A stretch of 64,000 nt of DNA from Anaeromyxobacter sp. Fw109-5 (GTDB lineage: Bacteria; Myxococcota; Myxococcia; Myxococcales; Anaeromyxobacteraceae). Within the stretch, counting starts at the first letter, position 1; every line of letters begins with the position of its first letter. Positions 1 to 64,000 of the stretch are shown piece by piece. The notes under the pieces were generated by a model. The model did not search any database. It saw nothing but the letters and a program-made list of their open reading frames with translations, and was not told the DNA's origin. The position numbers and the translations under genes were made by a program. Location: the NCBI RefSeq assembly GCF_000017505.1, contig NC_009675.1, forward strand, positions 1,240,001 to 1,304,000, given 5' to 3'.

Positions 1-125
1 AGTCGCTGCGCGATGGCGTGCGATCGCTCGAGACGGTCGGCGGCGGGAAGGGCGCTGCGGGCGGCGAGCACGGCGGCGCGGAGGGCGCGCTTCTCCTCGA
101 CCGGCGTGAGGCCCGTCGCGCTCAG
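1..125 (-). CDS. ygfA: 5-formyltetrahydrofolate cyclo-ligase, N-terminal part (cut by window edge)
   Basis: Only the first ~41 codons are present. The frame reads a short lead, then EEKRALRAAVLAARSALP and ERSHAIAQRL, which is the usual basic N-terminal helix of the YgfA/MTHFS family, an enzyme that converts 5-formyl-THF to 5,10-methenyl-THF. The gene lies directly downstream of a 6S RNA on the same strand, the conserved ssrS-ygfA arrangement of proteobacteria, which supports the call. The start is uncertain. No ATG or GTG is available before the conserved helix. A CTG at 125-123 has a GGGGAGG ribosome-binding site just upstream. A TTG at 143-141 is the only conventional alternative but lies at the end of the 6S T-run with no ribosome-binding site. 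Confidence 0.7.
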   Translation of the reverse strand, partial: MSATGLTPVEEKRALRAAVLAARSALPAADRLERSHAIAQR

Positions 126-148
126 GATCGCCTCCCCGGGCAAAAAAA

Positions 149-340
149 GAGCCCCCGCGTGGAGCCGTGTGGCCCGGTTGCTTGGACCTGTATTTCTACA
201 GGTGGGGCACCCGAAGACCCAGCGTCCGTAGGCTTCTCCCTCGCAGCTGGGAGCTTGCTCATGGACGTGGGCGGGCGCTCCGCTTTGGACAAAGTCGGCC
301 CAAACGACGCGGGGCCCAATCACGAGCTCGGCAGGGGCAG
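149..340 (-). ncRNA. ssrS: 6S RNA
   Basis: About 190 nt that fold like 6S RNA, the regulator that binds sigma-70 RNA polymerase. On the minus strand the 5' arm GCCCCTGC (338-331) pairs with GCGGGGGC (158-151). GAGC pairs with GCTC and CGTG with CACG further in, and TGGGCC pairs with GGGCCA. The middle contains GGAGCGCCCGCC, GAGCAAGCTC (260-251) and GGGAGAAGCCT, closely similar in order and spacing to E. coli 6S (GAGCAUGCUC, CGAGAAGCCU). A hairpin CACCTGTA/TACAGGT follows. The 3' end is the closing stem plus a seven-T run (148-142), a typical terminator. Its position immediately before ygfA is the classic synteny. The exact ends are inferred. Confidence 0.85.
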
Positions 341-352
341 ATTTAGATCAAG

Positions 353-386
353 AAAAAAGAGCTAACACCGCAGAACGCGCGGCGTT
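353..386 (-). terminator. hairpin plus T-run between the 6S promoter and the 6S body
   Basis: On the minus strand AACGCCGC (386-379) pairs with GCGGTGTT (371-364) around a 7-nt loop. TTTTTT follows at 358-353 after a 5-nt gap. It lies only a few nt downstream of the predicted start site, so it could be an early terminator, a stabilising 5' hairpin or part of a longer precursor. The same stem read on the plus strand is followed by TTTTT (385-389). Its role is unknown. Confidence 0.4.
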
Positions 387-397
387 TTTACGAGTCA

Positions 398-426
398 ATC
401 GTAGGCGGGCGGGCGGGGACTGTCAA
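398..426 (-). promoter_or_regulatory. strong sigma-70 promoter toward 6S RNA/ygfA
   Basis: On the minus strand a consensus -35 TTGACA (426-421) is separated by exactly 17 bp from -10 TACGAT (403-398), giving a predicted start near 391. It is the best -35/-10 pair in this region and faces the 6S RNA. The 6S body begins ~50 nt further on, so either the transcript has a 5' extension or a second weak promoter (a TA-rich stretch at 341-350) gives the mature end. Confidence 0.65.
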
Positions 427-532
427 GCGATGACGTCAGCCTCCACGGGTAGAGTCCCCCCGTGCGGGCACCCTTTCGTACGCTCGGCTACACCCCCACC
501 GGCGCGGCGCCGTTCGGCGCACGGACGGCCGC

Positions 533-1444
533 GTGAGCGTTCCCGAGCTGGCGGGCTACGCCCTCGAGGCGCTCGTCGGGCGCGGGGGCATGGCGGAGGT
601 GTTTCGCGCGGTCGCCCGGCACGGCCCGCACGCCGGGAGGACCGCCGCGGTGAAGCGGCTCCTGCCCGAGCTGGCGCGCGACCCGGAGCACGTCGCGCTC
701 CTCGCGGAGGAGGCGGCCGTCACGCGCCGGCTCCGGCATCCGGCGATCGTCGAGGTGCTCGAGACCGGCGTCGCCGACGGCGTTCCGTTCCTCGTGATGG
801 AGTACGTGGACGGGCGGAACCTGCGCGAGGTGCTCGCTCGGTGCGCGGCGCGCCGCATCCTGCTCCCGGTGGACTTCGGCTGCTACGTCGGCCACGTCGT
901 CGCCGGCGCGCTCGCACACGCGCACGAGGGGCGCGACGAGGCCGGGGCGCCGCTCGGCATCGTCCACTGCGACGTCTCCCCCTCGAACGTGTTCGTCTCC
1001 CGGCTCGGCGCCGTGAAGCTGGGCGACTTCGGCGTGGCGCGAGCGGCGGGTGCGGCGGGCCGGGCGCCCGGCGCGTTCGGGAAGGTCCAGTACCTCGCCC
1101 CGGAGCTCATCCGCGGTGAGCCGCCCACCCCGCGGACGGACGTCTTCGCGCTCGGCGCGGTGCTCTTCGAGCTGCTCACGAACACGCGCGCCTTCCCCGG
1201 CCGCGACGTGAACGAGGTCGGGCAGCGGATCCTGGCCGGCCGCCTGCGCGCGCCCTCGGAGGTCCGCCCGGAGCTGCCCTTCGAGCTCGACGCGCTGGTG
1301 CTGCGCTGCCTCGCCCCCGATCCGCGCGATCGCTGGCCCAGCGCGGCGGACGTCGCCCGCGAGGTCGCCGGCCTCTACGATCCCGCGGTGGGGACCGAGC
1401 TCGCCATCGCCGCCGTGGTGCGGGGGCTGTTCGGCGCGGAGTGA
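533..1444 (+). CDS. Ser/Thr protein kinase, soluble, single kinase domain
   Basis: Hanks-type kinase of 303 aa, almost entirely kinase domain, starting at GTG 533. Visible motifs: glycine loop GRGGMAEVF (16-24), ATP lysine K41 in AVKR, catalytic loop HCDVSPSN near residue 144, DFG near 164 and an APE-type LAPEL. The usual lysine of the catalytic loop (HRDLKPEN) is replaced by serine, as in the HRDVSPxN kinases common in myxobacteria, so activity is still plausible. No transmembrane helix or sensor domain is present, so it is probably cytoplasmic and responds to partner proteins. It stands alone, convergent with the cysteine desulfurase. Its substrate cannot be told from the sequence. Confidence 0.9.
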   Translation: MSVPELAGYALEALVGRGGMAEVFRAVARHGPHAGRTAAVKRLLPELARDPEHVALLAEEAAVTRRLRHPAIVEVLETGVADGVPFLVMEYVDGRNLREVLARCAARRILLPVDFGCYVGHVVAGALAHAHEGRDEAGAPLGIVHCDVSPSNVFVSRLGAVKLGDFGVARAAGAAGRAPGAFGKVQYLAPELIRGEPPTPRTDVFALGAVLFELLTNTRAFPGRDVNEVGQRILAGRLRAPSEVRPELPFELDALVLRCLAPDPRDRWPSAADVAREVAGLYDPAVGTELAIAAVVRGLFGAE

Positions 1445-1561
1445 CGCCGGGCAGGCCCCCGGACGCGGGAGGGCGAGCGCGCGCCCGCCGGCCTCGTGGC
1501 AGCGGCGCGCGCCCGTCGCGACTCGCGAAGGCGAGCTCGGCGCGCGTGCCTGAGGAGACCG

Positions 1562-2701
1562 TCAGGCCGGGATGGCGCGCCGCACCCGCTCCACGAGCGG
1601 AGGGACGATCCGCAGCGCGAGGTCCACCTCCTCGGCGGTGGAGGTCCAGCCGAGGGAGAAGCGGATCGTGCTCCGGGCCTCGGCCTCGGTGAGGCCGAGG
1701 GCGAGGAGCACGCCGGAGGGCTTCGTCGAGCCGGAGTGGCAGGCCGAGCCCGCGCTCGCGCAGAGGCCGTCCACGTCCATCGCCATCAGCAGCGCCTCGG
1801 CGTCGCAGCCCTCGAACGTCACCGAGGCCGTCCCGGGCAGGCGCGGCGCGCCCGCGCCGTTGACGCGGGCGCCCGGCACGCGCGCGAGGAGCCCAGCCTC
1901 CAGCCGATCGCGGAGCTCCGCCACGCGCGCCGACTCCTCCTCCCGGCGCGCGCACGCGGCCATCAGGGCCGCGCCGAGGCCGGCGATGCCGGGCAGGTTC
2001 TCGGTCCCCGGCCGGCGCCCGCGCTCCTGCTCGCCGCCCGCGAGCGGCGCGAGCGGGAGGCCCGGGGTGACCCACAGCACGCCCGCGCCGCGCGGGCCGC
2101 CGAACTTCTGGGCGGTGAGCGCGACGAGGTCCGCTCCGAGCGTGCGGACGTCCAGCGGGATCTTGCCGGCTGCCTGCACCGCGTCGCAGAAGAAGAGGGC
2201 GCCGGCCTCGCGCGCCGCCGCCGCCAGCTCGGGGACGGGCAGGAGGACGCCGGTCTCGTTGTTCGCCCGCATCGCGCAGGCGAGGGCGACGTCCGGCCCG
2301 AGCGCGGCGCGGAAGCGCTGCGGCTCGATCAGCCCGCGCCGATCGACCGGCACGACCGTGAGCGGCGTCCCCCCCCGCTCGAGCGCGCGCGCGAGGGAGA
2401 GCACGCAAGGATGCTCCACCGCGGTGACCACGAGCCGGCGCCGTCCGGCGGGCGCCCCCGCGAGCGCGCCGCGCAGCGCGAGGGCGGCGGACTCGGTCGC
2501 CCCGCTCGTGAAGACGACGTCGGCCGCCGCGGCGCCGATCGCCGAGGCCACCTGCGCGCGGGCGCCGTCGAGGAGGTCGCGCGCCGCCCGGCCGGCGGCG
2601 TGGACGGAGCTCGGGTTCCCGAACACCTCGAGCGCGGCCCGCACGGCCGCGATCGACTCCGGCCGCATCGGCGTGATGGCGTTGTGGTCCAGGTAGATCA
2701 C
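1562..2701 (-). CDS. Cysteine desulfurase (NifS/IscS class, PLP-dependent)
   Basis: 379 aa aminotransferase class V enzyme that takes sulfur from cysteine for Fe-S clusters or thiolation. Seen: YLDHNAITP near the N-terminus, GNPSSVH, SGATES, EHP, DAVQ, RRPGTEN, PLP lysine K199 in TAQKFGGPRG, and the persulfide cysteine C321 in GSACHSGSTKPS. Two changes from the textbook family stand out: DHNA replaces DNAAT at the N-terminus, and the residue before the PLP lysine is Gln where IscS/NifS have His (SGHK). The GTG start at 2701 is preceded by a good GGAGGGGG site. No iscU or iscR lies nearby, so I do not assign iscS or nifS. It may serve tRNA thiolation or a general sulfur supply. Confidence 0.88.
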   Translation of the reverse strand: MIYLDHNAITPMRPESIAAVRAALEVFGNPSSVHAAGRAARDLLDGARAQVASAIGAAAADVVFTSGATESAALALRGALAGAPAGRRRLVVTAVEHPCVLSLARALERGGTPLTVVPVDRRGLIEPQRFRAALGPDVALACAMRANNETGVLLPVPELAAAAREAGALFFCDAVQAAGKIPLDVRTLGADLVALTAQKFGGPRGAGVLWVTPGLPLAPLAGGEQERGRRPGTENLPGIAGLGAALMAACARREEESARVAELRDRLEAGLLARVPGARVNGAGAPRLPGTASVTFEGCDAEALLMAMDVDGLCASAGSACHSGSTKPSGVLLALGLTEAEARSTIRFSLGWTSTAEEVDLALRIVPPLVERVRRAIPA

Positions 2702-2750
2702 GCGACCCCCTCCGCCGCCCGGCGGTCCGGTGGGCGCGGCGCCGCCGAGC

Positions 2751-3878
2751 TCAAACGAGCTTCCGGACCTTGCGCGCGTTGACGCCGAACGCGTCGAGGA
2801 AGCTGCGCACGACCTCGTCGCGCAGCCGCTTGCGGGCGGCGACGGAGAGGCCCTTCATCGGCAGCCGGGCCCCCGCCATGGTCCCATGCCCGCCGGCCGA
2901 GCCGCCCTTCGCCTCGATCACCTCGCGGATGAGCCTGCCGGCGTTCATCCGCCGGTCGCCGGTGCGGACCGAGAAGTAGAGCTGGTCCTCGTACTCGGCG
3001 AAGGCGAGCGACCAGCGCATGCCCTCGAGGTACATGAAGCGCTCGGCGATCTCCGCGACCATGTCGGGCGTGTAGATCTCGCCGAGGTCGCAGATCACGA
3101 CCTCGTCCTCGTACACGTGGGCCTTCTCGATCGCCACGTGGTAGAGGCGGAAGTAGTCCTCGGGGAGCTTCGGGTGCTCGATGTCGCCGAGGGCGTCCTT
3201 GTCCGCCATCGGGAAGAGCCAGAGGTACGCCTCGACGTCCTGGTCCGTGGTCTGCCGGCCGAGGTCGCGCGTGTCCGCCTTGATCCCGTAGAAGAGCGCG
3301 GTCGCCAGATCGGGCGGCATCTTCAGGCCGCTCGCGCGGAAGTACTCCGCGAGCACGGTCGACGTGGCGCCCAGGGGACCGCCGACGTCCGCGATGGGCG
3401 CGAGGTGCGAGTCGGGCCGCTCCGGGTGGTGATCGATGACGACGTCCGGGAAGTGGCGCGCGGGCAGCGAGTGGTTTCCCTGCTCCGGCTGGGTGTCGAC
3501 CATGCAGATGAGGTCGTACTCGTCGAACACCACGCGCGAGATGGGGACCACCGGCAGCTTGAGCACGCGGATCAGCGCCCGGTTCTCGGCGCGGCCCACG
3601 ATGCCGCCGTAGGCGACGATGGCCTCGACGCCCGCGAGCTTGTCGAGGAGGTAGGCGAGCGCGACGCCCGCCGCGATGGAGTCGGGATCCGGGTTGTCGT
3701 GGGTGAGGATGAGCCCCCGCTTGTGGGAGCGGGCGTACTCGATCAGCCGATCGAGCTTCGCCTTCGTGCCCGCGACGTGGCGCGGGTAGAGCGACATCCG
3801 CGTGGAGCGGACCGGTGGCCGCGCGCGCGATCGCGCGGGCTCTTCGTTCGGGTGGCGCATGGGATTGGGTGCCTTCAT
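2751..3878 (-). CDS. DHH-family phosphoesterase (NrnA/RecJ-like)
   Basis: 375 aa with the DHH/DHHA1 architecture of nanoRNases, cyclic dinucleotide phosphodiesterases and exopolyphosphatases. Motifs: DNPDPDS (61-67), MVDTQ (127-130, metal Asp 128), IDHHPE (DHH at 149-151), KADTRDL, and the C-terminal DHHA1 glycine motif GGSAGGHGTMAGA. The ATG at 3878 overlaps the endonuclease IV stop (ATGA), pointing to translational coupling and a shared nucleic-acid role. The first ~27 residues are arginine-rich and poorly conserved in appearance. A second start at 3797 (MSLYPRHV) would give 348 aa starting at the conserved region. The substrate is not decided by sequence. Confidence 0.85.
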   Translation of the reverse strand: MKAPNPMRHPNEEPARSRARPPVRSTRMSLYPRHVAGTKAKLDRLIEYARSHKRGLILTHDNPDPDSIAAGVALAYLLDKLAGVEAIVAYGGIVGRAENRALIRVLKLPVVPISRVVFDEYDLICMVDTQPEQGNHSLPARHFPDVVIDHHPERPDSHLAPIADVGGPLGATSTVLAEYFRASGLKMPPDLATALFYGIKADTRDLGRQTTDQDVEAYLWLFPMADKDALGDIEHPKLPEDYFRLYHVAIEKAHVYEDEVVICDLGEIYTPDMVAEIAERFMYLEGMRWSLAFAEYEDQLYFSVRTGDRRMNAGRLIREVIEAKGGSAGGHGTMAGARLPMKGLSVAARKRLRDEVVRSFLDAFGVNARKVRKLV

Positions 3879-4705
3879 CGGCGTCGCACGAGGCCGCGGA
3901 GCACCTCGATGTTCTCCTTCCAGCGCGATTCGGTCTCCACGAACCCGGGCAGCTCCGCGAACCGGGCGTCGTTCACGAGGAAGCGAAACGGGGTGATCCC
4001 CATCGCGCCCTCTCCGATGTGCTCGTGCCGGTCGACCCGGCACCCGAGCGGCTTCTTCGAGTCGTTGAGGTGGAACGCGCGGACGTTCGCGAGGCCGACC
4101 ACCCGGTCGAGCTCCTCGATCGTGCGGTGATAGCCCGCCTCGTGGGTGATGTCGTAGCCGGCCGCGAACACGTGGCAGGTGTCGACGCAGACGCCGACGC
4201 GCCGGCGCTTGGCGGCCGGGACGGCGTCGCGGATGGCCGCGACGTGCTCGAAGCGCCAGCCGAGGCTGCTCCCCTGGCCGGCGGTGGTCTCGACGAGGAG
4301 CCGCGCCTTCCCGGGCACCGCGTCCAGCGCCCGCTCCATCGCCTCGGCGACGAGCCGGATCCCCTCGGCCTCGTCGCAGTGGCTGCCCGGGTGGAAGATC
4401 AGGGACGGGATGCCGAGCGCCTCGCAGCGGCCGAGCTCGTCGGCGAGGCCGGCCCAGCTCTTGCGACGGATGTCGGCGTCCTCGGAGCAGCAGTTGATGA
4501 GGTAGGAGGAGTGGGCCGCGGTGGGCAGCTTCGTCCGCTTCGCCTCGCCCTTGAAGCGGGCGATCTCCTCGGCCTCGAGAGGCTTCGCCGCCCACCCCCG
4601 CGCGTTGCGGGTGAAGATCTGTAGGCAGTCCGCCCCGTCCGCCTCGGCGCGGGTGAAGGCGGTCGAGACTCCGCCGGCGATGCCTTCATGGGCTCCCAGG
4701 AGCAT
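3875..4705 (-). CDS. nfo: Endonuclease IV (AP endonuclease)
   Basis: 276 aa TIM-barrel enzyme of the Nfo family, which cuts 5' of abasic sites in base excision repair. The zinc-ligand blocks are all present: HSSYLIN, HPGSH, LVETTAGQGSSLG, CVDTCHVFAAGYD, FHLNDSKKPLG and DRHEHIGEG. I chose the ATG at 4705 (MLLGAHEG) because family members begin two to four residues before the GAH motif, and because a TATAGA -10-like box (4722-4717) overlaps the other ATG at 4717. The gene overlaps the DHH phosphoesterase by 4 nt. Its leader carries a 9-bp perfect hairpin (4757-4778). Confidence 0.93.
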   Translation of the reverse strand: MLLGAHEGIAGGVSTAFTRAEADGADCLQIFTRNARGWAAKPLEAEEIARFKGEAKRTKLPTAAHSSYLINCCSEDADIRRKSWAGLADELGRCEALGIPSLIFHPGSHCDEAEGIRLVAEAMERALDAVPGKARLLVETTAGQGSSLGWRFEHVAAIRDAVPAAKRRRVGVCVDTCHVFAAGYDITHEAGYHRTIEELDRVVGLANVRAFHLNDSKKPLGCRVDRHEHIGEGAMGITPFRFLVNDARFAELPGFVETESRWKENIEVLRGLVRRR

Positions 4706-4860
4706 ACGGGCGCGCATCTATACAATAGGCGGACGCCACCCCGCCATGCTCGCTCCTTCCGCCCCGCGGGGGGCGGAAAGCCCAAGAAACGCGCACGCTT
4801 GTCCGTCGTGCGAGCCCGCGCTGGAGCGCGCAGGGGCACGCTGCATGACCCTAGATGACG

Positions 4861-4895
4861 AAAAAGCACCCGTCCGGAGCGACTCGGACGGGTGC
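4861..4895 (-). terminator. Rho-independent terminator of the Fic gene
   Basis: Perfect 11-bp stem GCACCCGTCCG / CGGACGGGTGC (4866-4876 with 4885-4895) and an 8-nt loop. On the minus strand it is followed by TTTTT (4865-4861). It lies 32 nt past the Fic stop codon and separates it from nfo. Confidence 0.85.
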
Positions 4896-4926
4896 CATTT
4901 TGTCGCGGGAGGCGCTGCTCGACCGC

Positions 4927-5691
4927 TCAGCGAGCGGCCTTGCGGGTCCTCATGCTCGCGCCAGCGAAGTGCTTCTCCGCCTGGGTGAGTGCGTTGTCGA
5001 GCGCCTCGATCGACAGGTCCCGCAGCGAGGACTCGGTGAGCCGGAGCGACTCGTAGTAGCGCTGCCGATCCGTCGAGTGGACGATGAGCAGGAGCGGGTA
5101 GCCGGCGTGCACGAGGAGCAGGTTCGCGAGCAGGCGGGCGATGCGGCCGGACTGATCGGTGTACGGGAACACCTGCATGAACCCGTGCTGCAGGCGCGCG
5201 ATCTGCTGGACGGGGTGGAGGTGGCGGAACTCCGGGGACTCCGTCGCCTCGAGCACCTTCTCGAGCAGCGCGGGGATCTTGGCGGGCTGCGCGATCTCAT
5301 GGAAGTACGCCCGGTGAAGGGGCATGTCCTTGCGGAAGTCGGGCGGTGTCTTCTCGGGCCCGCCGCAGAGCGTCTCGTTGAGCCGCTTCACCAGCGCCAC
5401 GGTGAGCTTGGGCCTCTTCGCCTTCGCCTCCTCGCGGGCGAGGTCGAGCGCCGTCTTGTGGTTCCGCAGCGCGGTGAGGGCGGAGACGAACGTCGCGTCG
5501 GCGAGCGGCTGGTTCGCGAGCGCCGTGGCGAGCTCCTGGGGCGTGTAGACGACGCCCTCGAGCGCGTTCTCGTGGTACAGCCACGACAGCTCGTACTTCT
5601 GGAGGAAGTCCGCCGCCAAGTCCGGAGCGGCGCGCATCCGGTCGGCGAGGTCCTCCATGCGATCGTCGATGTCGACGTATCGGGTCCGCAT
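4927..5691 (-). CDS. Fic-domain protein with degenerate active site
   Basis: 254 aa, mostly alpha-helical, with a recognisable Fic fold. An inhibitory-helix-like YHENALEG lies near residues 40-47, and the core segment reads FPYTDQSGRIAR (175-186). Active Fic proteins carry HPFxDGNGRxxR. Here the catalytic His is Phe175, the second aromatic is Tyr, and G-N becomes Q-S, while D179, G182, R183 and R186 remain. The inhibitory motif (S/T)xxxE(G/N) has Glu in place of Ser/Thr. Classical AMP transfer is therefore unlikely. It may be a regulator or a binding protein, or do different chemistry. The start at 5691 has GAGGAG 8 nt upstream. A longer frame from 5736 is possible but has no better site. Confidence 0.75.
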   Translation of the reverse strand: MRTRYVDIDDRMEDLADRMRAAPDLAADFLQKYELSWLYHENALEGVVYTPQELATALANQPLADATFVSALTALRNHKTALDLAREEAKAKRPKLTVALVKRLNETLCGGPEKTPPDFRKDMPLHRAYFHEIAQPAKIPALLEKVLEATESPEFRHLHPVQQIARLQHGFMQVFPYTDQSGRIARLLANLLLVHAGYPLLLIVHSTDRQRYYESLRLTESSLRDLSIEALDNALTQAEKHFAGASMRTRKAAR

Positions 5692-5775
5692 CTTTCGTGC
5701 TCCTCGAGCCCCGGCGGTCCTCGCGGGGAACCTCACCCGGTGACCAGCCTCAAGTTCATGTTTTCTGGGGTGATT

Positions 5776-5791
5776 CTCAGGTCATCCTGAG
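5776..5791. promoter_or_regulatory. inverted repeat in the Fic leader, possible operator
   Basis: CTCAGG-TCAT-CCTGAG, a perfect 6-bp inverted repeat with a 4-nt gap. It lies just downstream of the predicted start site of the Fic promoter. It could bind a repressor or form a small RNA hairpin. There is no direct evidence for either. Confidence 0.35.
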
Positions 5792-5805
5792 CGGAAACGG
5801 GGCGC

Positions 5806-5835
5806 AATCTAGCCGAACGCTTCGCGAATCGTCAA
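5806..5835 (-). promoter_or_regulatory. predicted sigma-70 promoter of the Fic gene
   Basis: -35 TTGACG (5835-5830), 18-bp spacer, -10 TAGATT (5811-5806) on the minus strand, giving a start near 5799 and a leader of ~108 nt before the Fic ATG. Confidence 0.55.
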
Positions 5836-6023
5836 CCGCCTAGCGCCTCCGGCCGATGAAACGGGCACTCGCACGGTTTTGTTCCACCCGCTCGCCTGGT
5901 CGTGTGGGCCCGGGGCGGCCGAGCGTAGATGTCGCCGAGGTTTCGCGGAGTTGCGTCGTGGGCGGCAGGACACGCCGCGTCGATGGCGTCCCCGCGGGCA
6001 TGAACGAGCGAGGGCGCGCGCCC
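5836..6023. other. intergenic, no gene recognised
   Basis: Part of the 417-bp gap between the Fic gene and ilvE. Short frames here are arginine/proline-rich translations of GC-rich DNA with no ribosome-binding site. Apart from the Fic promoter on one side and the ilvE terminator on the other I see nothing functional. Confidence 0.5.
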
Positions 6024-6063
6024 CAAAAGGGAAACGCCGCCGGCGCCCGAGCGCTCGGCGGCG
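6024..6063 (-). terminator. probable terminator of ilvE
   Basis: On the minus strand CGCCGCCG (6063-6056) pairs with CGGCGGCG (6042-6035), with smaller pairing inside the loop. It is followed by TTTCCCTTTT. It lies ~45 nt past the ilvE stop. The T-run is interrupted, so termination strength is uncertain. Confidence 0.6.
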
Positions 6064-6108
6064 TGTGCCCTCGCGCGGTACCCCGAGGGCCCGCGAGAGC
6101 CGTACGAC

Positions 6109-7023
6109 TCAGTACGTCGTGAGCCACTCCCGGTAGCGCTGCTCCTCGCCGCGCACGGCCCGGAAGAAGGTGTCCTGGATCTTCTTGGTCACCGGCCCCG
6201 GCTCGCCCCGCCCGATGCGGCGGCCGTCCACCTCGCGCACCGGGGTGACCTCGGCGGCGGTGCCGGTCATGAAGAGCTCGTCGGCGAGGTACATGGTGTC
6301 CCGCGTGAACTTCTCCTCGCGGATGGGGACGCCCAGGTCGCGCGCGATGCGCAGCACGGTGTCCCGCGTGATGCCGGCGAGGATGGGAGAGGAGAGCGAC
6401 GGCGTCTGGAGCACGCCGTTCTTCACGATGAAGAGATTCTCGCCCGAGCCCTCCGCGACGTAGCCCTCGGTGTCGAGGAGGATCGCCTCGTCGAACCCGC
6501 TCAGCGCCGCCTCGCGGTTCGCGAGGAACGAGTTCACGTACTGGCCCGAGATCTTGGCGCGGACCAGGTTCACGTTCACGTGCATGCGCGTGAAGGAGGA
6601 GACCTTCGCGCGGATGCCGCGCTTCAGCCCGTCCTCGGACAGGTACGCGCCCCAGGGCCAGGCGGCGACCATCACCTGCACCGGGTTCACCGCGCCGACG
6701 CCCATGGACCCCGCGCCGAAGAAGGCGAGCGGGCGGAGGTAGCCGGCGTCGAGCTTGTTCGCCTTGAGCGTCGCGATGCACGCCTGCTCGATCTGCTCGA
6801 TCGAGTACGGGATCTCCATCAGCACGATGTGCGCGGAGTCGAAGAGCCGCTGGACGTGCTCGCGCAGGCGGAATACGGCGGGGCGGCCGTCGGCGCCGCG
6901 GTAGGCGCGGATGCCCTCGAACACGCCGATGCCGTAGTGCAGCGCGTGCGTGAGGGTGTGGACCTTCGCCTCGTCGAAGGCGACCAGCTTGCCGTCGAGC
7001 CAGATCTCGTCCGCCTTGATCAT
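6109..7023 (-). CDS. ilvE: Branched-chain amino acid aminotransferase
   Basis: 304 aa, the usual length of class IV aminotransferases that interconvert Ile, Leu and Val with their 2-oxo acids. Seen: [12 protein letters not shown] (30-41), PLP lysine K157 in [33 protein letters not shown] and the phosphate-binding [13 protein letters not shown] chose the ATG at 7023 (MIKADEIW), which has a purine-rich GGGAAGG site. An in-frame ATG at 7062 lies inside the predicted -10 box and cannot be the start if that promoter is used. The gene stands alone with its own promoter and terminator. Confidence 0.93.
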
Positions 7024-7057
7024 TCCGGCCTTCCCGCTTTCTAGGGTGTGGGCGTCG

Positions 7058-7086
7058 AACATGCCCCACGGCGGCAGGGGTTTCAA
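7058..7086 (-). promoter_or_regulatory. predicted sigma-70 promoter of ilvE
   Basis: -35 TTGAAA (7086-7081), 17-bp spacer, -10 CATGTT (7063-7058) on the minus strand, giving a start near 7051 and a ~28-nt leader. It overlaps an alternative upstream ATG and so helps fix the ilvE start. Confidence 0.5.
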
Positions 7087-7100
7087 GGGCCGGGCGCCCC

Positions 7101-8528
7101 TCACGCGGGAAGGGGAGGGAAGCGCCGGCACATCCGCGAGATGAACGGCATGTCCGGGTGGAGCTCCGCCTTGCCCGCCTGGATGGCGCGCTGGAGCGCG
7201 CGCTCGGACGGCACGACGTCGATCGGCGAGAGCACCCGCTGGAACGATCGGTGGTGGTGCACGAAGGGGCGGTTGCGCGCGACGTTCTGCGCGGCGAGCT
7301 GCTCGAGGCCGAACCACAGCGGCTGCGTGAGCTTGGGCCCGAAGCCTTCGAGCGCCAGCACGAAGGCGTTGCGGGTGCCGATCCCGCCGCGCTGGACCGT
7401 GGCCCACGCCTCGCGGGCGGGGAGGTTGTCCACGAGGCCGCCGTCCACCAGCCGGAACACGTCGTGCCGCTCGAACAGCTCCGCGAGCAGCCCGTGCATG
7501 CGCTCGTCCTGGCGCAGGACGTCGTAGTGGATGACGCCCGGCAGCGCGGACGAGAAGCCGACCGCGTCGATGGCGTCGAAGGCGCGGGTGGCGTCGTCCG
7601 CGCCGAGGTAGACGCGCGCGAAGCGATCGCGCTGCGCGATGAGCTCGCCCACCGCCTCCAGGGCCTCCGACATCATCCGCTTCACGACGTGCGGGCGGGG
7701 GGCGCGGCCGTGCAGGTCGAGGAGGTGCTCGTAGTAGCTGGGATCGCGGGGCAGCGCGCCGTTGCGGATGCCGGTCACCGCGACCAGCAGCGGGATGGCG
7801 AGCTGGCCGAGGGTGAGCGGGTGGCCGTCGGGCCCGCGCAGGAACTCCCCGATGGCGGCGCGCAGGTAGAGCCGCATCGCGGCGGGCAGGCCGTAGCGCG
7901 AGCCGGTCTGGAGGAACCGGAAGATCGTGCGGAACGACAGCGAGCGCATCGCCTCGTCCACGTCGCCGGCCTGCCAGCGGATGCGGCGCGCGCGGAACAG
8001 CAGGAGCACCGCGCCCATGCTCGTGCCGGCGAGGAGCCGCGGCACGAGGCCGTACTGCTCGAGGAGGGCGAACGCCCCGAGGTAGGACCAGGTCACGCCC
8101 CCGCCGCCCCCGGCGACGAGGACGAGCGCCTTCTCGCAGACCTCGCGGTCGATGGCCTCCGGCGTCACCCGGCCCGCCAGCGCCGCCGCGGCCCGCCCGC
8201 GCCACGCGCGCGCGTGGAGCGCGAGGTCGGGGACGACGCGGCACAGCTCGGCGCGGTCCGGTCCGCGCGCGCCGAGCAGGGCGGGGAGCGCGAGCTCGCG
8301 GACGTCCTCGCGGAACGGCGCGAGCAGGCCGCCGAGGTCGACGTCCGAGCCGTCCGGCGCGCGGACGACCGTGGTCCGGGCGAGGTTCAGCGCGTAGCGG
8401 AGGGCGGCCTCGTCCTGCTCCGACAGCCAGGGAGGGCTGGAGACCACGTCGCGGACGAGGGCGGCCTCGGCGTCCGAGAAGGGGCGCAGCTCCTGGTGCA
8501 GGGCGTCGAGCGGTTCGTCGGGGGGCAA
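7101..8528 (-). CDS. Patatin-like phospholipase
   Basis: About 475 aa. The patatin catalytic elements are clear: glycine-rich oxyanion loop AGGGGGVTW, nucleophile elbow GTSMGA (Ser near residue 170), and the dyad aspartate in [10 protein letters not shown]. These enzymes hydrolyse acyl chains from lipids. No signal peptide is visible, so it is probably cytosolic or peripheral. About 130 residues of helical sequence precede the catalytic domain. No ATG or GTG lies in a sensible place. I chose TTG 8528, nine nt downstream of a TACAAT box, consistent with a near-leaderless mRNA. It starts 36 nt after glnE and could also be co-transcribed. Confidence 0.8.
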
Positions 8529-8537
8529 GCCGGCCGG

Positions 8538-8543
8538 ATTGTA
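8538..8543 (-). promoter_or_regulatory. -10-like box of the patatin gene (near-leaderless)
   Basis: TACAAT on the minus strand, 9 nt before the TTG start at 8528. No good -35 is seen (TAGGTG at the matching position, inside the end of glnE). It belongs to the group of closely placed -10 boxes in this window. Confidence 0.35.
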
Positions 8544-8563
8544 GACGAGACGGCTCGCCCCAC

Positions 8564-11500
8564 CTATCGCACCACGGCGTCGAACGCGGCGCGCACCGCC
8601 GCGGTGGTCCGCGCGTAGTCCGCGAGGAAGCGATCGCCGGGCGACGGGCCGTAGTACCCGAGCCGGCGCGCGAGCTGCTGCAGCGCCGGGCCGCGCTCGG
8701 GGAGGTGATCGATGGCGAAGTCGTGGACGATGCGGAGCCGAAGCTCCACGCGCCGCAGGAACTCGTACCCGCGCGCGAGCGCCTCGTGGTCCGCTTCGCG
8801 CAGGAGCCCGTGGGCGCGGAGCCGCTCGAGCGCCAGGGGCGTCGAGCCGGTGCGGATCTGGGGGTGGTCGTATCCGTGCAGGAGCTGGAGGAACTGCGCC
8901 GCGAACTCGACGTCCACGAGGCCGCCGTGGCCGGTCTTGGGGTTCTTCCCCCGCGAGGCCTCCTTCGCGAGCTCGGTCTCCATCCGCTCCCGCATGCGGC
9001 GGATCTCGGCCGCGAGCGGGGCGCGGTCCTCGCGGCGCCCGTACACCACCGGCAGGATCACCTGCGCCTCGATCTCGACGAACGGCGCGGGGTCGCCCGC
9101 GACGTGCCTCGCCCGCAGGAGCGCCTGCCGCTCCCAGAGCTGGCTGCGCACCTCGCCGGTCGCGCCGGCGCCCGCGCCGCCCGGGAGCGCCTCGCCCATG
9201 TGGTAGCGCTTGAACCCCTCCGTGCCGATGACGAGCGCGCCCTGGTTGCCCGAGGGGCGGAGCCGCGTGTCGATGGCGAACAGGCGCCCCTCGCGCAGGG
9301 GCATCTGCAGGAACGACATGAAGCGCTGGGCGAGCCGCGCGTAGGCGGCGTGGTGCTCGCCGCCGCCCCCGCGGTAGAGGAACACGAGGTCGAGATCGGA
9401 GTGGTAGCCGAGCTCGCGCCCGCCGAGCTTGCCCATCCCCACCACGCAGAGCCGCTGGGGCGGCAGCGCGCCCTTCGCGCGCGCCTCCCCCTCGGCCAGC
9501 TCCAGGCAGCGCTCGAGGCACACCTCGGCGAGGTCCGAGAGCTGGCGCGCGATGACGGGCACGTCGATCGTGCCCGCGATGTCGTGGATCGCGACGCGCA
9601 GCACCTCCTCGTTCTTGAAGCGCCTGAGCTCGCCGAGCTGGCGCTCGAGGAGATCGTCGGGCGCGAGGTCCGCGGGGATCGCCGCGAGCCGCTCCTCGAG
9701 ATCGGCGCGGAAGCGCGCGACGTCCTTCTCGAGCAGGACCTGATCCTGCCGGAGCAGCATGTCGATGAGCTCGGGGTGGCGCAGGAAGCGCTTCGAGAGG
9801 AAGTCGGAGGTGCCGAACAGCGACAGGAGCAGCCGCGCCACCCGCCGGTGCTCGGCGAGCATGCGGAAGTAGGGCTCGGGGTTCGCGAGCGCCGCCGCGA
9901 AGTCGGCGAGGTGCGAGAGGGCCTGGTCGGGGTCGGGCGTGCCGAGCGCGTCGCCGAGGAGCGCGACGGCGGCGGCGGGATCGCCGTGCGGCGAGAAGGG
10001 GGTGCGCCGCCGCGCCATCGCGTCGATGGCGGCGAGCACGCGGTCCGGGTCCATGAGGCCGCGCCGCGCGGCGATCTCGGCGCGGCGCTCCCGCGGGACC
10101 TCCGGGTCGGCGAGGAGCGCGAGCTCGGGGTCGAGGGGGGGCGCCTCCTCGGCGGCCGTCCCCAGCAGCCCGGCGAACAGCGCCGCCACCCGCTCCCGGT
10201 GCGCCGCCAGGGCCGCCTCGAACGCCGCCTCCGTGGCGAAGCCCATGGCGCGCGCGAGGCCGAGCCGCTCGCCGGCGGGGGGGAGCCGGTGCGTCTGCGC
10301 GCCCTCCACCATCTGGACGCGGTGCTCCGCGCGCCGCAGGAAGAGGTAGGCGTCCGCGAGCCCGTCGCCGTCCCTGGCCGGGACCACGCCCGCGAAGATG
10401 AGCCGCTCGAGGGCGGGGAGCACCGCGCGCTCCCGCAGCGGCTTCCCCTCCTGCCGCCCTCCGTGCAGCAGCTGCAGCGCCGACACGAAGAACTCCGCCT
10501 CGCGGATGCCGCCCTTGCCCAGCTTCAGGTCGTCCTTCCCCTCCGCGCCGGCGCGCGCGTCGATGCGCGCCTTCATCGCCTGGATCTCGGCGAGCACGTC
10601 GAGGTCCAGGCTGCGCCGCCAGACGAACGGCTCGAGCTGGCGCATCAGCTCCTCGCCCGCGGCGAGATCCCCCGCGGCGGGCCGCGCCTTCACGAGCGCG
10701 TTCCGCTCCCAGGTGCGCCCGAACGACTGGTAGTAGAGCTCGGCCGCGCGGACGCTGTTCACGATGGGCCCGTTCTGCCCGTCGGGCCGCAGGTTCAGGT
10801 CCACGCGGAAGACGAACCCGTCCTCGGTCGGCTTGGCGATCGCCTCGGTCACGAGCTCCGCGAGCTTCGCGTAGTAGGCGAAGTGCGTGACCGGCTTCTC
10901 GCCGCGCGTCTGGCCGTCCCGCTCGTAGACGTAGACGAGGTCCACGTCGGACGAGAAGTTGAGCTCGCGCGCGCCGAGCTTGCCCATGGCGATCGCGCAG
11001 AAGCCCGCGCCCGGCTCGCGGCCCTCCATCCCCTCGGGGGGCCCGTGCCTCGTGCGCAGCCGCCGGTCGTGGAAGCGGATCGCCGCGTCGAGGCAGGCGG
11101 TGGCGAGGGAGGAGAGCTCGGCGGTCACCTCCTTCACGCGCGCGCGCCCGAGATCGCGCAGCGCGATCCGGACGATCTCCCGGGCGCGGACGCGGCGCAG
11201 GAGGCTCAGGAAGCCGGGGACGTCCTCCGGGTCGAGCCGGCGCACCGCGCGGGCGAGCAGCCCGCGCAGGTCGGCCTCGGCGCGCGGCTGGTCCACGAAC
11301 GGGGAGCGGGCGGCGCGGCGCAGGAGGCGCGGATCGCGGGCGAGGAGCGCGGCGACCATGCGCGACGAGCCGGCGAGCAGCACGAGGGCCTGGAGCAGGT
11401 CGCGCTCGGCGGGGAGCTCGCCCGCGCCGTCCACGTAGCGCTCGACGCCGGCGAGGGCGAGGTCGGGATCGGCGGACAGCCGGCACGCCGCGAGCACCTC

Positions 11501-11608
11501 CTCGAACCGGGCGGGGAAGCGGCTTCGGAGGCGCGCCAGGCGCTCTTGGGAGTCGGGCGCGCGCGGCTCCTCCGGCCCGAGGCCGGGGATCGCGTGGGCG
11601 GGGCGCAT
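8564..11608 (-). CDS. glnE: Bifunctional glutamine synthetase adenylyltransferase/deadenylylase
   Basis: 1014 aa. Two nucleotidyltransferase domains are visible, each with its signature: [17 protein letters not shown] near residue 207 (N-terminal, de-adenylylating) and [18 protein letters not shown] near 724 (C-terminal, adenylylating). A helical PII-response and linker region lies between them. The enzyme adjusts glutamine synthetase activity to nitrogen status. The chosen ATG (11608) has GAGGG 5 nt upstream; another ATG at 11620 is in frame. It lies downstream of a sigma-54 activator of the NtrC class, a link to nitrogen control that is suggestive only. No glnA or glnB is nearby. Confidence 0.93.
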
Positions 11609-11798
11609 GGGGACCCTCATGGCGCCGCCCACTTGCGTTGAGCGTCGCGAGGCGCACGGAGCCGTCGCCGAGCGGGGCACACGACGACCGAGCAGCGCAG
11701 GCGTGCCTGGAAGGCACGTCGAGCAGCGCAGGGAGGAGTCTGCCCCGCGCAGGCAGGCAGCGTGCGCCGCAGCAGCTCAATGCGGGTGGGTGTCGCCA

Positions 11799-13226
<1,428 letters not shown>

Positions 13227-13235
13227 GGGGCGGGG

Positions 13236-13241
13236 ATTATA
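13236..13241 (-). promoter_or_regulatory. perfect -10 box, near-leaderless start of the response regulator
   Basis: TATAAT on the minus strand, 9 nt before the ATG at 13226, so transcription would start ~2-3 nt before the start codon. No convincing -35 box is seen 16-18 bp upstream, which suggests either a weak promoter or one needing an activator. Confidence 0.5.
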
Positions 13242-13292
13242 GGGAATCGGCGCGGGGTTCGCGCGTCCCCGGACGCGTTCGCCGGCGAGGCC

Positions 13293-15428
<2,136 letters not shown>

Positions 15429-15471
15429 CCTGGTGCCCGCTCCGTGCCGGGCTCACCAGAATCTGCTGACG

Positions 15472-15487
15472 GGCCGCCCGGGCGGCC
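15472..15487. promoter_or_regulatory. 16-bp perfect palindrome between glgX and the glycosyltransferase
   Basis: GGCCGCCCGGGCGGCC is fully self-complementary. It lies 44 bp upstream of glgX in the 205-bp divergent intergenic region, a place where an operator or a hairpin would be sensible. GC-rich palindromes also arise by chance in this genome. Confidence 0.25.
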
Positions 15488-15620
15488 ATCGAGCAGGTGC
15501 CCGACCGCCAGGGGCGGCAGGGCGGCGCCCACCTCGGCAGGAGTCGCAGCCGTCCGACCGCGCCGGGCGGGCGGCCGCTTCGACCCCGACGTGGAGCGGA
15601 TCGCGGGGCGTCCCGCCGGA

Positions 15621-15626
15621 TATACG
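15621..15626 (+). promoter_or_regulatory. -10-like box of the glycosyltransferase gene
   Basis: TATACG lies 7 nt before the ATG at 15634 in otherwise GC-rich DNA. It would give a leaderless mRNA. No clear -35 is seen. Confidence 0.35.
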
Positions 15627-15633
15627 CTCGCGG

Positions 15634-16749
15634 ATGAAGGTCCTCCTCGTCGCCGACGCCGTGGGTGGCGTCTTCACCTACGCGGTCGAGCTGTCGCGCG
15701 CGCTCACCTCTCGCGGGGTGGGCGTCGTGCTCGCCACCGAGGGGGCCCTCCTCGCTGCCGAGCAGCGCCGCGCGCTGGCCGGGATCGCCGGGCTCGCGCA
15801 CGAGGAGCGCCCGTTCCGGCTCGAGTGGATGGAGGACCCGTGGGACGACGTCGCGGCCGCGGGCCGCTGGCTCCTCGAGCTCGAGGAGCGCGAGCGGCCC
15901 GATGTCGTCCACACCAACTCCTTCGCGCACGGCGCCCTGCCGTTCCGCGCGCCGAAGCTGGTCGTCGGCCACTCCGACGTCGTCTCCTGGTTCGAGGCCG
16001 TGAAGCGCGCGCCGCCGCCGCCCTCCTGGGACCGGTACCGCGCGGCGGTGACGGCGGGTCTCCACGGCGCCGACGCGGTCGCGGCGCCGAGCGCGGCGAT
16101 GGCGGCGGCGCTCGTCCGTCACTACGGCCCCCTCCCGCGCCCGGCGGTCATCCCGAACGGCCGCGACCCTTCGCGCTTCCCGCCCCGGCCGAAGCGGGAG
16201 CTCGTGCTCGGCGCCGGGGGGCTCTCGGACGAGGCGAAGAACGCCCTCGCGCTCGCGCGCGTCGCCCCGCGCTTGACGTGGCCGGTCTACATCGCCGGCG
16301 AGACGCCGGCCTCCGGCCGCAAGACCGCACGAGCGAGCGAGTCCGCGGGCACCGCGGGCGGCGAGGCCACGCTGCTCGGCCGCCTCGAGGAGGACGCGCT
16401 GTCCCGCTGGATGGGAGAGGCGGCGATCTTCGCCCACCCGGCACGCTACGAGCCGTTCGGGCTCTCGGTGCTGGAGGCGGGGCTCGCGGGGTGTGCGCTC
16501 GTGCTCGGCGACATCCCCAGCCTGCGCGAGAGCTGGTCGGGCGCCGCCGCCTTCGTGCCGCCGGACGAGGACGACGCCCTGGCCGCCGCGCTGGGGGCGC
16601 TCGCCCGGGACCCTGATCGACGCGCGATCCTCGCCGGCCGCGCCCGGGCGCGCGCCCGGCGATTCGGCGCGGGGCGGATGGCAGAGCGCACGCTCGCCCT
16701 CTACCGGACGCTCGTGTCCCGCGCCGCGTCGCTCGGAGCCCCGACCTAG
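15634..16749 (+). CDS. Glycosyltransferase, GT4-like
   Basis: 371 aa GT-B fold enzyme. The N-terminal Rossmann half begins MKVLLVADAVGGVFTYAVEL, with the glycine-rich acceptor loop. The C-terminal half has the donor-binding signature around EPFGLSVLEAGLAG, the E-x7-E motif of family GT4. There is no signal peptide or membrane helix. The lone position gives no clue to its product; divergence from glgX makes a role in alpha-glucan metabolism possible but unproven. A cell-surface polysaccharide role is equally likely. The start is the only ATG that keeps the N-terminal Rossmann strand. Confidence 0.8.
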   Translation: MKVLLVADAVGGVFTYAVELSRALTSRGVGVVLATEGALLAAEQRRALAGIAGLAHEERPFRLEWMEDPWDDVAAAGRWLLELEERERPDVVHTNSFAHGALPFRAPKLVVGHSDVVSWFEAVKRAPPPPSWDRYRAAVTAGLHGADAVAAPSAAMAAALVRHYGPLPRPAVIPNGRDPSRFPPRPKRELVLGAGGLSDEAKNALALARVAPRLTWPVYIAGETPASGRKTARASESAGTAGGEATLLGRLEEDALSRWMGEAAIFAHPARYEPFGLSVLEAGLAGCALVLGDIPSLRESWSGAAAFVPPDEDDALAAALGALARDPDRRAILAGRARARARRFGAGRMAERTLALYRTLVSRAASLGAPT

Positions 16750-17118
16750 GAAGAAGAGATTGGCGCTCCAACGGGAGTGGATGTCCGCGGCCGCCCGCCC
16801 GGCCGAGCGGCGCCCGTCCGAACGAGCGACCCTCCGCCCTGTAGGATCGCCAGGGACCTCCGCGCCGAGAGAGGGCGCGCGAGCGAGCGCCACCGCTGCC
16901 GGCGGCGATGCACGCCCGCGAGTGGCCGTCCCTGTCGCGCTTACCGATCTCGGATCGGGCGGCCTCGCTCCTTCTTACAGGATGCGTCCTGCGGTGCGGC
17001 GCGCCCACCCCCGGTTTTGCGCCCAAATCACGGGACTGCCCCGGTCGGCATGCCCATTGCTCGAGCACAGGGGGACTTCAGCACGACGGCCCATCACGAC
17101 GCTCCAGGAGGCAGCCCG
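16750..17118. other. intergenic region upstream of rpoH
   Basis: 369 bp with no convincing gene. It contains a small inverted repeat CAGGA-TGCG-TCCTG (16978-16991), a sigma-54-type promoter candidate (17047-17060) and a strong AGGAGG ribosome-binding site 7 nt before the rpoH ATG. The ~235 bp after the glycosyltransferase stop hold nothing I can name. Confidence 0.6.
17047..17060 (+). promoter_or_regulatory. candidate sigma-54 (-24/-12) promoter of rpoH
   Basis: GGCATGCCCATTGC has GG and GC exactly 12 bp apart, matching TGGCAC-N5-TTGC. The T before GG is C, and CAC is CAT. It would start transcription near 17072, ~47 nt before the rpoH ATG. A single imperfect match can be chance, so confidence is modest. 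Confidence 0.35.
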
Positions 17119-18018
17119 ATGAATCGTTCGACCGGCGCGAGCAGCACCCTCGACCAGTACCTGCGCGAGATCAACAAGGTCGCGCTCCTCACCGTCGAAG
17201 AGGAGCGGCGCCTGGCGCGTGAGTTCCGGGACGAGGGCAAGACCCGCGCCGCCCACAAGCTCGTCGAGGCGAACCTCCGCTTCGTCGTGAAGGTGGCGTT
17301 CGAGTACCGCTCCTACGGGCTGAGGATGGCGGACCTCATCCAGGAAGGGAACATCGGCCTGATGAAGGCCGTCCAGAAGTTCGACCCCGACAAGGAGATC
17401 CGGCTCATCTCCTACGCGGTCTGGTGGATCCGCGCGTACATCCAGAACCACATCCTGAAGTCCTGGTCGCTCGTGAAGATCGGGACCACGCAGGCGCAGC
17501 GGAAGCTGTTCTTCTCGCTCGCCCGCACCCGGCACGAGATCGAGCGCGTGACCCCCGGCGCCGGCCTCGACTCCGAGGGCATCGACGTGAACCTCGTCGC
17601 CAAGAAGCTCCGCGTCCGGGCGAGCGACGTGGTGGAGATGCAGCAGCGCATGGAGGGGCGGGACCTCTCGCTCGACGCGCCGGTCGCCGACGGCACGAGC
17701 ACGCACCTGGAGTTCACCCCGTCCGACGCCGATCCGCAGGACGACGAGCTCGCCCGCGCCGAGGAGGACGCGATCGTGAACCGCCGCGTCAACGACGCCA
17801 TGAGCCGGCTCGACCCGCGCGAGCGGCACATCGTCGAGGCGCGCATCATGGGCGACGGCAAGGAGACGCTGCGCGATCTCGGGCAGCACTTCGGCTTCTC
17901 GCGGGAGCGCGCGCGCCAGCTCGAGATCCGCGCCCTGGAGAAGCTGCGCCGGGAGCTGCAGCCGCTCGCCGACGAGATCGGCTACCCGGCGACGCAGGGG
18001 GTCGAGGCGGTCGAGTAG
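17119..18018 (+). CDS. rpoH: RNA polymerase sigma-32 type factor (heat shock)
   Basis: 299 aa group 3 sigma factor. Region 1.2 (TLDQYLREI), region 2 ([20 protein letters not shown], 71-90, then [13 protein letters not shown]) and region 4 ([19 protein letters not shown]) are intact. The RpoH box [10 protein letters not shown] (127-136) is diagnostic of the sigma-32 group, which directs transcription of chaperone and protease genes. Region 2.4 reads [11 protein letters not shown] where most factors have FSTYAVWW. AGGAGG lies 7 nt before the ATG. Myxobacteria often have several RpoH paralogues, so this need not be the main heat-shock factor. Confidence 0.9.
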
Positions 18019-18036
18019 CGGAGCGACGGGCGAGAG

Positions 18037-18081
18037 GGACGGCGCGGCGCCGCCGGCGGGATCCGCCGGACGGCGCCGTCC
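18037..18081. terminator. hairpin between convergent rpoH and ydfG
   Basis: Outer stem GGACGGCGC / GCGCCGTCC (18037-18045 with 18073-18081) encloses an inner stem CCGGCGG-GAT-CCGCCGG. It can serve both strands. There is no T-run on either side, so the mechanism is uncertain. Confidence 0.5.
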
Positions 18082-18096
18082 TCGTCTCCTGCCGGG

Positions 18097-18861
18097 CTAC
18101 CTCCGCGACACCGCGAACGGGGCGAACGCCTGCTGGACCGGCATGAGCTCCATCGTGTTCACGTTCACGTGCGCCGGGCGGGTGACCGCCCACAGGATCG
18201 CGTCGGCGACGTCCTCTCCGGAGAGCGGCGTGACGCCCTCGTAGACCTTCTTCGCCTTCTCGGGGTCGCCGCTGAACCGGACGAGCGAGAACTCGGTCTC
18301 GGCCATGCCCGGCTCGATGGACGTGACCCGGAGGGCCGTGCCGAGCAGGTCGGAGCGCAGGTTGAGCGAGAACTGCCGCACGAACGCCTTCGTCGCGCCG
18401 TACACGTTGCCGCCCGGGTAGGGGTAGCTGCCCGCCACGGAGCCGATGTTCACGACGTGGCCCCGGTTCCGCTCCACCATGCCGGGCAGCACCGCGCGCG
18501 TGACCGTGACGAGCCCCGTGCAGTTCGTGGCGATCATCGTCTCCCACTCGTCGAGGGAGGCGCGCTGCGCCGGCTCGAGGCCGAGCGCGAGCCCCGCGTT
18601 GTTCACCAGCACGTCCACCGCCGCGAACGCCGCGGGCAGCCCCGCGATGGCGCGCTCCACCGCGGCGCGATCCCGGACGTCGAGCGCGACCGCGTGGACC
18701 CGGTCTCCGCCGGTGGCCGCGAGCGCCCGCAGGCGGTCCTCGCGCCGTCCGGCGGCGATCACCTTCGCCCCAGCGCGCAGCAGCGCCTCCGCGCACGCCG
18801 CGCCGAACCCCGAGGTCGCGCCCGTCACGAGCGCGACCCTGCCGCCGAGATCGTATGCCAT
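18097..18861 (-). CDS. ydfG: NADP-dependent SDR, YdfG-like (3-hydroxy acid/serine dehydrogenase)
   Basis: 254 aa classical short-chain dehydrogenase. Cofactor motif TGATSGFG (13-20), NNAG (87-90), catalytic S141, Y154 and K158 (YGATK). The match to E. coli YdfG runs through the whole chain (NNAGLALGLEPA, YGATKAFVRQFSLNLR, PAHVNVNT), including the C-terminal segment specific to that group. YdfG oxidises L-serine and 3-hydroxy acids and detoxifies malonic semialdehyde. A TGC-TAGCAT extended -10 box ends 7 nt before the ATG. It faces rpoH tail to tail. Confidence 0.9.
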   Translation of the reverse strand: MAYDLGGRVALVTGATSGFGAACAEALLRAGAKVIAAGRREDRLRALAATGGDRVHAVALDVRDRAAVERAIAGLPAAFAAVDVLVNNAGLALGLEPAQRASLDEWETMIATNCTGLVTVTRAVLPGMVERNRGHVVNIGSVAGSYPYPGGNVYGATKAFVRQFSLNLRSDLLGTALRVTSIEPGMAETEFSLVRFSGDPEKAKKVYEGVTPLSGEDVADAILWAVTRPAHVNVNTMELMPVQQAFAPFAVSRR

Positions 18862-18868
18862 GCGCCCG

Positions 18869-18874
18869 ATGCTA
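18869..18874 (-). promoter_or_regulatory. extended -10 box of ydfG (leaderless)
   Basis: TAGCAT on the minus strand, preceded by TGC (extended -10 form) and 7 nt before the ATG at 18861. The predicted start coincides with the start codon. Confidence 0.45.
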
Positions 18875-18978
18875 GCACCGAGGGCGCGCGCGGCACGGCC
18901 CGGGTGGGCGCCAGGAGGCCTGGGACGGCTACGGCTGCCCGAGCGCGGCCGCTGCCGCCGCGCACGGCGGCGCGCCGA

Positions 18979-20505
18979 TCACGCGGCGCTGAGCGCCTCC
19001 GGGGCGAGGGGCAGGGCGATCGAGAACGACGCCCCGCCGCCGGGGCGGTCTCCCACCTGGAGCTCCCCGCCGTGCTGCAGCACGATCTTCTTCGCGATGG
19101 CGAGGCCGAGCCCGGTGCCCCCGCTGCCCTTCGTCGTGAAGTAGGGGTCGAAGATCCGGTCCCACAGCTCCCGGTCGATGCCGGGCCCCTCGTCCGCGAG
19201 CGTGAGCACGGCCCGCTGCCGGGTGCGCGCGACGCCGAGGTGGATGCGGGCGCGCGCCGGACGGGCGGCGTCGATGGCGTTCTGGCAGAGGTTCGTGAGG
19301 ACGCGCCGCATGAGCTGGCGGTCGAGCGCGACCGGGCAGGAACCGCTCGCCTTCACCACGTCCACGTCGGCCGCCGCGCCGATCTGCTTGCTCGTGCGGA
19401 CGAACTCGTCCACGAACGCGCCGAGCTCCGCCGGCTCGGGCCGCACCTCCGGGAGCTTCGCGAACCCCGAGAACTCGTCCACGAGCCGCTGCAGCGTCCC
19501 GATCTCCTCGCGCACGATCTCGCCCGCCTCGCCGAGGAGCTTCCCGAAGGCCGGGTCCTTCATGGGGGTCGCCTTCCAGCGGGCCTCCAGCTGCTGGAAG
19601 GCCAGCTTCATCGGCGTGAGCGGGTTCTTGATCTCGTGGGCCAGCCGGCGCGCGACGTCCTGCCAGCCGGAGATCTTCTCGAGGTACACGATCCGGTCGC
19701 GCCCCTCCTTCACCTCCCGCACCATGGCGTTGAAGGCCCGGGCGAGCCCGGCGACCTCGTCGTTCGCGCGGCCCGGATCCACCTGCACGGACAGGTCGCC
19801 CGCGGCGAGCCGGCGGACCGCCTCCACGAGCCGCGTCACGCGCCGGGTGGTGCGGCGCGCGAGCAGGATGCCGATGGCCGCGGCCCCCGCCGCCCAGGCG
19901 ACGAGGAGCAGCGCGAAGGCGCGGACGTAGCTGCGGCGGATCTCCGCCCGCAGCGCGTCGACTCCCTGCACGAGCTCGGCGACCTGGCGCACCTCGCCCA
20001 GCTCGGCGAAGTAGCGCGCCTCGATGGCGAACGTGCAGTCCAGCCGGCCGCCGCCGGGCAGGGACACCCGCGCCGGCGCCTCGCGCCACTCGCCCTCGGG
20101 GTTCTCCCCGTGCGCCTCCGCCTCGGCGACCACCTCCCCGCTCGCGGAGACGAGGGTCGCGCGGCGGAGCCGCGGGGTCTCGTCGACCGCCGCCCGCAGG
20201 AAGGCCTGCGCCTTCTTGCGCTCCGTGGGCAGCCGGCGGGCGAGCGCGCGCGCCTGCTCCGCGTAGAGCTGCTTGCGCGCCTGGAACAGATCGCCGTAGA
20301 GCCCCGGGACGGCCTCGAGCCGCTCGACGACCCGCGGGTCGAGCCCGAGCGCGAGGTTCTCCTCCGCGAGGCGGCCGGCGAGCACCAGCGCGCCGAGGAG
20401 CGGCAGCGTGGCGGCCACGACGAGCGCGACCGCGATCTTGACCTCGAAGCGCGAGACCCGCAGCGCGCCGAGGGCGCGGCGGAGCAGGGGCGGGGCGGGC
20501 GTCAC
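18979..20505 (-). CDS. Sensor histidine kinase, NtrY-like
   Basis: 508 aa membrane kinase. Two transmembrane helices (about 24-45 and 203-226) bracket a ~155-residue sensor region. A HAMP domain follows (about 227-278), then a dimerisation helix with phospho-His H290 in RRLAHEIKNPLTPMKL, and an ATPase domain with N box NLCQNAIDAA, G1 DEGPGI and G2 GTGLGLAIAK. HEIKNPLTPMK is characteristic of the NtrY group. The GTG start (20505) overlaps the stop of the upstream gene (GTGA), so translation is coupled. No response regulator is adjacent; the NtrX-like regulator at 11799 is a possible partner by inference only. Confidence 0.9.
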   Translation of the reverse strand: MTPAPPLLRRALGALRVSRFEVKIAVALVVAATLPLLGALVLAGRLAEENLALGLDPRVVERLEAVPGLYGDLFQARKQLYAEQARALARRLPTERKKAQAFLRAAVDETPRLRRATLVSASGEVVAEAEAHGENPEGEWREAPARVSLPGGGRLDCTFAIEARYFAELGEVRQVAELVQGVDALRAEIRRSYVRAFALLLVAWAAGAAAIGILLARRTTRRVTRLVEAVRRLAAGDLSVQVDPGRANDEVAGLARAFNAMVREVKEGRDRIVYLEKISGWQDVARRLAHEIKNPLTPMKLAFQQLEARWKATPMKDPAFGKLLGEAGEIVREEIGTLQRLVDEFSGFAKLPEVRPEPAELGAFVDEFVRTSKQIGAAADVDVVKASGSCPVALDRQLMRRVLTNLCQNAIDAARPARARIHLGVARTRQRAVLTLADEGPGIDRELWDRIFDPYFTTKGSGGTGLGLAIAKKIVLQHGGELQVGDRPGGGASFSIALPLAPEALSAA

Positions 20506-21182
20506 CGGCGCCCCCCCGCCGGCGCGTTGCCGGTGAACGTGCGGGAGCGGAACAGGTGGACGTCGCTGCCGGCGTCGGGCTCGCGCAGGAGGAAGCTCGC
20601 GACGGCGCCGAGCACGCTGCGGGTCGCCCCCGCGGTGCGCGTGCCCGCCGACGGGTTCGCGATGTACTCGCGGGTGCGCTGGAGCTGCTCGCGCGAGACC
20701 GGGTTCACCTCGACGCGCGCCTCGAGCCGGTACGCCGAGGCGGGGAGCGACTGGGACGGCCCGAGGTCGACGCCGCGGACGTCCGAGAGGAAGCGGCGCA
20801 GGGCCGCGAAGTCCGGGAGCACGTGGCGGACGCCCCAGGGAGCGCGCGGGTCCTTCACCGTCACCGTGTAGGTCTCCTCCCACACGTCGAAGAGGATCTC
20901 CACGATCCGGCCGTACAGCGCAACCGGCGCGCGGGAGCCCTCGGGGACGACGGACACGTAGATCGCCACGACGTTGGTGAGGCCGTTTCCGAACTCGTCC
21001 TCCGCGGACGCCGGGAACGCCGGGGAGATGTCCACCGTCGCCTCCGCCCGGCCGGCGCGCGTCGCCAGCAGGGCCGGGAGCGGCGCGGGCGTGGCCGCCT
21101 CGGCGCCGAGCGCGATCGCCGCGGCGATCGCGGCGAGCAGGAGGCGGGCCGTCGGCCGCCGCTGGGGGAGCGCGCGCGTCAC
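20502..21182 (-). CDS. Exported protein, DUF4390-like
   Basis: 226 aa. An arginine start and a hydrophobic stretch (ARLLLAAIAAAIALGAEA) form a signal peptide. The rest is a soluble beta-rich domain with WEETYTVTVKDP and a conserved-looking SAYRLEARVEVNP segment, in keeping with DUF4390, a family often found next to NtrY kinases. That assignment is tentative. The GTG start overlaps the stop of the BamA-like gene, and its own stop overlaps the kinase start, so the three are translated as a unit. It probably acts in the periplasm, perhaps feeding a signal to the kinase. Confidence 0.65.
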   Translation of the reverse strand: MTRALPQRRPTARLLLAAIAAAIALGAEAATPAPLPALLATRAGRAEATVDISPAFPASAEDEFGNGLTNVVAIYVSVVPEGSRAPVALYGRIVEILFDVWEETYTVTVKDPRAPWGVRHVLPDFAALRRFLSDVRGVDLGPSQSLPASAYRLEARVEVNPVSREQLQRTREYIANPSAGTRTAGATRSVLGAVASFLLREPDAGSDVHLFRSRTFTGNAPAGGRR

Positions 21183-22582
21183 AGCAGGTTGTCCACCAGG
21201 TAGCCGAGCGAGGCGTTGAACACGCCCACGGGCGTGTCGAGGCGGAGCGCCACCTCGGCCGACACGGGCGAGCGCGAGAAGTGGGTGCGCGCGCCGCCCA
21301 GGGTCTCCGTCGAGTACACGCCGCGCAGGCCGAGCGCGAGGTAGCCCCGCCGGAAGAACACCTGGCGCTGCCAGAGCGGCACCGCGTACTCGACCCCGGC
21401 CATCGCGACGAAGGCGTCGTAGCGGGAGTCGGTGGAGAAGTTGAGCTCGAGCGAGCGCGCCAGCGCGGGACCGACCGCGAAGTAGGAGAAGTCGGCCGGG
21501 TAGAACCGCTCGAAGAACGGCGCGCTGCCCTGCGCGGCGCCCAGCGCGGTCTGCAGCCGGAGCGGCTGGCCCAGCAGGCCGTAGGCCGTCTCGAGCTGCA
21601 AGAGATAGCGGCTGTACTCGTAGTCGCTGCCGAGCAGCTTCGAGCCGAACGTCACCTGGGCGAGGGCGCGGAGCCCGTCGCGGGGCAGGAAGAAGTCGTC
21701 GCGGGTGTCGAGCTCGTAGGTCCCCGTGAGCGCCGACAGGCGCGAGGTCCCCGGGAGCAGGGCGGGCGCGTCCCCCGGCTCGGCCGGGACGCCCGCGGCG
21801 AGCTCGCGGAGCCGCTCGAACCGGTAGCTCGCGAGGAGCCGCTCGAAGGCCCCCGGCCGGATCCCGATCGTGCCCTCGAACGAGGCGCGCTGGTAGCGCA
21901 GTCGCGGCGCCGCGCCGTAGTCGTCGCCGTAGAGGTCGCAGTCGGGGTCCCCGCAGGCGAGCTCCTCGCCGCGCACGAGCAGGATCGTCGCCCCGAGCAC
22001 GAGGCCGCGCGGGCCGCGCCCGAGCGGCAGGTCCGGGGCGAAGAAGCTCCCGCGCAACGCGAAGCGATCGGGGTCCTGCGGCCTCCCCGCCGGCGAGCCG
22101 CCGTAGACGAACGCGCCGGAGAGCCCGAACCCGCGGCCCAGGAAGTTCTGCTGCGAGAGCCCGAGGCCGCCGTAGATGGGCTGCGGCCCGGTCGAGCCGA
22201 GGACCAGGTCCGTCACGAGGAGCGTGTTGCGCTCCGAGACGTCGAAGACGAGCACCACGAGCCCGCGCTCGCTGCCGCGCTCCACCCGCGTGTCCACCCG
22301 GGAGAACCAGCCGAGCTGGAGCAGCCGGAGCCGCGACAGGAAGACGCGCTCCTCGTCGAGGAGGTCGCCCTCCACGACGAGCAGGTGCCGCCGCACCTCC
22401 GCCTCGCGCGCGTGGTGGAGCCCGGTGACGGCGATGCGCTCGACCGTGTAACGCCGGGTGACCGGCAACGGGAGGGCCTCGGGAGCGGCGGCGGCGTGCG
22501 CCAGCGACGGGTCGGGAGGCGCGGCGTCGCCTGCCGCTCGAGCGAGGGTGATCGCCAGGACGGCGGGGAGGAGCGCGTTCAT
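21179..22582 (-). CDS. BamA/Omp85-family outer-membrane protein (short, one POTRA-like domain)
   Basis: 467 aa. Signal peptide (MNALLPAVLAITLARAAG), then a POTRA-like unit near residues 44-115 (YTVERIAVTGLHHAREAEV ... FSRVDTRVERG). A C-terminal 16-strand-type barrel of the surface-antigen family follows, with YGGLGLSQQNFLGRGFGLSG at its start and a final hydrophobic NASLGYLVDNLL. With one or two POTRA units it is smaller than true BamA, which is present at 32735. It could be a TamA-like or specialised export pore. It heads the coupled operon with the DUF4390-like protein and the NtrY-like kinase, so that kinase may monitor envelope state. Confidence 0.8.
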   Translation of the reverse strand: MNALLPAVLAITLARAAGDAAPPDPSLAHAAAAPEALPLPVTRRYTVERIAVTGLHHAREAEVRRHLLVVEGDLLDEERVFLSRLRLLQLGWFSRVDTRVERGSERGLVVLVFDVSERNTLLVTDLVLGSTGPQPIYGGLGLSQQNFLGRGFGLSGAFVYGGSPAGRPQDPDRFALRGSFFAPDLPLGRGPRGLVLGATILLVRGEELACGDPDCDLYGDDYGAAPRLRYQRASFEGTIGIRPGAFERLLASYRFERLRELAAGVPAEPGDAPALLPGTSRLSALTGTYELDTRDDFFLPRDGLRALAQVTFGSKLLGSDYEYSRYLLQLETAYGLLGQPLRLQTALGAAQGSAPFFERFYPADFSYFAVGPALARSLELNFSTDSRYDAFVAMAGVEYAVPLWQRQVFFRRGYLALGLRGVYSTETLGGARTHFSRSPVSAEVALRLDTPVGVFNASLGYLVDNLL

Positions 22583-22591
22583 CGGCGGGCG

Positions 22592-22597
22592 ATTGTA
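22592..22597 (-). promoter_or_regulatory. -10-like box of the BamA-like operon
   Basis: TACAAT on the minus strand, exactly 9 nt before the ATG at 22582, the same geometry as the response regulator and patatin genes. No clear -35 (AGGCCA at the matching position). Confidence 0.4.
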
Positions 22598-22644
22598 GGC
22601 GAAGAGCGGCCCGCTGGCCTGGACGCTGCGCTCGGTGGATGTAT

Positions 22645-24582
22645 TCAGCGCCCGGGCGAGGGGGAGACGGCGCGCCGCAGGGCGAGGTAGGCCTCGAGCG
22701 TCGCGACGTGGAGCGGATCGGCCGCCAGCGCCGCCTCGTACGCGGCGAGCGCCGCGCCCGAGTTGCCCAGCTTGCGGGCCACCTCGGCCCGCGACCGCTG
22801 CCGGCTCGCCTCGGCCTCGCGCCCCGGGGTGGCCGCGAGCAGCTGCGCGCGGCGGGCGTCCACGAGCGCCCGCGGGACGCCGGCCGCGAGGCAGCGCGCG
22901 ACCCCGAGCGCGTTCCCGCGCTCGCCGTCGTGGGCGAGCCGGGCGGTGGGCGTCGCGAGCGCGGCCTGGGCGGCGTCGAGCCGCACGAGGAGCGCCGTCG
23001 CGCGCGCGGGGTGGTCGGCGGCGCCCGGCCGGGTCCGGGCGGCCTCGAGCGCCTCCCGCACCCCGCGCACCGCCCGCCGCACGTCCGCGAACTCCGCCTC
23101 GGGAGGGACGCCCAGGAACCCGTAGTGATCGGCCCCGGCGCGCCCCTCGAGGTCGCGCAGCAGCGGCTCGCCGCCCGGCGCGGGCGACTCCGGGGGGGCG
23201 GGGCGCTGGGCGTCCGCGAGCGTCGCGATCGCGGCGCGCGCCTCCGGGGCCAGGTCGACGAACTGGACGGCGAACCCCGGCTCCATCCGCCAGCCCTCCG
23301 CCTCGGCCGGCGAGACGTGGCGCACCACCTCGGCGGCGACCGCGAGCGGCGCTCGCAGCGCGGAGTGCGAGAGGGAGAGGCGGAGGCGCGACAGGAGCGG
23401 AGGGAGCCCGCCGTCCGCGCGGAGGAAGGCGCCGCTGCGGGTGAGCTCGCGGAGCGGCAGCCTCGCCGGCACGCCGGAGCCGAAGCGCACCTCCGCCTCG
23501 AGCGCGGGCCGTGCGGGATCGCGCTTCTGGCTCCCGGCCCCGCCCGCGGGGAGCCTTGGCGGCGAGGGAGGGGGCGTGCGCAGCGGGAGGTCCCCCCGCG
23601 CCCCCCGGAGCGCCGCGGAGAAGGCGGCCATGTCCGCGAAGCGGGCGCAGGGATCCTTCTCGAGCGCGCGGAGGATCGCGCGCTCCAGCGCCGGGGAGAC
23701 CGGTGCGAGCTCGGACGGCCGGGGCGGAGCGGTCTTCAGGTGCGCGAGCAGCAGCGGCGCGATGCCGCGCCCGGTGAACGGGAGGCGCCCGGTCGCGAGC
23801 TCGAAGGCGATCACGCCGAGGGCGTACACGTCGGTGCGCGCGTCGATGGGCCCGTCCTCGCACTGCTCGGGCGCCATGTACTCGGGCGTGCCGACGATCA
23901 CCCCGGACTCGGTGCGCCCCGCCGCGCGCGCCCCGCGCAGCTTGGCGATCCCGAAGTCCACGAGCTTCACGAAGTCGCGCCGGCCCCGGCGCTGCACGAG
24001 GAAGACGTTCTCCGGCTTGAGATCGCGATGGACGACCCCGTGGTCGTGCGCGCACTGGAGCGCGTCGCACAGCTGGAGGAGCACGTCGAGGGCGAGCTCC
24101 GGCGCGAGCGGGCCGCCGCGGACCCGTTCGGCCAGCGTCTCGCCGTCCAGGTACTCCATCACGTAGTAGTACCGGTGCGGCGGCAGCGCCGAGAGGTCGT
24201 AGATCCCGACGATGTTCTCGTGGCCGATGAGGTTGACCGCGCGCGCCTCGTCGTAGAAGCGCGACACCCCCTGAGCGTCGGTGGCCATCGTCTCGTGCAG
24301 GAACTTCACCGCGACGCGGCTCCCGATGACGGGGTGCTCGGCCAGGTACACCGTCCCCATCCCGCCGCGGCCGAGAAGCTTCAAGATCTGAAAGCTGCCG
24401 ACCAGCGTCCCGACGAGCGGATCCACGAGGGGGCCCGGGCGGTCGGGCTCGGCGCCGGCAGCGGCGGGGCCGAAGGCGAGCGTGGGGAGGGGGGACGAGC
24501 AGGGCACGCCTTCCCGATGCCCGGCGCCGCACCTCGGGCAGACGGTGGATCCCCCCGTGTTCGACGTTGCCGTACGGTGCAC
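22645..24582 (-). CDS. Ser/Thr kinase fused to PilZ-like and J/TPR-like domains
   Basis: 645 aa. N-terminal cysteine knuckle CPRCGAGHREGVPC (15-28) may bind zinc. The kinase domain (about 64-330) is complete: GRGGMGTVY (71-79), K93, HRDLKPEN (185-192, D187), DFG (209-211) and APE. Residues about 355-475 look like a divergent PilZ domain (LRELTRSGAFLRADGG then EPGFAVQFVDL), a fold that often binds cyclic di-GMP. A J-domain-like segment DHYGFLGVPPEAEFADVRRA follows, then a helical TPR-like tail. There is no membrane helix. The GTG start has GGGGG upstream and sits within a palindrome (see 24542-24596). It may link phosphorylation to a second messenger, by inference. Confidence 0.85.
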   Translation of the reverse strand: MHRTATSNTGGSTVCPRCGAGHREGVPCSSPLPTLAFGPAAAGAEPDRPGPLVDPLVGTLVGSFQILKLLGRGGMGTVYLAEHPVIGSRVAVKFLHETMATDAQGVSRFYDEARAVNLIGHENIVGIYDLSALPPHRYYYVMEYLDGETLAERVRGGPLAPELALDVLLQLCDALQCAHDHGVVHRDLKPENVFLVQRRGRRDFVKLVDFGIAKLRGARAAGRTESGVIVGTPEYMAPEQCEDGPIDARTDVYALGVIAFELATGRLPFTGRGIAPLLLAHLKTAPPRPSELAPVSPALERAILRALEKDPCARFADMAAFSAALRGARGDLPLRTPPPSPPRLPAGGAGSQKRDPARPALEAEVRFGSGVPARLPLRELTRSGAFLRADGGLPPLLSRLRLSLSHSALRAPLAVAAEVVRHVSPAEAEGWRMEPGFAVQFVDLAPEARAAIATLADAQRPAPPESPAPGGEPLLRDLEGRAGADHYGFLGVPPEAEFADVRRAVRGVREALEAARTRPGAADHPARATALLVRLDAAQAALATPTARLAHDGERGNALGVARCLAAGVPRALVDARRAQLLAATPGREAEASRQRSRAEVARKLGNSGAALAAYEAALAADPLHVATLEAYLALRRAVSPSPGR

Positions 24583-24596
24583 CGTGCCCCCACCGT
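24542..24596. promoter_or_regulatory. cluster of four ACGGTG half-sites around the kinase start
   Basis: ACGGTG at 24542 and 24574 on the plus strand, and its complement CACCGT at 24580 and 24591. The middle pair forms the 12-bp perfect palindrome ACGGTGCACCGT (24574-24585), which covers the kinase GTG start. Such a cluster in 55 bp looks like an operator array, although part is coding. Confidence 0.35.
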
Positions 24597-24747
24597 TGCG
24601 AGATTCCAGCCTACCAGAGGCTCCCCGTCGCCCCAGCCCCGCGCAGGGGGGACACGCACCACGTCACGGCGTCGCTGCGGCGAGGTGGCGCCCCGGGAAA
24701 CCCCTTGCGAACCAAGGCGAACCCGGACTTTTCTCTCCCACACAGCC

Positions 24748-25989
24748 ATGGCCGATCTCAGGAAGATGACCGTCGAGAGCTTGCGCGAGCTCGCCCGGAA
24801 GGTGCTCGGTCCGGGGCAGTCCCGGAAGACGAAGAAGGAGCTCGTCGCCGCGCTCGAGGCGGCGGAGCGGAAGGCAGCCCCCGAGGCGAAGCGCACCACC
24901 GGCGCGAAGGCGCGCGCGGCGGCGAGCCGCGCCGCCGAGACCACGGGCAAGGCCGTCCGTGCCGCGAAGAAGGCCGGGAAGGCGGCGAAGGAGGGCGCGC
25001 GCGCGGCGGCCCGCGCCAGCAAGACGGCGGCAGCCAGCGTCTCCGGGGGAATGCGCGACGCCGCCAAGGGGGTCAGGCCGCCCAAGGCGAAGGTCGCGAA
25101 GGTCGCCGCGGCGATCGCGGGCGCCGCGGCAGGCGCCGCGGCCGGCGCGATGGCCGGCGTGGCGGCGGGCGTCTCCGCCGCCCGCGCGAGGCGCCGGAAG
25201 ATCGGCAACGGGAAGCCCGGCGGCATCGCGCCGGATCCCGAGGGGTACTTCGTGGCGCGCGTGCGCGGCGAGGAGGCGGTGCGCGAGGCGCCTTACCCGA
25301 TGACCGAGACCACCGCGGACGTGCCGGAGGCGTTCCGCGCCGTCGAGCTCGCCGAGGAGGGCTTCGAGGGCGGCGAGGTCTACGAGGAGCAGCTCGGGGA
25401 GCTGCCCTGGGGATACGGCGACGACGCGTTCGTCGCCCTGCCGCGCGATCCGCGGACCCTCTTCCTCTACTGGGACTTCGCGCAGGAGACCGCGCGGGGC
25501 GCGTTCGCAGGCCTGGAGCACCCGCGCGTCGAGCTGCGCGTCTTCGCGCGCGACGGCGGCGGATGGGAGCCGGTGCGCACGGTCGAGTTCGCCCTCGAGT
25601 CGCGCGGGTACTACGTGCACGACCTCACGCCGGGTCGCGTCTACCGCGCCGAGATCCACGCGGTGGACCGCCGCGGCCAGCAGCGCCAGCTCGGCCGTGG
25701 CTCGAACGAGATGATGCTGCCGCCGCTCGGGCCCTCCGCGGTGATCGACGATCGCTTCATCCGCATCCCGTGGGAGGTGCCGCTCGGGCGGCTGCTCGGG
25801 CCCGGCCACGCGGGCGGCCCGTTCTCGGCGGAGGCGCGCGCGCTGCTCGCGCGGCTCAGCGACTGGTCGCGCTTCGCCGGCCGCCCCGGCGGCGGCAGCG
25901 CCGGCGGCGTGGGTGGCCGGCCGACCTCGCCGGCGGTGTCGTCGCCGAGCTCTCCCTTCGGAGGCTTCGGGCCCGGGGAGGGCGCGTAG
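24748..25989 (+). CDS. DUF4912 protein with Rho-N/SAP-like head and histone-H1-like region
   Basis: 413 aa. Residues 1-40 (MADLRKMTVESLRELARKVL, then KTKKELVAALE) form a Rho-N/SAP-like helical motif. Residues 41-118 are Ala/Lys/Arg-rich like histone H1 (AAKKAGKAAKEGARAAARA). Residues 119-145 are an Ala/Gly hydrophobic glycine-zipper stretch. The DUF4912 domain (about 225-335) contains ALPRDPRTLFLYWDF and HDLTPGRVYRAEIH. The tail is Gly/Ser/Pro-rich. DUF4912 commonly sits beside GH57 enzymes; here the GH57 ATG follows the stop directly. A scaffold or glucan-binding partner is likely. The basic region might instead bind DNA or polyphosphate. Confidence 0.85.
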   Translation: MADLRKMTVESLRELARKVLGPGQSRKTKKELVAALEAAERKAAPEAKRTTGAKARAAASRAAETTGKAVRAAKKAGKAAKEGARAAARASKTAAASVSGGMRDAAKGVRPPKAKVAKVAAAIAGAAAGAAAGAMAGVAAGVSAARARRRKIGNGKPGGIAPDPEGYFVARVRGEEAVREAPYPMTETTADVPEAFRAVELAEEGFEGGEVYEEQLGELPWGYGDDAFVALPRDPRTLFLYWDFAQETARGAFAGLEHPRVELRVFARDGGGWEPVRTVEFALESRGYYVHDLTPGRVYRAEIHAVDRRGQQRQLGRGSNEMMLPPLGPSAVIDDRFIRIPWEVPLGRLLGPGHAGGPFSAEARALLARLSDWSRFAGRPGGGSAGGVGGRPTSPAVSSPSSPFGGFGPGEGA

Positions 25990-27588
25990 ATGGCGCACGA
26001 GGTCCTCGGCTACGTCGTCCTCCACCTGCACGCCCACCTGCCGTTCGTTCGTCACCCCGAGTACGACGAGTTCCTCGAGGAAGACTGGCTCTACGAGGCG
26101 ATCAGCGAGACGTACCTGCCGCTGCTCAAGATCTTCGATCGGGCGACGGACGAGGGGATCCCGTTCCGGATCTCGATGACCATGACGCCGCCGCTCGTCG
26201 CCATGCTCCGCGACGAGCTGCTCATGGCGCGCTACGCGCGCCGGCTCGACACGCTGTGCGAGCTCGCGGACAAGGAGGTCCACCGCACCCGGAACGACGG
26301 GACGTTCCACGGCCTCGCCCTCCACTACCAGCGGGAGTTCCGCGAGCTGCGCGAGCTCTTCAACGATCGCTACCGCCGCGACCTGGTCGGCGCGTTCCGG
26401 CGGCTCGAGGAGGCGGGCCGGCTCGAGATCGTCACCTGCGGCGCGACGCACGGGTTCCTGCCGCTCATGCAGCCGTACCCGGAGGCGGTGCGGGCGCAGA
26501 TCGCGGTGGCCGCCCGCCACCACCGCCGCCACTTCGGCAAGGATCCCGTGGGGATCTGGCTGCCCGAGTGCGGCTACTTCCCGGGCGCCGACGCGTTCCT
26601 CGCCGAGGAGAACATCCGCTACTTCTTCGTGGACACGCACGGGGTCACGGACGCGACGCCGCGGCCGCGCTACGGCGTGTACGCCCCCATCTACACCCCC
26701 ACCGGCCCGGCCGCCTTCGGACGCGACGCCGAGTCGTCGATGCAGGTGTGGAGCTCCGAGTCGGGCTACCCGGGCGACCCCGACTACCGGGAGTTCTACC
26801 GGGACGTCGGCTGGGACCTCGACTACGAGTACGTGAAGCCGTACATCCAGCCCACCGGCCAGCGCAAGAACGTCGGCATCAAGTACTTCCGCATCACCGG
26901 CAAGACCGCCCACAAGGAGCCGTACGACCCGGTCCGCGCGCGCGAGCGGGCCGCCCAGCACGCGGGGAACTTCATGTTCAACCGCGAGCGGCAGATCGAG
27001 CACCTCGCCTCGCGCATGGGCGGGGTGAGGCCGATCGTGGTCTCGCCGTACGACGCGGAGCTCTACGGCCACTGGTGGTACGAGGGGCCGCTCTTCATCG
27101 ACTTCCTCATCCGCAAGATCGCCTTCGACCAGCGCATCTTCCGGCTCGCCACGCCCAGCGACTACCTGCGCGAGAACCCGGAGCAGCAGCTCGCCACCCC
27201 GCCGCTCTGCTCCTGGGGCGCGGGGGGCTACGCGGGCGTGTGGCTCGACGGCTCGAACGACTGGATCTACCGGCACCTGCACAAGGCCGCGGAGCGGATG
27301 ATCGCCCTCGCCCGCGACTACCGCGAACCGAGCGAGCTCGAGCGGCGCGCGCTCGACCAGGCCGCGCGCGAGCTGCTCCTCGCCCAGTCCTCGGACTGGG
27401 CCTTCATCATGAAGACCGGGACGATGGTGGACTACGCGATCCGCCGCACGAAGGAGCACGTGCTCCGCTTCACGAAGCTGCACGACCAGCTCCGCGCCGG
27501 CCAGATCGATCCGGAGTGGCTGGCCCACGCGGAGTCGAGAGACAACCTCTTCCCCGAGATCGACTACCGGCTGTACGCCCCGCGGTAG
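25990..27588 (+). CDS. GH57 1,4-alpha-glucan branching enzyme
   Basis: 532 aa. GH57 barrel with HLHAHLPFVRHPE (12-24), GATHGFLPL (151-159), nucleophile E193 in GIWLPECGY and acid/base D355 in SPYDAELYGHWWYEG. The helical C-terminal DUF1957 region of the branching-enzyme subgroup follows (SSDWAFIMKTGTMVDYA). It creates alpha-1,6 branches in glycogen-like glucan. It follows the DUF4912 gene with no gap, so the two are co-expressed. It complements GlgX (13293), although the genes are ~10 kb apart and on opposite strands. Confidence 0.9.
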   Translation: MAHEVLGYVVLHLHAHLPFVRHPEYDEFLEEDWLYEAISETYLPLLKIFDRATDEGIPFRISMTMTPPLVAMLRDELLMARYARRLDTLCELADKEVHRTRNDGTFHGLALHYQREFRELRELFNDRYRRDLVGAFRRLEEAGRLEIVTCGATHGFLPLMQPYPEAVRAQIAVAARHHRRHFGKDPVGIWLPECGYFPGADAFLAEENIRYFFVDTHGVTDATPRPRYGVYAPIYTPTGPAAFGRDAESSMQVWSSESGYPGDPDYREFYRDVGWDLDYEYVKPYIQPTGQRKNVGIKYFRITGKTAHKEPYDPVRARERAAQHAGNFMFNRERQIEHLASRMGGVRPIVVSPYDAELYGHWWYEGPLFIDFLIRKIAFDQRIFRLATPSDYLRENPEQQLATPPLCSWGAGGYAGVWLDGSNDWIYRHLHKAAERMIALARDYREPSELERRALDQAARELLLAQSSDWAFIMKTGTMVDYAIRRTKEHVLRFTKLHDQLRAGQIDPEWLAHAESRDNLFPEIDYRLYAPR

Positions 27589-27672
27589 AGGCGCGGCCCG
27601 CCCGCCTGTCCCACGAGCACCCTCTTGCGCGCATGTCCGCTTCCGGCGGACGGTGTGCGGAAAGGGGAGTTC

Positions 27673-28299
27673 ATGCTCGCACACCGTCTCACCTGTCTTT
27701 CCCGCCTCGCCCTCGTCGGAGCCGTCCTGGTCGCCGGCTGCTCCGAGCGGGCGCCCAGCGCAGCAGCACGAGACGACCAGGGCGATCCGCCGGGCGCGGT
27801 GGGCGGAGGCGAGCTGGGCGGTGGGGTCGGCGGTGACACCGGCGATGGCGTCGGCGACGACAGCGGCGGCGATGGCGATGGCGGTGGTGACGACGGGGGC
27901 GGCGGTGGCGACGACGACGGCGGCGGTGGCGACGACGGCGGCGGCTCCGTGCTGCGCGTCGGCATCGACGTGAAGCCGGGCACCGCCGGCGCGGCGCCGA
28001 TCCAGCTCGGCGCGGGGGGAAAGGTCCCGGTGGCGATCCTCGGCGCACCTGCGTTCGACGTCACCGCGATCGAGCTCACGTCGATCCGCTTCGCGGGCGC
28101 CCCCCTCGCGCGCCGCGGGCGCGCCGGGCCGATGGCCGCGCTCGAGGACGTGGACGGCGACGGGCGCGAGGATCTCGTCTGCCACTTCGAGGTGGCGGAG
28201 CTCGAGCTCTCGGGGACGGCGACCGTCGCCGGGCTGGAGGGAAGCACCGGCGACGGCGCGCGCTTCGCGGGGGAGGACGCGATCCGCACCGTCCCGTAG
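27673..28299 (+). CDS. Lipoprotein with Asp/Gly-rich linker and C-terminal VKPG domain
   Basis: 208 aa. The start at ATG 27673 has GGGGAG 5 nt upstream. A type II signal peptide ends in the lipobox LVAGC (Cys23). Residues about 34-92 are almost only Gly and Asp with a few Ser, a flexible and highly acidic spacer able to bind cations. The C-terminal ~110 residues contain IDVKPGTAGAAPIQLG, VPVAILG, FDVTAIELTSIRFAG and EDVDGDGREDLVCHF. This is a beta-sandwich-like module with a calcium-style DxDGD loop, seen in many myxobacterial and planctomycete surface proteins. No enzyme residues are visible. It probably sits at the envelope surface. Function unknown. Confidence 0.75.
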   Translation: MLAHRLTCLSRLALVGAVLVAGCSERAPSAAARDDQGDPPGAVGGGELGGGVGGDTGDGVGDDSGGDGDGGGDDGGGGGDDDGGGGDDGGGSVLRVGIDVKPGTAGAAPIQLGAGGKVPVAILGAPAFDVTAIELTSIRFAGAPLARRGRAGPMAALEDVDGDGREDLVCHFEVAELELSGTATVAGLEGSTGDGARFAGEDAIRTVP

Positions 28300-28357
28300 C
28301 GGCGGTCTCGCGTCGCGGCGCCGCGGGGAAGCGCGCGCCTCCGCCGGCGTTCTCGCG

Positions 28358-28386
28358 TTGACGGGGCGGGCCGGCCCGACTAGCCT
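28358..28386 (+). promoter_or_regulatory. sigma-70 promoter of lysS-lolC/E-lolD
   Basis: -35 TTGACG (28358-28363), 17-bp spacer, -10 TAGCCT (28381-28386), giving a start near 28393 and a ~26-nt leader before lysS. Confidence 0.6.
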
Positions 28387-28418
28387 CGCCGCACGCTTTT
28401 CCCCGTCGAAACCGAGAC

Positions 28419-29981
28419 ATGCGAGACTCCAACGACCCCCGCGGCGATGACCTCGGCGCGACCGAGCGCGAGATCATCGCGCACCGCGCCAAGAAGGCCG
28501 AGGCGCTCCGCGCGCTCGGCGTGAACCCCTACGGCAACGGCCACCAGCCCGAGCACCTCTCCAAGGACCTGCGCGACCGGTACGGAGACGCTCCCGCCGA
28601 GGAGATCGCCAAGGCGCCCGGCGCCTGGTCGATCGCCGGCCGGGTGCTGGCGGTCCGCCCGTTCGGCAAGGCCGCCTTCCTCAAGGTCCGCGACGCCGCG
28701 GGCGAGCTGCAGGTCTGGCTCAAGAAGGACCGGCTCCCGGAGCGGGACTTCGAGATCTACAAGCAGCTCGACATCGGCGACATCGTCGCCGCGCAGGGCG
28801 GCGCCACCCGCACCAAGACGGGCGAGCTGACGCTCGAGGCGAGCGGGTTCACCATCCTCACCAAGTCGATGCGCCCTCTGCCCGAGAAGTGGCACGGGCT
28901 CACCGACGTCGAGCAGCGCTACCGGCAGCGGTACCTCGATCTCGTGGCCACCCCGGGCGTCCGCGACACGTTCGTGAAGCGGGCGCGCATCGTCTCCACC
29001 ATCCGCCGCTTCCTGGACGGACGCGGCTACCTCGAGGTGGAGACGCCCACGCTCCACAAGCCGGAGGAGGCCGGCGGGGCGGCGGCCCGCCCGTTCGAGA
29101 CGCACCACAACGCGCTCGACCTGGACCTGAAGCTCCGCATCGCGACCGAGCTCCACCTGAAGCGCCTGGTGGTGGGCGGGTTCGATCGCGTCTACGAGAT
29201 CGGCCGCATCTGGCGGAACGAGGGGATCGACCGGCGCCACAACCCGGAGTTCACCAGCATCGAGTTCTACCAGGCGTACGCCACCGCCGAAGACCTGATG
29301 CGCCTCACGGAGGAGCTCTTCCACGCGCTCGCCGTGGAGGTGACCGGCGCGCCGGTGGTGACCTTCCAGGGCCAGGCCATCGACCTCACGCCGCCGTACC
29401 CGCGGGTGTCGCTCGTCCAGGAGGCGGCGCGCGAGCTCGGCCTGTCGGTCGAGGACGCCCTCTCCGGCCGCGGCCTCGCCGAGGCGCTGGCCCGCGCGGC
29501 CGCGCGCGAGAACGAGTCCGAGGACGCCTGGAAGCTGGAGCAGGCGGCGAAGCGATCTCCCGGCGAGGCGCTCGCCGCGGTGTTCGAGGTCTTCGGCGAG
29601 CCTCGGTTGGCGAAGGACCGGCCGTCCTTCGTGGTCGACTGGCCGATCGAGACCAGCCCGCTCTCGAGGCGCCGGGACTCCGACCCGCGGCTCGTCGATC
29701 GCTTCGAGCTGTTCGCCGGCGGCATGGAGTGCGCGAACGCGTTCTCGGAGCTGAACGATCCCGTCGATCAGCGCGCGCGCTTCGAGGCGCAGGTGAACGC
29801 GCGCGCCGCCGGCGACGAGGAGGCGATGCCGTACGACGAGGACTTCGTGCGCGCCCTCGAGCACGGCATGCCGCCCACGGCAGGAGAGGGGATCGGCATC
29901 GACCGGGTGGCGATGCTGCTCACCGACTCGGCGTCGATCCGGGACGTGATCCTGTTCCCGCTGCTCAAGACCCGGGAGTGA
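28419..29981 (+). CDS. lysS: Lysyl-tRNA synthetase, class II
   Basis: 520 aa, the usual length. An N-terminal OB-fold anticodon-binding domain (about 70-160) precedes the class II core. Motif 2 lies at VYEIGRIWRNEGIDRRHNPE and motif 3 at GEGIGIDRVAMLLTD, followed by SIRDVILFP, typical of LysRS. It charges tRNA-Lys. The lolC/E-like permease gene starts one nt after the stop, so the synthetase heads an operon with a lipoprotein exporter, an arrangement that is linked by position and not by pathway. Confidence 0.97.
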   Translation: MRDSNDPRGDDLGATEREIIAHRAKKAEALRALGVNPYGNGHQPEHLSKDLRDRYGDAPAEEIAKAPGAWSIAGRVLAVRPFGKAAFLKVRDAAGELQVWLKKDRLPERDFEIYKQLDIGDIVAAQGGATRTKTGELTLEASGFTILTKSMRPLPEKWHGLTDVEQRYRQRYLDLVATPGVRDTFVKRARIVSTIRRFLDGRGYLEVETPTLHKPEEAGGAAARPFETHHNALDLDLKLRIATELHLKRLVVGGFDRVYEIGRIWRNEGIDRRHNPEFTSIEFYQAYATAEDLMRLTEELFHALAVEVTGAPVVTFQGQAIDLTPPYPRVSLVQEAARELGLSVEDALSGRGLAEALARAAARENESEDAWKLEQAAKRSPGEALAAVFEVFGEPRLAKDRPSFVVDWPIETSPLSRRRDSDPRLVDRFELFAGGMECANAFSELNDPVDQRARFEAQVNARAAGDEEAMPYDEDFVRALEHGMPPTAGEGIGIDRVAMLLTDSASIRDVILFPLLKTRE

Positions 29982-29982
29982 C

Positions 29983-31968
29983 GTGAGCGAGAAGCGCATG
30001 CACGAGCGCGCCGTCGCCGGCGGCGAGGCCGCTGCGGAGCGGAGCGCGCTCGCCGCCCGGCCGAGGGCGCCCGAGGGCGCCGGCGGCGGTCACCCCGCGG
30101 CGCCCGTCTTCTCCGTGCCCGCCTTCGCGCTCGTCCTGCTCGGGCTCATGGTCTCGGCGGCGCTGGCGCCGCTCGCCACCGCCTTCTTCGGCGATCGGCT
30201 CTCGCTCCCGGGCCCGCTCGCGACCGGCCTGGCCGCGCTCACCGCCGCGCTCGCGGGCGCGGCCCTCGGCGTCGCCGCGGCGTGGGTGGGGCGGCGCATC
30301 GCGTTCTACGAGCTCGCCGCCGCGTTCCTCCTCTGGGCGGCCGGCGTGGCGGTGGTGGTCGCCTTCCTGCCGGGCGTGCGGGAGCGCTCCGCGGCGCTCC
30401 AGGCGCTCGAGGCGCAGGGGACGCTCGTGCTCGTCCTCGGGCTGCTCGGGGCCGGGCTCCTCTCGGCGACCGCCGTGTTCGTCGGCTCGACCCTGGCCTA
30501 CCTCGCGGTCGGGACCGGCCGCCTCGACGCGTCGCTCTCCTACGAGCTGTTCGTCGCGCGGAGCCACCTGCGGCTCAGCCCGCGCACGCTCGCCGCCCTC
30601 TTCGCCCTCGTCGTGACGGGGCTCGTCCCGGGCATCGTCCTCGGCCTCGCCTGGTCTCTCCTGCGCGACGCGCGCGAGCGCCGCGCCTACCGCCGCGGCG
30701 AGCTCTTCGTCCGCCCGCGCATGCCGGCGACGCTGCTCATGACGCTCATCTCCATCGGCGGCGTCGCCATCGGCGTGTGGGCGCTCACCGTGGTCCTCTC
30801 GGTGATGAGCGGCTTCGAGGCCGACCTGAAGCAGAAGATCCTGGGCCAGAACGCCCACGGCATGCTGCTCACCTACGGCCAGGACGAGCTCACCGACTGG
30901 CGCGCCACGCGCCAGCGCGTGCTCGTCGTCCCGGGGGTCGAGGGCGCGACGCCCATCCTCTACAACGAGGTGATGCTGTCGGCGGGGCAGAACCTCACCG
31001 GCGCCATCGTGAAGGGCATCGACGTCGCGTCGGTCGGCACCGTCACCGAGCTGCCGCGGTCGATCGAGGAGGGGAAGCTCGAGTGGCTCGAGCAGCCCGG
31101 GCGGATCCCGCTGCCGGGCCGCGACGAGCGCGCCGCGGAGGGCGAGGGGCGCCCCCCCGCCCGCGCCGGGAAGACCCTGCCCGGCATCGTCGTCGGGCGC
31201 GAGCTCGCCCGGGCGCTGCGCGTGTTCGTGGGCGATCAGGTGAACGTGGTCTCGCCGTTCGGAGACCTCGGCCCGGCGGGCCCCCAGCCGAAGAGCCGGC
31301 CGTTCCGCGTCGCCGCCATCTTCCACAGCGGGATGTTCGAGTACGACTCGAAGTTCGCCTACGTCGACCTCGCGGAGGGCCAGCGCTTCTTCGGCACCGG
31401 CGACTCCATCACGGCGTTCGAGCTGAAGGTGCACGACCCGGACGCCGCGCGGGCCGTCATGGGGCGGGTGGTGTTCGAGCTCGGCGGGTGGCCCTACCGG
31501 GCCCGCGACTGGACCGAGCTGAACCGGAGCCTCTTCTCCGCCCTCCAGACCGAGAAGGTCGTGATGGCGGTGATCCTCGGCTTCATCGTGCTCGTCGCGA
31601 CGTTCACGATCGTCGCGACCCTCGTCATGCTCGTCCTCGAGAAGCGCAAGGAGATCGGCGTCCTCAAGTCCATGGGGGCCGGGGTGCCGAGCATCATGAA
31701 GATCTTCATGGCCGAGGGCGTCATCATCGGCGGGGTCGGGACCGCGTTCGGCCTGCTGCTCGGCTACGGCACCTGCCTGCTCGTGGACAAGGTCGGCATC
31801 CCGCTCGACCCGGAGGTCTACTACATCTCCAACCTGCCGGTGGTGATCGACCCTTCGCAGTTCGCGCTCGTCGCGCTCGCCGCGCTCGCGCTGTCGTACC
31901 TCGCGACGCTCTACCCGGCGACGAAGGCGGCCCGCCTCAACCCGGTCGACGGGCTGCGGAGCGAGTGA
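29983..31968 (+). CDS. lolC: Lipoprotein-releasing ABC permease (LolC/LolE) with extra N-terminal membrane segment
   Basis: 661 aa, far longer than LolC/E (~400-415). The C-terminal part is canonical: [23 protein letters not shown] (TM1 of the MacB/LolE fold), a periplasmic domain beginning [12 protein letters not shown], then three TM helices with the coupling motif [14 protein letters not shown] and the tail [15 protein letters not shown]. Residues 1-240 carry about five additional hydrophobic helices (near 42-69, 79-102, 107-128, 145-176 and 203-228). Within them, [14 protein letters not shown] resembles the family start FELFIALRYLR, so part of the extra sequence is an insertion after that motif. 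The gene lies next to lolD, overlapping it by one base. Confidence 0.85.
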
Positions 31969-32642
31969 TGACCTCCCCGTTCGTGCGCATCGAGGGGCTC
32001 ACCAAGACCTACCTCATGGGCGACAAGCGGCTCGAGGTGCTGCGCGGCATCGACCTCGAGATCGCGGCGGGAGAGCTCGTCGCGCTCACCGGGCCGTCCG
32101 GGGCGGGGAAGAGCACCTTCCTCCATCTCCTGGGCACCCTCGACGTGCCGACCGGCGGCCGGATCCTCTTCGACGACGAGGATCCCTTCGAGCGTGGCGA
32201 GGAGGGTCTCGCCGGGTTCCGCAACCAGACGGTGGGGTTCGTGTTCCAGAGCCACCACCTGCTCCCGGAGTTCACCGCGCTCGAGAACGCCATGATGCCG
32301 GCCCTCATCCGCCGCGTGCCGCGGTCGGAGGCGCGGCGCCGCGCGACCGAGATGCTCTCCCTGGTCGGCCTCGCCGAGCGGGCCGAGCACCACCCCGGGG
32401 AGCTGTCCGGCGGCGAGCAGCAGCGCGTGGCGCTCGCGCGCGCGCTCTGCCTGCGGCCGCGGCTGCTCCTCGCCGACGAGCCGACCGGCAACCTCGACCC
32501 GGCGACGGCGGAGGGCATCCACGCGCTCATCGCCGATCTCAACGCGCGGATGGGCATCACGGCGGTGGTCGTCACGCACAACGAGCGGCTCGCCTCGTCG
32601 CTGCCGCGACGGCTCCGGCTCGAGCGAGGGCGGCTCGCGTGA
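31968..32642 (+). CDS. lolD: Lipoprotein-releasing ABC ATPase
   Basis: 224 aa, full length. Walker A GPSGAGKS (42-49), Q-loop [17 protein letters not shown] (characteristic of LolD/MacB ATPases), signature LSGGEQQR, Walker [13 protein letters not shown] and switch His in VVTHN. It powers release of outer-membrane lipoproteins from the inner membrane together with the permease just upstream. The ATG overlaps the permease stop (TGATG). No lolA or lolB is seen in this window. Confidence 0.95.
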
Positions 32643-32695
32643 GCTTTCCGGCGCGCGTCGTCCGGGGGCCGCGTCCGCGGCCGGAAGGAAGACGT

Positions 32696-32724
32696 TTGAG
32701 CTTTTCGGGGCATCGGTTTAGATT
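32696..32724 (+). promoter_or_regulatory. sigma-70 promoter of bamA-lpx operon
   Basis: -35 TTGAGC (32696-32701), 17-bp spacer, -10 TAGATT (32719-32724). The predicted start is near 32731, four nt before the GTG at 32735, so the bamA mRNA would be almost leaderless. This also argues against the earlier in-frame GTG at 32639. Confidence 0.6.
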
Positions 32725-32734
32725 CCGCGGCTCC

Positions 32735-35158
32735 GTGAAGGGACCGACCGACCACGCGGCCGCGCTCGCCGCGCTCCTCATCGCCAGCGGTGCCGTCCTC
32801 TTCCCGGTCCTCGCGACCGCTCAGGACGCGCCGCCGCCCGCCGTGGCCGCGCAGGGCGCCACCGTCGCCGACGTCAAGATCGAGGGGAACCGGCGCGTCG
32901 AGGTGGACGCGATCCGGAGCGCGATCACGCAGCGCAAGGGGCAGCCCCTCGACCCGCGCGGCGTCGCCAAGGACATCCGGGCGGTGATGAAGCTCGGCTT
33001 CTTCTCGGACGTCGTCGTCGAGCTGCAGGGCACGCCCGACGCGCCCGTCCTCGTGTACCGGGTGACGGAGCGCCCCACCGTCCGCGAGACGCGCATCGAG
33101 GGGAACGACGAGCTGTCCAAGGACGACCTCAAGGACACCGTCGAGCTGAAGGCGTTCTCGATCCTCGATCTCGTGGCCGTCCGCAAGGACGTGAAGAAGA
33201 TCAAGGAGAAGTACGCCGAGAAGGGCTACTACCTCGCCGAGGTCACGCACCGCATCGACGAGCGGCCCGACAACCAGGTCGACGTCGTCTACGTCATCGA
33301 CGAGCGCGCGAAGGTGCAGGTGAAGGAGGTGCGCTTCCTCGGCAACGCGCACGTGGCGGACGGCGAGCTCCTCGCGGTCATGCAGACGCGGCCCGGCGGG
33401 TACCTCTCCCTGCTGAGCTCGATGGGCACGTACCGGGAGGAGGCGTTCCAGCACGACCTCCAGGGCGTCCAGGCCGTCTACCTCGACCGCGGCTACGTGA
33501 ACGTGAAGGTCGGGAACCCGTCCATCGCGCTCTCGCCCGACAAGCGGTTCCTGCACATCACCATCCCGGTCGAGGAGGGCGAGCAGTACAAGATCGGCAG
33601 CATCGCCTTCACCGGCCAGCTCCTCGATCGCGAGCCGGCGCTGCGCCGCATCGTGCGCGCCAAGCAGGGCGAGATCTTCTCGCGCTCCAAGATCCAGCAG
33701 GACCTGTTCGCCGTCGGGGACGTGTTCCGCGACCTGGGGTACGCCTACGCGAACGTCACCCCGCTGACGCAGACCGACCCGGCCGCGCGCACCCTCGATC
33801 TCACCTACGAGATCCAGCCGGGGCCGAAGGTCCGCTTCGAGCGCATCGACATCATCGGCAACGACAAGACGCGCGACAAGGTCATCCGCCGCGAGCTGCG
33901 CATCTACGAGGGCGAGCTGTACTCGGGCACCGGCCTGCGCGCCTCCCGCCAGCGCGTGAACGCCCTCGGCTTCTTCGAGACCGTCGACATCACGACGAAG
34001 CAGGGCAGCTCCGAGGACACCATCGTCGCCGTCGTCGAGGTGAAGGAGCGCGCCACCGGCACCTTCCAGGTCGGGGCCGGGTTCTCGTCGTACGAGAACT
34101 TCATCCTCACCGGGCAGATCTCGCAGAACAACTTCTTCGGGTGGGGGCAGACGCTCTCCCTGCAGGTGCAGTGGTCCTCCGTCCGCCAGCTCGGGCAGAT
34201 CCAGTTCGTCGAGCCGTACTTCCTCGACACGAAGTGGACCTTCGCCTTCGACCTGTACGCGACCGAGGGCATCTACACCACGTTCACGCGGCGCGCGGTC
34301 GGCGGCTCGATGACGTGGGGCTACGAGCTGAACGGCCTCGCGCCCTACTGGTCGTTCGCCCGCCACCTCGAGGACATGCGGCTCTTCGCGACGTACACGA
34401 ACGAGCGCGTGGACGTGAGCGCGTCGGGGCTCGCGGCGCAATCCGTCCAGCAGTTCAAGGACGGCACGACCAGCGCGCTGCGCCTGTCCCTCCAGTGGGA
34501 CCGCCGCGACAACCGGCTCTTCCCGACGCGGGGCTTCTTCCTGTCCGGCAGCGCCGAGGTGGCGCCGCCGCTCCTCGCGCCCGAGTCGCTCTTCGGCGAC
34601 GTGATCCTCTTCACGCGGTACGCCGTCGACGCGCGGGCGTACCGGCCCATCTGGCTGGGGCTGGTGGGCCGCGCCAAGCTGACGCTCGGCTACATCCGCG
34701 ACTGGGACTCCCAGCATCGGGTCCCGATCTCCGAGAAGTACTACGTCGGCGGCATCAACTCCGTGCGCGGCTACCGCTACCTGTCCATCTCCCCCGTGGA
34801 GTTCGTGCCGACCTGGCAGGATCCCAGCGCGCGGCGCGGCGCCCTCTACGTCGGCGGCGACAAGCAGGTGGTCCTGAACCTCGAGCTCGAGTTCCCGCTC
34901 TTCAAGGCGGTCGGCGTGCGCGGCGTCGTGTTCAGCGACTTCGGGAACGCCTTCGCCCCCGGCGAGTTCAGCGACCCGAACGTGCCGTACTCGCTCTACA
35001 AGTCGGTCGGCTTCGGCTTCCGCTGGCAGAGCCCGATCGGCCCGCTCCGGTTCGAGTGGGGCATCCCCCTCGACCGCCGCCGCGAGGATCCCGTGAACGG
35101 GGGCGACTACATCGATCAGGCCGTCGACTTCCAGTTCACGATCGGCAACTTCTTCTGA
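32735..35158 (+). CDS. bamA: Outer-membrane protein assembly factor BamA
   Basis: 807 aa from the GTG at 32735. That start gives a clean signal peptide ([20 protein letters not shown], cleaved near ATAQD) and fits the promoter; the GTG at 32639 (overlapping the lolD stop) would add 32 basic residues ahead of it. Five POTRA domains follow (about 40-400; each begins like [20 protein letters not shown] or [20 protein letters not shown]), then the 16-strand barrel. The barrel holds the loop-6 VRGY motif in [16 protein letters not shown], and the chain ends in an aromatic residue (FQFTIGNFF). It inserts beta-barrel proteins into the outer membrane. The usual partners ompH, lpxD, fabZ and lpxA follow. 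Confidence 0.95.
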
Positions 35159-35181
35159 TCGCCGAAGGAAAGGAGCACCCG

Positions 35182-35748
35182 ATGCGACTCGCCCTGCGCC
35201 TCACCGCCGTCCTCGCCCTCCTGGCGTCCACCGCCGCCCGCGCCGAGACCAAGCTCGGCTTCGTGGACCTGCAGCGCGCCCTGAACGAGATCGAGGAGGG
35301 CAAGTCCGCCAAGGCCACCCTCAAGAAGGACTTCGACGAGAAGCAGAAGCAGCTCGACGCGAAGAAGGCCGAGTTCGACAAGCTGCGCCAGGAGTTCGAG
35401 AAGCAGGCGGTCGTGATGGCCGAGCAGGCGCGGCGCGACAAGGCCGCGGAGCTCGACCGCAAGGCGAACGACCTGCAGCAGTTCTGGGGACAGCTCCAGA
35501 AGGACCTGTCCGAGCGCGAGCGCGAGGTGACGCGCGGCATCTTCGACAAGATGGCCGCCATCGTGCGCGGGATCGCCGAGGCCGACGGGTTCACGATGGT
35601 GCTGGAGCGCACCGACTCCGGGCTCGTGTTCGCGGCCCCGGCGCTCGATCTCACGAACGAGCTCATCCGCAAGTACAACGCGAAGTACCCCGCCGGCGCC
35701 GCCAAGAAGCCCGCCGCGGCGAAGCCGGCCGCCCCGGCGAAGAAGTGA
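35182..35748 (+). CDS. skp: OmpH/Skp-family periplasmic chaperone
   Basis: 188 aa. Signal peptide cleaved after ARA, then KLGFVDLQRALNEIEEGKSAK, the standard start of mature Skp/OmpH. A long charged coiled coil (about 45-120) forms the tentacles that hold unfolded outer-membrane proteins. The C-terminal LERTDSGLVFAAPALDLTNELI completes the trimer body. The tail is Ala/Lys/Pro-rich (AAKKPAAAKPAAPAKK), an addition compared with E. coli Skp. It lies between bamA and lpxD, the common order. Confidence 0.93.
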   Translation: MRLALRLTAVLALLASTAARAETKLGFVDLQRALNEIEEGKSAKATLKKDFDEKQKQLDAKKAEFDKLRQEFEKQAVVMAEQARRDKAAELDRKANDLQQFWGQLQKDLSEREREVTRGIFDKMAAIVRGIAEADGFTMVLERTDSGLVFAAPALDLTNELIRKYNAKYPAGAAKKPAAAKPAAPAKK

Positions 35749-35755
35749 GGTGACC

Positions 35756-36814
35756 GTGACGTTCACGCTCGCGGAGCTCGCCTCCCGGGTCGGCGGCGAG
35801 GTCGTCGGCGACGGGGCGCTGGTGGTGGAGGGCGTCGCGCCGCTCGAGGACGCGGGCCCGCACGACGTCTCGTTCTTCTCGAACCGGAAGTACCGGAAGG
35901 CCTTCGAGGCCTCGCGGGCCGGCGTGGTGGTGGTGGAGCCGGACGCCGAGATCCCTGCGGGCCGGACGGTGCTGCGGGCACGGAACGCCTACCTCGCGTT
36001 CGCCAAGATCTCGACCCTCTTCCACCCGCCCCAGGAGCCGCTCCCCGAGATCGCCCCCGAGGCGGTCATCCACCCGAGCGCGCGGGTGCACCCGAGCGCG
36101 CAGGTGATGCCGCTCGCCTCGATCGGCCCCGACGCCGTGATCGGCGCGCGCACCATCGTCCACCCCGGCGTGCACGTCTGCGAGGGCGCGCGCGTCGGCG
36201 AGGACTGCCTGCTGTACCCGAACGTCGTGATCCGCGAGCGCTGCGTGGTGGGGAACCGCGTCATCCTGCAGCCCGGCTGCGTCATCGGCTCGGACGGCTT
36301 CGGCTTCGCCTTCGATCCGGACGGCGAGGGGCACGGGCCGCGCCACTTCAAGGTGCCGCAGGCCGGGATCGCCGTCGTCGAGGACGACGTGGAGATCGGC
36401 GCGAACGCCTGCATCGACCGCGCGACCCTCGGCGCGACGCGCGTGGGGCGCGGCACCAAGATCGACAACCTCGTCCAGCTCGGCCACAACGTGGAGCTCG
36501 GGCCGCTCTGCCTCATCGTGGCGCAGGTCGGCATCGCCGGCTCGACGAAGCTCGGCATGGGCGTGGTCGCCGCCGGGCAGGTCGGGATCATCGGGCACCT
36601 GAACATCGGCGACGGCGTGAAGATGGGCGCCCAGTCCGGCATCGCGGGCGACGTCGCGGCGGGCGACACGGTGAGCGGCACGCCCGCGCAGCCGCACGCG
36701 GACTGGCTGCGCTCGCAGGCGGCCCTGCGGCAGCTGCCGGACCTGCGCCGCGAGGTGAAGGAGCTCCGCCGCGAGCTCGACCGGCTGCGCGCCGGCAAGG
36801 AGGGGAAGCCATGA
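35756..36814 (+). CDS. lpxD: UDP-3-O-acylglucosamine N-acyltransferase
   Basis: 352 aa. An N-terminal uridine-binding domain (about 1-95; VSFFSNRKYRKAFEAS) precedes a left-handed beta-helix of hexapeptide repeats (IGPDAVIG, VHVCEGARVGED and so on). The catalytic region has QLGHNVELG with the active-site His. A C-terminal helix rich in Leu/Arg/Glu forms the trimer coiled coil. It adds the N-linked acyl chain in the third step of lipid A synthesis. I chose GTG 35756 because GAGG lies 6-7 nt upstream; GTG 35750 has no room for a ribosome-binding site. Confidence 0.95.
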   Translation: MTFTLAELASRVGGEVVGDGALVVEGVAPLEDAGPHDVSFFSNRKYRKAFEASRAGVVVVEPDAEIPAGRTVLRARNAYLAFAKISTLFHPPQEPLPEIAPEAVIHPSARVHPSAQVMPLASIGPDAVIGARTIVHPGVHVCEGARVGEDCLLYPNVVIRERCVVGNRVILQPGCVIGSDGFGFAFDPDGEGHGPRHFKVPQAGIAVVEDDVEIGANACIDRATLGATRVGRGTKIDNLVQLGHNVELGPLCLIVAQVGIAGSTKLGMGVVAAGQVGIIGHLNIGDGVKMGAQSGIAGDVAAGDTVSGTPAQPHADWLRSQAALRQLPDLRREVKELRRELDRLRAGKEGKP

Positions 36815-37287
36815 GCGCCGAGCGCGCATCCGCCCCGGTGATGGACGTCGAGGCGATCCAGCGGATCCTGCCGCACCGGCCGCCCTTCCTGCTCGTCGAC
36901 CGGGTCGTCGCGGTCGAGCCGGGCGTCCGGCTCGTCGCCTGGAAGTCGGTGACGATGAACGAGCCGTTCTTCGTCGGTCACTTCCCCGGGAAGCCGGTGA
37001 TGCCGGGCGTGCTGATCCTCGAGGCGCTCGCGCAGGCCTGCGCGCTCCTCGCGGTCAAGTCGATGGGCCCGGACGAGGACGTGGACGAGAAGATCACCTA
37101 CCTCATGTCCATCGACGGCGCGAAGTTCCGCCGCCCGGTGGTGCCGGGCGACCGGCTCGAGCTGCACGTCGAGGTGGTGAAGCGCAAGGGCGCCATCTGG
37201 CGGCAGAAGGGGACCGCGATCGTGGACGGGCAGACCGTCGCCGAGGCGGACTTCATGGCGATGCTCGCCGACCGCGAGCAGGAGTAA
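36811..37287 (+). CDS. fabZ: 3-hydroxyacyl-ACP dehydratase FabZ
   Basis: 158 aa hot-dog fold enzyme. HRPPFLLVDRV (22-32) and the catalytic pair H57 (GHFPGKPVMPGV) and E71 (ILEALAQ) are in place. It dehydrates 3-hydroxyacyl-ACP in fatty acid elongation and competes with LpxA/LpxD for hydroxyacyl-ACP, which explains its conserved place between them. The ATG overlaps the lpxD stop (ATGA), preceded by AAGGAGGGG. Confidence 0.96.
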   Translation: MSAERASAPVMDVEAIQRILPHRPPFLLVDRVVAVEPGVRLVAWKSVTMNEPFFVGHFPGKPVMPGVLILEALAQACALLAVKSMGPDEDVDEKITYLMSIDGAKFRRPVVPGDRLELHVEVVKRKGAIWRQKGTAIVDGQTVAEADFMAMLADREQE

Positions 37288-37305
37288 CAGGACGGAGGGA
37301 GCGAG

Positions 37306-38079
37306 ATGGCCATCCACCCCACCGCCGTCGTCGAGCCGGGCGCCCAGGTCGATCCGTCCGCCGAGATCGGCGCGCTCGCGGTCGTCGGGCCGCACGTGCG
37401 CGTGGGCCCGCGCACCGTCGTGGGCCCGCACGCCGTCCTCGCGGGGCGCACCACCCTCGGCGAGGGCAACCGGATCTTCCCCCACGCGGTCGTGGGCGAG
37501 GTGCCGCAGGACCTCAAGTACCGGGGCGAGCCGACCGAGCTCGTCGTGGGCGACCGGAACACGTTCCGCGAGGGCGTCACCATCAGCACGGGCACGGTCC
37601 AGGGCGGCGGGGTCACGCGCATCGGCTCGGGCTGCCTGTTCATGGCGAACAGCCACGTCGGCCACGACTGCGTGATCGGCGACGGCGCGATCATCGCGAA
37701 CTCGGTGGCGCTCGCCGGGCACGTCGAGCTCGAGGACCACGTCCACTTCAGCGGCCTCGCGGCCGCGCACCAGTTCTGCCGCATCGGCCGGCTCGCCTTC
37801 GTCTCCGGCCTCACCGGCGTCACGATGGACGTCCCGCCGTTCTGCACCGTCGCCGGCCCCCGCGCCGAGCTCGCGGGCCTGAACGCCGTGGGGATGCAGC
37901 GCGCCGGGCTGAGCGAGGAGCGCATCGGCCGCGTGAAGCAGGCCTACAAGATCGTGTTCCGCTCCAACCTGGGGCTCGCCGAGGCGATCGCGCAGGTGGA
38001 GGCGGAGCTGGGGATGCACGAGGACGTGGCGCACTTCGTCCGCTTCCTGAAGGGCACCCAGCGCGGCATCACGCGGTAA
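37306..38079 (+). CDS. lpxA: UDP-N-acetylglucosamine acyltransferase
   Basis: 257 aa trimeric left-handed beta-helix enzyme that starts lipid A synthesis. Hexapeptide repeats run from residue 3 (HPTAVVEPGAQVDPSAEIG). The catalytic His is H120 in NSHVGHDCVIGD (H125 in E. coli), and AAHQFCRIG and TGVTMDVPPFC follow in the expected places. The C-terminal helical domain is normal. GGAGGGAG precedes the ATG. A GC-rich repeat separates it from lpxI. Confidence 0.96.
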   Translation: MAIHPTAVVEPGAQVDPSAEIGALAVVGPHVRVGPRTVVGPHAVLAGRTTLGEGNRIFPHAVVGEVPQDLKYRGEPTELVVGDRNTFREGVTISTGTVQGGGVTRIGSGCLFMANSHVGHDCVIGDGAIIANSVALAGHVELEDHVHFSGLAAAHQFCRIGRLAFVSGLTGVTMDVPPFCTVAGPRAELAGLNAVGMQRAGLSEERIGRVKQAYKIVFRSNLGLAEAIAQVEAELGMHEDVAHFVRFLKGTQRGITR

Positions 38080-38106
38080 ACGACCAACCCATGATTCGCA
38101 AACAAT

Positions 38107-38240
38107 CGACGAGCGAAGCGAGCCCGCCGGGGCGCCACCGCGATGGCGGCGAAGCCGCGCGCGGTGGTGCACGGGACCCGGCGAGCCGGGGTGGGGCCCC
38201 GACGAGCTTCGCTCGGCGGGGCGGGGGCGCAGCCCCCGTT
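38107..38240. repeat. GC-rich repeat-like insert between lpxA and lpxI
   Basis: ~134 bp built from repeated and inverted pieces. CGACGAGCGAAGCGAGCCC near the left end is echoed by CGACGAGCTTCGCTCGG near the right end, and the element closes with the hairpin GGGGGCGCAGCCCCC. It carries no gene and interrupts an otherwise tight operon. It looks like a dispersed intergenic element; other copies of this type are not seen in the window. Confidence 0.45.
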
Positions 38241-38245
38241 TAGAG

Positions 38246-39061
38246 ATGGCCATGGCCACCATCGGCCTCATCGCGGGGGGCGGGCGGTTCCCCATCCTGT
38301 TCGCGGAGAGCGCCCGCCGCGCGGGCCACCGGGTCGTCGCCGTCGCGCACCGCAGCGAGACCGATCCGGCGCTCGAGGGGGCGGTGGACGCGCTCACCTG
38401 GGTGAAGCTCGGGCAGGTCGGACACATCCTCGACGCGCTGCGCGCGGGGGGCGCCACGCAGAGCGTGATGCTCGGCGCGATCACGAAGAAGCGCTTCTTC
38501 ACCGACGCCATGCTCGACGCGACCGGGCTGCGCGTCCTCGCGCGCGTCGGGATCCGCTCCGACGACAACCTGCTCCGCGCGATGGCGCGCTTCCTCGAAG
38601 AGGAGGGCGTGCCCATCACCGATCCCACGCCGTACCTGCGGGACCGGCTCGCGCCGGAGGGCGTGCTGGGGCGGCACCAGCCGACCGACGAGGAGCGCGC
38701 CGACGCGGCCTACGGCCTCGAGCTCGCGCGCGGCATCGGGCGGCTCGATCTCGGCCAGACCGTCGTCGTGAAGGAGCGCGTCGCGCTCGCCGTCGAGGCG
38801 CTGGAGGGCACCGACGCCTGCATCCGGCGCGGCGGCGAGCTGGCGCGCTCGGGCGGGTTCGTGGTGGCGAAGGCGGTGAAGCCGAACCAGGACCGGCGCT
38901 TCGACCTGCCCGCCGTCGGGCCCGACACGGTGGACACGCTGCGCGAGGCGGGCGGGCGGGTGCTCGCGGTGGAGGCGGGCGCCACCCTCGTGATGGACCT
39001 CGAGCGCATGGTCGCGCGCGCCGACAAGGCCAGGATCGTGCTGATGGGGATCGCAGGGTGA
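38246..39061 (+). CDS. lpxI: UDP-2,3-diacylglucosamine diphosphatase LpxI
   Basis: 271 aa of the DUF1009/LpxI family. Starts [20 protein letters not shown], with the conserved [28 protein letters not shown] and [20 protein letters not shown] blocks. LpxI hydrolyses UDP-diacylglucosamine to lipid X, replacing LpxH in alpha- and many deltaproteobacteria-related lineages, and typically follows lpxA as here. Two near starts are possible (38246 or 38252). Confidence 0.93.
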
Positions 39062-39345
39062 GCTGGGCGCGGGACGAGGCGGGCGGGGTGGTGCTCGAGC
39101 TCCTCGTCCAGCCGCGCGCGTCGCGCACGCGGGTCCTCGGCGAGCACGGCGGGCGGCTCAAGATCCAGCTCGCGGCGCCGCCGGTGGACGGCGCGGCCAA
39201 CGCCGCCCTCGTGGAGTTCCTCGCGGAGGCCCTCGAGGTCAGGAAGCAGGACGTCGTCCTCGTGCGCGGCGAGACCGGCCGCCGCAAGGCCGTGCGGGTG
39301 ACCTCCGTGAGCGCCGCCCGCGCCGTCGCGGCGCTCGTCCACTGA
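39058..39345 (+). CDS. DUF167 (YggU-family) protein
   Basis: 95 aa. Contains [32 protein letters not shown] and the following [11 protein letters not shown], the invariant core of DUF167/YggU. The biochemical role is unknown. The GTG start overlaps the lpxI stop (GTGA), so it is translated with lipid A genes; in other bacteria the family is more often near yggT or proC. Confidence 0.9.
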
Positions 39346-39359
39346 GGAGCCCGCAGACC

Positions 39360-39584
39360 ATGGCCCGCGCCCTCCTCGTCCTCGCCGCCGCCCTCCTCGC
39401 GATCCCCGGCCTCTTCGTCGTCGCGAAGGGGATCGCCGCGCTCCGCCGTCAGCGCATCTACGTGCAGGGGCGACACCTGGAGGGCGGGCGGGCCCGGACG
39501 GCGGGCGCGATGCTGGTCGCCTACGGCCTCGGCATGGTGGCGCTGGGGGCGGTGCTCGCCGCGTTCGCCGCGACGCGGCATTAG
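39360..39584 (+). CDS. Small two-helix membrane protein, unknown function
   Basis: 74 aa. Two hydrophobic helices (about 4-25 and 48-70) flank a short basic loop RRQRIYVQGRHLEGGRAR. GAGGAG lies 9 nt before the ATG and the spacing from the DUF167 gene is 14 nt, so it is probably co-transcribed. It has no motif I recognise. The loop would be cytoplasmic by the positive-inside rule. It is likely real because frame, ribosome site and hydrophobicity agree. Confidence 0.65.
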   Translation: MARALLVLAAALLAIPGLFVVAKGIAALRRQRIYVQGRHLEGGRARTAGAMLVAYGLGMVALGAVLAAFAATRH

Positions 39585-39726
39585 GCCCTGGGCTCGACCG
39601 CTCCCCCGACTCCGGCCCCGCTCCGCGGGACTTCCACGTCGCGATGGATGGACCGGCCCGAGGCAGGCAGCGTGCCGGGGGGAAGAACGGGGTGTCTCAC
39701 CCGTGTTCCGGATGGGCGAAGTCGAC

Positions 39727-39732
39727 TAACAT
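39727..39732 (+). promoter_or_regulatory. -10-like box of hemE
   Basis: TAACAT 10 nt before the hemE ATG (39743). It overlaps the alternative ATG at 39731, which argues for the later start. The -35 region is weak (TGTTCC at 39704-39709). Confidence 0.35.
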
Positions 39733-39742
39733 GGCGCCCCCC

Positions 39743-40783
39743 ATGACCCACAGATTCCTCGAAGCCTGCCGAAAGCAGCCCGTCGATCGTCTGCCCGTCT
39801 GGATGATGCGCCAGGCCGGACGCTACCAGCCGTCCTACCGCGCCGTCCGCGCGAACGTCGGCTTCCTGGAGCTGTGCCGCTCGCCGGAGCTCATCGCGCA
39901 GGTGACGGTCGCGCCCATCGACGAGTTCGGCTTCGACGCCGCCATCCTGTTCTCCGACATCCTCGTCCACCTCCCGGCGATGGGGCTCGACCTCTCCTTC
40001 GAGAAGGGCGAGAAGGGCAAGGGGGACGGCGGCCCGAAGATCGCGAACCCGGTCCGCACGCGCGCGGACGTGGACGCGCTGAAGGTCCCCGCGCCGAAGA
40101 AGGACCTGCCCTACGTGCTCGACGGCGTGCGCGCCATCCGCGCCGCCCTCCGGGACCGCGTGCCGCTCATCGGCTTCGTGGGCGGCCCGTTCACCGTCGC
40201 GAGCTACGCGGTGGAGGGCGGCAGCCAGGGCTTCACGCGCCTGAAGACGATGCTGTACGCAGAGCCGCGCACGGCGCACGCGCTCTTCGAGAAGCTCACC
40301 CAGGCGGCGATCGTGCAGATCGAGGAGCAGATCGCGGCCGGCGCGCAGGCCGCGCAGATCTTCGAGAGCTGGCTCGGCGAGCTCGACCGCGCCGACCTCG
40401 AGGAGTTCGCGTTCCCGTACCTCGCGCGCATCGCGGAGGCCGTGAAGCGCACGGGCGTGCCGTCGATCTTCTTCTCGACCGGGACGACGGCCCACCTCGA
40501 GCCGATCTCGAAGCTCGGCTACGACGTCGTCTCCGTGGACTGGCGCATCCCCATCGACGAGGCGCGCCGCCGCGCGCCCGGCGTCGCCATCCAGGGCAAC
40601 ATGGACTCCACCGTCCTCCTCGGGCCGAAGGAGGTCGCGGTCGAGCGCGCGCTGTCCATCGTGCGGGCGGCGGGCCGGGAGCCCGGCTACATCTTCAACC
40701 TCGGCCACGGCATCCAGCCCGGTACGCCGACCGAGACCGTGAAGGCCGTCGTGGACGCGGTCCACGCCTTCGCCTGGAAGTGA
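39743..40783 (+). CDS. hemE: Uroporphyrinogen decarboxylase
   Basis: 346 aa. The family signature PVWMMRQAGRYQPSYR lies near the N-terminus, with FDAAILFSDILVHLPAMGLDLSF, GFVGGPFTVASY, QIFESWLGEL and the C-terminal NLGHGIQPGTP. It removes four carboxyl groups from uroporphyrinogen III to give coproporphyrinogen III. It is followed at once by hemN and hemH, so the last common heme steps are grouped, with only protoporphyrinogen oxidation missing here. The ATG at 39743 is chosen over 39731 because of the -10-like box. Confidence 0.96.
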   Translation: MTHRFLEACRKQPVDRLPVWMMRQAGRYQPSYRAVRANVGFLELCRSPELIAQVTVAPIDEFGFDAAILFSDILVHLPAMGLDLSFEKGEKGKGDGGPKIANPVRTRADVDALKVPAPKKDLPYVLDGVRAIRAALRDRVPLIGFVGGPFTVASYAVEGGSQGFTRLKTMLYAEPRTAHALFEKLTQAAIVQIEEQIAAGAQAAQIFESWLGELDRADLEEFAFPYLARIAEAVKRTGVPSIFFSTGTTAHLEPISKLGYDVVSVDWRIPIDEARRRAPGVAIQGNMDSTVLLGPKEVAVERALSIVRAAGREPGYIFNLGHGIQPGTPTETVKAVVDAVHAFAWK

Positions 40784-40791
40784 GGAAAGAC

Positions 40792-42174
40792 GTGATCCAG
40801 ATCCCGTCCTGGGAGCTCATCAAGAAGTACGATCGCCCCGGCCCGCGCTACACCAGCTACCCCACCGCGCCGGAGTGGTCGGACGCCTTCGGGCCGAAGG
40901 ACTACGAGGAGCACCTCGCGCGCGCGGACGCGGAGGGCGGGCCGCTCTCGATCTACGTCCACCTCCCGTTCTGCCGCGAGATGTGCCGCTTCTGCGGCTG
41001 CAACGTCATCGCGACGCACGACCGGACCCGCGCCGAGTCCTACCTCGAGCTCCTCGAGAAGGAGGTCGAGCTCGTCGCGAAGCGCCTGCCCCGGCGCCGC
41101 ACCGTCACGCAGCTCCACTGGGGCGGCGGGACGCCCACCTTCCTCGACGAGCGGCAGCTCGAGCAGTGCCACGCCCTCCTGGCGCGCCACTTCGACTTCG
41201 CGAAGGACGGCGAGAAGGCCATCGAGATCGACCCCGCCATCACCACGCGCTCGCAGATCGAGACGCTGGCGAGGCTCGGCTTCAACCGGATCTCGATGGG
41301 GGTGCAGGACTTCGATCCCCACGTCCAGGAGACGGTCGGCCGCATCCAGGGCGTGAAGGAGACCGCCGAGCTCGTGCAGGCGGCGCGCGACGCCGGCTTC
41401 CACGGGGTGAACCTCGACCTCATCTACGGGCTGCCCTTCCAGTCCCGGGACACCTGGCAGAAGACCCTCGACCTCATCCTGCAGATCCACCCCGATCGCC
41501 TGGCGGTGTTCGGGTTCGCGTACGTCCCGTGGTCGAAGCCGCACCAGCGGCTCCTCCCGCAGGAGGCGCTCCCCAAGACCGAGCAGCGCGTCGAGCTGTT
41601 CCTGCAGGCGGTGGAGGCGTTCACCTCGGGCGGCTACCGCCTCATCGGGCTCGACCACTTCGCGCTCGAGTCGGACGAGCTCACCCGCGCGCAGGACGCC
41701 GGCTACCTGTACCGGAACTTCCAGGGGTACACGGTGCGGCCGGCGGCGGACACCGTCGCGTTCGGGATGACGTCGATCTCGGACATCGGCGGCGCTTACG
41801 CCCAGAACGCGCACAAGCTCAAGGACTGGGGCGAGAAGGTCGCCCAGGGCGTCATCCCCGTGGAGCGCGGCGCCTCGGTCACCGCCGACGACGTCATGCG
41901 CCGCTTCGTCATCAACCGGGTCATGTGCCTGCTCAAGCTCGACCTGCGCGAGGTCGCCGAGAAGTTCGGCCCGGCCGCTCGCAAGACGATCGAGGCTGAC
42001 CTCGCGAAGGGCGTGGAGGAGCTGCAGGGCGACGGGCTCGTCACGTTCGACGGCGAGCTGCTGCGGGTCACGCCCCTCGGCCAGCTCCTCGTGAGGAACG
42101 TGGCCATGCTGTTCGACGCGTACCTCGGGAAGCACGCCGGCGAGAAGCGGCCCACCTTCTCGCGGACGGTCTAG
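40792..42174 (+). CDS. hemN: Oxygen-independent coproporphyrinogen III oxidase
   Basis: 460 aa radical-SAM enzyme. Cluster cysteines C61, C65 and C68 lie in HLPFCREMCRFCGCN, followed by HWGGGTPTFLD, GVQDFDPHVQ and the HemN-specific N-terminal RYTSYPTAPEW. It works without oxygen, which fits a facultatively anaerobic host. GTG start at 40792 with GAGGAAAG upstream, 8 nt after hemE. The full N-terminus and the C-terminal HemN domain separate it from the heme chaperone HemW. Confidence 0.95.
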   Translation: MIQIPSWELIKKYDRPGPRYTSYPTAPEWSDAFGPKDYEEHLARADAEGGPLSIYVHLPFCREMCRFCGCNVIATHDRTRAESYLELLEKEVELVAKRLPRRRTVTQLHWGGGTPTFLDERQLEQCHALLARHFDFAKDGEKAIEIDPAITTRSQIETLARLGFNRISMGVQDFDPHVQETVGRIQGVKETAELVQAARDAGFHGVNLDLIYGLPFQSRDTWQKTLDLILQIHPDRLAVFGFAYVPWSKPHQRLLPQEALPKTEQRVELFLQAVEAFTSGGYRLIGLDHFALESDELTRAQDAGYLYRNFQGYTVRPAADTVAFGMTSISDIGGAYAQNAHKLKDWGEKVAQGVIPVERGASVTADDVMRRFVINRVMCLLKLDLREVAEKFGPAARKTIEADLAKGVEELQGDGLVTFDGELLRVTPLGQLLVRNVAMLFDAYLGKHAGEKRPTFSRTV

Positions 42175-42247
42175 CGCCCCCTCGACTCCGGGAACGCCCA
42201 CCGGGGGGCCCGGAGCCCGGACCGAGCGGATCCATGGAACACACCGT

Positions 42248-42297
42248 CCCTCGACTTCGCGCGCCCCTGCGTGGCGCGCTGCGCTCGGGATGAGCGG
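42248..42297 (+). repeat. dispersed palindromic repeat, copy A (upstream of hemH)
   Basis: Begins CCCTCGACTTCG, has a GC-rich centre (GCGCCCCTGCGTGGCGCGC) and ends CGCTCGGGATGAGCGG. It matches copy B at 55641-55696 at both ends and in the left part of the centre. It covers the ATG at 42290, so that codon is probably not the hemH start. Confidence 0.5.
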
Positions 42298-42301
42298 CCT
42301 T

Positions 42302-43261
42302 ATGGACCATACTGCCGTCTTCCTCATGAACCTGGGCGGGCCGCGGAGCCTCGAGGAGGTCGAGCCGTACCTGTACGAGCTCTTCTCGGATCCGCTCCTC
42401 ATCACCGCGCCGTTCGGGCCGTTCCGCCCGCTCGTCGCGAGGCTCATCTCGCGGCTGCGGGCCCCGTCCTCCGCCGAGAAGTACGCGCTCATCGGCGGGA
42501 AGTCCCCCATCGTCGAGGGGACGGAGGCGCAGGCCCGCGCCCTGCAGCGCGCGCTCGGGCCGGGCTGGTCGTGCCACCTCGCCATGCGCTGCGGGCACCC
42601 GAGCACGGAGGAGGGCGTGCGTGAGGCGCTCGCCGCCGGGGCCACGCGCGCGGTGGCGCTCCCCCTCTACCCGCAGTACGCGAACGCCACCACCCGGAGC
42701 TCGCTGGTCGAGCTCCGCCGGGTCTGGCCGGGGGAGCTGCCGCTCGCCGAGATCTGCACCTGGCACGATCACGAGGGCTACCTCGACGCCTCCGCGGCCG
42801 CGCTGCGGGAGACGCTCGAGGCGCTGCCCGCCTCCGACCGCGCCTCGGCGCTCGTGGTGTTCAGCGCGCACGGCCTCCCGATGAGCCAGGTGCGCAAGGG
42901 GGATCCGTACCCGGGCTACATCGAGCACTCGGCGCGCGAGACCGCCCGCCGGGCCGGGGCGCAGGAGTTCCGGGTCACCTACCAGAGCCGGGTCGGGCCC
43001 GCGAAGTGGCTCGGCCCGGACACGGTCGAGTTCCTCGAGGCGAACGCCCGCGGGCGCGCCGTCGTGACCGTCCCCATCGCCTTCGTCTCCGAGCACCTCG
43101 AGACCCTCTACGACCTCGACGTGCTCGCGAAGGAGGCCGCGCTCACGGGCGGGGCGACCGCGTACGTGCGGGTCCCGGCCCTCGGGACGCGGCCGGACTT
43201 CATCGCGGCGCTCGCGGACGTCGCCCGCACGGGGCTCGCCGCGGGCCGGCCGGCGGCCTAG
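42302..43261 (+). CDS. hemH: Ferrochelatase
   Basis: 319 aa from ATG 42302. Begins TAVFLMNLGGPRSLEEV, has the catalytic His in VVFSAHGLP and the catalytic Glu in PIAFVSEHLETLYDLD, plus VGPAKWLGP. It inserts Fe2+ into protoporphyrin IX, the last step of heme synthesis. An in-frame ATG at 42290 (four codons earlier) lies inside a dispersed repeat and is less likely. The 127-bp gap after hemN holds that repeat and no clear promoter. Confidence 0.94.
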   Translation: MDHTAVFLMNLGGPRSLEEVEPYLYELFSDPLLITAPFGPFRPLVARLISRLRAPSSAEKYALIGGKSPIVEGTEAQARALQRALGPGWSCHLAMRCGHPSTEEGVREALAAGATRAVALPLYPQYANATTRSSLVELRRVWPGELPLAEICTWHDHEGYLDASAAALRETLEALPASDRASALVVFSAHGLPMSQVRKGDPYPGYIEHSARETARRAGAQEFRVTYQSRVGPAKWLGPDTVEFLEANARGRAVVTVPIAFVSEHLETLYDLDVLAKEAALTGGATAYVRVPALGTRPDFIAALADVARTGLAAGRPAA

Positions 43262-43355
43262 CGCCGTCGCGCGCCGGCGCCCCGTCGCCGCCCGGGAAAG
43301 GCGGGCGAGCGGTGCGCGCCGGGTGTTATGCTCCCCTCGCCGTCTCGCCCCGCCG

Positions 43356-44210
43356 ATGAAGGATCTTCTCCACCCCCGGCACCGCGCCGCGCTCGCGCGC
43401 TTCGTCGACGAGAACACACCGGCGAGGGTGCTCCTCGCGTTCGACTACGACGGCGTGCTCGCCCCCGTCGTGCGCGACCCGCACGGCGCCCCCATGCGCC
43501 CGACCACGCGGCGGCTGCTTCGGCGGCTCGCGGAGCTCTATCCGGTGGCCGTGGTCTCCGGGCGCGCGTGGCGGGACGTGGAGCGCTTCGTCGGCGACGC
43601 GGTCCCCCTCGTGGTCGGCAACCACGGCTTCGAGCTCGGGGAGCCGGTCGCCGTGCCCGAGCGCGTCCTGCGCCGCGTCCGCGGCTGGCGGCGCAGGCTC
43701 GAGGCTGCGCTCGACGGCGTCCCCGGCATCCACTTCGAGGACAAGCGCTCCACGCTCGCGATCCACTACGGGCTGGCGCGCACCTGGCGCGTCTCGGAGC
43801 GCGCCGTGTACGAGGCCGCGAACCAGCTGGAGGGGACGCGCCTCATCGCCGGCAAGAAGGTCCTGAACGTCCTGCCGCACGACTTCCCCTCGAAGGGCGA
43901 CGCCGTGCGCGCGCTCCTCTCCCGCCTCGGCTGCGACGCCGCGCTGTACGCCGGCGACGACGTCACCGACGAGGACGCCTTCGCGGTCGGCGCCCCGCTG
44001 GTGTTCGGCGTGCACGTCGGCTCCGGGCAGTCGCTCGCCCCGTGGCGGATCCGGGAGCAGCGCGAGGTGGACGTGCTGCTCGCGCGGCTCGTCGCGCTGG
44101 CCGAGGCCGCCCCGGCGGAGGTGGAGCGCGCCCGGCGCCGCGTGCCGGCCGCGGCGGCGGCGCGCCCGCGGGGCGCCGATCGCGCCCGCGCGCGAGGGCG
44201 CCGCCGATGA
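43356..44210 (+). CDS. otsB: Trehalose-6-phosphate phosphatase
   Basis: 284 aa HAD-superfamily enzyme. Motif I LLAFDYDGVLAPVV (nucleophile D in DYDG), motif II VVSGR, cap segment with GNHGFEL, Lys motif and motif IV GDDVTDEDAF. It removes phosphate from trehalose-6-phosphate to give trehalose. No otsA is nearby. A Pro/Ala/Arg-rich tail of ~40 residues follows the domain. The ATG at 43356 fits the family start. The stop overlaps the xseA ATG (ATGA). Confidence 0.88.
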   Translation: MKDLLHPRHRAALARFVDENTPARVLLAFDYDGVLAPVVRDPHGAPMRPTTRRLLRRLAELYPVAVVSGRAWRDVERFVGDAVPLVVGNHGFELGEPVAVPERVLRRVRGWRRRLEAALDGVPGIHFEDKRSTLAIHYGLARTWRVSERAVYEAANQLEGTRLIAGKKVLNVLPHDFPSKGDAVRALLSRLGCDAALYAGDDVTDEDAFAVGAPLVFGVHVGSGQSLAPWRIREQREVDVLLARLVALAEAAPAEVERARRRVPAAAAARPRGADRARARGRRR

Positions 44211-45658
44211 GCCGCCTCCGCCGCCCGGAGCCCGGGACCACCGGCGATCTCTTCGCCGCGCGCGAGCTGCCGCGCCCGTGGTCCGTCGGCGAGCTCACCC
44301 GCGCCCTCAAGAACGCGGTGGAGCCGAAGTTCCGCGACGTGTGGGTGGCCGGCGAGGTGGCGAACCTGCGCCGCCAGGCGAGCGGCCACGTGTACTTCTC
44401 GCTGAAGGACGCCGACGGCCTCATCGGCGCCGTCGTCTGGGCGTCGCAGGCGCGGCGGGTCAAGTTCGCCGTCGCCGAAGGGCAGGAGGTCCTCGCGCGC
44501 GGGTTCGTCGAGATCTACGCGCCGCACGGCAAGTACCAGCTCATCGTGCAGGAGCTCGAGCCGCGCGGCGCGGGCGCCGCCGCCCTCCTGCTGCAGCAGG
44601 TGAAGGAGCGCCTCCAGGCGGACGGCCTGCTCGCCCCGGCCCGCAAGCGGCAGCTGCCCTTCCTTCCGCGGCGCATCGGCGTGGCCACCAGCCCGACCGG
44701 CGCGGCCGTGCGGGACTTCCTGCGCGTCCTCCACACGCGCTTCCCCTCGATGCCCGTCCTCGTCGCTCCGTGCCGGGTGCAGGGCGACGGCGCCGCCTCG
44801 ACCGTGGTCTCGGCCGTCCGGGCGCTCTGCCGGGCCGGCGTCGACGTCATCGTGGTCACCCGCGGGGGCGGCTCGCAGGAGGAGCTCGGCGCCTTCGACG
44901 ACGAGCGGCTCGCCCGCGCGATCGCCGCGTGCCCGGTCCCCGTCGTGTCGGCGGTCGGGCACGAGGTGGACGTGACCGTCGCGGATCTCGTCGCCGACGT
45001 GCGCGCGGCCACGCCGACCCACGCCGCGCAGCTCGTCGCGCCCGTCCGCGACGAGCTCGTCGCGCGGCTCTCCGCGCTCCGCGGCCGGCTGGAACGCACG
45101 TGGGAGGGCGCCCTGGAGCTCCGCCGGCGCGAGCTGCGCGCGCTCCGCGCCGAGCTCGAGGATCCCGCGCGCGTCCTCTCCGGCGCGCGGCACAGGGTGG
45201 ACGACCTGCTGCACGCCGCGGCGGCCGCCGCGCGCGATCCGCTCCGCGCACGGCGGACGCGGCTCGACCCGCTGCGCGCGCGCCTGGCCCGCCTGGAGCC
45301 GCGCCGGCGCGTCCGTGAGGTCCGGCTGCGCATGGAGGCGAGCGCCCGGCGCCTCGGCGCCTGGCAGGCGGCCACGTTCCGCAGGGAGACGCTGCGCCTG
45401 CAGCGCCTCGAGGGCAGGCTCGAGCCCGCGAACATGGCGAAGCTCCTGGCCCGCGGCTTCTCGCTCGTGCTGCGCGACGGCCACGTGATCTCGCGCAGCG
45501 GGCAGGTGGCGGAGGGGGACGCCCTGCGCATCGTCCTCGGCGAGGGCTGGCTCGACGCCCGGGCCACCGCCCGGGACGCCGGCGATGACCCGCTGCCGGG
45601 GCGGACGGTGCCCGCGCGGGGGGACGACGCCGGCGGCTCCGGCGGGGGCGGGCGTTGA
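44207..45658 (+). CDS. xseA: Exodeoxyribonuclease VII large subunit
   Basis: 483 aa. N-terminal OB-fold (WSVGELTRALKNAVEPKF, VAGEVANLRRQASGHVYFSLKD), then the catalytic domain with PRRIGVATSPTGAAVRDFL, VVTRGGGSQEELGAFDDE and VSAVGHEVDVTVADLVADVRAATPTHAAQ. A long coiled coil and a C-terminal segment with ARGFSLVLRDG follow. With XseB it degrades single-stranded DNA. The tail is Gly/Asp-rich. The stop codon TGA forms part of the -35 box of the next promoter. Confidence 0.95.
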   Translation: MSRLRRPEPGTTGDLFAARELPRPWSVGELTRALKNAVEPKFRDVWVAGEVANLRRQASGHVYFSLKDADGLIGAVVWASQARRVKFAVAEGQEVLARGFVEIYAPHGKYQLIVQELEPRGAGAAALLLQQVKERLQADGLLAPARKRQLPFLPRRIGVATSPTGAAVRDFLRVLHTRFPSMPVLVAPCRVQGDGAASTVVSAVRALCRAGVDVIVVTRGGGSQEELGAFDDERLARAIAACPVPVVSAVGHEVDVTVADLVADVRAATPTHAAQLVAPVRDELVARLSALRGRLERTWEGALELRRRELRALRAELEDPARVLSGARHRVDDLLHAAAAAARDPLRARRTRLDPLRARLARLEPRRRVREVRLRMEASARRLGAWQAATFRRETLRLQRLEGRLEPANMAKLLARGFSLVLRDGHVISRSGQVAEGDALRIVLGEGWLDARATARDAGDDPLPGRTVPARGDDAGGSGGGGR

Positions 45659-45683
45659 CCCCCTTTCGCGGCGTCGTTAATTA
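45655..45683 (+). promoter_or_regulatory. sigma-70 promoter of xseB-receiver-ispA-dxs-tlyA
   Basis: -35 TTGACC (45655-45660), 17-bp spacer, -10 TAATTA (45678-45683). The xseA stop TGA (45656-45658) lies within the -35 hexamer. Predicted start near 45690, ~10 nt before the xseB GTG. Confidence 0.65.
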
Positions 45684-45700
45684 GGAGCACCGGAGGTCGC

Positions 45701-45973
45701 GTGAGCCAGGCGAGCGAGCGGCAAGTGGAGTCCCCGGCAGAGGAGTCTTACGACGCGCTGGTGACGAGGCTCGAGCGCGTCGTCGCGGAGCTCGAGTCCG
45801 GCCAGCTCACGCTGGAGCAGTCCATCGAGAAGTTCGCGGAGGGCGTGCGGCTGGCGAAGGACGCGTCCCGCAAGCTCGACGACGCGGAGCGCCGCGTGGA
45901 GCTGCTCGTGCGCTCCGCGGACGGCGAGGACGAGGCGGTGGCGTTCGAGCCAGAGGCCGGCCGGAGATCCTGA
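45701..45973 (+). CDS. xseB: Exodeoxyribonuclease VII small subunit
   Basis: 90 aa helical protein. The family core SYDALVTRLERVVAELESGQLTLEQS and EKFAEGVRLAKDASRKLDDAERRVELL is complete; the tail is acidic. It binds the XseA coiled coil. GTG start with GGAGG 5-6 nt upstream. It has its own promoter although it lies only 42 nt after xseA, so the subunits may be made in different amounts. Confidence 0.94.
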   Translation: MSQASERQVESPAEESYDALVTRLERVVAELESGQLTLEQSIEKFAEGVRLAKDASRKLDDAERRVELLVRSADGEDEAVAFEPEAGRRS

Positions 45974-45979
45974 CGACCG

Positions 45980-46396
45980 ATGCCGGCCCAAGAGCGCATG
46001 AAGAAGCCCAAGGTCATCATCGTCGACGACGACCGCGACACGCGCGAGATGCTCACGCTCGCGCTCGAGCTGGAGGGGTTCGACGTGGGCCAGGCGGCCA
46101 ACGGGCTGCGGCTCATCTCGGCCATGCACGTGGACCGGCCGGACGTGATCCTGCTCGACGTGATGATGAGCTGGATCGACGGCTTCGAGCTCTGCCGCGC
46201 CATCAAGAAGAACCCGACCTTCGGGGACATCCCCGTCATCTTCATCTCCGCCCGGAAGAGCGCGGAGGACGAGCGGAGCGGCATCGCCGCCGGCGCCATC
46301 GACTACTTCTCGAAGCCCCTCGACATGGACCGGCTCATCTCCCGCATCCGGGACATCCTGGACGAGCGCGCCGGAGCGGTCCCCACCCCCGCGTGA
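45980..46396 (+). CDS. Single-domain response regulator (receiver only)
   Basis: 138 aa CheY-like receiver. Acidic pair in VIIVDDDRD, phospho-acceptor D60 in [12 protein letters not shown], the conserved Ser in FISARK, and K in FSKPLDMD. No output domain. It sits between xseB and ispA with 6 nt to xseB, so it shares their transcript; no kinase is nearby. Stand-alone receivers act by protein contact or in phosphorelays. The partner cannot be read from sequence. Confidence 0.88.
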
Positions 46397-46449
46397 ACCC
46401 GGGTGGCGGCGGCTCCGCCGGAGGCGTGAGACGCCGGGCCGCGGTGTGC

Positions 46450-46455
46450 TACAAG
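46450..46455 (+). promoter_or_regulatory. extended -10-like box of ispA
   Basis: TACAAG preceded by TGC, 8 nt before the GTG at 46464. It could add internal transcription of ispA-dxs-tlyA. The -35 is poor. Confidence 0.35.
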
Positions 46456-46463
46456 GCTGCGCG

Positions 46464-47345
46464 GTGCCCCCCGACGTGGACATCCAGTCTTATCTGCGCT
46501 CCGTGACCGAGCGCCTCGAGCCGCGCCTCGCGGCGCTCGCCGACGAGCGGCGCGGGCAGGGGCCGGAGCGGCTGGTGGAGGCCATCCGTTACGCGCTCCT
46601 CGGCGGGGGCAAGCGGCTGCGTCCCGCCCTCGTCCTCGCCGCCTGCGAGGCCCACGGCGGCGACGCCTCCGACGGCTCGCTCGCCATGCGCTTCGCGGTG
46701 GCCCTCGAGGCGGTGCACACCTACTCCCTCGTGCACGACGATCTCCCCGCGATGGACGACGACGACCTGCGTCGCGGGCGGCCCACGGTGCACAAGGCGT
46801 ACGACGAGGCCACCGCCGTGCTCGTCGGCGACGCGCTGCAGTCGCTGGCCTTCCGCCACCTGCTGGCCGCTCCCCAGCCCACCGCCGCGGCGCTCGCCCG
46901 CCTCCTCGCCGAGAACGCCTACCTCATGGTGGAGGGCCAGGCGCGCGACATCCAGGGGGAGCACGCGCGGCTCGCCGAGGCCGAGGTGCTGGAGCTCATG
47001 CGCACCAAGACGGGCGCGCTGCTCGCGAGCGCCGTCGCCGGCGGCGCGGCCTGCGCCGGGGCCGCGGTGGAGGCGGTCTACCCGATCGGCCTGAAGCTCG
47101 GGCTGGCGTTCCAGATCGCCGACGATCTCCTCGACCTCACGGCGGACACGCAGACGCTCGGGAAGCGCGCCGGCAAGGACGCAGACGCCGGGAAGTCGAC
47201 GCTCCCGGCGCTCGTCGGGATCGAGGAGGCGCGGCGCCGCGCGGCTGCGCTCCTCGACGAGGCGCTCGCCGCCCTCGCGCCGCTGGGCGCGCGGGCCGAG
47301 CCGCTCCGCGCCGTGGCGCGGTACGTCGTCGCACGCAAGAAGTAG
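46464..47345 (+). CDS. ispA: Short-chain polyprenyl diphosphate synthase (farnesyl/geranyl type)
   Basis: 293 aa. LLGGGKRLRP, first Asp-rich motif LVHDDLPAMDDDDLRRGRPT (DDx4D form typical of bacterial FPPS/GGPPS), RTKTGAL and second Asp-rich motif FQIADDLLD. It condenses IPP with allylic diphosphates. Its place before dxs is the common ispA-dxs pair; XseB is also usual here. Product chain length (C15 or C20) is not settled by sequence. GTG 46464 chosen; GTG 46446 is in frame but lies upstream of the -10-like box. Confidence 0.92.
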   Translation: MPPDVDIQSYLRSVTERLEPRLAALADERRGQGPERLVEAIRYALLGGGKRLRPALVLAACEAHGGDASDGSLAMRFAVALEAVHTYSLVHDDLPAMDDDDLRRGRPTVHKAYDEATAVLVGDALQSLAFRHLLAAPQPTAAALARLLAENAYLMVEGQARDIQGEHARLAEAEVLELMRTKTGALLASAVAGGAACAGAAVEAVYPIGLKLGLAFQIADDLLDLTADTQTLGKRAGKDADAGKSTLPALVGIEEARRRAAALLDEALAALAPLGARAEPLRAVARYVVARKK

Positions 47346-47359
47346 AACGGAGGTTGCGA

Positions 47360-49267
47360 ATGGGACGCCTGCTCGACAGCATCGACTCGCCGCTCGACCT
47401 GAAGCGCCTGCCGGTCGACGACCTGCCGCGCCTCTGCGAGGAGATCCGCGAGGAGATCATCCAGACCTGCGCGAAGAACGGCGGCCACCTCGGCTCGTCG
47501 CTCGGCGCCGTCGAGCTCAACGTGGCGCTCCACTACGTGTACTCGTCGCCCACCGACAAGCTCGTGTGGGACGTGGGGCACCAGGCGTACGCGCACAAGC
47601 TCCTCACCGGGCGCCGCGAGCGGTTCCGCACCATCCGCACGGAGGGTGGCCTCGCCGGCTTCCCCGAGCGTCACGAGTCGGAGCACGACGCCTTCGGCGT
47701 CGGCCACGCCTCCACCGCGATCAGCGCCGCGCTCGGCATGCTCGAGGCGAAGCGGCTCTCCGGCGCCCCGGGCAAGGTCGTCGCCCTGGTGGGGGACGGC
47801 GCCATGACGGGCGGCGTCGCGTTCGAAGGGCTGAACCAGGCCGGGTATCTCGGCCGCGACCTCGTGGTCGTGCTGAACGACAACGAGATGTCGATCTCGC
47901 CCAACGTGGGCGCGCTCTCGGAGTGGTTCTCCAAGAAGTTCGCCTCGCGGACCTACAACCGCTGGCGGCGCGCGGTGAAGGACTTCCTCTCGCACGTGCC
48001 GAAGGGGCCCGAGGCGATAGACATGATCCGCCACGGCATCAACGCGACGAAGGCGCTCGTCACGCCCGGCATCCTCTTCGAGGGGCTCGGCTTCCACTAC
48101 GTCGGGCCCGTGGACGGGCACGACGTGCGGAGCCTGGTCGAGACGCTGCAGAAGCTCGTGATCTTCGACGGCCCGGTGCTGCTGCACGCCATCACCACGA
48201 AGGGCAAGGGCTACCAGCCGGCGGAGTCCGACAAGGCCACGCGCGGGCACGGCCTGTCGTTCTTCGACGTCGCGACCGGCAAGCCGGTGAAGAAGGCGGC
48301 GGCCAAGGCCTACACCGATCTGTTCGCGGAGGCGCTCTGCGAGGAGATGGAGCGGGATCCGCGCGTGGTGGCGATCACCGCCGCGATGCTCGAGGGCACC
48401 GGCCTCATCAAGGCGAAGCAGCGCTTCCCCGAGCGCACGTACGACGTCGGCATCGCCGAGCAGCACGCGGTGACCTTCGCCGCCGGCCTCGCGTGCGAGG
48501 GCGTGCGCCCGGTGGTCGCCATCTACTCCACCTTCCTGCAGCGCGCGTACGACGAGATCATCCACGACGTGGCGCTGCAGCGGCTGCCCGTCACGTTCGC
48601 CCTCGACCGCGGCGGCCTGGTCGGCGCCGACGGCAAGACGCACCAGGGCGCGTTCGACGTCGCCTACCTGCGCTGCGTGCCGAACCTGGTGGTGATGGCT
48701 CCGTCGGACGAGAACGAGCTCCGGCACATGCTCCACACCGCGCTCCACCACGACGGGCCGGCGGCGTTCCGCTTCCCGCGCGGCGCCGGCGAGGGCGTGG
48801 CGCTCGAGGCGCCGCAGGTGCTGCCCATCGGCAAGGGTCGCCTCGCGCGGGCCGTCCCGGGCAAGCCGGACGTGTGCGTCGTCGCGCTCGGCACGACGCT
48901 GCACGCCGCGCTCGCCGCCGCGGAGGCGCTCGCCAAGGACGGCGTCGCCGCGTCCGTCGTGGACGCTCGCTTCGCCAAGCCGCTCGACGAGGAGCTCATC
49001 GCGGGCGAGGCGGAGCGCGCGCGGTGCGTCGTGACCATCGAGGAGGGCTGCCTGCCGGGCGGCTTCGGCGCCGCCTGCCTCGAGCTGTTCGAGCGCCGCG
49101 GTCTCGTCGCGGAGGGGCTGCGCGTGAAGCGGCTCGGCCTCCCCGACGAGTTCGTGACGCACGGCGATCAGGGCAGGCAGCGCGCCCAGCTCGGCCTCGA
49201 CGCCGACGGGATCGCGCGGGCGTGCCGCGCGATCGTCGGCGAGCGGGCGAAGCGCGGCGCCGCCTAG
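47360..49267 (+). CDS. dxs: 1-deoxy-D-xylulose-5-phosphate synthase
   Basis: 635 aa transketolase-like enzyme using thiamine diphosphate. GGHLGSSLGAVELNVALHYV at the N-terminus, the ThDP motif GDGAMTGGVAFEGLNQAG through LNDNEMSISPNVG, and the pyrimidine domain with DVGIAEQHAVTFAAGLA (catalytic Glu). It makes DXP from pyruvate and glyceraldehyde-3-phosphate, the entry to the MEP isoprenoid route. ACGGAGG lies 7 nt before the ATG. It shares an operon with ispA and tlyA. Confidence 0.97.
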   Translation: MGRLLDSIDSPLDLKRLPVDDLPRLCEEIREEIIQTCAKNGGHLGSSLGAVELNVALHYVYSSPTDKLVWDVGHQAYAHKLLTGRRERFRTIRTEGGLAGFPERHESEHDAFGVGHASTAISAALGMLEAKRLSGAPGKVVALVGDGAMTGGVAFEGLNQAGYLGRDLVVVLNDNEMSISPNVGALSEWFSKKFASRTYNRWRRAVKDFLSHVPKGPEAIDMIRHGINATKALVTPGILFEGLGFHYVGPVDGHDVRSLVETLQKLVIFDGPVLLHAITTKGKGYQPAESDKATRGHGLSFFDVATGKPVKKAAAKAYTDLFAEALCEEMERDPRVVAITAAMLEGTGLIKAKQRFPERTYDVGIAEQHAVTFAAGLACEGVRPVVAIYSTFLQRAYDEIIHDVALQRLPVTFALDRGGLVGADGKTHQGAFDVAYLRCVPNLVVMAPSDENELRHMLHTALHHDGPAAFRFPRGAGEGVALEAPQVLPIGKGRLARAVPGKPDVCVVALGTTLHAALAAAEALAKDGVAASVVDARFAKPLDEELIAGEAERARCVVTIEEGCLPGGFGAACLELFERRGLVAEGLRVKRLGLPDEFVTHGDQGRQRAQLGLDADGIARACRAIVGERAKRGAA

Positions 49268-49288
49268 GTCCGCCGCCGCAGCCCCGTC

Positions 49289-50047
49289 ATGCCATCGCGC
49301 AGGCAGCGCATCGACGTCGTGCTCGTCGCCCGCGGGCTCGCCGAGTCGCGCGCGAAGGCCCAGGCGCTGGTGATGGCGGGCGCCGTCGTCGTGGGCGAGG
49401 CGCGCGTCGACAAGCCGGGCGCGCTCGTGGACGCCGACGCGCCCGTCCGGCTGAAGGAGGGCGCCGCGCCGCAGCGCTACGTGTCGCGCGGCGCGCTCAA
49501 GCTGGAGAAGGCGCTCGACGTCTTCCCCGTCGATCCGGCCGGGAAGATCTGCGCCGATCTGGGGGCGTCCACCGGCGGGTTCACCGACGTGCTCCTGCAG
49601 CGCGGCGCCGCGCGCGTCTACGCCGTGGACGTGGGGTACGGGCAGCTGCACCCGAAGCTGCGCGGTGATCCCCGCGTCGTGGTGCGCGAGCGCGAGAACG
49701 CCCGGGCGCTGACGGCGGAGGCGCTCGGCACCCGGGTCGAGCTCGTCACCGGCGATCTGTCCTTCATCTCGCTCCGGCTCGTCCTCCCGGCCGTGCGATC
49801 GATCCTCCGCCCGGGGGGCCACGCGGTGCTGCTCGTGAAGCCGCAGTTCGAGGTGGGCAAGGGCGAGGTGGGCAAGGGGGGCGTCGTGCGCGACGAGGCG
49901 AAGCGCCTGGCCGCGCTGGAGGGCATCGCGGCCGCGGCTCGCGAGCTCGGGTTCGAGGTGCTCGGGCACGCCGAGTCCCCCATCGAGGGCCCGGCCGGGA
50001 ACCGGGAGTGGCTGCTCGCGCTCCGGCTCCCGCCCGGCGAGGCGTGA
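49289..50047 (+). CDS. tlyA: TlyA-family rRNA 2'-O-methyltransferase
   Basis: 252 aa. N-terminal S4 RNA-binding domain (RIDVVLVARGLAESRAKAQALVMAG) followed by a Rossmann methyltransferase with SAM loop ADLGASTGGFTDVLLQRGA, AVDVGYGQL and the FtsJ-like catalytic Lys/Asp/Glu set (YVSRGALKLEKAL, GDLSFIS, LVKPQFEVGK). In mycobacteria TlyA methylates 16S and 23S rRNA. The place downstream of dxs is widespread in bacteria. Confidence 0.93.
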   Translation: MPSRRQRIDVVLVARGLAESRAKAQALVMAGAVVVGEARVDKPGALVDADAPVRLKEGAAPQRYVSRGALKLEKALDVFPVDPAGKICADLGASTGGFTDVLLQRGAARVYAVDVGYGQLHPKLRGDPRVVVRERENARALTAEALGTRVELVTGDLSFISLRLVLPAVRSILRPGGHAVLLVKPQFEVGKGEVGKGGVVRDEAKRLAALEGIAAAARELGFEVLGHAESPIEGPAGNREWLLALRLPPGEA

Positions 50048-50105
50048 TCGCGAGGATGCGCTTCCGGCGGGCGGACGAGGAGACGGCCGGACGGCCCGGT
50101 CGTCC

Positions 50106-50134
50106 TTGACCCCACGCACACGGTCTGTTACTGA
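50106..50134 (+). promoter_or_regulatory. promoter of rimP-nusA-infB operon
   Basis: -35 TTGACC (50106-50111), 17-bp spacer, -10 TACTGA (50129-50134), giving a start near 50141 and a ~73-nt leader that holds a terminator-like hairpin. Confidence 0.5.
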
Positions 50135-50172
50135 CACCGCGACATTTTCGCGCCCGGGAGAACCGGGCTCCG

Positions 50173-50206
50173 AAAGTGGGCCGCTCGCCCACTTTTCGTT
50201 TTTTTT
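50173..50206 (+). terminator. terminator-like hairpin in the rimP leader (attenuator)
   Basis: Stem AAAGTGGG / CCCACTTT (50173-50180 with 50188-50195), 7-nt loop, then TCG and eight T (50199-50206). It ends 7 nt before the rimP ATG and follows the promoter directly, so full-length operon mRNA must read through it. Rfam has a rimP leader of this kind for gammaproteobacteria. NusA, encoded second, is itself a termination factor, so feedback is plausible. Confidence 0.75.
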
Positions 50207-50213
50207 GGGGTCG

Positions 50214-50729
50214 ATGCCAGGGATCGCAGAAGAGTCCATCGCCGAGCGTACGCGCCGGGTGCTCGAGCCCGTGCTCGCGCGCGACGGCTATGAGCTCGTC
50301 GAGGTGGAGTGGCTGCGCCAGGGGAGCCGCTGGACGCTCCGGCTCTTCGTGGACAAGCCCGGCGGCGTGGGGATCGAGGACTGCCAGGCCGTGTCGCGGC
50401 TGGTCGATCCGATCCTCGACGTCGAGGACTTCATCGAGCCGGCCTACGACCTGGAGGTCTCGTCGCCCGGGCTCGACAGGCCGCTCCGCAAGCCGGCCGA
50501 CTTCGACCGCTACGCGGGCCAGCGCGCGCACGTGAAGGCGTACGGCCCGGTCGCCGGCACGGCGCCCGGCTCGCCGGCGCGCAAGAACTGGACGGGCGTC
50601 CTCGTGGGCTACCGCGACGGCGCCGTCGAGATCGACGTGGACGGGGTCGTCCACCGCGTCCCCCACGATCAGATCGCGAAGGCCCACCTCGAGTACGACT
50701 TCGAGGCCGACCTTCGAAGGAAGGACTGA
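50214..50729 (+). CDS. rimP: Ribosome maturation factor RimP
   Basis: 171 aa. Two-domain fold: [35 protein letters not shown], then [14 protein letters not shown] and the motif [20 protein letters not shown]. The C-terminal SH3-like part ends KAHLEYDF. It assists 30S assembly. The start ATG follows a T-run and GGGG only. An insertion [14 protein letters not shown] in the C-terminal domain looks lineage-specific. First gene of the rimP-nusA-infB operon. Confidence 0.95.
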
Positions 50730-50732
50730 CCG

Positions 50733-52403
50733 ATGCAGCAGAACGTGAACCTGAACCTCATCCTCGACCAGGTCGCCAAGGACAAGGGCATCGACCGCAC
50801 GCGCCTCGTCGAGATCCTCGAGGAGGCGATCGGCAGCGCCGCGAAGCGCCACTTCGGGATGGAGCGGAACCTGAAGGCCCGCTACGACGAGGAGAAGGGC
50901 CAGGTCGATCTCTTCCAGGTCCTCACCATCGTCACGGACCCGACCGAGGAGACCCCCCTCGCCGACCCGGTGAACATGATCCCGGTGTCGGTCGCGCACG
51001 AGAAGGGCATCGAGGTGGAGCCGGGCGACGAGCTCGACTTCCCCATCTACTACCGCACCGAGGACGAGGCGGAGGCGCGCGCCCAGGACGAGCAGTGGGG
51101 CGACCTGCTCAAGCTGAAGACCTACCGCCGCTCCTTCGGCCGCATCGCGGCGCAGACCGCGAAGCAGGTGATGATCCAGGGCACCCGCAACGCCGAGCGC
51201 GAGAACGTCTTCAACGAGTACAAGGACCGCAAGGGCGAGGTCATCACCGGCATCGTGCGGCGCTTCGAGCGCGGTAACGTCATCGTCGACCTCGGCCGCG
51301 CCGAGGCGGTGCTGCCGGTGCGCGAGCAGGTGCCGCGGGAGAGCTACCGGGCCGGCGACCGGATCCAGGCCTACGTGATGGACGTGCTGCGCGAGTCCAA
51401 GGGGCCGCAGATCATCCTCTCGCGCGCGTCCGTCGATCTCCTCCGGAAGCTCTTCGAGATGGAGGTGCCGGAGATCGCCGAGGGGGTGGTGGTGATCGAG
51501 GCCGCGGCCCGCGAGCCGGGCGGGCGGGCGAAGATCGCGGTCTCCTCGCGCGACTCGGACGTGGATCCCGTCGGCGCCTGCGTCGGCATGAAGGGCAGCC
51601 GGGTCCAGGCGGTCGTGCAGGAGCTCCGCGGCGAGAAGATCGACATCGTGCCGTGGGACGACGACTACGCCCGCTTCGTGTGCAACGCGCTCGCGCCGGC
51701 CGAGGTCTCCCGCGTCCTCCTCGACGAGCAGAACAAGGCGATGGAGATCATCGTCCCCGACGACCAGCTCTCGCTCGCCATCGGGCGCCGCGGCCAGAAC
51801 GTGCGGCTCGCCTCGCAGCTCACCGGCTGGAAGCTCGACATCAACTCCGAGTCGCGCGTGAAGGAGATGCGCGAGTTCGCGACCGAGAGCTTCGGCGCCA
51901 TCGGCATCCCCGAGGCCACGCAGGAGATGCTGTACGCGCACGGCTTCCGCAAGGCGCAGGACGTGGCGAACGCCGCCTCCGAGATGCTCACCCAGTTCCC
52001 GGGCTTCACGATGGACATGATCCCGGAGCTGCAGAAGCGCGCCCGCGAGCAGTCGATCGTCGACGCGGAGAAGGAGATGCGGCTCGAGCAGGAGCGCGAG
52101 GCCGCCCGCATCGCCGAGGCGCGGCGCCACCCCGACGAGCTCACGCAGGAGGAGCGCTTCGCGCGCGTCCGCGGCGTCGGCGAGAAGACCATCGAGCAGC
52201 TGAAGGTCGCCGGCTACGGCAGCGTCGAGGCCGTCCACAACGAGTCGGACGTGATGCGGCTCGCCGAGTCGAGCGGGCTCGGCATCAAGAAGGCCCGCCA
52301 GCTCAAGCACGCGGTGGGCGTCTACCTCGAGGAGGAGGTCAAGCTCCGCGCCGAGCTCGACGCCGAGCGGGCGAAGGCCGCGCAGGGGGGCGCCGGCGCT
52401 TGA
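50733..52403 (+). CDS. nusA: Transcription termination/antitermination factor NusA
   Basis: 556 aa. The N-terminal domain (about 1-130; [20 protein letters not shown]) binds the polymerase. S1 domain (about 140-210; [21 protein letters not shown]), KH1 ([25 protein letters not shown]) and KH2 ([24 protein letters not shown]) follow. The C-terminal helix-hairpin-helix repeats ([19 protein letters not shown]) resemble the acidic repeats of enterobacterial NusA. It modulates pausing, termination and antitermination. The stop overlaps the ylxR TTG start. Confidence 0.96.
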
Positions 52404-52663
52404 GCGAGCCCGTCCGCACCTGCGTCGGCTGCGGGGAGCGGGCGTCGCAGCGGCAGCTCGTACGGCTCACGACGGAAGGTGAACGGGTGATCGTCGATCG
52501 ACAGCGCAGCGGAGGACGTGGAGCGTGGCTCCACCCGAGCGCAGGGTGCCTGGAGAAGGCGCTCCGGCGCCGCGCCTTTACGCGGGCGCTCCGCTGCGGG
52601 GAGGCGGTAGTCGACGCCGCCGCGCTGCGCGTCGAGTTGACGGGAAACGCCCGTAAGGATTAG
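52400..52663 (+). CDS. ylxR: YlxR (DUF448) RNA-binding-like protein
   Basis: 87 aa. [18 protein letters not shown] and [22 protein letters not shown] are the two YlxR blocks; basic surface, likely RNA- or DNA-binding. The TTG start overlaps the nusA stop (TTGA). It always sits between nusA and infB, as here. Some homologues regulate transcription, but the function here is unknown. Confidence 0.93.
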
Positions 52664-52674
52664 GAGTCTACGCA

Positions 52675-55587
52675 ATGTCCAAGAAGCGGGTCCACGAGCT
52701 CGGCAAGCAGTTGAAGGAGCAGGGCATCGAGCTCTCCAACCAGGAGCTCGTCGAGAAGCTCCTCCACCTCGGGTACGACGTGAAGAGCCACTCCTCCTCG
52801 CTGGAGGACGATCAGGCCCACGCGGCGTACGAGAAGATCCTCGCCGAGCGGAAGCCCAAGGCGGCGCCCGCGCGCCCGTCGGGCCCGGGCTTCGTCGTCC
52901 GCAAGCGCGCCCACGTCGAGCCGCCGCCGGTGCAGGAGGCGCAGCCCGTCGAGGCGCAGCCGTCCTACGAGGAGCAGCCGTCCTACGAGGAGCAGCCCTC
53001 CTACGAGGAGCAGCCGAGCCTCGAGGAGCCCGCCGAGGTCGCCGCCGAGGCCGCGCCGGAGCCGGTCGAGGAGCCCGCGTCCTCGCCCGAGGGCGGCGCA
53101 CCGGCAGGAGGCGCCGAGCCGCAGCCGGCTCCGGAGGCTCCTCCGCCCTCCGCCGCGCCCGCGATGCCGGCTGCGCCGTCGGCGCCGCCGTCGCCGGCCG
53201 TCCGTCCGCCGGCCCCGTCCGTGCCCGCCGGCGCCCAGCCGCCCGGCGCGCCCGTGCGGCCCGCCGCGCCCGGCGTGCGGCCCGCCGCCCCCGGCGTGCG
53301 CCCCGCCGCCCCCGGCGTCCGCCCCACCGGCCCCGGCGTCCGGCCCTCCGTGCCGGGCGGACCGCGCGCCCCGGGCCAGCCGACGGCGCCCATGGCCGCG
53401 GCTCCGCACGGGCCCGGCGCTCAGCCTGGCCAGCCGGCGGCTCCGGGCCCCGACCCGCGCACGCTCCGTCCGACCGCCACGCAGGCCGTCGTCATCTCCC
53501 GCCCGCTCGTCCCCGTGCGCCGCGTGACGCCGCCGACGGGCGCGCGCACGCAGTTCCCGGCGGCGCCCGGCCCGCGGGCGCTCGGCGAGGTCCGCGAGCT
53601 CAAGGTGGTGCCGGGCTCGCTCGGCCGCGAGCGCGAGTTCATCGACGTCTCCCGCGACAAGCGCCGGGGCCGCACCCCCGGCCGGCCGATGTCGGAGGAG
53701 CAGGCGAAGAGCCTCTCTGGCAAGGAGCTCCTCCAGGCCGCGATCACCGATCGCGCCTACATCCCGATCCGCGGCAAGAAGAAGAAGCCTACGAAGAAGG
53801 GGGCGAAGACGCAGATCACCGAGAAGGCCGAGCACAAGAAGGTCATCCGGGTGGAGGAGTCCATCTCCGTCTCGGAGCTGTCCCAGGCCATGGGCGTCAA
53901 GGCGTCCGACCTCATCCGCAAGCTGATGCAGGCCGGCACGATGGCGACCATCAACCAGCAGATCGACGCGGACACGGCCGCGTTCCTCGCGACGGAGTTC
54001 GGCTACACCCTCGAGAAGAAGGGCTTCGAGGTCGAGGAGTACATCCCCGAGGTCGAGGTCGACGAGTCGAAGCTGGTCATCCGTCCGCCGGTCGTGACCG
54101 TGATGGGCCACGTGGACCACGGCAAGACGTCGCTGCTCGACGCCATCCGGCAGGCCGACGTCGCCGCGGGCGAGGCGGGCGGCATCACCCAGCACATCGG
54201 CGCCTACGCGGTCCAGACGCCGCAGGGCCCCATCACCTTCCTCGACACCCCCGGCCACGAGGCGTTCACGGCGATGCGCCAGCGCGGCGCGCAGGTCACC
54301 GACCTCGTCGTGCTGGTCGTCGCCGCCGACGACGGCGTGATGCCGCAGACGGTGGAGTCGATCAAGGCGGCGAAGGCCGCCGGCGTGACGATCCTCGTCG
54401 CCATCAACAAGATCGACAAGCCGGGCGCGACGCCCGAGCGCGTGATGCAGCAGCTCACCGAGTACGAGCTCGTCGCCGAGCAGTGGGGCGGCTCGACGAT
54501 CATGCTGCCCGTCTCGGCGCGCACGAAGCAGGGCATCCCGGAGCTGCTCGAGTACATCGCGCTGCAGTCCGAGGTGCTCGAGCTGAAGGCCAACCCGGAG
54601 ATGCTCGCCTCCGGCCGCGTCATCGAGGCGAAGCTCGAGAAGGGCCGCGGGCCGGTCGCGACCGTGCTCGTCGAGGAGGGCACCCTCCGCGTCGGCGACG
54701 CGCTGGTCACCGGCATCCACTACGGCCGGGTCCGCGCGATGATGAACGAGCGCGGCGAGCAGGTGAAGGAGGTCCCGCCCGGCTATCCGGTCGAGGTCCT
54801 CGGCCTCTCCGGCGTGCCCGTCGCGGGCGACGAGTTCGACGTCGTCCAGGACGAGAAGGCGGCGAAGGAGGTCGCGGAGCACCGCGCCGAGAAGCAGCGC
54901 AAGAAGGAGCTCGGCGCGAGCCGCAAGGCGACGCTCGAGGACCTCTTCGCGAAGGCCAAGAGCGGCGGCGGGAAGGTGCTGAACGTCGTCGTGAAGGCGG
55001 ACGTGCAGGGCTCCTCGGAGGCCGTGACGCAGGCGCTCCAGAAGGCCGCCACGAAGAAGGTCGGGGTGAAGATCCTCGACTCCGGCGTGGGCGCCATCAC
55101 CAAGTCCGACGTCCTCACGGCGGCGGCGGGCAACGGCATCATCGTCGGCTTCAACACCAAGCCGGAGAGCGAGATCGAGTCGATCGCCAGCCAGCAGGGC
55201 GTGAAGATCCTGCTCTTCGACATCATCTACGAGGCCGTCGACAAGATCCGCGAGGAGATGGCCGGGCTGCTCGAGCCGATCATCCGCGAGAAGCCGCTCG
55301 GCAAGGCCGAGGTGCGGGCCCTGTTCAGCATCCCGAAGCTCGGCAACATCGCCGGCTCTGCCGTCACCGAGGGCGTCATCAAGCGCGCCGCGAACGTGCG
55401 GGTGCTCCGCGATCGCAAGGTGGTCTACAGCGGCAAGATCGGCTCGCTGAAGCGGCTCAAGGACGACGTGCGCGAGGTGCAGACCGGCTTCGAGTGCGGC
55501 ATCGGCATCGAGGGCTTCAGCGACGTGAAGCCGGGCGACGTCATCGAGGCGTACGAGCTCGAGGAGATCCGCCAGTCCCTCGACTAG
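52675..55587 (+). CDS. infB: Translation initiation factor IF-2
   Basis: 970 aa. The N-terminal IF2-N helix (KKRVHELGKQLKEQGIELSNQELV) is followed by a ~250-residue low-complexity linker with QPSYEE three times in tandem and RPAAPGV several times. A second IF2-N domain follows, then the G domain: VMGHVDHGKTSLLDA (G1), GGITQHIGAY (G2), DTPGHEAF (G3), NKIDKP (G4) and SARTKQG (G5). C-terminal domains bind fMet-tRNA. The linker is longer and more repetitive than in E. coli. A TTGACG (52635-52640) inside ylxR could be an internal -35, but its -10 is poor. Confidence 0.97.
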   Translation: MSKKRVHELGKQLKEQGIELSNQELVEKLLHLGYDVKSHSSSLEDDQAHAAYEKILAERKPKAAPARPSGPGFVVRKRAHVEPPPVQEAQPVEAQPSYEEQPSYEEQPSYEEQPSLEEPAEVAAEAAPEPVEEPASSPEGGAPAGGAEPQPAPEAPPPSAAPAMPAAPSAPPSPAVRPPAPSVPAGAQPPGAPVRPAAPGVRPAAPGVRPAAPGVRPTGPGVRPSVPGGPRAPGQPTAPMAAAPHGPGAQPGQPAAPGPDPRTLRPTATQAVVISRPLVPVRRVTPPTGARTQFPAAPGPRALGEVRELKVVPGSLGREREFIDVSRDKRRGRTPGRPMSEEQAKSLSGKELLQAAITDRAYIPIRGKKKKPTKKGAKTQITEKAEHKKVIRVEESISVSELSQAMGVKASDLIRKLMQAGTMATINQQIDADTAAFLATEFGYTLEKKGFEVEEYIPEVEVDESKLVIRPPVVTVMGHVDHGKTSLLDAIRQADVAAGEAGGITQHIGAYAVQTPQGPITFLDTPGHEAFTAMRQRGAQVTDLVVLVVAADDGVMPQTVESIKAAKAAGVTILVAINKIDKPGATPERVMQQLTEYELVAEQWGGSTIMLPVSARTKQGIPELLEYIALQSEVLELKANPEMLASGRVIEAKLEKGRGPVATVLVEEGTLRVGDALVTGIHYGRVRAMMNERGEQVKEVPPGYPVEVLGLSGVPVAGDEFDVVQDEKAAKEVAEHRAEKQRKKELGASRKATLEDLFAKAKSGGGKVLNVVVKADVQGSSEAVTQALQKAATKKVGVKILDSGVGAITKSDVLTAAAGNGIIVGFNTKPESEIESIASQQGVKILLFDIIYEAVDKIREEMAGLLEPIIREKPLGKAEVRALFSIPKLGNIAGSAVTEGVIKRAANVRVLRDRKVVYSGKIGSLKRLKDDVREVQTGFECGIGIEGFSDVKPGDVIEAYELEEIRQSLD

Positions 55588-55640
55588 TACGACGCAGGAT
55601 CCCGGCCGAGCTCGGGCGGGCTCGTCGCTGTGCTGCTCGC

Positions 55641-55696
55641 CCCTCGACTCCGGCGCCCCTGGGCGAGCCAGGGGCGCCTACGCTCGGGGGGAGCGG
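55641..55696 (+). repeat. dispersed palindromic repeat, copy B (after infB)
   Basis: Same ends as copy A: CCCTCGACTCCG and CGCTCGGGGGGAGCGG. The centre is a perfect 11-bp hairpin GGCGCCCCTGG-GCGAG-CCAGGGGCGCC (55652-55678), which could end or stabilise infB mRNA. The surrounding 259-bp gap (55588-55846) shows no gene. Confidence 0.55.
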
Positions 55697-55846
55697 GTCT
55701 TCGAGGAGGCTGCGCTGCTCGCTCCTCACGCGCCCGACCTCGGCTCGGGCGTCGGCGTCTGACCCGCCGGCGGCGCGGCCGGCTCGGGCGAGCCCCTTGG
55801 AGGCCGTTGGGTAAGCGGGCACTCGGCAGGCCGGAGGTCGGAAGCG

Positions 55847-56257
55847 ATGTTCGTCGGAGTGCTCAGGCTGACCCTGCACCTCCCGGCGCCGGGGTCGCTG
55901 AAGTCGAAGCGCCACCTCGTGCGGTCGGCGATCGACCGGGTGAAGGCGAAGTTCAACGTGTCGATCGCCGAGGTCGGCGAGAACGACCTCTGGCAGCGGA
56001 GCGTCATCGGGGTCACCGCGGTCGGCAACGACCACGGCTTCGTCAACGAGACGCTCGACAAGGTCGCGGACTTCGTCGGCTCGATGCACGGGGGGCAGAT
56101 CCAGCTCACCGGGCGCGATCTGGAGATCGTCTCCTACGGCGATCACCTGGGCGAGGACGGCGGCCGCACCCTCGCGGACGTGGAGGCGGAGCAGGCCGAG
56201 CAGGACGAGGGCTGGACCGAGGACGGCGGCGACGAGGACGAGGAGGAGACCCGATGA
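55847..56257 (+). CDS. DUF503 (YlxP-like) protein
   Basis: 136 aa. FVGVLRLTLHLPAPGSLKSKRHLVRSAIDRV and FNVSIAEVGENDLWQR are the DUF503 core, a ferredoxin-like fold. The C-terminal ~35 residues are strongly acidic. It stands between infB and rbfA, the same place as Bacillus ylxP, and is thought to act in translation or rRNA metabolism, without proof. GGAGG lies upstream of the ATG. Its stop overlaps rbfA (ATGA). Confidence 0.93.
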   Translation: MFVGVLRLTLHLPAPGSLKSKRHLVRSAIDRVKAKFNVSIAEVGENDLWQRSVIGVTAVGNDHGFVNETLDKVADFVGSMHGGQIQLTGRDLEIVSYGDHLGEDGGRTLADVEAEQAEQDEGWTEDGGDEDEEETR

Positions 56258-56622
56258 GCACCCACAGCCGTCCGGCCCGCGTCGCGGAGGAGTTCCGTCA
56301 CGGGCTCGCGGACGTGATCGCCCGCGGCCTCAAGGACCCCCGGGTCACGGGCTTCATCACCGTGACCGGCGCCAAGATGTCGCCCGACCTGAAGGAGGTC
56401 ACGGCGTACGTCTCGATCCACGCCGAGGACGCGGAGCGCGAGCGCACGCTCGAGGGGCTGAAGGCCGCCTCGACCTTCCTGCAGCGCGAGGTCGCGCGGA
56501 GCCTGCGGCTGCGGCACACCCCGCACCTGCGCTTCGTCTACGACGAGTCGGTCGCGCGCGGCGATCGCATCGAGCGGCTCCTCAAGGAGGCGCGCGAGAA
56601 GGACTCGCACGGCGAGTCGTGA
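56254..56622 (+). CDS. rbfA: Ribosome-binding factor A
   Basis: 122 aa KH-like protein. RVAEEFRHGLADVIARGLKDPRV, ITVTGAKMSPDLKEVTAYVS, then LRLRHTPHLRFVYDESVARGDRIERLL, all typical of RbfA, which acts in late 30S maturation and cold adaptation. The ATG overlaps the DUF503 stop and the stop overlaps the truB GTG. Confidence 0.95.
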   Translation: MSTHSRPARVAEEFRHGLADVIARGLKDPRVTGFITVTGAKMSPDLKEVTAYVSIHAEDAERERTLEGLKAASTFLQREVARSLRLRHTPHLRFVYDESVARGDRIERLLKEAREKDSHGES

Positions 56623-57566
56623 CGATCGCGGGCGTCCTCGTCGTCGACAAGCCGGCCGGGCCGACCAGCTTCGACGTCGTGCAGCGGGTCCGGCGGATCC
56701 TGCGCGCGCCGCGGGCCGGCCACGCCGGCACGCTCGATCCCGCCGCCACCGGGGTCCTCGCGATCTGCGTCGGGGACGCCGTGAAGCTCCAGCAGTACCT
56801 CTCCGACGCGGACAAGGCCTACGAGGCGACGGTCGCCTTCGGCGCCGCCACGGACACCGAGGACGCCGAGGGGCGCGTCGTCGAGCGCGGCGATCCCTCG
56901 CGGCTCACCGCCGAGGAGCTCCGCGCCGTGCTCCCGCGGTTCCGCGGCGACATCTCCCAGGTCCCGCCCATGTACTCCGCGGTGCGGGTCGGCGGCCGCC
57001 GCCTGCACGAGGCCGCCCGCGCGGGCGAGTCGGTCGAGCGCGCGCCGCGCCAGGTGCGGGTGGACGCGCTGGAGCTCCTGGAGCTCCTCCCCCTCGAACC
57101 GCCCCAGGATCGCGTCGAGGCAGCGCCCGTGCGCCTCGCCCGGTTCACGGTGCGCTGCGGGAAGGGCACCTACGTGCGCACGCTCGCGGCGGACCTCGGC
57201 CGCGCGCTCGGGGTCCCCGCCCACCTCGCCGCCCTGCGCCGGACCGAGGCGAGCGGCTTCCGCGCGGAGGAGGCCGTGACGCTCGAGGAGGCAGAGCGGC
57301 TCGGGCGGGAGGCGCTCCTCGCCCGCCTCGTCCCCCTCGGAGACGCGCTGAGGACGTTCCCGGTCCTCGAGGTCTCGTGGGCGGAGGCGCGGGACCTCGC
57401 CCACGGGCGCGCCCTGCGGCGCGAGCTGGCGCCCGGTAAGGCGGCGGCGCGGGCGCCCGACGGGCGGCTCGTGGCCGTCTGCGCTGCGGGCGACCGGGGG
57501 CTTTGCCCCGAACGCGTCCTGCTCGGGCCGGGAGACCTGGGCCGGGCCGGCGCCGAGGAACGTTGA
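56619..57566 (+). CDS. truB: tRNA pseudouridine-55 synthase
   Basis: 315 aa. VLVVDKPAGPTSFDVVQRVRR, catalytic D40 in GHAGTLDPAATGVL, then KAYEATVAFGAATDTEDAEG and the RCGKGTYVRTLAADLG motif. It makes pseudouridine 55 in tRNA. The C-terminal PUA-like domain is present. GTG start overlapping the rbfA stop. Its own stop codon is part of the -35 box of the rpsO promoter. Confidence 0.95.
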   Translation: MTIAGVLVVDKPAGPTSFDVVQRVRRILRAPRAGHAGTLDPAATGVLAICVGDAVKLQQYLSDADKAYEATVAFGAATDTEDAEGRVVERGDPSRLTAEELRAVLPRFRGDISQVPPMYSAVRVGGRRLHEAARAGESVERAPRQVRVDALELLELLPLEPPQDRVEAAPVRLARFTVRCGKGTYVRTLAADLGRALGVPAHLAALRRTEASGFRAEEAVTLEEAERLGREALLARLVPLGDALRTFPVLEVSWAEARDLAHGRALRRELAPGKAAARAPDGRLVAVCAAGDRGLCPERVLLGPGDLGRAGAEER

Positions 57567-57591
57567 CTCGCCCGGACGGATGGCTTAAGAC
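57563..57591 (+). promoter_or_regulatory. sigma-70 promoter of rpsO-pnp
   Basis: -35 TTGACT (57563-57568), 17-bp spacer, -10 TAAGAC (57586-57591). The truB stop TGA (57564-57566) is inside the -35. The leader to rpsO is ~80 nt, long enough for S15 autoregulation, though no E. coli-type pseudoknot is evident. Confidence 0.65.
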
Positions 57592-57678
57592 CCCGCTTTC
57601 ACACGAACGCCCACTGTGGCCCGAGGCGCGCGCCTTCGCCCTCGCCGCGGTGGACGGTACCCGAGAAAGGAAGTCCTT

Positions 57679-57948
57679 ATGGCGCTGGTGCAGGAGCGGA
57701 AGCAGGAGCTGGTGACGAAGTACAAGCGGCACGAGAAGGACACCGGCTCGCCCGAGGTGCAGGTGGCCCTGCTGACGGAGCGGATCGCCTACCTCACGGA
57801 GCACTTCAAGACGCACAAGAAGGATCACCACAGCCGCCGCGGCCTGCTGAAGCTGGTCGGCCAGCGCCGGCGCCTGCTCGACTACCTCCGCTCGATCGAC
57901 CAGGGGCGCTACAAGACCCTGATCGATCAGCTCGGCATCCGGAAGTAG
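57679..57948 (+). CDS. rpsO: 30S ribosomal protein S15
   Basis: 89 aa, full length. [21 protein letters not shown] and [29 protein letters not shown] are the S15 signature. It binds the central domain of 16S rRNA. AAAGGAAG precedes the ATG. It is followed by pnp after a hairpin, the standard rpsO-pnp order. Confidence 0.98.
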
Positions 57949-57960
57949 GCGGTGGGACGA

Positions 57961-57986
57961 AGCGCCTCGGCAAACGCCGGGGCGCT
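57961..57986 (+). terminator. hairpin after rpsO (partial terminator or processing site)
   Basis: AGCGCCTCGGC pairs with GCCGGGGCGCT (57961-57971 with 57976-57986; one G-T pair) around a 4-nt loop, 12 nt after the rpsO stop. There is no T-run, so it may be an RNase III or decay-stabilising structure, as in the E. coli rpsO-pnp junction. The remaining ~225 bp before pnp show no gene. Confidence 0.5.
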
Positions 57987-58211
57987 CGCGCTTCCGGCGT
58001 TCGGAGGCGCGAACGAAGGCAACGCGCCCGCACGGGCCGGGGCCGCGACGAGAGCGCGAGGTCGCTTCCGTTTCCGACTGGACCGTCCCTCCACCGAGGG
58101 GTGGCCGAGTGAGGAACAGAGGCACCTCCCGAACCCGGCGGCGGCAGCGGCGCGCGCGGGACAACGCGGCGAGGGACGCCAGCGGCGTCCCCGCCCGCAA
58201 GGAAGGTGCAC

Positions 58212-60380
58212 ATGACCCCGATCCAGAAGACCGCTCGCGTCGGCGCGCAGGAGATCCTGCTCGAGACCGGCAAGGTCGCGAAGCAGGCTCACGGCTCCGT
58301 GTGGGTGCGGATGGGCGACTCGATCGTGCTCGTCACGGTCGTCTCGGCCGCCGAGAAGAAGGAAGGCATCGACTTCTTCCCGCTCACCGTCGACTACCAG
58401 GAGAAGCTCTTCGCGGCGGGCCGCGTCCCCGGCAGCTTCTTCCGCCGCGAGGGCCGGCCGACGGAGAAGGAGACCCTGACCTCCCGCATCGTCGACCGCT
58501 CCTGCCGGCCGCTGTTCGCCGAGGGCTACCCGAACGAGACGCAGATCATCGCGACCGTCATCTCCTTCGACCAGGAGAACGACACGGACGTCCTCGCGCT
58601 CACCGGCGCGTCGGCCGCGCTGCACCTCTCGGACATCCCCTTCAACGGCCCCATCGCCGGCGTGCGCGTCGGCCGCGTGAACGGCCAGTTCGTCGCGAAC
58701 CCCACGCTCGCGCAGCGCGCCGAGGCCGATCTGGACGTCATCATGGCGGCCTCGCGCGACGCCATCGTGATGGTGGAGGGCGGTGCGAAGGAGGTGTCCG
58801 AGCAGGTGATGGTGGACGCGCTCCTCTTCGGCCAGGCGGCGGTGAGGGAGCTGCTCGACGCCCAGGACGCGCTCCGCAAGGCGACCGGCGACAAGCCGCG
58901 GCGCGCCTTCGACCCGCCCAAGAACGACGTCGCGCTCCGCGAGAAGGTGAAGGCGCTCACCTGGGAGAAGGTGAAGGAGGCCTACGCCCGCAACGAGAAG
59001 CACGACCGCTACGGCCGGCTCTCCGAGATCAAGAAGGAGCTCCTCCAGGCCCTGAAGGAGGAGGCCGCCGGCGACGCCCAGAAGCTCGCCGCGATCGCGC
59101 TCCGCGAGAAGGAGATCAAGGGCTACTACGAGGACGTGAAGTACGAGTACATGCGGAAGATGATCACCGACGAGCGCCGTCGCATCGGCGGCCGCGGTGA
59201 GGCCGACATCCGCAAGATCACGAGCGAGGTGGGGCTCCTCCCGCGCGTGCACGGCTCGTCGCTCTTCACGCGCGGCGAGACGCAGGCGCTCGTCGCGACC
59301 ACCCTCGGCACCGCCGAGGACGAGCAGCGCGTCGAGATGCTCACCGGCATGGTGTTCAAGCGGTTCATGCTGCACTACAACTTCCCGCCGTTCTCCGTCG
59401 GCGAGGTGAAGTTCCTCCGCTCGCCGGGCCGCCGCGAGATCGGCCACGGCGCCCTCGCCGAGCGCGCGCTGCGCCAGGTGATGCCGCCCGAGGACAAGTT
59501 CCCGTACACGGTCCGCATCGTCTCCGACATCATGGAGTCGAACGGCTCGTCCTCGATGGCGTCGGTGTGCGGCGGCTGCCTGTCGCTCATGGACGCGGGC
59601 GTGCCCATCAAGGCGCCGGTCGCCGGCATCGCGATGGGGCTCATCAAGGAGGGCGAGAAGATCGCCATCCTCTCCGACATCCTCGGCGACGAGGATCACC
59701 TCGGGGACATGGACTTCAAGGTCTGCGGCACCGCCGAGGGCATCACGTCGATCCAGATGGACATCAAGATCGGCGGCGTGACCCGCGAGATCCTCGAGCG
59801 CGCGCTGGCGCAGGCGGCCGACGGGCGCAAGCACATCCTCGGCGAGATGGCCAAGGCGATCGCGACGCCGCGCGAGTCGATCAGCGCCTACGCGCCGCGC
59901 ATCACGACCATCAAGATCCGGCCGGAGCGCATCAAGGACATCATCGGCCCCGGCGGCAAGACCATCAAGGACATCACCGCCCGCACCGGCACCTCGATCA
60001 ACATCGAGGACGACGGCTCGGTGTCGATCGCGAGCCCGAGCCAGGACAAGGTCGAGGCGGCGATCAAGATGATCCGCTCCCTCACGCAGGAGGCGGAGAT
60101 CGGGAAGACCTACCTCGGCACGGTCCGCAAGATCGCCGAGTTCGGCGCCTTCGTGGAGCTGTTCCCCGGCACCGACGGCCTCATCCACATCTCCGAGCTC
60201 TCGGACAAGCGGGTGAAGAGCGTCTCCGACGTCCTCTCCGAGGGCGAGGAGGTGCTCGTGAAGGTCATCTCCGTCGACCGGGCGGGCAAGATCCGGCTCT
60301 CTCGCAAGGAGGCGCTCGCGGAGGCCGCCGGCAAGAAGCCGGAGGGCGCCGCCGAGACGAAGGGCGAGCCCGCGAAGTAG
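58212..60380 (+). CDS. pnp: Polynucleotide phosphorylase
   Basis: 722 aa. Two RNase PH-type domains (the first about 10-230, the second about 335-560 with [38 protein letters not shown] and the catalytic Asp in [16 protein letters not shown]). KH domain follows ([17 protein letters not shown]), then S1 ([28 protein letters not shown]). It degrades RNA 3'-5' by phosphorolysis. ATG 58212 chosen (GGAAGG 7 nt upstream); a GTG two codons earlier is possible. Confidence 0.97.
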
Positions 60381-60440
60381 ATCGCACCTGAGCCGCGCGC
60401 CGGGGCCCCCCGCGGCCCCGCGCCCGCGGGGGAGAAGCCG

Positions 60441-60884
60441 ATGCCGGTGACGGTGAAGGTCCGGCGCGTGGGCCAGCGCGGCCCGCCGCTCGAGCTGCCC
60501 CGCTACGAGACCGACGGCGCGGCGGGGCTCGACCTGCGCGCCGACGAGCCGGTGACGCTCGCCCCGGGCGAGCGCCGGCTCGTCCCGACCGGCCTCGCCC
60601 TGGAGATCCCGCCCGGCCACGAGGGTCAGGTGCGCCCGCGCTCCGGCCTCGCCGTGCGACACGGGGTGGGGATGGTGAACGCGCCGGGCACGATCGACAG
60701 CGACTACCGCGGCGAGGTGGGCGTCGTGCTCGTGAACCACGGGCAGGAGCCCGTGACCTTCGCGCGCGGCGACCGCATCGCCCAGCTCGTCATCGGGCCC
60801 GTCGTGCGGGCCGAGCTCGCGCTCGTCGAGGATCTCGCGAGCAGCGGGCGCGGCGGCGGCGGGTTCGGCTCGACCGGACGTTGA
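60441..60884 (+). CDS. dut: dUTP diphosphatase
   Basis: 147 aa trimeric dUTPase with all five motifs: AAGLDLRAD (1), [12 protein letters not shown] (2), [16 protein letters not shown] (3), [10 protein letters not shown] (4) and the mobile C-terminal [11 protein letters not shown] (5). It hydrolyses dUTP to dUMP, keeping uracil out of DNA and supplying dTMP synthesis. GGGGGAG lies upstream. It is followed 15 nt later by purB. Confidence 0.97.
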
Positions 60885-60899
60885 ACCGGAGGTGACCTC

Positions 60900-62219
60900 G
60901 TGATCCCGCGCTACACCCGGCCCGAGATGGGCCGCATCTGGACCCCGGAGCGGCGCTACCGCATCTGGCTCGACGTCGAGCTCGCCGCCTGCGAGGCGAT
61001 GGTCCGCCTGGGGGAGGTCCCCCCGGAGGACTTCGAGACGCTCCGCCGCGCGTTCGACGGCCACGAGTTCTCGGCGGCGGACGTGGCGCGCATCGAGGAG
61101 ATCGAGCGCACCGTCAAGCACGACGTCATCGCCTTCCTCACCTTCGTGGAGGAGAAGGGCGGCCCCGCCGCGCGCCACCTGCACAAGGGGATGACCTCCT
61201 CCGACGTGCTCGACACCACGCTCGCGGTGCAGCTGGCCGAGGCCACGGCGCTGCTCCTCGGCGGCGTGGACCGCGTCATGGCGGCGGTGAAGAAGCGCGC
61301 CCACGAGCACGCGCGGACGCCGATGATGGGCCGCAGCCACGGCATCCACGCGGAGCCCATCACCTTCGGGCTGAAGCTCGCCGGCTGGTACGACGCGTGG
61401 GCGCGGCGCCGCGAGGCGATCGCGCGCGCCGGGCGCACCGTGGCGGTCGGCAAGATCTCCGGGGCGGTCGGGACGTTCGCGAACGTCGATCCGCGCGTCG
61501 AGGCGTTCGTGATGGAGCGGCTCGCCCTCGCCGGCGGGGAGGGGGCGGCGACGCAGGTCGTCAACCGCGACCGCCACGCCGACTTCTTCGCCGCGCTCGC
61601 CGTCGCCGGCGGGACGCTCGAGCAGCACGCGACCGAGGTGCGCCACCTGCAGCGCACCGAGGTGCGCGAGGCGGAGGAGCCCTTCACCGCCGGCCAGAAG
61701 GGCTCGTCGGCGATGCCGCACAAGCGCAACCCCATCCTCTCCGAGAACCTCACCGGCCTCGCGCGCCTGCTCCGCTCCTACGCGCTCGCCGCGCTGGAGG
61801 ACGTCGCGCTCTGGCACGAGCGCGACATCAGCCACTCCTCCGTGGAGCGGGTGATCGGCCCCGACGCCACCATCGCGCTGGACTTCGCGCTGCACCGCTT
61901 CGCCGGGATGATCGAGAACCTGCGCGTCTACCCGGAGCGGATGCTCGAGAACCTCGAGCGGACGGGCGGGCTGTACGAGGCGCAGCGCGTGCTCCTCGCG
62001 CTCGTGGGCAAGGGCGTGGCGCGGCAGGAGGGCTACGTCCACGTGCAGCGCAACGCGATGAAGGTCTGGGAGGAGAAGGTGGACTTCCGGACCGCGCTGA
62101 AGCGCGATCCCGACGTGAAGCGCGTCCTCTCCGACGAGGAGATCGACGCCTGCTTCGCGCTCGACTACCACCTGAAGCACGTGGACACGATCTTCCGCCG
62201 GGTGTTCGGCCCGGCGTAG
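60900..62219 (+). CDS. purB: Adenylosuccinate lyase
   Basis: 439 aa fumarase-superfamily enzyme. RYTRPEMGRIWTPERRYRIWLDVE at the start, HKGMTSSDVLDTTLAVQL, GRSHGIHAEPITFG (catalytic His) and the superfamily loop GSSAMPHKRNP (catalytic Ser). It acts twice in purine synthesis: SAICAR to AICAR and adenylosuccinate to AMP. GTG start with GGAGG about 8 nt upstream. purC, the step before its first reaction, lies nearby on the opposite strand. Confidence 0.97.
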   Translation: MIPRYTRPEMGRIWTPERRYRIWLDVELAACEAMVRLGEVPPEDFETLRRAFDGHEFSAADVARIEEIERTVKHDVIAFLTFVEEKGGPAARHLHKGMTSSDVLDTTLAVQLAEATALLLGGVDRVMAAVKKRAHEHARTPMMGRSHGIHAEPITFGLKLAGWYDAWARRREAIARAGRTVAVGKISGAVGTFANVDPRVEAFVMERLALAGGEGAATQVVNRDRHADFFAALAVAGGTLEQHATEVRHLQRTEVREAEEPFTAGQKGSSAMPHKRNPILSENLTGLARLLRSYALAALEDVALWHERDISHSSVERVIGPDATIALDFALHRFAGMIENLRVYPERMLENLERTGGLYEAQRVLLALVGKGVARQEGYVHVQRNAMKVWEEKVDFRTALKRDPDVKRVLSDEEIDACFALDYHLKHVDTIFRRVFGPA

Positions 62220-62228
62220 GCCGCACGT

Positions 62229-62768
62229 ATGGTGCGGGTCGAGCGGAGCCCCGGCGCGCTGACCCTGGTCTCGCGGCTCGCGCGGCCGCGGGCGCTCGGC
62301 GTGCTCGCGGTGGCGCTGCTCGCCGGCGCGGCCGCGCTGCGCGGCGCCGCGCCCCGCGCGGCGCTCGCCCTCTTGGCGGCGGCGCTCCTCCTGCTCGTCC
62401 TCGGCGGACGTCCCGTGCGCGCGACCTTCGCGCGGGGACGCGTCCGGATCCGGCCGGCGGTGCCCCTGGCGCGCGGCGGCGACCGGGCGCTGGCGGAGTT
62501 CGTCGCGGTCCGGCAGGAGACCATCGGCGAGGCGCGGGCCCGGCGCGCCGAGCGCCTCGCGAGCGGCTACAGCGCCCGGAGCGGCGGGGCGGCGGCCCCC
62601 AGCTGGCTCGTCCCGCGGCCGGCCCCCGGGACCAACGACCACCTCCGCCGCCTGGTCCTCGTCGCGCGCGAGGGCGAGCCCGTCGCGGTGACGGCGTGGG
62701 TGGCGCCGGAGGACGATCTCGAGCCGCTCCGCGGCGAGCTCGCCTCGCTGCTTCGTCAGGGAGGGTGA
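62229..62768 (+). CDS. Membrane-associated protein, unknown function
   Basis: 179 aa. Two adjacent hydrophobic helices (about 23-40 and 43-60) near the N-terminus, then an arginine-rich soluble part with TIGEARARRAERLASGYSARSG and a C-terminal beta-like stretch (RLVLVAREGEPVAVTAWVAPEDDLEPLRGELASLL). I do not recognise a family. It starts 9 nt after purB and is probably in the same transcript. Its last 13 nt overlap the convergent hydrolase gene. Confidence 0.6.
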   Translation: MVRVERSPGALTLVSRLARPRALGVLAVALLAGAAALRGAAPRAALALLAAALLLLVLGGRPVRATFARGRVRIRPAVPLARGGDRALAEFVAVRQETIGEARARRAERLASGYSARSGGAAAPSWLVPRPAPGTNDHLRRLVLVAREGEPVAVTAWVAPEDDLEPLRGELASLLRQGG

Positions 62769-63544
62769 GGCCCGCGCCGGCGTCTCGACGCCGGGCTCGT
62801 GGCGCCCGCCGCCCCGCCGGTGCGCGCGACCGGGGGCCGCGCGGTCCGGGCGGCCAGCTCCTCGATGTGCGCGAGGCAGGCGTGCGGCGCCCGCTGCAGG
62901 ATCATGTGCGGGGCGTCCACCCGCACGACCTCGGCGTCGGGGCGGAGCGTCAGGATCTCGTCGCCCACGTCGGCGCGGATGAGGCGATCGCGCGCGGGCG
63001 CGAGCACCAGCACCGGGACGGCGACCCGGCCCAGGTCGGCGCGCACGTCGGCGCGGAGCGCCTCGAGCGCGCGGTGCGCCATCACCTCCGGCGTGGCGGC
63101 CCCCACCGCCGCCTGGACCTCGCGCACCAGGGCGTCCGGCGCGTCCGGCCCCGCCATGAAGTGGCGCACGAGCGCGGCCGGCATCGGGAAGCCGAACAGG
63201 CGCGCGCCCACGAGGCCGCGGATCGGATGCAGGAGCGGGTGCAGCGGCCGGTGCAGGAAGGCGGCCGCGAGGACGAGCCCGGCGAGGCCGCGGGGGCGCT
63301 CCGCCGCGAGCCGGACGGCGAGCGGGCCCGAGAACGACTCCGCGACGAGGAGGAAGCGCCGGGACGGCAGCGCCGCGCGGACGTGGTCGAGCAGGGCGTC
63401 GTAGCCGAGCGGCTCTCCCGGCGGGAAGGAGACGATCTCGGGCGCGAGGTGCCGCGGCCGGGCCGCGAGGAGCGGCGCGAACAGCCGGCCGCTCCCGTCG
63501 ATGCCGGGCAGCAGGATGGCCGGGGTGGGCGCGCCGCCGGGCAT
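62756..63544 (-). CDS. Alpha/beta hydrolase
   Basis: 262 aa. PAILLPGIDGSGRLFAPLL (oxyanion loop region), nucleophile elbow LVAESFSGPLAV (Ser70; the first Gly of GxSxG is Ala), an acid in VLAPARDRLIRADV and a His in DAPHMILQRAPH. The core is like other small esterases and acyltransferases; the substrate is unknown. The last ~25 residues are Pro/Arg-rich. It starts 13 nt downstream of the purC stop, so it probably shares that transcript. Confidence 0.8.
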   Translation of the reverse strand: MPGGAPTPAILLPGIDGSGRLFAPLLAARPRHLAPEIVSFPPGEPLGYDALLDHVRAALPSRRFLLVAESFSGPLAVRLAAERPRGLAGLVLAAAFLHRPLHPLLHPIRGLVGARLFGFPMPAALVRHFMAGPDAPDALVREVQAAVGAATPEVMAHRALEALRADVRADLGRVAVPVLVLAPARDRLIRADVGDEILTLRPDAEVVRVDAPHMILQRAPHACLAHIEELAARTARPPVARTGGAAGATSPASRRRRGPHPP

Positions 63545-63556
63545 GCCCGCGACGGT

Positions 63557-64000
63557 CTAGCCGAGGTAGCCCTTCGCCGCGAGGTTGCGCCGGATCCGGT
63601 CCTCGACCGAGCCGACCTCCGACGCGAAGGTCTCGCCGGTGAGCCGCTCGAAGACCTCGATGTACTTGCGCGCGAGCATCACCCGCACGTCGTCGGAGAG
63701 GGGAGGCGGCGCGCCGTGGCCGGAGAACCCGTGCTCCTTGATGAGCCACTGCCGGATGTTCTCCTTGTCGAGCATCTCCTGCTCGGCGCCGCGCGCGAAG
63801 CGGTCCTCGTAGCCGTCCGCGACCCAGTAGCGGGAGCTGTCCGGCGTGTGGATCTCGTCGATGACCACGAGCTTCCCGTCCACCACCCCCATCTCGTACT
63901 TCGTGTCCACGAGGATGAGGCCGCGGCTGAGCGCCCACTCCTGGCCGCGGGCGAAGAGCCGCTCCGCGACCGCGGTCGCCTCCCGCCACAGCTCGGGCGC
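63557..64000 (-). CDS. purC: SAICAR synthetase, C-terminal part (cut by window edge)
   Basis: 147 codons of the 3' end, open through the edge. RGLILVDTKYEMG, VVIDEIHTPDSSRYWVADGYE, EMLDKENIRQWLIKEHGFSGHG and IEVFERLTGETF are the conserved PurC segments (metal-binding Asp/Glu and the substrate loop DSSRYW). It joins aspartate to CAIR in purine synthesis, the step just before PurB acts. The N-terminal ATP-grasp part is outside the window. Confidence 0.95.
   Translation of the reverse strand, partial: APELWREATAVAERLFARGQEWALSRGLILVDTKYEMGVVDGKLVVIDEIHTPDSSRYWVADGYEDRFARGAEQEMLDKENIRQWLIKEHGFSGHGAPPPLSDDVRVMLARKYIEVFERLTGETFASEVGSVEDRIRRNLAAKGYLG

What the first reader, a model, noticed from the sequence alone, without database searches (positions are those of the whole stretch)
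4927..5691. Fic protein lacking the catalytic histidine
The core motif is FPYTDQSGRIAR where active Fic enzymes have HPFxDGNGRxxR. The catalytic His is Phe and the Asn is Ser, while structural D, G and R residues remain. The gene keeps a promoter and a terminator, so it is not decaying and may have a new non-AMPylating role.
Basis: partly seen in the sequence, partly recalled or inferred. Interest (0 to 1): 0.5.

Follow-up and report, generated by a model that had tools for sequence, protein, structure and literature searches.

The report
Phylum-wide Fic protein without catalytic histidine
Most myxobacteria examined carry a protein built like the AMP-attaching enzyme Fic, but in almost all of them the essential histidine is replaced by phenylalanine or tyrosine while other parts of the pocket are strictly preserved, so it has probably become a binding or otherwise changed protein rather than a broken gene.

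Summary
Window 4927-5691(-) encodes a 254-aa Fic-fold protein with Phe at the catalytic-His position and Ser at the Asn. Strong orthologues occur in 132 of 146 genomes sampled across the phylum. Among 141 distinct sequences the catalytic column is F 98, Y 41, H 1, S 1; 20 of 21 canonical relatives compared keep His. The family is one side of a 100/99-supported branch. The model (pLDDT 89) matches FICD (Z 28.5, 2.4 A, 244 residues). Kept 141/141: R120, H131, P176, G182, R186, R209, Y212; the inhibitory-Glu position is E 127, D 14. Newly fixed: P124, H126, R127, Y129, H205 (131-141 of 141). The Mg-ligand position is D/E in 85, K/R in 46; in BepC a Lys there contacts ATP phosphates in place of Mg. 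Best reading: a non-AMPylating Fic-fold protein whose anion or nucleotide pocket is kept for binding, perhaps a natural analogue of the FICD H363A substrate trap. No function is shown; hydrolase or other-transferase chemistry is not excluded. New variant of a known kind.

The parts
4927..5691 (-). His-less Fic-fold gene, 254 aa plus stop (start ATG at 5691; an in-frame GTG at 5736 is less likely because close orthologues align from the same MR(T/S)RY)
5134..5169 (-). degenerate FIC motif FPYTDQSGRIAR, residues 175-186; F175 at 5167-5169 stands where the catalytic His is
5554..5586 (-). inhibitory-helix end, residues 36-46, SWLYHENALEG; E45 matches FICD Glu234, the usual Ser/Thr four before it is D/E
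5275..5337 (-). flap segment, residues 119-139, with the family motif RKDMPLHRxYFH(D/E)I
5053..5079 (-). residues 205-213 HSTDRQRYY: H205 is family-specific, R209, Y212 and Y213 are shared with canonical Fic
5806..5835 (-). promoter-like site TTGACG-18-TAGATT (consensus match only)
4865..4896 (-). terminator-like hairpin with T-run after the stop, also readable on the other strand (consensus match only)

Best explanation
It is a widely kept chromosomal gene of Myxococcota for a class II-like (FICD-like) Fic-fold protein that has lost the general base and, nearly always, the loop Asn needed for AMP transfer, but keeps, under selection, a positively charged phosphate-binding pocket, the acidic residue of the inhibitory helix and a remodelled, highly conserved flap. 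Most likely it works as a binding protein: the pocket holds a nucleotide, another phosphate ligand or an AMP-modified side chain, and the conserved flap reports that state to one conserved partner. Shown: fold (predicted), family, loss of His, retained and new fixed residues, distribution. Inferred: no AMP transfer, ligand binding, adaptor or reader role. Ligand and partner are unknown.
For: Catalytic column F 98, Y 41, H 1, S 1 of 141 distinct sequences, while 20 of 21 canonical relatives compared have His. The replacement is aromatic in 139 of 141, which does not look like drift. R2 (R186) and G2 (G182) are 141/141 and the FICD-Glu234 position is E or D in 141/141; Glu234 pairs with Arg374 in FICD (PMC6826200, passages). 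The Mg-ligand column is D/E 85, K/R 46, other 10; BepC's Lys there contacts ATP phosphates in place of Mg (PMC7842960, passages). New fixed residues P124 140, H126 140, R127 135, Y129 141 of 141; flap mean conservation 0.81 against 0.56 for the rest, while 7 canonical relatives show 0.70 and 0.70. One branch, 100/99. Model Z 28.5 to FICD and 28.1 to the FICD:BiP-AMP complex. FICD H363A stays in a long-lived complex with AMPylated BiP (PMC8373988, passages). Strong orthologue in 132 of 146 genomes.
Against: No binding, no partner and no phenotype is shown. Asn407 of FICD (adenine contact, recalled) falls, by counting, on a variable column (residue 220) and Asn369 is lost in 138 of 141, so adenine nucleotides may not bind. 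The kept acidic residue, R186 and the fixed His residues could equally be a catalytic set. One sequence of 141 has His at the column (L135). R127 and H205 are not universal (135 and 131 of 141), and 6 of 126 good-quality genomes lack the gene, so it is not indispensable everywhere.
Confidence: 0.5

Rival explanations
1. A hydrolase of the FICD deAMPylation type: E45 places a water for attack on a phosphodiester, R186 and the basic motif residues hold the phosphate, and another His (H131, H126 or H205) takes over the proton donation that His363 is thought to give in FICD.
For: E45 is E in 127 and D in 14 of 141, R186 and H131 141/141, H126 140/141. FICD Glu234 positions the hydrolytic water and His363 is the putative acid (PMC8373988, section 10).
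Against: FICD loses deAMPylation when His363 is replaced (PMC8373988, passages), and its Asp367-bound Mg could not be held in the same way by the 56 of 141 sequences without D/E there. H131 is also present in canonical Fic (6 of 7), so it is not specific to a new chemistry.
Confidence: 0.22
2. A transferase with another donor, as in AvrB, which has the Fido fold and attaches rhamnose.
For: AvrB is a Fido-fold glycosyltransferase (PMC10866546, title and start of abstract in the listing, one passage) and lies among the structural matches (Z 11.3).
Against: The model is far closer to FICD (Z 28.5) than to AvrB (11.3). The AvrB residues named in the passage were not mapped here.
Confidence: 0.13
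3. A still active AMPylase that uses another base.
For: G2, R2 and, in 85 of 141, the acidic Mg ligand are kept.
Against: Replacing the His removed activity or toxicity in the three Fic proteins read about here: FICD (PMC8373988), Fic2 and Fic3 of Campylobacter (PMC5651007). The loop Asn is lost in 138 of 141 and the acid in 56 of 141.
Confidence: 0.06
4. A decaying gene.
For: Loss of motif residues alone.
Against: 132 of 146 genomes, dN/dS 0.04-0.20 in 9 of 10 pairs, new fixed residues.
Confidence: 0.01

Closest known systems
FICD/HYPE (class II Fic; PDB 4u0u, 6i7g, 7b7z)
   Same: Profile aligns over 234 of 256 positions (E 3e-35); model Z 28.5, 2.4 A over 244 residues. The inhibitory-helix Glu, R2, G2, motif Pro and the R..YY stretch are kept.
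   Different: No His363, Asn369 nearly always lost, no TPR region; inhibitory Ser/Thr replaced by D/E; different flap motif. The natural state resembles the engineered H363A trap.
BepC, and the quarter of Bartonella Bep FIC domains without the His
   Same: Departures from the FIC motif; BepC has Lys in place of the Mg ligand and acts through GEF-H1 with its FIC motif mutated or flap exchanged (PMC7842960 passages, PMC8401265 passages and section 3.3).
   Different: BepC keeps its His; Beps are injected effectors of one genus with further domains. This family is a stand-alone chromosomal gene across a phylum, with a conserved flap.
AvrB (Fido fold)
   Same: Fido fold that lacks the residues for the usual Fic activity (as stated in a passage of PMC7842960).
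   Different: Structure match much weaker (Z 11.3).
Campylobacter fetus Fic2
   Same: Degenerate core motif in a functional gene (PMC5651007, passages).
   Different: Fic2 keeps the catalytic His and needs it for toxicity.

Membership tests
Fic/DOC family (Pfam PF02661, Fido fold) | profile match over curated cut-off | tested here: met
   45.8 bits, cut-off 24
Fic/DOC family (Pfam PF02661, Fido fold) | Fic fold | tested here: met
   predicted model pLDDT 89, Z 28.5 to FICD
AMP-transferring Fic enzymes | signature HPFx(D/E)GN(G/K)RxxR with catalytic His | tested here: not met
   F175 and S181 in the window protein; His in 1 of 141 distinct orthologues
AMP-transferring Fic enzymes | AMP transfer | not testable with these tools
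   needs protein
class II Fic (N-terminal inhibitory helix) | motif [S/T]xxxE[G/N] | tested here: inconclusive
   E45-G46 present (E 127 or D 14, G 141 of 141) but the S/T is D/E in 141 of 141
FICD orthologues | TPR region before the Fic core | tested here: not met
   the 254-aa chain aligns from FICD residue 191 on; no Pfam TPR match
AvrB | same family by fold | tested here: inconclusive
   Z 11.3 against 28.5 for FICD; shared superfamily fold only
phage- or plasmid-borne Fic modules | carried on a phage or plasmid | tested here: not met
   the window lies in a 5.28-Mb single contig; no relative by pattern scan of the viral contigs (107 pattern matches, 0 confirmed). The plasmid and phage matches of the window protein (58 and 2 records) are below 31% identity in the 20 plasmid rows listed and 26-40% in the 2 phage rows; 8 of the 58 plasmid records were read and 8 of 8 have HPF
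Fic toxin-antitoxin modules | antitoxin partner gene | not tested
   no search for a small antitoxin ORF was made

The most novel reading that the evidence does not exclude
A natural AMPylation reader: a Fic domain turned, by loss of its histidine, from writer or eraser into a stable binder of AMP-modified protein, as FICD H363A binds BiP-AMP, kept by most of a bacterial phylum.
Probability: 0.12. Interest if true: 0.85.

Novelty: new variant of a known kind. Interest (0 to 1): 0.55.

Why it matters
Fic proteins are studied as writers, and in some cases erasers, of AMPylation; the non-catalytic case read about here, the injected Bartonella effector BepC, was called unique by its authors (PMC7842960, passage). 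A stand-alone Fic-fold gene that lost its base before the family spread and was then kept across a phylum, with a new conserved flap, would show that the fold can be fixed for another purpose. It is testable by gene removal in laboratory Myxococcus xanthus and with one purified protein.

Tried and rejected
Outside the phylum: one pattern scan of the collection of 84,980 species gave 375 stretches, 329 confirmed, of which only the best 80 were kept; their titles read as named myxobacteria, Myxococcota, Myxococcales and families of it, Deltaproteobacteria, Proteobacteria or uncultured bacterium. The other 249 were not seen, so restriction to the phylum is likely but not shown.

A conserved partner gene: in 30 of 140 loci (some genomes are among the 140 twice, for example L084/L101 and L085/L111) an AAA+ ATPase gene lies upstream in the same direction. 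One search scored four of the 30 as 'down', because their Fic ORFs were called from a far start and overlap the AAA+ ORF. A strong copy (54% identity or more) is in 72 of 146 genomes, and in 61 of those 72 it lies beside fic (coordinates compared by eye; the other 11 on another contig). It is absent from the window's family (0 of 24 genomes at E 1e-20), so it cannot be required. That its N-terminal part looks like a winged helix is my reading of the consensus, not a search result.

Other neighbours: a relative of the window's ilvE was found in 44 of 140 loci, of nfo in 32, of glnE in 20 (same doubled genomes; loci differ in length, so these are lower bounds). Pfam supports class IV aminotransferase, patatin, AAA, DHH and AP-endonuclease names on relatives; glnE is named by recognition only. 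In other orders the neighbours differ. No function follows.

Literature: the rows listed by the searches (titles and starts of abstracts) hold no paper on this family; most subscription papers and all preprints are missing from the library. NCBIfam gave no match over cut-off for the window protein or four other members.

Model coordinates were not found in the Python box, so distances between E45, R186, H131 and F175 were not measured; the pocket argument rests on alignment to FICD.

The first alignment mixed strands and was discarded; one search replaces it. The tree used 58 family rows (41 from A2 and 17 chosen divergent ones) and 12 of the 21 canonical rows that matched the family profile; it is drawn with a midpoint root, and the program warned of long branches (L100, L068 and three canonical rows among them).

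Full report
What is there. The minus-strand ORF at 4927-5691 encodes 254 aa and matches Pfam Fic over its cut-off. The motif reads FPYTDQSGRIAR. The profile of 36 orthologues aligns to FICD over positions 3-236 of 256 (E 3e-35); F175 falls on His363, P176 on Pro364, D179 on Asp367, S181 on Asn369, G182 on Gly370, R183 on Arg371, R186 on Arg374 and E45 on Glu234 (numbers derived by counting along the printed alignment). The window lies in a 5.28-Mb genome in one contig (G000); its close orthologues include two of named Anaeromyxobacter species, at 71 and 70% identity.

It is a family. A single-protein search found a match in 39 of 41 close relatives and in 134 of 146 genomes drawn across the phylum at E 1e-8. 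Two of the 134 were weak: G096, whose match to the family profile is a canonical HPFVDGNGR protein, and G092, which has no match to the profile at 1e-10. That leaves 132 of 146, and 120 of 126 among genomes at least 90% complete and at most 5% contaminated. The profile found the gene in none of the other 14 genomes asked again. The two close relatives without a match are 66% and 74% complete. In the 41-genome table, further matches in a genome are either pieces of the same gene or have E 1.8e-9 or weaker, so the strong copy looks single. The tools give the G genomes no names; that the phylum is Myxococcota rests on the titles of the 80 named loci.

The catalytic column. From 78 of the genomes with a match, and from the window plus 80 named loci, 141 distinct sequences were aligned. 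At the catalytic-His column there are F 98, Y 41, H 1 (L135) and S 1 (L149). At the Asn column S 122, T 15, N 3, A 1. At the Mg-ligand column E 57, D 28, R 23, K 23, Q 4, S 2, N 1 (the seven commonest; 3 rows not shown). At the first Gly column H 62, N 27, G 15 and others, so that Gly is lost in 126 of 141. At R1 K 103, R 27, others 11. Invariant in 141: H40, G46, R120, Y129, H131, P176, G182, R186, R209, Y212. Nearly so: P124 140, H126 140, Y213 136, R127 135, Q210 134, H205 131, F130 131. E45 is E in 127 and D in 14.

Against canonical relatives. Of 24 comparison loci given to the family profile, 21 matched at 1e-3: eight plasmid-borne Fic genes and 13 from genomes of the phylum; the E. coli fic region (L190), L206 and L207 gave none. 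All 21 show the motif pattern; 20 begin HPF or HPY and one (L198) PPF. With the 7 closest of them and the 81 rows of A2 the columns sort into shared (E45, G46, E53, R120, H131, P176, G182, R186, N190, L193, R209, Y212, Y213), lost (catalytic His, Asn, first Gly, the Ser of the inhibitory motif, the Asn after the Glu, the flap Gly and one flap Pro among others) and newly fixed (P124, H126, R127, Y129, F130, I133, H205, Q210 and the hydrophobic positions 44, 48 and 57). Mean top-residue frequency in the flap (119-139) is 0.81 against 0.56 for the rest of residues 20-225 in the family, and 0.70 against 0.70 in the 7 canonical ones; the canonical set is small and less diverse. A tree of 58 family and 12 canonical rows puts the family on one side of a branch with support 100/99 and length 1.34. 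If the root lies outside the family, the His was lost once, on or before that stem; the one His and one Ser then are single later changes (L135 itself was not in the tree).

Selection. Counting by Nei-Gojobori in a script, dN/dS is 0.04-0.20 in nine close pairs and 0.47 in the pair L001/L004, whose proteins are about 71% identical.

Structure. AlphaFold2 with 81 rows gave pLDDT 89.3 and pTM 0.88; the blocks 111-120 and 121-130, with the start of the flap, have 69 and 65. The best solved matches are FICD structures: Z 28.5, rmsd 2.4 over 244 residues for 4u0u; 28.1 for the FICD:BiP-AMP complex 7b7z; BT_2513 25.1; AvrB 11.3; BepC 11.1. A segment highly conserved in sequence but low in model confidence fits a part that orders on binding; this is inference.

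How it most likely works. In AMPylating Fics the His is thought to be the base, the D/E takes part in Mg binding, the loop Asn holds the loop and the two Arg hold phosphates (PMC8401265, section 3.3 read). In FICD the inhibitory Glu234 pairs with Arg374 (PMC6826200, passages) and in deAMPylation places the water while His363 is the putative acid (PMC8373988, section 10 read). Replacing His363 abolishes deAMPylation and gives a long-lived complex with AMPylated BiP (PMC8373988, passages). The family has this combination by nature: no His, Glu or Asp at the inhibitory position, Arg374 kept. Where the acidic Mg ligand is gone, Lys or Arg usually stands there (46 of 56), and in BepC a Lys at that place contacts ATP phosphates in place of Mg (PMC7842960, passages). 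Two different ways to keep phosphate binding, with the His lost in 140 of 141, point to a binding role. BepC also shows that a FIC domain can act by protein-protein contact with its motif mutated or its flap exchanged (same paper). Here, in contrast, the flap is better conserved than the rest, which suggests one conserved partner or ligand. None of this is measured.

Limits. Hydrolase chemistry with another acid is the strongest rival. Adenine need not be the ligand: the loop Asn is lost and residue 220 is variable. A conserved AAA+ gene upstream in part of the phylum is a lead but is missing in the window's family. The searches listed no paper on the family.

Verdict. It is a new variant of a known kind: a phylum-wide His-less Fic family.

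Noticed in passing
window 2751-11780 and loci L072-L179: The order glnE - patatin - ilvE - (AAA+) - fic - nfo - DHH recurs in several families related to the window's; the counted neighbours (glnE 20, ilvE 44, nfo 32, AAA+ 30 of 140 loci, some genomes twice) all run in the direction of fic. GlnE, named by recognition, is itself an AMP-transferring enzyme of another fold (recalled); the closeness may be chance.
   Followed up: partly
L072:4536-5867 and 29 other loci: An AAA+ ATPase gene of about 444 aa sits upstream of fic in 30 of 140 loci and, when present in strong form, beside fic in 61 of 72 genomes.
   Followed up: partly
L135:7980-8735: The one orthologue of 141 with His at the catalytic column (HPFARHSGKLAR), still without the Asn and the acid.
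   Followed up: no
L193 (G033:C3:235200-237400): A relative with a 610-aa open frame that keeps the His but has Ser for the Asn (HPFAVGSGRMGR); it falls on the canonical side of the tree.
   Followed up: no
L205 and L206 (own genome, G000:C1:686163-686477 and 3241209-3241454): Two further Pfam Fic genes in the same genome: one canonical (HPFADGNGRVGR, 423-aa frame), one with a 212-aa frame in which my motif patterns found nothing.
   Followed up: partly
family f4 orthologues such as L072:6009-6842: An extra stretch of about 20 residues, rich in Arg and Glu, just before the flap.
   Followed up: no
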